A stretch of 17,924 nt of DNA from Clostridia bacterium (lineage in GTDB: Bacteria > Bacillota_A > Clostridia > Christensenellales > Aristaeellaceae). Positions 1-17,924 of this stretch are shown here, piece after piece. Each line of letters begins with the position of its first letter. Within the stretch, counting starts at the first letter, position 1. The notes below the pieces were generated by a model. The model saw only the letters and a program-made list of their open reading frames with translations. It was not told the DNA's origin and did not search any database. The stretch is from the NCBI GenBank assembly GCA_017525805.1, contig JAFXSH010000003.1, forward strand, positions 1 through 17,924, given 5' to 3'. Made by a program: the position numbers and the translations under genes.

Positions 1-1
1 C

Positions 2-283
2 GAGTACGCGGAAATCTTCCCCGAGCGGGTGAACACGGAATTTGTGCGGGTAATCAATCCCACCACCCTGCGCATGCGGGTGTGGGAGCGTGGCAGCGGG
101 GAAACCTTAGCCTGCGGCACCGGAGCCTGCGCCGCCGTGGCCGCGGCGGTGAAAACCGGCCTGTGCCCCACTGGGCGGGATATCGTGGTCAAATTGGCTG
201 GGGGTGACCTGACCGTAAACTGCACGGAGGAGCGCGTCATCCTCACCGGCGAAGTCACGTATGTATTTGAAGGAATCGCGTAA
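2..283 (+). CDS. dapF: Diaminopimelate epimerase, C-terminal part (5' end outside window)
   Basis: This is the 3' part of a gene entering from the left; the reading frame is open from base 2, so the GTG at 29 is only an internal codon. DapF interconverts LL- and meso-diaminopimelate, the last epimerisation before lysine and DAP-type peptidoglycan, in the cytoplasm without a cofactor. The diagnostic block GSGETLACGTGACAA is visible; it holds the second catalytic cysteine (ACGTG) and phosphate-contacting residues of the family. About 93 C-terminal residues of the usual ~280 are present, ending with a normal TAA. The gene points toward the spoVT remnant and shares a hairpin terminator with it. 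The identification is secure; only the missing 5' part is unknown. Confidence 0.95.
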   Translation, partial: EYAEIFPERVNTEFVRVINPTTLRMRVWERGSGETLACGTGACAAVAAAVKTGLCPTGRDIVVKLAGGDLTVNCTEERVILTGEVTYVFEGIA

Positions 284-324
284 TATACTTCATCACCGCT
301 TCGCTGACTGCCAGAGACAGCATT

Positions 325-366
325 AAAACCGCCCGGAAGGTTCGCAAACCCCTCCGTGCGGTTTTT
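325..366. terminator. Bidirectional intrinsic terminator between dapF and the recombinase-spoVT ORF
   Basis: The arms AAAACCGC (325-332) and GCGGTTTT (358-365) pair, extended inward by CGGAAGG against CCTCCG with one bulge. The A-run at one end and T-run at the other give U-tracts in both directions. It lies between the convergent stop codons at 283 and 370, as expected for a shared terminator. Confidence 0.85.
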
Positions 367-369
367 CGC

Positions 370-834
370 TTATTGCTCCATCTGGCGGCCCACGATGCCA
401 GCCGCCGTTTCCGCCACCTTGATTTCCGTATCGCCCATCCGGGCGCCCTGCTCCCGGGACAAAAGCAGCACCGCGCCGATGGCTTCCCCGTCCGCGATGA
501 TGGGCGACACCACCTGGGCCGTGTAGCCGGATACGTCCTCCTCGTTGGTCACGGGCACGATCCTGCCCGCGCCCGTGCGGTTGCTGCTCACCGTCTGCCG
601 CGCCTGAATAGCGCTTTCTAAATCGGGGCTGATGGGCTTATCCCATAGCTCTTTTTTGCTCACCCCGCTGGCCGCCACCACCTGGTCTCGGTCCACGATG
701 CACGCGATGTGCCCTAAGGACCGGAACAGCGATTCCGTGTAATCCTTGGCAAAGGAGCTCATTTCCCCAATGGGGGAATACTTCTTCAAAATCACTTCCC
801 CGTCCCGGTCCGTGTAAATTTCCAGCGGGTCACC
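370..834 (-). pseudogene. spoVT: spoVT, 5'-truncated, as the 3' end of the recombinase ORF
   Basis: About 154 codons match SpoVT from roughly residue 31 of the ~178-residue Bacillus protein to its end. Landmarks are GDPLEIYTDRDGEVILKKYSPIGE (closing half of the AbrB-type DNA-binding domain, split here only to name it), then a GAF-like domain with GHIACIVDRD, SGVSKKE, IADGEAIGAVLLLS and ETAAGIVGRQMEQ. SpoVT is a forespore regulator of sigma-G-dependent genes in spore formers. The first ~30 residues, forming the first half of the swapped-hairpin DNA-binding domain, are replaced by recombinase sequence, so this copy should not bind DNA normally. No independent start or ribosome site is visible; it could be made only as a fusion unless the intervening DNA is removed. 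It is convergent with dapF. Confidence 0.9.
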
Positions 835-2544
835 GTCGCTGATCGTATTGACACAAAAGGCTCTGTTCCGCGTGTTTTTGGAGCGCTGGAGCAGCATGAC
901 CTGTCCCTTTGTGCCTCGTTTAAAATTTACGGCTTCCCCTGTTTCCGCGTCCGTCACGGTGCCGGAATTCAGCAGGGCGTCGATATCCGCTTTCAGCTTT
1001 ACGTCGATGTGATCGGTGTAAATCAGAATTTCCTCCACCAGGAGCCCCAGGTCCCGGTTGTCCAGATGATCCTTTTCCAGGATTTCATCGAAGATTTGAA
1101 GGGCTGTCTTGGCTTTCCGGTTCACACGAATGATCAGGTTCCGCCGGTTCTGGTTCAGGGTGATCTGGTTTTGCAAGCCGGTGATGCGTTCCACCAGGCT
1201 GCTTTCCATTTCATCGTAGGTTTCTTCCAGCAAAGCCGCCTGTTCGGGATGCTTCATCAGATCGCGGATGCGCTGGCGCTTGGTGGCTTTCAGCTCCTCC
1301 TGCAAATCCTCCACCACGTCCGTCAGGTTCTTCACGCTGCGCTCCGCTTCGTCAATGTCCTCTTCCTCCTGGCTCAGCTCGCCGTTCAGCTTGTCGATCA
1401 TCCCTTGGGCATTGTCCCGCACCTTTTTCAGGTACATTTTCAGCAGCTCGTCCAGGGTGCTGGTCTTGGTGTAATGGCTGGTGCAGGCTTTCAGGCCCCT
1501 GCGGTGATATGCCCCGCAATGGTAAGCGTCCACCCCCGTGGCCCGGCTCATGGTGAACATGGGCGATCCGCAGTCCCCGCAGCGAAGAAAACCGGTGTAG
1601 GCATTCTCGTTTTTCTTGATTCCGGTATAATCGCTGGCGGCCCGGCGGTCAATCATATCCTTTACCGTGGCGAAGGTGCGGTAATCAATGATGGGCTGGT
1701 GATGGTTTTCGAGGACGATGTGCTCGTCCTCGTCCCGCTTCACATCCTTGCCGTTGATTTTCTTCCGGTAATATTTTCCCTGGCGCAGGGTGCCGATGTA
1801 AAAATCATTGGTCAGGATGGTCTGCACGCTGATGATGCTCCACTCCGGGCGGCACTTCCGGTGATACTCCCTGCCCTTCATTTCTACGCGAGTTTTTTCG
1901 CTCATCCGTGGCGTGGGGATCCCCTCGTCCGTCAGGCTGTTGGCGATGCGCTTGTACCCCCAGCCCCCCAAGTATCTTTGGTAAATCAGCCGCACAATTT
2001 CCGCTTCCGTGGGCACGATTTCAAACTGCTGGCTTTCCGTGACGATGTAGCCATAAGGCGCGGCGCAAATCCATTTCCCATCCTCCTGACGGCGGCGCAC
2101 CACGGCGCGCACCTTCTTGGATGTGTCGGTCACCGGCATTTCGTTGATCAGGAACTGGAATTGGATTTTCAGCCAATCGTCGTCATTGGGGTAATCGATG
2201 CCGTCGCCGATGGAAATGATGCGCACCCCCGCGTCCCGCAGGTCCTCCAGCTCCACCAGGCCCCGGCTGTTCCGGCGGGAGAAGCGGGAAAAGTCCTTCA
2301 CGATCAGGATGTCGATCTGGTGCGCCATCAGCTTCCTTCGCATCCGCTGATACCCGTCGCGCTGCTCAAAGGTGTAACCCGATTTATCCCTGTCCTCGTA
2401 AAACACCAATTCGCTTTCCGGGAACCGCTGCTTCACAAAGTCTGAAATGATGGCCTTTTGGTTCTCAATGGACGTGTTTTCCTGGTTCAGTTCATCGTCT
2501 ACCGAGATTCGGGCGTATCCCGCTATGGTAAATCGTTCTATCAA
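370..2544 (-). CDS. Large serine recombinase fused in frame to SpoVT C-terminal part
   Basis: The first ~570 residues are a large serine recombinase of the kind that integrates and excises clostridial elements. Numbering from the upstream TTG at 2559, it has a resolvase domain (GYARIS with catalytic Ser19, DKSG near 58-61, KDFSRFSRR at 88-96), a recombinase domain (~160-300), a zinc ribbon (Cys327/Cys330, Cys348, Cys359), a coiled coil (~385-475) and a basic tail. From about residue 576 (GDPLEIYTDRDGEVILKKYS) to the end (ETAAGIVGRQMEQ) it is plainly SpoVT. I prefer the TTG at 2544: GGAAGTG lies 6 nt upstream, whereas the TTG at 2559 has no ribosome site. The total length (724-729 aa) exceeds usual recombinases (~500-600) by the SpoVT part. 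The join could be an integration product, an evolved fusion, or an assembly artefact. Confidence 0.92.
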   Translation of the reverse strand: MIERFTIAGYARISVDDELNQENTSIENQKAIISDFVKQRFPESELVFYEDRDKSGYTFEQRDGYQRMRRKLMAHQIDILIVKDFSRFSRRNSRGLVELEDLRDAGVRIISIGDGIDYPNDDDWLKIQFQFLINEMPVTDTSKKVRAVVRRRQEDGKWICAAPYGYIVTESQQFEIVPTEAEIVRLIYQRYLGGWGYKRIANSLTDEGIPTPRMSEKTRVEMKGREYHRKCRPEWSIISVQTILTNDFYIGTLRQGKYYRKKINGKDVKRDEDEHIVLENHHQPIIDYRTFATVKDMIDRRAASDYTGIKKNENAYTGFLRCGDCGSPMFTMSRATGVDAYHCGAYHRRGLKACTSHYTKTSTLDELLKMYLKKVRDNAQGMIDKLNGELSQEEEDIDEAERSVKNLTDVVEDLQEELKATKRQRIRDLMKHPEQAALLEETYDEMESSLVERITGLQNQITLNQNRRNLIIRVNRKAKTALQIFDEILEKDHLDNRDLGLLVEEILIYTDHIDVKLKADIDALLNSGTVTDAETGEAVNFKRGTKGQVMLLQRSKNTRNRAFCVNTISDGDPLEIYTDRDGEVILKKYSPIGEMSSFAKDYTESLFRSLGHIACIVDRDQVVAASGVSKKELWDKPISPDLESAIQARQTVSSNRTGAGRIVPVTNEEDVSGYTAQVVSPIIADGEAIGAVLLLSREQGARMGDTEIKVAETAAGIVGRQMEQ

Positions 2545-2560
2545 TGCTATCACTTCCAAA

Positions 2561-2608
2561 TGAAGATTTCTTCATATATATTGTAACACAGAGAACGATC
2601 CTTGACAA
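2561..2608 (-). promoter_or_regulatory. Recombinase promoter with downstream palindrome
   Basis: On the minus strand TTGTCA (2608-2603) and TACAAT (2585-2580) are separated by 17 bp, each 5/6 to the sigma-70 consensus. The predicted start, near 2573, falls inside a 6-bp-arm palindrome, TGAAGA-TT-TCTTCA (2561-2574), placed where a repressor could block the promoter. The leader to the TTG at 2544 would be about 30 nt. Confidence 0.65.
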
Positions 2609-2623
2609 GATACGATTTTTCTC

Positions 2624-2663
2624 ATCGCCAAAGATATTTCCGCCACTGGCGGTCTTTGGCGAT
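2624..2663. repeat. Nested inverted repeat upstream of the recombinase promoter
   Basis: The outer arms ATCGCCAAAGA (2624-2634) and TCTTTGGCGAT (2653-2663) are perfect 11-bp inverted repeats. An inner perfect hairpin, CCGCCA-C-TGGCGG (2640-2652), abuts the right arm, with five extra bases on the left side only. No T-tract follows on either strand, so it is not a standard terminator; a protein-binding site upstream of the recombinase promoter is equally possible. Confidence 0.7.
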
Positions 2664-2729
2664 TCGTCCCTTACCAAGAAAGCTGCCTTTTTCATATATC
2701 ATATAATCATCTTCATCAAACAAGGTTGT

Positions 2730-2975
2730 TTAGATGACCGCCTTTTCATGTACCATTCTATCCTGCTCCAGCTTTTTCTTATTATACTGGAGCAGCTCCA
2801 GCGTCAGCTCCGATACATCCTCTTTGCCGGAGAAAAAAACGGATACCAGATACTTTTTTCTTTTGTATTCCGCGTACAGCGCTTTCAGTTTTTCTTTCGT
2901 CCCAGTGCTTTCCTGATCCGCATGGTTCAGCCACACGCAGACGATTTTTTCTTTTGCGTGTACGTCGATCTGCAT
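2730..2975 (-). CDS. Small conserved-looking protein of unknown function, element-type
   Basis: An 81-residue, charged, soluble protein beginning MQIDVHAKEKIVCVWLNHADQ and continuing with KLKALYAEYKRKKYLVSVFFSGKEDVSELTLELLQYNKKKLEQ. The alternating hydrophobic pattern suggests a small alpha/beta fold with two strands (IVCVWL, YLVSVFF) and flanking helices; no membrane segment or signal peptide is seen. The start is well supported: GGAGGTGAG sits 5 nt upstream of the ATG. I recall similar short proteins next to recombinases and relaxases in clostridial integrative elements, but cannot verify this here and give no function. It lies upstream of the recombinase in the same orientation, separated from it by the nested inverted repeat and promoter. 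Confidence 0.7.
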   Translation of the reverse strand: MQIDVHAKEKIVCVWLNHADQESTGTKEKLKALYAEYKRKKYLVSVFFSGKEDVSELTLELLQYNKKKLEQDRMVHEKAVI

Positions 2976-3590
2976 CCGTTCTCACCTCCCTCCTATTGTT
3001 TTCCTTCATCATATTTTTATACAGTTCATGTTTTCCCTGCACTGTTTTTATGCTTCCCATGAAAGCGCGTATATTGGATCCAGGCTGTTCAATTTTCAAG
3101 ATTCGCTTCGGCGCTGCCGCCAAATGTGTGCCTCGTACAATTCATGCGACCAGGAACATTCTGGTTTTCTTAGGACGGTTTACGCCGCACCAGATCACTT
3201 TAGGCATCCATGAAAGCAATTCACTTGTTCTTGCAAGCATTACAGAGTTTACCTGGTCACATAAACATTATACCATTCAATGAGAACAAATGTTGGTGTA
3301 TTTCCCACCCATTCTGCGGTATCTTTGGTGTATTTCCCACCCTTTTCTCAAATATACATGTATACATGGGATACTCGGTCATGGGAATACTTCACCAGTG
3401 CGGTCATAAAAAAGCATGTTTGCTTTTCCAGCACCATAAACATTATAATGGGACTATTCGCTCTCGGTTGGCGGAATTTCCACCATTCCCTCATCAATTA
3501 CTTTTCTCCTGACATTCCAGAACCTCTATCGTCTCTGCTTGATCAGTCTTTCGGTCCACAATTTGATCCCTCCTTCCTTTCGCCTCCATG
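2976..3590. other. AT-rich region without a convincing gene, 5' of the small minus-strand gene
   Basis: About 600 bases hold only short ORFs on both strands, none with a ribosome site plus recognisable protein. A minus-strand stretch from 3123 (reading RILKIEQPGSN, then HELYKNMMKENN) looks mildly coding-like but runs through the ribosome site of the 2730-2975 gene, so it is at best an upstream reading frame. The region carries two copies of an 18-bp repeat, a perfect palindrome TATACATGTATA (3353-3364), and two copies of CATAAACATTATA (3260-3272, 3435-3447). On the minus strand the latter read TATAATGTTTATG, each containing a consensus -10 hexamer. A regulatory or leader role for the minus-strand genes is an inference. 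Confidence 0.5.
3293..3342. repeat. Two direct copies of an 18-bp repeat, 32 bp apart
   Basis: TTGGTGTATTTCCCACCC occurs at 3293-3310 and identically at 3325-3342, with 14 bp between. The 32-bp period is about three helical turns, which fits an operator or iteron pair bound on one DNA face. On the minus strand the pair lies immediately upstream of a TATAAT (3272-3267), as an activator site would. Confidence 0.75.
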
Positions 3591-3596
3591 ATAAAC

Positions 3597-3654
3597 TTTA
3601 AAGGTGAAAAAACCCTTCACCTTTAAATCAGGTTTTTCAAAAAAGTTTTCGACA
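3597..3654. repeat. Hairpin-TTCGACA module, copy 1
   Basis: A perfect 12-bp hairpin has arms TTTAAAGGTGAA (3597-3608) and TTCACCTTTAAA (3616-3627) with a 7-nt loop. A T-rich/A-rich spacer follows, then TTCGACA at 3648-3654, about 20 nt from the hairpin. Two further copies keep the same layout; see the related finding. Confidence 0.75.
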
Positions 3655-3736
3655 AAAATTGACAAGCAATTGAATCGACATTTTTCGTCATTTCCTTTCT
3701 TTATTCTAGGAATAGAGCACTTCATGGAGCAGAGCA

Positions 3737-3818
3737 CCCTTCCCATTCCGCATGGTAAATGTTAAAGGTGCAAAATCCCTGCACCTTTAAAATCATTTTC
3801 TAAAAAAATCGTTCGACA
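3737..3818. repeat. Hairpin-TTCGACA module, copy 2, with conserved left flank
   Basis: A hairpin TTAAAGGTGCA (3762-3772) / TGCACCTTTAA (3780-3790) with a 7-nt loop is followed after 21 nt by TTCGACA (3812-3818). Its left flank, 3737-3759, begins CCCTTCCCATT and ends CATGGTAAA. It recurs at 5507-5529 with 21 of 23 bases identical, beyond the ATPase gene. Confidence 0.75.
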
Positions 3819-3835
3819 TAATTCGCATTGAAGAA

Positions 3836-3911
3836 TTAAAACGGCGGTGAACGTGAATAAATAATGTTGACAGCCGTTTTAATTGCGATTATAATTTAAA
3901 GCGGCGGTGAA
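3836..3911 (+). promoter_or_regulatory. Perfect-consensus promoter of the ATPase gene with flanking repeats
   Basis: TTGACA (3867-3872) and TATAAT (3890-3895) are both exact consensus with an optimal 17-bp spacer. An inverted repeat, TTAAAACGGC (3836-3845) / GCCGTTTTAA (3873-3882), brackets the -35 box. A direct repeat, TTAAAACGGCGGTGAA (3836-3851) and TTAAAGCGGCGGTGAA (3896-3911), 15/16 identical and 60 bp apart, brackets the whole promoter. So strong a promoter inside symmetric sites suggests repression by a dimeric regulator, possibly by looping. The leader to the ATG at 3962 is about 60 nt. Confidence 0.8.
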
Positions 3912-3961
3912 ATGTAAATCATCTTCTTCGCAGCCCGTTAAAGTGATCGGGGGAATGGAAA

Positions 3962-5395
3962 ATGATCGGGCGGGAAAAAGAAGTCAAGGAACTGAACAAA
4001 CTATATGACCGGAACCGCGCGGAGCTGGTAGCTGTCTACGGACGACGCCGCGTGGGGAAAACGTATTTGATCGACGAGACCTTTGCTGGCAGGATCACAT
4101 TCCGCCATGCCGGTCTTTCCCCAGCGGATGAGGACGCGAAGGGGCTGCTTCGGGCGCAGCTGGATCATTTTTATAATTCATTGATTCTATTTGGCATGGA
4201 GAAAAGCAAAAAGCCGGATAACTGGCTGGATGCTTTTCTGCTGTTGGAGCAATTCCTGCAAAAAATCGATGATGGTTCAAGACAGCTGGTGTTTCTGGAT
4301 GAACTGCCCTGGCTGGACACGCCGCGGTCAGGATTTATCCGAGCCTTTGAAGGCTTCTGGAACAACTGGGGCTGCCATCGGAAAAACCTGATGGTCATTG
4401 TGTGCGGCAGCGCCAATTCCTGGATGATGAACAGTCTGATCAACAATCATGGGGGCCTGTATAACAGGGTGACTTATGAAATCAAGCTCGCGCCTTTTAC
4501 GCTGCAGGAGTGTGAAGCGTTCTTCCAGGCGAACAATATCAGGCTTTCGAGATATGATATTGCCCAGAGCTACATGATCTTCGGCGGCATTCCATATTAT
4601 CTGGGGTATTTCGACGGCGAATACAGCTTAGCCCAGAATGTGGACAGGATCATTTTTGCCAGAAACGCGAAGCTGAAAGACGAGTATGACAGGCTGTACC
4701 AATCGGTGTTTATCAACCCGGACACGGAAAAGGCCATCGTAACCTTCCTGGCAACACGCAATGCCGGCTTCACCAGAAAAGAAATCACCGAAAAGCTCGG
4801 CATGTCTGACGGAGGCAGGCTGTCCAAGAGCCTGAACGCGCTGATTGCCAGCGATTTTGTGGTGAAATATGTGCCCTTCGGCATGGGAAAGCGGGAGGAA
4901 CACTATAAAGTTGTCGATCCGTTTTGCCTGTTCTATCTGCATTTTATCCGTGATATAAGCGGAGGCAGCGAATCCTTCTGGCAGGAAAATGTGACCGCCC
5001 AGCCCGTTGTTACCTGGCGGGGTTTGGCCTTTGAACACGTTTGCTTTAATCACATTCCCCAAATCAAAAAGGCGCTGGGCATTTCCGGCGTTATTACCTC
5101 CGCCTCCGCATGGTCCAAACGGGAGGATGATCAGGAAGGAACACAAATCGATCTCCTGCTGACCCGGAACGATAACGTTCTGAACATGTGCGAAATCAAG
5201 TTCTATGGCGGAAAATATACCGTAAAAAAGGACGATTACCTGACGCTGCTCGGCAGGCAGGAACTTCTGATGGGCAAAGTCAACCCCAAAATAACGATTC
5301 GCAGCACGCTCATTACCACATACGGCCTGACGCAAAATGAATACAGCGGTGCATTTACCAACGTGATCACGCTGGATGATCTGTTCGCTGAATGA
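3962..5395 (+). CDS. AAA+ ATPase of the ATPase_2/DUF234 type with PD-(D/E)XK-like C-terminus
   Basis: A 477-residue P-loop ATPase. Visible are Walker A GRRRVGKT (27-34), Walker B QLVFLDE (108-114) followed by LPWLD, a sensor-1-like VIVCGSAN (145-152) and the FGGIPYYL block (~207-214) typical of this family. A winged-helix-like segment follows (~255-310; FTRKEITEKLGMSDGGRLSKSLNAL split across it). The C-terminal domain contains QIDLLL (Asp397) and CEIKFY (Glu411, Lys413), the D...ExK pattern of PD-(D/E)XK nuclease folds, as in DUF234 proteins. Family members are often multicopy in Clostridia and archaea; their role is not settled. The start ATG follows GGGGGAATGGAAA. The gene stands alone between repeat-rich spacers, under its own strong promoter. 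No downstream U-tract terminator is apparent. Confidence 0.88.
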   Translation: MIGREKEVKELNKLYDRNRAELVAVYGRRRVGKTYLIDETFAGRITFRHAGLSPADEDAKGLLRAQLDHFYNSLILFGMEKSKKPDNWLDAFLLLEQFLQKIDDGSRQLVFLDELPWLDTPRSGFIRAFEGFWNNWGCHRKNLMVIVCGSANSWMMNSLINNHGGLYNRVTYEIKLAPFTLQECEAFFQANNIRLSRYDIAQSYMIFGGIPYYLGYFDGEYSLAQNVDRIIFARNAKLKDEYDRLYQSVFINPDTEKAIVTFLATRNAGFTRKEITEKLGMSDGGRLSKSLNALIASDFVVKYVPFGMGKREEHYKVVDPFCLFYLHFIRDISGGSESFWQENVTAQPVVTWRGLAFEHVCFNHIPQIKKALGISGVITSASAWSKREDDQEGTQIDLLLTRNDNVLNMCEIKFYGGKYTVKKDDYLTLLGRQELLMGKVNPKITIRSTLITTYGLTQNEYSGAFTNVITLDDLFAE

Positions 5396-5506
5396 AATAA
5401 CCTATGACTCAAAGCATTTGAAAAAAGCTCTCTGGCGATAGGTTCACGAGAACAATGATCGCGCAGGAGCTTTCTATGAACGTTACTGATCTCATAGGCG
5501 ATAACG

Positions 5507-5529
5507 CCCTTCCCATTTCCCATGGTAAA
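5507..5529. repeat. Second copy of the 23-bp flank repeat
   Basis: This matches 3737-3759 at 21 of 23 positions in the same orientation, from CCCTTCCCATT to CATGGTAAA. The two copies enclose the ATPase gene and its promoter. Read on the minus strand, both copies start an M-x-N-G-K-G peptide. Confidence 0.7.
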
Positions 5530-5558
5530 AAACAACTTTGGCTCAATGCAAAAGTTTG

Positions 5559-5601
5559 TGGGGGAAACTGCTCTTTGGATGCCCAAGAGCGGTTTCCCCC
5601 A
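5559..5601. repeat. 17-bp-arm hairpin
   Basis: The arms TGGGGGAAACTGCTCTT (5559-5575) and AAGAGCGGTTTCCCCCA (5585-5601) pair throughout, with one T-G wobble, around a 9-nt loop. No T-tract follows on either strand, so this is not a textbook terminator. It could be a transcript 3'-end stabiliser, a protein site or a small non-autonomous repeat. Confidence 0.75.
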
Positions 5602-5850
5602 CGCCCCCTCCCGAGAAAGCAGTGGAAGAATAAAAAAGCAATTTTTCTCCCTTAATTTCTTTCGAGGTAAAAATGCAGATGTATGAGTGTTCCCTCTCAA
5701 AATTTTTCATTGAACCACAACTTTTTCAAAAGAAGTTGTCGACAAGAAGCGACAAGGGATTTGGGGGATCATCACTTAACATTTTTAGCCTTTTTTACTT
5801 GGAAATATATAGAGCCAAGCCAATTTTCTTTCCATCACCTATTGAAAAAG

Positions 5851-5906
5851 TTAAAGCGGCAAAAAACTTGCCTCTTTAAAATATATTCTTGAAAAATCGT
5901 TCGACA
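5851..5906. repeat. Hairpin-TTCGACA module, copy 3
   Basis: The arms TTAAAGCGGCAA (5851-5862) and TTGCCTCTTTAA (5868-5879) pair with one mismatch. TTCGACA follows at 5900-5906, about 20 nt beyond the hairpin, as in copies 1 and 2. The arm sequence differs from the others while pairing is kept, which points to selection on structure. Confidence 0.7.
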
Positions 5907-6132
5907 TTTTTCACATTCCCTATTCCTTCGTTCAAGTCAATCACATGGCAGCAGTCCGCCACCTGTTTCGTCAGTTGGAAAAACATGCTTCGTTCGCATA
6001 CTCCCTATTTTCTATGGTACACCCCATTCCGCCGATAAGTCCGGCGGATTCAGAAGGAATTTTATAAAGCCTTTTCGACAAAAATGGAATTCTTTGCATT
6101 ATGTAACATAAGTGTTTTTCGTAAAATGATAG

Positions 6133-6171
6133 AAAAAAAGCAGACGATGGCCATCAATTTCAGCCGTCGTC
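6133..6171 (-). terminator. Intrinsic terminator of the glycerol-1-phosphate dehydrogenase gene
   Basis: GACGATGGC (6143-6151) pairs with GCCGTCGTC (6163-6171), nine pairs with one wobble and an 11-nt loop. On the minus strand the hairpin is followed by TGC and seven T residues (6139-6133). It lies about 130 bp beyond the stop codon at 6300. Confidence 0.75.
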
Positions 6172-6299
6172 CGTTTTCCCGGCGGGGGTTATTTATCGTG
6201 TATGAGCGAAGAAGTATCTTACCAAATATTGCTCTATAAATTTTGAAATAGGGTCACCCGGATAGTAATTTCTGGCTTTATAAGCGAAATACGCTGAAA

Positions 6300-7406
6300 T
6301 CACAGCCAGCAAACCGGAGCATGCGCCCTCTCAAATAGCCATAGTACACTATACCGATCTTTAAGATCTTTCGCATACAAAATGGCATCATTGATTTTCT
6401 CTTTTCCATAGAAAGCGTTGAATTGATTGATATCCAGCCCGATGGCCTGAACCATCTGAATCATTTCTTTTTCCGTAGGGGCTTCTCTCAGAATCTTGCA
6501 AATTGATCCCCATTTTCCGGCAATACTGAAAAAATCATTTTTTTCATGCCATCCCAGTTTTTTCTGAAGATGAATCACGCCGTCTGCTGAAGAGGTATAT
6601 ATCCTGCGGATTTCTTTTTCCCACGCTGCGCTATCGAATGACTGCCGTGCAGGGATGCTATTGGCCAGTATTTCACGCAATCTTGCTGTTACTACCGATG
6701 AATAGAGAACGTCGGTGCCATGCGGATAATACGGTTCGTTGTGCAATATACCGGTAATCTCAAAATAATGAGATAAATGATGTTCGCTGCCGGAGGCGGG
6801 GCGGGAATTTCCCACAAAGCTCATGGCAATTCCGACAATCAAAAGTGCTTCCATGAGCGCCGCGATTGCCTGCTCATCGCGCTGCAATATGCCGCTTGCC
6901 AGCGATTCCACTTTTTTTGCGGTCTCATACACCAGATCGTATACTGCTTGGCAAAAGTATTCGCCGTTGATCAACGCGCTCAGTTTCCAGTCATTCAGGC
7001 AGGAATATTTGCCAATGATATCGCCCCAGCCCGATTGAAGCATTTCCATCGGCGCGTTTTTCAGGATATCAGTATCGCCTATGATCGCTTTGGGCGGTCT
7101 GGCTCCCAGCGTGATCTTCATTCCTTCCAGGATCAGTGCTGCCCCTACAGAGGCAAATCCATCCATGGAGGGCGCAGTAGCCACGATCATATAAGGCAAA
7201 CCATGCTGAAAGCTCACATGCTTGCATAGATCATTGATGACCCCTGAGCCAAGGCCGACGATCAAGTCCGTATCCGGCGTGATACAGGCGGTGATTTCGG
7301 TAATTGCCTGCTCATTTGGAATCACTACTCGCCCGTTTCCATTCAGTACAAGTGGGCATGCTTTTGCTTGAATCTGCGTATACACTTTTTCCCCGTATCC
7401 AATCAT
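6300..7406 (-). pseudogene. sn-Glycerol-1-phosphate dehydrogenase family (AraM/EgsA), 5'-truncated
   Basis: About 367 codons match the AraM/EgsA branch of the iron-alcohol-dehydrogenase/dehydroquinate-synthase superfamily, which reduces dihydroxyacetone phosphate to glycerol-1-phosphate with NAD(P)H. Visible are GLGSGVINDLCK (dinucleotide-binding turn), APSMDGFAS, GWGDIIGK (metal Asp), SEHHLSHYFE (metal His) and PHGTDV (second metal His). The C-terminal RDRYTVL-like ending is present as DRYSVLWLFE. Family members run to ~390-430 residues; the first ~60-70, up to just before GEKVYTQI, are missing. Upstream of ~7406 the frame continues only as antisense of the GH3 gene, with no start or promoter. 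Base composition is AT-richer than the GH3 side. The 3' end and terminator are intact. The family call is firm; the exact substrate is not. Confidence 0.85.
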
Positions 7407-8777
7407 CTGGAATACAGCGACTGGAACTACTACGAGCCCGACAAGGTAACCCAACTGTCCCGTGCCGACTGGGAAGGTACCTGGCCCAAAGAATACAAGG
7501 ATATGACCGCCCCTGCCTCCATGCTGGCTGACCTGAATGGCAAGTATTACGAGGTCAAAAAGGATGACGACACCTCCAAGATCGTGTTCGGCGCGAACAA
7601 CGGGCTGAAATTCTATGATCTGGCCTTCCGGGATTTCGACGACCCCGACTGGCAGAAGCTCATTGACCAAATGACCATCGACGAATGTCTGGGCCTGCTT
7701 TGCTACGGCGGAAACGAGTTCCGCGATATTCCCTCCATCGGCTTTATCCGCGGCTCCTTCACCGAAAACTCTGGCAACGGTATGCAGTCTGAAATGTGTG
7801 ACGCCCGCGTGGACGCGCCCTGGGCTGTAAGCAAGAAGGACAACAACGGCCACTTCTATCTGGAGCTGTACGCCACTGCTCCCACTGTGGCTTCATCCTT
7901 TGACCCGAGCCTGCAATTCCGCATGGGCGAAGAAGTAGGTCTGCAGGCGCTGATCGTGGGCCTGCCCATCCTGTGGGGCCCTGGCCTGAACACCCACCGT
8001 ATGGCTTACAACGGCCGGAACGGTGACTACTACTCTGAAGACCCGATCCTCACCGGCAACACCGGCATGGAATTTGCCATCGGCGCATTCAAATACGGCC
8101 TGCTGGCTTCTCCCAAGCACTTTGCTTTTAATGACCAGGAAACCAACCGCGGCGGCGTGGCCCCTTTCATGACCGAGCAGCGCGCCCGAGAGGTGGAGCT
8201 CCGCGCCTTCCAGATTCCCATGGAAGCGAATAAGTACGACGCCAAAGCGCCCGAATATTGGAACGGTGAAGAAAACCACGACTTTGGCATGCGCGGCATG
8301 ATGACCTCCTTCTCCAAGATCGGCGGCGTGGAATGCACTGCCAGCGAAGGCCTGATCACCGACATCGCCAAGAACGAATGGGGCTTCAAGGGCTACGCCG
8401 TCACCGACATTGCCGACGATGTGGATCTGTTCGCCGCTGTTGCCAACTCCGGTGTGACTGGCTATGACCTGCGCGGTCGCTTCTCTGAATCCGGCTACGA
8501 TACCCAGACCAACGACGGCCAACCCATCAGCGCGGAAATGTTTGCGGGCGATGCCAACATCCTCACAAAGATTAAGGAAGCCGCTCACAACACCATCTGG
8601 GCCTTCTGCCAGACCAACCTGATGAACGCCTACGATTCCTCCACCGAATTCCAGTCCGTCACCACCTGGTGGCGTGTGGCTTACAACGTCGCCATCCTGA
8701 CGACCGGTGGCCTGTTCCTGGCTTTCGCAACGCTGTATACCGTTTCCGTGATCAAGAGCAAGAAGGAGGGCAAGTAA
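7407..8777 (+). CDS. GH3 beta-glycosidase, N-terminally truncated, catalytic domain plus C-terminal membrane segment
   Basis: The ~456 codons from LEYSDWNYY onward align with the last ~420 residues of the GH3 enzyme at 14217-17240. Shared blocks are LSRADWEGT, GPGLNTHRMAYNGRNGDYYSEDP, KHFAFNDQE (substrate-binding Lys-His, codons near 8115-8120), EQRAREVELRAFQIP and GFKGYAVTDIADD, whose Asp (codon 8406-8408) is the expected nucleophile. A transmembrane helix (ILTTGGLFLAFATLYTVSVI) and basic tail close the protein. The N-terminal membrane anchor, alpha/beta domain and FnIII-like domain present in the paralogue are absent, and with them probably the general acid/base. An ATG at 7368 is in frame, but that DNA belongs to the dehydrogenase side of the junction and lacks a ribosome site. 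It is probably a non-functional remnant, or an artefact of a join near 7,400. Confidence 0.85.
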   Translation: MEYSDWNYYEPDKVTQLSRADWEGTWPKEYKDMTAPASMLADLNGKYYEVKKDDDTSKIVFGANNGLKFYDLAFRDFDDPDWQKLIDQMTIDECLGLLCYGGNEFRDIPSIGFIRGSFTENSGNGMQSEMCDARVDAPWAVSKKDNNGHFYLELYATAPTVASSFDPSLQFRMGEEVGLQALIVGLPILWGPGLNTHRMAYNGRNGDYYSEDPILTGNTGMEFAIGAFKYGLLASPKHFAFNDQETNRGGVAPFMTEQRAREVELRAFQIPMEANKYDAKAPEYWNGEENHDFGMRGMMTSFSKIGGVECTASEGLITDIAKNEWGFKGYAVTDIADDVDLFAAVANSGVTGYDLRGRFSESGYDTQTNDGQPISAEMFAGDANILTKIKEAAHNTIWAFCQTNLMNAYDSSTEFQSVTTWWRVAYNVAILTTGGLFLAFATLYTVSVIKSKKEGK

Positions 8778-8778
8778 G

Positions 8779-9207
8779 ATGTTGAAAAAGCAACGGGTTT
8801 CCTTCTATGTGGCTGCCGCGGCCGCCTTGTGCGCGCTGCTGGCGCTGGTTCTCTTCATCGTCAGCAACGGCACCGTGGGTTATCCCATCCTGAACAGTTC
8901 CTTGGCCATCTATTGCACCCTAGGCGCTTTCACTGCCTGCGTTTGCTCCCTGCTGGCCCAGATAAAAAACTGGAATGAGCTGCTTGTATCTCTTCTGCGG
9001 CTGGTGGCCCTAGGCCTCCTTTTCGTGGCTCTGACCGTAACGTTGGCCGACCGCGCGGTGGTGGCTGGCGGCCTGTTCACCTGGAACGGCCTGGACAAGT
9101 ACGCCTGGAGCGCTTTCTATACCGGCGTCACCTGCATCGCGTTTCAGGTGGCCGCATCCTTGTTGATGGTGGTTTCCGGCTGCATGAAGCAAGGCGCGAA
9201 AAAATAA
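8779..9207 (+). CDS. Small four-helix membrane protein, unknown function
   Basis: 142 residues with four likely transmembrane helices (about 9-29, 42-62, 66-89 and 107-134), short loops, and Lys-rich ends (MLKKQR, KQGAKK) that place both termini in the cytoplasm. The ATG is one base after the GH3 stop codon, with GGAGGG about 10 nt upstream inside the GH3 end, so the two are translationally coupled. The tight spacing suggests a partner of the membrane-anchored GH3 enzyme, but the second GH3 gene in the window has no such neighbour. I do not recognise the family. Its 5' operon partner is truncated, so expression now depends on an unknown upstream promoter. Confidence 0.8.
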   Translation: MLKKQRVSFYVAAAAALCALLALVLFIVSNGTVGYPILNSSLAIYCTLGAFTACVCSLLAQIKNWNELLVSLLRLVALGLLFVALTVTLADRAVVAGGLFTWNGLDKYAWSAFYTGVTCIAFQVAASLLMVVSGCMKQGAKK

Positions 9208-9236
9208 TCTCCCTCTCTCTTAAACTGTATCGTTTT

Positions 9237-9267
9237 GCCCTGATCTTCTCGGAAGGTCAGGGCTTTT
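9237..9267 (+). terminator. Intrinsic terminator after the GH3-membrane protein pair
   Basis: GCCCTGA (9237-9243) pairs with TCAGGGC (9257-9263), extended inside by CTTC/GAAGG around a TCGG-type loop, and is followed by TTTT. Its last bases overlap the first LytTR-box repeat of the next promoter. Confidence 0.8.
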
Positions 9268-9329
9268 ACGATGTAAAACCGATCAGTTACGATGTGCCTA
9301 TTGCTTCTGCCTTTTGATTTTGCTATGCT
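9263..9329 (+). promoter_or_regulatory. LytTR box pair and promoter of the two-component operon
   Basis: Direct repeats CTTTTACGATGT (9263) and CAGTTACGATGT (9284) start exactly 21 bp apart. TTGCTT (9301-9306) and the extended -10 TGC-TATGCT (9324-9329) follow with a 17-bp spacer; the -35 begins 17 bp after the start of the second repeat. The 9-bp-plus-12-bp arrangement is that of AgrA/LytTR sites, so autoregulation by the downstream regulator is inferred. Confidence 0.75.
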
Positions 9330-9390
9330 GTATATGTAAAAGAATCAAGGGAATCATCCATCTCAATGCTCAAAACGAGGGGATATAAGA

Positions 9391-10104
9391 ATGCTGAATA
9401 TTATCATTTTGGAGGATCAGACGGAACAGGCGGAACGCCTGTCCCAGATGCTGAAAAAATATGCGGAGGCCCATGAAGGTTTTTCCTATCAATTAAAGCT
9501 GTATGACCGCTCCATTCCCTTCCTCACTGAATACAAGTGCGACGCGGACATTCTGTTCATGGACATTCAAGTGCCGGATATGCTGGGCATCGACGCGGCC
9601 AAGCGCGTTCGGCAGATGGATAACCGGGTGATGATCATTTTTATCACCATGCTCACCCAGTACGCCATCGAGGGCTATTCTGTAGGCGCGTTCGACTACG
9701 TGCTCAAGCCCGTGCGCTACGAGGAATTTTCCACCAAGATGGACCGGGCGTGCCGGATGCTGGCCCATCAGAACACCTCCATGACCCTGGAGGTGCGTAC
9801 CAAGGAAGAGATCCGCCGCGTCAACGCGGACGAAATCACGTTCATTGAAGTATCCAACCATGACGTGCTCATCCATACGGACAGCGAAATCATCCGGCAA
9901 TGGGGCAACCTGAAAAGCTACGAAGACAAGCTGGCCCCCGTCCATTTCGTGCGGTGCAGCGCATCCTTCCTGGTGAATTTGAAATATGTGCGGGCGGTGA
10001 ACGGAAACACCGTCGTGGTACACGGCCACGAGCTGCCCGTCAGCGCAAGCAAGCGCAAGGAATTTCTGATGGCCCTGGCGCAATACAAAGGAGGCAGCCG
10101 GTAA
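9391..10104 (+). CDS. LytTR-family response regulator (AgrA/LytR-like)
   Basis: 237 residues. The receiver domain (1-~122) has the acidic pair E8-D9 in IILEDQ, phospho-acceptor Asp58 in ILFMDIQVPD, Thr86 in FITML and Lys106 in YVLKPV. A LytTR DNA-binding domain (~133-232) shows VNADEITFIEVSNHDVLIHT and FVRCSASFLVNLKYVRAV. LytTR proteins bind paired direct repeats on one DNA face next to the -35 box and activate transcription when phosphorylated. A GAGGGG ribosome site precedes the ATG by about 9 nt. The gene is co-transcribed with the sensor kinase and overlaps it by one base (TAATG). Matching repeat pairs stand before this gene and before three downstream genes for exported proteins, so these are its likely targets. 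Confidence 0.95.
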   Translation: MLNIIILEDQTEQAERLSQMLKKYAEAHEGFSYQLKLYDRSIPFLTEYKCDADILFMDIQVPDMLGIDAAKRVRQMDNRVMIIFITMLTQYAIEGYSVGAFDYVLKPVRYEEFSTKMDRACRMLAHQNTSMTLEVRTKEEIRRVNADEITFIEVSNHDVLIHTDSEIIRQWGNLKSYEDKLAPVHFVRCSASFLVNLKYVRAVNGNTVVVHGHELPVSASKRKEFLMALAQYKGGSR

Positions 10105-11414
10105 TGAGCTATATGCCTGTGTGGTATCAGCAGGGGCGCAGCGCGCTGCTGCTTTTGCAGTCGGTAATCGGGCTGCTGCTGGTATCCTATCCCATGAAGC
10201 GGCGGAGCCTCTTTTATCCGCGGCTGATCCTGTCCGTGCTGGCTGGGTGCGCGGTACAGTATCTCGCCCGGGGCATCTACATCGTGGGCAGTACGCCTCT
10301 GGCCATGGTCACCCATGCCGCCGCCGCGCTGCTGGTGTATCTCACGCTGAACGTGATCACCTGGTTCTGCTATGATGAAAGCCTTTGGACGGTGCTGTTC
10401 ATGGCCGCCACCGGCTATATTGCGCAGGACATTGCGGGCACTGTGAAAACCTTGGTCCGGCAAATCGAATGGATAAACAGCTTTTCCAGGCAGCCGGAGG
10501 GCGGCATCCTGGTCGTGGATCTGGCTTGCTACGGCGCGGTATACATCTTGCTGTTTTTCGCACTGCGGCCCTTTGTGCGGAACCGGGAGGAGCACTTCGA
10601 TAACAAGCTGAAAGCCGTTTTTTCCGTGTTCGTCCTTTTGCTGTGCATCGGTATGGCGCGGCTCACTCAGGATAACCCGGACAGAAACCGGCAGGCTGTG
10701 ATCGCCGAAGCGCTGTTTCAGATCGTGATCGACGTGCTGGTGATCGCCCTGCAGTTCGGCGTGATGGAGCAGGCGCGGCTCGCCAGCAACATGGAAACCA
10801 TGCGGGAACTGGTGCACACCCAGCGGGTGCAGTACGAGGCCAGCAAGGAAAGCGCCCAGCTGATCAACGAAAAGTACCACGACTTAAAGCACCTGATCAA
10901 ATCCTTCCGGGGCACGGTGCCCCAGGAGCAATTGGATAAGCTCAAGCAATCCATCGCCGCTTACGAGCGGCCCGCCAATTCGGGCAATGAAGTATTGGAC
11001 GTGCTGCTGGCCGAAAAAATCGGCATCTGCCAACAAAGGAATATTGTGCTCACCTGTTCTCTGGGCATGACGGACTTTTCCTTCGTGGAGGAATTGGACT
11101 TGTATTCCCTGTTCCAGAACGCCCTGACCAACGCCATCAACGCCGTGTCCACTCTGCCGGAAGGCGTGGAACGCTTCATTTCCCTGTCCTCCGTCCGGGA
11201 CGGGAATATGCTCACCATCCACATGGAAAACCCCTGCGAGGAGGATATTGCCTTTGTGGACGGCCTGCCCCAAACCAAGGAGGACCCGGACTGGCACGGC
11301 TTTGGCATGAAGAGCATGAATCGCATCGCGGAAAAGTACAACGGCATGCTCACCGCCGAGCAGCGGGGGAAAATGTTCTTCCTGGATATTCTTTTGCTGG
11401 CTCCGGAACAATAA
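10104..11414 (+). CDS. GHKL sensor histidine kinase (AgrC-like)
   Basis: 436 residues; the ATG overlaps the regulator's stop (TAATG) and follows GGAGG by 9 nt. The N-terminal half is a polytopic membrane sensor with about six helices (~14-30, 41-60, 66-86, 93-112, 135-155, 170-187; possibly another at 203-221). The cytoplasmic half has a coiled-coil linker (~222-255), the H-box YHDLKH with phospho-acceptor His259, an N-box FQNALTNAINA (337-347) and a G-box HGFGMKSM (398-405), as in the AgrC/HATPase_c_5 group. Members often sense peptides, but no agrB- or agrD-like gene is visible here, so the signal is unknown. It should phosphorylate Asp58 of the adjacent regulator. A hairpin terminator follows. 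Confidence 0.93.
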   Translation: MSYMPVWYQQGRSALLLLQSVIGLLLVSYPMKRRSLFYPRLILSVLAGCAVQYLARGIYIVGSTPLAMVTHAAAALLVYLTLNVITWFCYDESLWTVLFMAATGYIAQDIAGTVKTLVRQIEWINSFSRQPEGGILVVDLACYGAVYILLFFALRPFVRNREEHFDNKLKAVFSVFVLLLCIGMARLTQDNPDRNRQAVIAEALFQIVIDVLVIALQFGVMEQARLASNMETMRELVHTQRVQYEASKESAQLINEKYHDLKHLIKSFRGTVPQEQLDKLKQSIAAYERPANSGNEVLDVLLAEKIGICQQRNIVLTCSLGMTDFSFVEELDLYSLFQNALTNAINAVSTLPEGVERFISLSSVRDGNMLTIHMENPCEEDIAFVDGLPQTKEDPDWHGFGMKSMNRIAEKYNGMLTAEQRGKMFFLDILLLAPEQ

Positions 11415-11478
11415 TTACGATGTAAAACCTACCAATTGCGCGGTTCGCCTTGCGGCGGGCCGCGTTTTTTTATACGAT
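11412..11478 (+). promoter_or_regulatory. LytTR box pair and promoter upstream of exported protein gene 1
   Basis: Repeats TAATTACGATGT (11412) and the weaker CAATTGCGCGGT (11433) start 21 bp apart. TTGCGG (11450-11455) and TACGAT (11473-11478), spacer 17, fall at the same offsets (+17 and +40 from the second repeat) as in the other sites. The site begins within the kinase stop codon and is interleaved with the kinase operon's terminator. Confidence 0.65.
11439..11471 (+). terminator. Intrinsic terminator of the two-component operon
   Basis: CGCGGTTCGCC (11439-11449) pairs with GGCGGGCCGCG (11454-11464), including G-U pairs, with a short TTGC loop, followed by seven T residues (11465-11471). 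It overlaps the second LytTR repeat and the promoter of the next gene. Confidence 0.8.
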
Positions 11479-11525
11479 CTTTTTACAGAATACGCCGTTG
11501 AAGGCGAAAAAAGGAGGGATTCCCC

Positions 11526-12248
11526 TTGAAGAAAATGCTTGCTCTGCTGCTGGCGGTGCTGCTCCTGGGCGTGTGCTTCGCCCAGGCCGAAAGCGCCGAA
11601 TCCGTGTATGATGTTCTGACGCATCTCATGAACGGCCGGACCTTTACCCTCACCGTCACCGCCGAATCCGAAACGGAGAAACTGGCGAACGTGATTGCCC
11701 AATGCGGCGCCGTCACCTGCGCCCTGCGGCAGGAGAACGACGAAATCCTGCTGACCGCCGCCTGCGATGGGGACGCTTACCTGAACGCCGCCGCCACGAA
11801 GGACGGCGTGCGCTTTGAAACCAACCTGATCGAGAACGGAACCTTCTCCAGCGATTGGGCCGCCCTGGCCCCGGTGATCACCTGGGAGGCTGGCATGTTC
11901 AGCGTTACCATGACCGGTCCTGATCATGAATTGATCCGGTTCACCTGCAAGGCGTCCGGCGAATCTCCCGATGACTGCCAGGTAGAAATCGACATCGGTT
12001 ACATCACCGGCCCCGGCAACGTGCACAGCCTGTGGGACGGCATCACCAACGAGGACGGCGAAAGCAGCCGGGAATTCTATTTCACCTTCAGCGAGGAAGA
12101 ATATGGCATGGAATGTGAAGGCGCATCCTCTACGGAAACCGCAGAGGACGGCAGCCTGATCATCACCCGCGAGGAAACCGGCGTGCTCACCTATCAGGAA
12201 GATGAATTGGGCGAAATCATCTTCCGGTCCACTCTGACCATCCAGTAA
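11526..12248 (+). CDS. Exported protein of unknown function (LytTR-box gene 1)
   Basis: 240 residues from a TTG start, with AAGGAGGG ending 7 nt upstream; an ATG three codons in would lose the basic n-region and is less likely. The N-terminus KKMLALLLAVLLLGVCFAQAES is a signal peptide, probably cleaved after AQA (Cys16 is not in a clear lipobox). The mature part is acidic (E- and D-rich) and dominated by alternating hydrophobic segments, suggesting a beta-rich domain. Examples are FTLTVTAES, MFSVTMTG and REFYFTFSEEE. No catalytic motif or known family is recognised. The paired-repeat promoter makes it a likely target of the adjacent response regulator. A short gap with no terminator separates it from the esterase promoter, so read-through is possible. 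Confidence 0.82.
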   Translation: MKKMLALLLAVLLLGVCFAQAESAESVYDVLTHLMNGRTFTLTVTAESETEKLANVIAQCGAVTCALRQENDEILLTAACDGDAYLNAAATKDGVRFETNLIENGTFSSDWAALAPVITWEAGMFSVTMTGPDHELIRFTCKASGESPDDCQVEIDIGYITGPGNVHSLWDGITNEDGESSREFYFTFSEEEYGMECEGASSTETAEDGSLIITREETGVLTYQEDELGEIIFRSTLTIQ

Positions 12249-12249
12249 A

Positions 12250-12317
12250 CAATTACGATGTAAAAAAGCGCAGTTACGCGGTTCACCTTGATTGACTCCC
12301 TATCGCCTTTGTAAAAT
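12250..12317 (+). promoter_or_regulatory. LytTR box pair and promoter upstream of the esterase gene
   Basis: CAATTACGATGT (12250) and CAGTTACGCGGT (12271) start 21 bp apart. TTGATT (12288-12293), 17 bp after the start of the second repeat, and TAAAAT (12312-12317) follow with an 18-bp spacer. Confidence 0.72.
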
Positions 12318-12356
12318 AGCATTACAAAATCTCCCAAGAAAAAGAAGGAGGAACCC

Positions 12357-13301
12357 ATGATGAAAAAGCTCGTTTGCCTGGTTCTGGCCCTGATGCTGGC
12401 CCTGTGCGCCATGATCCCCGCCCTGGCGGAAGGCCGGGAAGCCCCCGAAGACCGCAAGGAAACCGTCACCGAATTGGACGGCGGAAACGAATCCCATTTC
12501 CGCAACTATGCCCCCAAGTTCTGGGAAGCGCCCTGCGACCACGCCGGCACCATTGAAAAGCTGGAATACACCACTTCCGTGTATGGTGAAACCCTGAACC
12601 AGTGGGCCAACGTGTATGTGCCCTACGGTTACGAAGCCTCCAAGCAGTACAACATCATTTACTTCTTCCACGGCACCAATGAAACCCAGGACAGCTTCAT
12701 CGGCGACGAAACCGTGAAGAACGCCATCGACAACATGATCGACATGGGCATCTGCGAGCCCTTCCTCATGGTGTGCCCCACCTACTATTACAACTACGCC
12801 GACCGCGCCACCAACCACGCCGTGTTCGTGGACGAGGTGCGGAACGACCTGATGCCCGCCGCCGAAACCAAGTATTCTACCTATGCCGAAACCGCTGACG
12901 AAGCGGGCTTCATCGCCTCCCGGGCTCACCGCGCTTATTCCGGCTATAGTCAGGGCAGCTCCGTCTGCTGGCAGGTGACTTACCGCTGCATGGACTATGC
13001 CAAGTATTTCGTGCCCATGTCCGGCGGCAGCATCCGGAATTTCGAGCCCCTCAAGGAAGCCATGAAGGATAACGAGTACGCCAATGACGTGTTCTTCTAC
13101 ATCTGCTCCGGCGGCAAGCGGGACCTGGCCTACGACGGCGTAGTGGAGCTGATCAACGCCATGATCGCGGACGACGCCTTCTCCTTTGGCACCGATCCCG
13201 CCGTGAACAACTGCTACGCGGCCATCTCCAAGGAAATCCACCAGACCCTCAAGGGCCGCTTCAACCTGTACAACGCGTTCCAGGACGTGCTGTTCAAATA
13301 A
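12357..13301 (+). CDS. Exported CE1-like esterase (feruloyl/acetyl esterase type)
   Basis: 314 residues, starting ATG-ATG six nt after GGAGG. A signal peptide (1-24, ALMLALCAMIPALA|EG) indicates export. The rest is an alpha/beta-hydrolase of the carbohydrate esterase 1/esterase D kind. It has WANVYVPYGY, the oxyanion-region IIYFFHGTNET (~100-110), the nucleophile elbow GYSQG with Ser198, Asp256 in SGGKRD, and a late histidine, His295 in KEIHQT. These fit a Ser-Asp-His triad, though the His assignment is tentative. Related enzymes remove feruloyl or acetyl groups from xylan and similar plant polysaccharides; the true substrate is not shown. The gene has its own LytTR-type promoter and sits between two exported proteins of unknown function and near GH3 enzymes, consistent with a polysaccharide-degradation role. 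Confidence 0.88.
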   Translation: MMKKLVCLVLALMLALCAMIPALAEGREAPEDRKETVTELDGGNESHFRNYAPKFWEAPCDHAGTIEKLEYTTSVYGETLNQWANVYVPYGYEASKQYNIIYFFHGTNETQDSFIGDETVKNAIDNMIDMGICEPFLMVCPTYYYNYADRATNHAVFVDEVRNDLMPAAETKYSTYAETADEAGFIASRAHRAYSGYSQGSSVCWQVTYRCMDYAKYFVPMSGGSIRNFEPLKEAMKDNEYANDVFFYICSGGKRDLAYDGVVELINAMIADDAFSFGTDPAVNNCYAAISKEIHQTLKGRFNLYNAFQDVLFK

Positions 13302-13302
13302 G

Positions 13303-13369
13303 CAATTACGATGTAAAAATCATCAGTTACGATGTACGCCTTGTAACGAAACGCCCCATTTGGTACATT
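13303..13369 (+). promoter_or_regulatory. LytTR box pair and promoter upstream of exported protein gene 3
   Basis: CAATTACGATGT (13303) and CAGTTACGATGT (13324) start 21 bp apart, the cleanest pair in the window. TTGTAA (13341-13346) and TACATT (13364-13369), spacer 17, sit at +17 and +40 from the second repeat, as at the other sites. Confidence 0.78.
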
Positions 13370-13424
13370 ATTCCCGCAAAGACGACCTGCCAAGGCAGGT
13401 TGAGATAATGAAGGAGGATTCCCC

Positions 13425-14030
13425 ATGAAAAAGATCGTTGCCCTGCTGGCTGCCCTGATCCTGGCTCTGTCCATGATGAGCATTGCTTCCGCTGAACCCA
13501 TCAAGAGCACCTACAACCTGAGCGAAGTGAACTTCATCGACGCGGTGGGCTGGTATTGGACCCGCGACATCAGCCTGGTGCTGCGCGACGACACCAACTA
13601 TGAACTGTACTACCGCGAATATGCTTTCGGCACCACCGACCCCGGCCTGAAAGCCAACAAGCTCATCGTGTACTCCGGCACCTATTCCTCCGCGGAATCC
13701 GCTGACGACGAAGCCTGCCACTTCGACATCACCCTGGACACCCTGGACGGCATCTACTTTGAGCAGCACGGCAAGGGCCATGGCCGCAATGTGCTGGGCT
13801 ACGCCATGGTGCTGGATACCTTCAACTGGACCGACGAAATGAGCGACATCGCTTTCCCCGATGGCACTGACGACGGCGCTGCCGATTTCGTTGCCAACCA
13901 CAACATCGCCGGCACTGTGATCACCGTGGAAGACCTGCGGGAAGACCTGGACGACGTGACCCTGGAAAACAAGATCGTTGCCTGCTCCAACGTGGAAGAC
14001 ACCATTGATGTATTCAACATCACCGAATAA
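13425..14030 (+). CDS. Exported protein of unknown function (LytTR-box gene 3)
   Basis: 201 residues. GGAGG precedes the ATG by about 8 nt. The signal peptide MKKIVALLAALILALSMMSIASA|EP is clear. The mature part is acidic (DDD/EDL clusters) and rich in aromatic residues (VGWYWTRD, NYELYYREYAFGT), with segments that look like beta strands (KLIVYSGTYSS, CHFDITLDTLDGIYF). It has only two cysteines, far apart, and no sorting signal, membrane helix or catalytic motif. A carbohydrate-binding or other extracellular binding role is conceivable but is only a guess from composition and neighbours. It is preceded by the cleanest LytTR box pair and followed by a strong terminator, so it is probably the last gene of the regulated set. 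Confidence 0.83.
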   Translation: MKKIVALLAALILALSMMSIASAEPIKSTYNLSEVNFIDAVGWYWTRDISLVLRDDTNYELYYREYAFGTTDPGLKANKLIVYSGTYSSAESADDEACHFDITLDTLDGIYFEQHGKGHGRNVLGYAMVLDTFNWTDEMSDIAFPDGTDDGAADFVANHNIAGTVITVEDLREDLDDVTLENKIVACSNVEDTIDVFNITE

Positions 14031-14057
14031 TCCCGCTTGCCTGACCTGAATTCCTTG

Positions 14058-14109
14058 GGCCGCCGTGCGAAAAGTGCGGCGGCCTTTTTGGGGGCTCCGC
14101 GCCCCCAAA
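14058..14109 (+). terminator. Strong terminator followed by a second GC-rich hairpin
   Basis: GGCCGCCG (14058-14065) pairs with CGGCGGCC (14077-14084) and is followed by five T residues. A second hairpin, TTTGGGGGC (14087-14095) / GCCCCCAAA (14101-14109), starts inside that T-run. A third small one, AGGGC-TTCG-CCCT (14120-14132), follows. This G/C-rich tail resembles intergenic repeats I know from gut Clostridia. Confidence 0.85.
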
Positions 14110-14216
14110 CCTGCGCCAAAGGGCTTCGCCCTCTGGACTCCAATAAGCGATACTTCTTGATTTCTTTCTCAAGATAGATTCCGCTTGCTGCACTTTAACA
14201 ACAAAGGAGAATTACA

Positions 14217-17200
14217 ATGGCCAAGAACAACAAGCCCAAGGGCAAGCTAATATGGAAAATCCTGTGCGGCGTATTCGCGTTTCTGTTCGCGTTCCTTATG
14301 ATCGCCGGCCCCATTGCCAATAACTACGCCACCATCATCAACATGGTGCTGGGTATCGAGGGCAGCACCGTGGTGGGCGACGCGGCGGAGGATCTGCCGC
14401 CCCGCTTCGTATCCGATTTTGAGGACAGCGCGGCCCAGGCTACCGCCGCTGATCTGGTGTGCGAATCTGTGGTCGCTAACGGCGCTGTGCTGCTGCTGAA
14501 CCGGGACGACGCGCTGCCCCTTGCCGGCAATGAAAAAGTGAGCCTGCTGGGTACCTCCTCTGCCCATTTTGTGTACGGCGGCACCGGCTCCGGCGGCATG
14601 GACACCTCCAAGGCCATGACGTTGAAGGACGCCCTGGAACAGGACGGCTTCACCGTGAACCCCACCCTGTGGGCCTTCTATCGGGAAGGCGCGGGCAAGG
14701 ATTATGGCCAGAAGAGCGCTGCCGGTTCCCTGAACAACTACATCTTCAAGAACGAAGAATTCGCCGTCAATGAAGCGCCTCTGAGCGCCTTCTCCGCCGC
14801 GGAATGGGATTCCGTTTCCCAGTACGGCGACACCGCCATCATGGTCATCGGCCGTGTGTGCGGCGAAGGCAAGGACCTGCCCGTTGTGGGCGCGTCCGAC
14901 GCGGGCGGCAACATGCTCTCCATCAGCGCGGAAGAAAAGGACATCCTGCGCAAGCTGGCCGAGCTGAAAGCCGCCGGTTCCTTAAAGAAGATCGTGCTGC
15001 TGCTGAACACCGCCAACGCGGTGGAGCTGGATGTGATCGAGCCCGCCGTGTGCGGCGAGGACTTCGGCATCGACGCCTGCCTGTGGGTGGGCGAAGTGGG
15101 CCAGAGCGGCATCCGTGCCATCGGCGATTTGCTCAGCGGCAAGGTGAATCCCTCCGGCCGTCTGGTGGACACCTACTGCTACGACAACACCACCTCTCCC
15201 GCCGTGCAGAACGCCTATGTGACCTCCTACACCAACGCGGCGGAAAAGGGCCTGGCCTTCGCCAAGACCAATAACGAATACTATGTGGTCTATCAGGAAG
15301 GCATCTACATCGGCTACCGCTACTATGAAACCCGCTACGAAGACGCCGTGCTGGGCAATGCCAACGTGGGCGATTACGACTATGCCAAAACCGTGGCCTT
15401 CCCCTTCGGCTACGGCCTGAATTACAGCAATCTTTCCTACGGCAAGCTGAACATGAAGGAAAACGGCGACAAGTTCGACTTCACCGTGGATGTCACCAAC
15501 CCCTCTGACCGGGATGCCCGGGAAGCGGTGCTGATCTATATGCAGAGCCCCTACACCGCTTATGACAGGCAGAACGGCATCGAAAAGGCCGCTGTGGAGC
15601 TGGTGGGCTACACCAAGATCGACGTGCCCGCGGGCAAGACGGTCACCGCCACCGTGTCTGTTGCGAAATCCGAAATGCGCGCCTATGATGCCAACGGCGC
15701 GAAAACCTACATCGTGGACGAAGGCAGCTATTACTTCGCCACCGGCAACGGCGCGCATGAAGCCCTGAACAATATCCTCATGCAGAAGGCCGCTCAGAAC
15801 GATACGCTGAACGGCGCCGTGGACACCGCCAAGATGGTGGGCGAAGGACGGGCCGACCTGGCCGTGGTTTACAAGCAGGCCAAGCAGGACAATACCACCT
15901 ACTCCACTGCCCGCACCGGCGCGGCCATCACCAACCAGCTGGATCACGGCGACCTGAACAAGTTTGACGCCGATACCAGCAACGATATCAAGTACCTGAC
16001 CCGCGCCGACTGGGCGGGCACCATGCCCAAGGCGGATCTTTCCAACAACACCTACAAGGCCGCCGTGCAGATGGCTGCCAACGATGAATTGGTGAAGGCC
16101 CTGAACACCATCATCGACTCCGAAAAGAAGGGCACCATGCCCACCCTGGGCAAGGAAGGCGAGCTGACCCTGGCCCACTTCATCGGCGTGCCCCTGGACG
16201 GCTCCATCACATTGCAGAACGGCCAGACCTACACCTGGGACGACCTGATGGATCAGGTGAAGTTCAACGAAATGGCTAAGCTGATCGGCCAGACCTACCA
16301 TGCCACCGCCGCGGTGAAGAGCGTTGGCAAGCCCGCCACCAAGGATGAAAACGGCCCCCAGGGCATCACCGCCACGCTGACCGGCGGCTCCTCCTCCACC
16401 AGCTACACTTCCGAAGACGTGATGGCCGCGTCCTTTGACACCGCCATTGCCGAAGCGGTGGGCCGCTCCATGGGCAACGACTGCCTGATGGCCAACCGCA
16501 AGGCTTACTCCGGCATCTACGGCCCCGGGGCCAACATTCACCGCACCCCCTATTCCGGCCGCAACTTTGAATACTATTCCGAAGACCCCTTCATTTCCGG
16601 CAAGACCTGCGCCGCCGAAACCGCCGGGATCCAGAGCAAGGGCGTGTATGTATACAACAAGCACTTCGCCTTCAACGATCAGGAATCCGGCCGCGACGGC
16701 ATCTGCGTGTGGACCAACGAGCAGGCTGCCCGGGAAATCTACCTGCAGGCCTTTGAATATCCCATTGCCGACGCCAACGCCTACTGCGTGATGACCTCCT
16801 TCAACCGTCTTGGCGCGACCTGGGCCGGTGGCGACTACAACCTGATCACCAACATCCTGCGGGGTGAGTTCGGCATGCCCGGCTTTGCCCTCACCGACTT
16901 CTCCAACAACAACGCCTTCATGGACGTGATCCAGGGCCTGCTGGCCGGCGGCGACGGCTGGGATTGCAACGACGCCTCCAAGTGGACCGACAAGCTCAAG
17001 ACTTACTCCGACGATCCCCAGGTGGTCACCGCCATGCGGGAAGCCACCAAGCACATCCTCTACACCGTGGCCAACTCCAACGCCATGAACGGCATGGGCT
17101 TCAACACCATCGTGGAAGAAGTGCACGGCTGGTGGCAGGACGCCATCACCTACGGTCAGATCGGCACCGGCGCGCTGGCTGTCCTGTTCCTGGTCATCGC

Positions 17201-17240
17201 CATCCTGGACAGCAAGAAGGCCAAGAAGCAGGCAGTATAA
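14217..17240 (+). CDS. Membrane-anchored GH3 beta-glycosidase with permuted domain order
   Basis: 1007 residues, with AAAGGAGAA ahead of the ATG. Order: basic tail and transmembrane anchor (~12-34); GH3 alpha/beta-sandwich domain (~65-340; SVVANGAVLLLNRDDALPL, VGEVGQSG and NPSGRLVDTY split along it); FnIII-like domain (~400-520, VDVTNPSDRDAREAVLIYMQ region); linker; GH3 TIM-barrel-type catalytic domain (~590-960); transmembrane helix (~975-994) and Lys-rich end. In the barrel, GPGANIHRTPYSGRNFEYYSEDP, KHFAFNDQE (Lys815-His816) and FALTDFSNN (nucleophile Asp894) are present. Most GH3 enzymes have the barrel first; the reversed order is known from rumen bacteria such as Ruminococcus albus. Expected activity is removal of glucose or xylose from beta-linked oligosaccharides at the cell surface. 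No LytTR box precedes it and its promoter is unclear. Confidence 0.93.
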   Translation: MAKNNKPKGKLIWKILCGVFAFLFAFLMIAGPIANNYATIINMVLGIEGSTVVGDAAEDLPPRFVSDFEDSAAQATAADLVCESVVANGAVLLLNRDDALPLAGNEKVSLLGTSSAHFVYGGTGSGGMDTSKAMTLKDALEQDGFTVNPTLWAFYREGAGKDYGQKSAAGSLNNYIFKNEEFAVNEAPLSAFSAAEWDSVSQYGDTAIMVIGRVCGEGKDLPVVGASDAGGNMLSISAEEKDILRKLAELKAAGSLKKIVLLLNTANAVELDVIEPAVCGEDFGIDACLWVGEVGQSGIRAIGDLLSGKVNPSGRLVDTYCYDNTTSPAVQNAYVTSYTNAAEKGLAFAKTNNEYYVVYQEGIYIGYRYYETRYEDAVLGNANVGDYDYAKTVAFPFGYGLNYSNLSYGKLNMKENGDKFDFTVDVTNPSDRDAREAVLIYMQSPYTAYDRQNGIEKAAVELVGYTKIDVPAGKTVTATVSVAKSEMRAYDANGAKTYIVDEGSYYFATGNGAHEALNNILMQKAAQNDTLNGAVDTAKMVGEGRADLAVVYKQAKQDNTTYSTARTGAAITNQLDHGDLNKFDADTSNDIKYLTRADWAGTMPKADLSNNTYKAAVQMAANDELVKALNTIIDSEKKGTMPTLGKEGELTLAHFIGVPLDGSITLQNGQTYTWDDLMDQVKFNEMAKLIGQTYHATAAVKSVGKPATKDENGPQGITATLTGGSSSTSYTSEDVMAASFDTAIAEAVGRSMGNDCLMANRKAYSGIYGPGANIHRTPYSGRNFEYYSEDPFISGKTCAAETAGIQSKGVYVYNKHFAFNDQESGRDGICVWTNEQAAREIYLQAFEYPIADANAYCVMTSFNRLGATWAGGDYNLITNILRGEFGMPGFALTDFSNNNAFMDVIQGLLAGGDGWDCNDASKWTDKLKTYSDDPQVVTAMREATKHILYTVANSNAMNGMGFNTIVEEVHGWWQDAITYGQIGTGALAVLFLVIAILDSKKAKKQAV

Positions 17241-17313
17241 ACAAATAACTTGACAGTAAGCCAACAAGGGGTAACGCTGGGGCGTAATGTTTATTGCGCA
17301 CCACACGTTCTGT

Positions 17314-17924
17314 TCACGCGCCGGGAGCCAGCGGGATGCTGGCCCGGCGCGTTTTCGGTGTAATCAGGATTCCATCGTCCTCACTGCCAACCTTGCCGAT
17401 AAAGCGGTAGTAGATATCGATCCGCATCACGGTTTCGCCGTCAATGACTTCCTTCTCATGCACGACCACTTTCTCGATCAGCGTGTGAAGGAGTTCTTCG
17501 GTTAGTTCGGTGATGTTCGTGTACTGCTCCACCAAAGCGGCGAATTCCTTGGCGTCACGGCTTTGACGGGCATAATTTGCAAGCAGGGATTGAATCTCAT
17601 TGTACCTGTCTTTCAGCTTCCTGGATTCCGCTTCGTAATCAGCCGACATGCTGGCAAAGCGTTCATCGGAGATGCGTCCGAACACATTGTCCTCGTACAG
17701 CCGTTTCAGCAGAATATCGAGTTCGGAAATGCGCCGCTGGCACTGCTCCGCTTCCTTTGTATAGGACGCTTTTTCACCGATCCATTCCTTTTCGGAAAGC
17801 TGAATCAGATATGCAATGTACTTTTCCTTATCTTCCGCCGCAAAACTTGCGTGACGCTGAATGTCCTCCAGAAGCACAGCATTGATCTGCTTCACAGAAA
17901 TGTAGTGGGTGGAGCATTCCTTGC
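17314..17924 (-). CDS. Large serine recombinase, C-terminal part (5' end outside window)
   Basis: The frame is open to the window edge and reads KECSTHYISVKQINAVLLEDIQ first, so the ATG near 17895 is internal. About 203 codons are present. They cover the end of the zinc-ribbon region (CSTHYIS), a long coiled coil (~EKYIAYLIQLSEKEW to KLKDRYNEIQSLL), and a DUF4368-like tail with ITELTEELLHTLIEKVVVHEKEVIDG and RIDIYYRFIGKVG. These are features of the TnpX-like recombinases of clostridial conjugative and mobilisable elements. It is not a copy of the recombinase at 370-2544; the two differ in sequence and ending. After the usual IGKVG ending it runs ~20 residues further, across a terminator hairpin, which may mean the 3' end was altered at an element boundary. 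Confidence 0.88.
   Translation of the reverse strand, partial: KECSTHYISVKQINAVLLEDIQRHASFAAEDKEKYIAYLIQLSEKEWIGEKASYTKEAEQCQRRISELDILLKRLYEDNVFGRISDERFASMSADYEAESRKLKDRYNEIQSLLANYARQSRDAKEFAALVEQYTNITELTEELLHTLIEKVVVHEKEVIDGETVMRIDIYYRFIGKVGSEDDGILITPKTRRASIPLAPGA
17316..17355 (+). terminator. Intrinsic terminator for the GH3 gene, inside the recombinase 3' end
   Basis: ACGCGCCGGG (17316-17325) and CCAGC (17328-17332) pair with GCTGG (17338-17342) and CCCGGCGCGT (17343-17352), leaving an AG bulge and a 5-nt loop; TTTT ends the structure at 17355. It acts in the GH3 direction and overlaps the last codons of the oppositely oriented recombinase. Confidence 0.75.

Follow-up and report, generated by a model that had tools for sequence, protein, structure and literature searches.

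How does the end of a sporulation regulator come to be read as the end of a recombinase, and can the regulator be recovered from such an arrangement? This question is raised by the start of the window, which is the whole stretch of 17,924 nt that was analysed. Positions 370-2559 of its minus strand form a single open frame of 729 aa (ORF translation), in which Pfam finds the domains Resolvase (PF00239, residues 12-163), Recombinase (PF07508, 183-306), Zn_ribbon_recom (PF13408, 321-376) and SpoVT_C (599-728), all above the curated cut-offs. The first three domains, a match to PDB 9dxh and long helices in the model of the homologue P0241 (see below) place the protein among the large serine recombinases (LSRs). 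Residues 573-728 correspond to positions 27-180 of the NCBIfam model spore_V_T with 185.9 bits, which is below the whole-protein cut-off of 235.9, as is expected for a gene without its start, and residues 573-729 align to residues 28-178 of the SpoVT structure 2w1t. Because both alignments start there, SpoVT begins at residue 573, the G of GDP, just as the first-pass annotation had read the recombinase in frame into SpoVT from that motif. The features of the window are the following.

29-283, plus strand: 3' end of dapF, host flank, convergent with spoVT and cut by the window start (TIGR00652, 90.3 bits)
370-825, minus strand: C-terminal part of SpoVT after the core, comprising the remainder of the DNA-binding hairpin and the GAF-type SpoVT_C domain; it belongs to the host gene and forms the C-terminus of the recombinase frame (ORF, Pfam, NCBIfam, PDB alignment)
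826-834, minus strand: shared 9-nt attachment core GGTGACCCG with the crossover inside GGNGACC (the identical core occurs in intact spoVT and, in other genomes, at either end of the element)
835-853, minus strand: element-side arm of attR, TGTCAATACGATCAGCGAC, the inverted-repeat partner of the arm at the opposite element end in relatives (junction listings)
835-2559, minus strand: LSR body with catalytic, recombinase, zinc ribbon and coiled-coil parts; exact start codon uncertain (ORF, Pfam, PDB alignment)
2580-2608, minus strand: sigma-A-like promoter TTGTCA-17-TACAAT ahead of the recombinase gene, identified by consensus match only (promoter scan)
2730-2975, minus strand: 81-aa protein whose family recurs upstream of this recombinase, candidate recombination directionality factor (RDF) by position only (HMM family)
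3962-5395, plus strand: cargo AAA-type ATPase (PF01637, Pfam), a close relative of which is part of the complete 15.7 kb island in genome G002

By sequence comparison, this part of the window holds the right-hand junction between spoVT and a site-specific island that has inserted into it. A second odd gene junction is found in the window at about 7,390.

Recurrence of the fusion and the missing half of spoVT

Recombinase and SpoVT_C domains occur together in 120 of 120 homologues among the matches listed (8000 scored; 63-99% identity), and besides the window, 51 of 79 loci from genome contigs carry the fusion, so that it is known from dozens of Clostridia. It is present in the isolate Anaerotignum lactatifermentans DSM 14214 (L054) and on contigs of 4,308,696 and 3,971,881 bases (G124 and G169), which are two further split cases. 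The first-pass annotation had noted that about 30 N-terminal codons of SpoVT are missing; a SpoVT start of about 33 residues was located elsewhere in 27 of the 33 fusion genomes searched, and where a contig spans the island, it lies at the opposite element end. In 11 of the 27 it is on the same contig, on the same strand and in the same order, 7-56 kb upstream of the fusion, one of these genomes (G026) having the recombinase inverted. The fragment is absent in 6 of the 33, due to gaps in the metagenome-assembled genomes or to real loss; it was not found within the 17,924 nt of the window, and G001, the closest genome, has it on a separate contig. An intact spoVT elsewhere combined with a missing N-terminal half, which had been named as the sign of a stable fusion or an assembly error, is not what these genomes hold, as none of the 33 has a match spanning the whole of SpoVT. 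Some copies deviate: the two spoVT halves of G078 are in opposite order, the element of G026-G028 has an inverted and unfused recombinase, the tail in G020 is frame-shifted, and the recombinase of G032 is in two frames.

These few broken copies, the window without an N-terminal half and its odd junction at about 7,390 could be taken for traces of an assembly chimera or of a stable dead fusion. Such an explanation is extremely improbable, as the fusion is seen again in dozens of assemblies, also on ~4 Mb contigs, with an exact shared core, which rules out a chimera as the general explanation, and as there are relatives with empty sites.

The attachment site

Core and inverted-repeat arms are present at both element ends (33 left and 30 right junctions listed), and the insertion point in spoVT is conserved at the EGDP codons, residues ~31-33. 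The first-pass annotation had taken spoVT for the attachment site of an LSR element, which the junctions at both ends in other genomes bear out, and its placement of the crossover near 831-840 fits the shared core at 826-834 (minus strand). Joining the two halves in silico gives a SpoVT of 178-184 aa with intact frame and 0 stops in 30 of 30 genomes, as had been anticipated in the claim that excision would restore spoVT. The arrangement is thereby that of a gene-intervening element: a sporulation gene is split, both halves are kept (27/33), and they can be joined in frame (30/30). Excision by the same LSR would rebuild an intact spoVT as well as a recombinase with its own tail, and the small upstream protein would probably serve as the directionality factor in this reaction, for which it is a candidate. 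Members of its family were detected by HMM at 34 of 49 loci, one of them the window, and the protein has no Pfam or NCBIfam match.

The exchanged C-terminus of the recombinase

The recombinase gene contains the attP site, some 26 codons ahead of its natural stop. Integration therefore swaps C-termini: the recombinase loses a conserved tail of about 26 residues and gains the C-terminal domain of SpoVT, and the SpoVT start receives the recombinase tail, giving an ORF of about 58-62 aa. The predicted native tail has 25-28 aa in 32 of the 33 attL copies compared and is conserved coding sequence (33 of 38 SpoVT starts were used, the frame-shifted tail of G020, G025 that is cut at the contig end, and the inverted G026-G028 being excluded). 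A natural 602-aa recombinase carrying the predicted tail, P0241, is encoded on a contig of 6,749 bases, where it is seen as a gene and not as a circle, and its recombinase Pfam domains score above the cut-offs. That the C-terminus differs between integrated and circular forms, as claimed early on, is thus borne out for the integrated versus the natural attP-form protein. The attP form is rare, as P0241 is its only representative among the 120 homologues listed, and SpoVT_C is kept in 118 of the 119 fused homologues listed.

The fusion itself may be the functional product: in the integrated state, activity or direction of the recombinase would be controlled by the GAF-type SpoVT_C domain, and in the circle by the native tail. 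As would be expected in this case, the listed fused copies preserve the reading frame (120/120 and 118/119) and the tail is conserved as coding sequence, but G026-G028 carry the element with an unfused recombinase, and the low-confidence AlphaFold model of P0241 (mean pLDDT 58.0; tail 24-27, without a confident fold) is uninformative on the tail. A functional fusion is therefore regarded as unlikely.

Mobility and content of the islands

Diverged hosts share near-identical LSRs, and close relatives have empty sites; both indicate, at the level of sequence, that the islands are mobile. The intact locus L072 matches G008 collinearly on both sides of a 20 kb island, over 10.2 kb to the left (74% identity) and 5.6 kb to the right (87%). 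The C-terminal half in L002 is protein-identical to that of the intact L057. Against the island reading, between L057 and the split G002 just 207 bases to the left and 503 to the right of the core align. In L018 and L024, the recombinase distance is 0.03 and the SpoVT distance 0.43 (43 of 52 fused sequences compared, nine with a cut or broken LSR excluded), and recombinases are closer than their hosts in many pairs. This differs from the first-pass annotation's picture of a fixed, skin-like element, as these islands have moved between species and close relatives have empty sites.

Three clusters of relaxases are found upstream of the LSR in 7, 6 and 3 of 49 loci, and the one member scanned of each scored above the cut-off for PF03432, PF03389 and PF01076, respectively. 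The complete 7 kb island of G024 has no relaxase-like ORF among its four ORFs, as judged by eye. A phage origin was considered and rejected: no relative was found on viral contigs, where the attP pattern search also gave 0 hits, and of 415 matching INPHARED records only one exceeded 60% identity, the two best being short unverified human-gut scaffolds. L120 ends before the core, without a circle, and L121 has a SpoVT_C fusion at 45% identity. Phage-derived parts are possible, as one ORF of the G124 island encodes a gp19-like tail-tube protein (PF06841). All 301 matching plasmid records are below 60% identity.

The promoter scan covered sigma-A-like patterns, and in many of the 28 loci printed the -10 motif is found again ahead of the recombinase, so the conserved recombinase promoter looks like a housekeeping, vegetative one. 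It also resembles an att arm: 28 of 47 loci have a match with two or fewer mismatches, where shuffling predicts 3.95 such loci. These loci are related to each other, and the best match in the window has 3 mismatches. Autorepression is a possible meaning of this resemblance and a lead to follow.

Selection on SpoVT and sporulation of the hosts

In the clade of the window (8 sequences), dN/dS of the C-terminal half is 0.036. For the full set of 52 fused sequences the median is 0.43, but this value is close to saturation, so that the close clade was preferred; 90 'vertical-like' pairs have a median of 0.31, mostly at high dS; the closest of the vertical-like sequences (L026, L027, L038) have zero amino-acid changes in this half. 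Purifying selection could predate a recent insertion, many recombinase pairs being closer than their hosts. Sporulation genes are mostly retained in the split hosts (38 of 44 have SASP genes), and in G124 the fused copy is the sole SpoVT_C. In Bacillus, SpoVT is described as a sigma-G-dependent forespore protein that is essential for sporulation in B. cereus, whereas spoVT mutants of B. subtilis still make spores (PMC5061766). Another forespore gene, sigG, is interrupted by separate elements in part of these genomes: 4 of 33 have it as two pieces, and in 6 of 101 its best match begins at residue ~90 (G018 belongs to both sets).

It is very likely that the window belongs to a mobile LSR island that inserts at a conserved point of spoVT, swaps its C-terminus with the host gene and would rebuild spoVT on excision. 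For this, insertion point, both junctions, in-frame restoration, empty sites, attP-form recombinase and mobility are established by sequence. As most hosts keep their sporulation genes and both spoVT halves in frame and under constraint, we think that excision restores spoVT, at least in a fraction of the population. Whether this excision would have a link to sporulation of any kind is close to an even question, with the balance slightly against it.

Two views of this link compete. The islands may be plain mobile elements for which spoVT is a conserved landing site, SpoVT being dispensable or the hosts poor sporulators, and excision would be rare and unrelated to sporulation. Mobility, presence and absence in close relatives, the relaxase families, the sporulating B. 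subtilis mutants (PMC5061766) and the lack of a match to the C-terminal SpoVT part in 50 of the 100 genomes from the G001 family agree with this view, but split halves that keep frame and constraint and the SASP genes in most split genomes do not; it has a little less than an even chance. Alternatively, excision could be programmed as in skin, at a set sporulation stage, with SpoVT appearing only then. Since SpoVT is a forespore regulator, excision would in this case take place in the predivisional cell or in the forespore, and the circle would be kept and reinserted on germination. The retained sporulation gene sets, the lack of a full-length spoVT match in the 33 genomes, the strong constraint on both halves, the interruption of a second forespore gene (sigG) and the essential role of SpoVT in B. 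cereus (PMC5061766) are in its favour, but no sporulation-specific promoter was seen among the sigma-A-like patterns scanned, and with their varied cargo and, in some, relaxases, the islands resemble ordinary mobile islands. Programmed excision is thus a serious candidate, though we would sooner bet against it.

Comparison with known systems

The elements skin, SP-beta, vfbin, vrin, gin and yin (in sigK, spsM, spoVFB, spoVR, gerE and yabG) are alike in that a recombinase element splits a sporulation gene at a short core and joining restores the gene. The yabG gene is a mother-cell gene. Like the spoVT islands, gin is a non-phage element with a 9-nt core (PMC5595907). The interrupted sporulation genes covered in PMC4191935 are mother-cell genes; as excision takes place only in the mother cell, the spore genome retains the element. 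The spoVT islands differ in that their target is a forespore regulator, so that, from what is reported in PMC5061766, spoVT is probably not expressed in a terminal mother cell, and in that the recombinase gene itself extends across the attachment site.

The closest solved LSR by sequence is the SP-beta integrase SprA/YokA with its RDF SprB/YotN (9dxh and 9dxd, query residues 12-465); the candidate RDF of the spoVT islands is one by position only. SprA/YokA is not known to have a host-gene fusion. Excision of SP-beta restores spsM (PMC4191935). Also the comK prophage of Listeria (active lysogeny) is inserted in a regulator gene and is excised in cells that are not terminally differentiated (PMC5025042), but the spoVT islands are not evident prophages and are predicted, from sequence, to be reversible. 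An attachment site within the integrase gene, so that integration alters the gene, is known from the archaeal suicidal integrases (SSV1 type), which are tyrosine recombinases that are split in two and have been described as exclusive to archaea (PMC8371274). In contrast, the bacterial serine recombinase of the spoVT islands keeps its catalytic domain intact in the integrated form (Pfam) and exchanges only a short tail for a host domain.

Implications

No paper on spoVT elements was found in the literature searched. In gut Clostridia, spores are a route of transmission. In these organisms, the widespread spoVT family and the sigG elements depart from the pattern of mother-cell genes in PMC4191935, and the islands are a bacterial case of an integrase gene that carries its own attachment site, which a 2021 review deemed exclusive to archaea (PMC8371274). 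For annotation it follows that spoVT, and sometimes sigG, will appear absent or fused in these genomes, yet may be functional. The spoVT-island enzymes are also a large set of LSRs with a known and conserved target site, and with a cultured type strain and genomes on contigs of about 4 Mb the question is directly testable. A more far-reaching idea, which is rather unlikely, is a reversible switch in the inherited cell line: spoVT islands and the separate sigG elements would excise before or in the forespore, rebuild the regulators, persist as circles and reinsert after germination, with the direction set by the exchange, at every integration, of the tail for the ligand-binding domain of SpoVT. 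If this were true, a single crossover would toggle both a host regulator and the very enzyme that makes the crossover.

The recombinase-SpoVT fusion and its occurrence

The first-pass annotation had claimed an uninterrupted minus-strand frame joining a large serine recombinase (LSR) to SpoVT, and this is borne out by a single frame of 729 aa that is LSR up to residue ~572 and SpoVT from GDP on. As dapF ends at 283 on the strand opposite to the fused gene, ordinary host chromosome lies to the right of the join. The N-terminal half of SpoVT was searched for in the window and not found there.

Features of the window
370-2559, minus strand: fused LSR-SpoVT gene
2730-2975, minus strand: copy of the small-ORF family (HMM)
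~7368-7402: a glycerol-1-phosphate dehydrogenase-like minus-strand gene abuts a plus-strand, truncated GH3 gene (from a deletion, an island boundary or a local misassembly)
9266, 11415, 12253, 13306: ~41-nt repeat starting TTACGATGTAAAA, in four copies between cargo genes
17314-17895, minus strand: PF14287 (DUF4368) C-terminal piece, probably from a second, different recombinase and truncated at the window end

A protein search with the fusion scored 8000 relatives, and all 120 of the matches listed (the best 120 of 8000) possess both LSR domains and SpoVT_C. The fusion is present in 51 of 79 loci of genome contigs, including the isolate Anaerotignum lactatifermentans DSM 14214; in three further loci (L040-L042) a reversed SpoVT start faces the LSR, three (L046, L055, L056) hold LSR fragments truncated at contig ends, and 22 have SpoVT without LSR, 21 of them intact and one (L077) cut at a contig end. 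In the family of G013 (101 genomes), the C-half lies in a long frame (719-818 aa) in 16, with the LSR directly seen in 12 of these, spoVT is intact or nearly so in 60 (one partial, one with a stop), and 25 have neither form. The family of G001 (100 genomes) has 7 fused, 39 intact and 2 partial genes, 2 genomes with a C-half unjoined to this LSR, and 50 without a match to the SpoVT C-terminal part.

The missing SpoVT start and the attachment site

For the SpoVT halves, 33 genomes hand-picked from 54 fusion or inverted loci were searched. All contain the C-half, fused in 30 (including G032, where the recombinase upstream is broken into two frames) and not fused in 3. The missing N-terminal codons, for which the first-pass annotation had proposed to search, were found as a separate start in 27 of the 33, the match running to query residue 33-40; the other six (G004, G009, G010, G016, G018, G032) have only longer, weaker AbrB-like matches. 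No genome of the 33 matches SpoVT along its full length, the longest of the other matches having 54% over residues 1-86 (G019).

Eleven of the 27 have the start upstream of the C-half, sharing its contig and strand, so that the island size can be read: 7.0 (G024), 13.1, 15.7, 16.6, 19.9, 21.1, 22.0, 26.3, 29.3, 40.5 (G026, both halves on one contig, LSR inverted) and 56.3 kb (G011). Further islands measure 16 kb (G086), 40 kb (G124, contig of 4,308,696 bases), 27 kb (G169, contig of 3,971,881 bases) and 34 kb (G223). The halves are on different contigs in the other 16; in G031 (C34/C9) and G021 (C8/C23) these contigs are long, and the islands would have to exceed 140 kb or the chromosome to be rearranged.

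Left junctions typically read ..GAG GGTGACCCG TCACAGATAACATTG.., right junctions ..GTCAATGTTATCAGTGAC GGTGACCCG CTGGAAATT.., and intact relatives at the same point ..GAG GGTGACCCG CTGGAAATT... A core GGNGACC is common to both junctions, and its arms form inverted repeats, the arrangement expected of an LSR attP. Scripted joining of the halves gave an in-frame SpoVT of 178-184 aa with no stops in 30 of 30 genomes. Intact L072 aligns with split G008 over 10,155 bases left of the core (74% identity) and 5,570 right of it (87%), and these flanks are separated by 20 kb in G008. L063 and L037 have 7.4 kb in common on the right, but their left sides share only 189 bases; for L057 and G002 the alignable stretches are only 503 (right) and 207 bases (left).

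Several loci have other layouts. In L040-L042 (G026-G028) the LSR is oppositely oriented, its 3' end toward the SpoVT start, and the arms are near-symmetric. In G078 (C23, L138/L139) the order is reversed, the LSR-SpoVT C-half preceding the SpoVT start by ~18.6 kb with both on one strand. G125 (L137, C31 102300-107500) has an intact spoVT preceded by three tandem SpoVT-start copies, one shortened at the 5' end and two with a full recombinase-type tail, which look like attL scars of repeated insertions. In G191 (L168/L169) SpoVT is cut at the same REGDP codons with this LSR not fused to it, probably by another element using the same point.

The exchanged tail

The island's left end carries on the recombinase frame as GDP-SQTTLEKWQKFSFSMLDLAKRMGWE-stop and variants. 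This tail is 25-28 residues long in 32 of 33 attL copies compared (32 residues in one), has pN 0.36 and pS 0.82 from codon 10 on, and its +1 frame has stops in 26 of the 33, for which reasons it is regarded as a conserved protein segment; it is broken in G020. A search for proteins consisting of SpoVT start plus tail gave 7985 matches at E<=0.001, of which the best 120 were listed; all 22 inspected are SpoVT-start/tail chimeras, and matches beyond the 120 may include plain AbrB-family proteins. The predicted attP product matched 126 proteins; among the best 120 of 126 listed, 118 have SpoVT_C, P0325 changes frame inside SpoVT, and P0241 is a natural 602-aa LSR ending ..VISDGDPSQTTLAWWEQFSFGILNLEKRQGWDRTS. 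This one among 120 indicates that the attP form occurs in nature but rarely.

Mobility and cargo

Across 43 of 52 fused sequences, a Mantel test shows LSR and SpoVT_C distances to be correlated (r 0.49, a value reached by 0 of 2000 permutations). The 10 loci of the window clade show no such correlation (r 0.09, reached by 303 of 2000). The LSRs of L018 and L024 are 3% apart and their host SpoVTs 43%, whereas L001 and L002 have near-identical SpoVT (0.01) and LSRs 28% apart, the C-half of L002 being that of intact L057 in protein sequence. The window's 95.8% identity to L001 is confined to 370-5476. The spoVT islands are mobile.

Cargo is variable, with membrane and polysaccharide genes (G024, G124) and ATPases (named by eye) and a DNA methylase (PF01555) in G008. 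Relaxases of three clusters occur in 7, 6 and 3 of 49 loci, at <=10 kb on the upstream side of the LSR, and one member of each cluster, when scanned, matched PF03432, PF03389 and PF01076. The otherwise polysaccharide-looking G124 island also has a gp19-like phage tail-tube gene (PF06841; L135:13929-14408).

Control region of the recombinase

By HMM, 34 of 49 loci have a member of a small-ORF family (about 70-110 aa) on the upstream side of the LSR, 9 of the 34 having been used in building the model and some loci having flanks too short to tell. It lies within 350 nt on the same strand in 26, at 0.8-2.8 kb in five and on the other strand in three; no match was found beside the sigG recombinases. 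By its position it is a candidate recombination directionality factor (RDF), like SprB or CD1234. The LSR has a sigma-A-like promoter, and many loci show TACAATATTATCWG-type sequences there. The C. difficile skin recombinase is described as likewise constitutive with cell specificity coming from the RDF (PMC5025042), and a vegetative promoter is thus compatible with developmental control. The -10 region, CAATATTATCTG at many loci, is similar to the attP arm CAATGTTATCAG, and autorepression by the recombinase is possible.

Host sporulation genes and sigG as a second target

Of the 33 split genomes, 28 have a full-length sigG, 4 have it in two pieces and 1 lacks it, spoIVA is above the cut-off in 27 and spo0A found in 30, compared with 15, 15 and 12 (sigG, spoIVA, spo0A) of 15 intact controls; SASP genes are present in 38 of 44 split genomes. 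In G031 (C33, C8, C24, C32; L130-L133) the spo0A C-half occurs twice, with receiver halves at contig starts, and the gene may be duplicated or split. The fused SpoVT_C is the sole one in G124. Median dN/dS of the C-half is 0.036 in the window clade (8 sequences) versus 0.066 in 21 intact relatives, and the N fragment has pN 0.055 and pS 0.676 (33 copies); a long-dead spoVT would not show such constraint, though a gene whose interruption is recent could.

The gene sigG, which encodes a forespore sigma factor, is split at GVP|MI (residues ~90-95) in G018, G019, G027 and G032 (L122-L129). Six of 101 genomes in the G013 family (G069, G087, G093, G051, G098, G018) have a best sigG match that begins at residue 88-93. 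The sigG C-half of G018 and G032 adjoins another ~570-aa LSR, distinct from that of spoVT and ending at a stop of its own, and the G032 copy matches PF00239, PF07508 and PF13408; beside this LSR are a Mob_Pre relaxase (PF01076) in G018 and, by eye, a similar ORF in G032. In G027, no LSR was seen within 1.2 kb.

Relation to known interrupted sporulation genes

Described cases are gerE/gin (PMC5595907), yabG/yin (PMC10747680), spsM/SP-beta (PMC4191935) and sigK/skin of C. difficile (PMC5025042). The earlier elements are classed as mother-cell cases, which is argued to keep the element in the spore genome (PMC4191935), and for SpoVT sigma-G-dependent expression in the forespore and an essential role in B. 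cereus are described (PMC5061766). Among the papers listed by a literature search, with most subscription journals and preprints outside its scope, none was seen to deal with elements in spoVT or sigG. It is well supported, and in our view very likely, that site-specific mobile islands reside in spoVT and that their recombinase trades its tail for the SpoVT C-terminal domain. The islands may also be excised in connection with sporulation, perhaps in the cell line that is inherited, an idea that can be tested.
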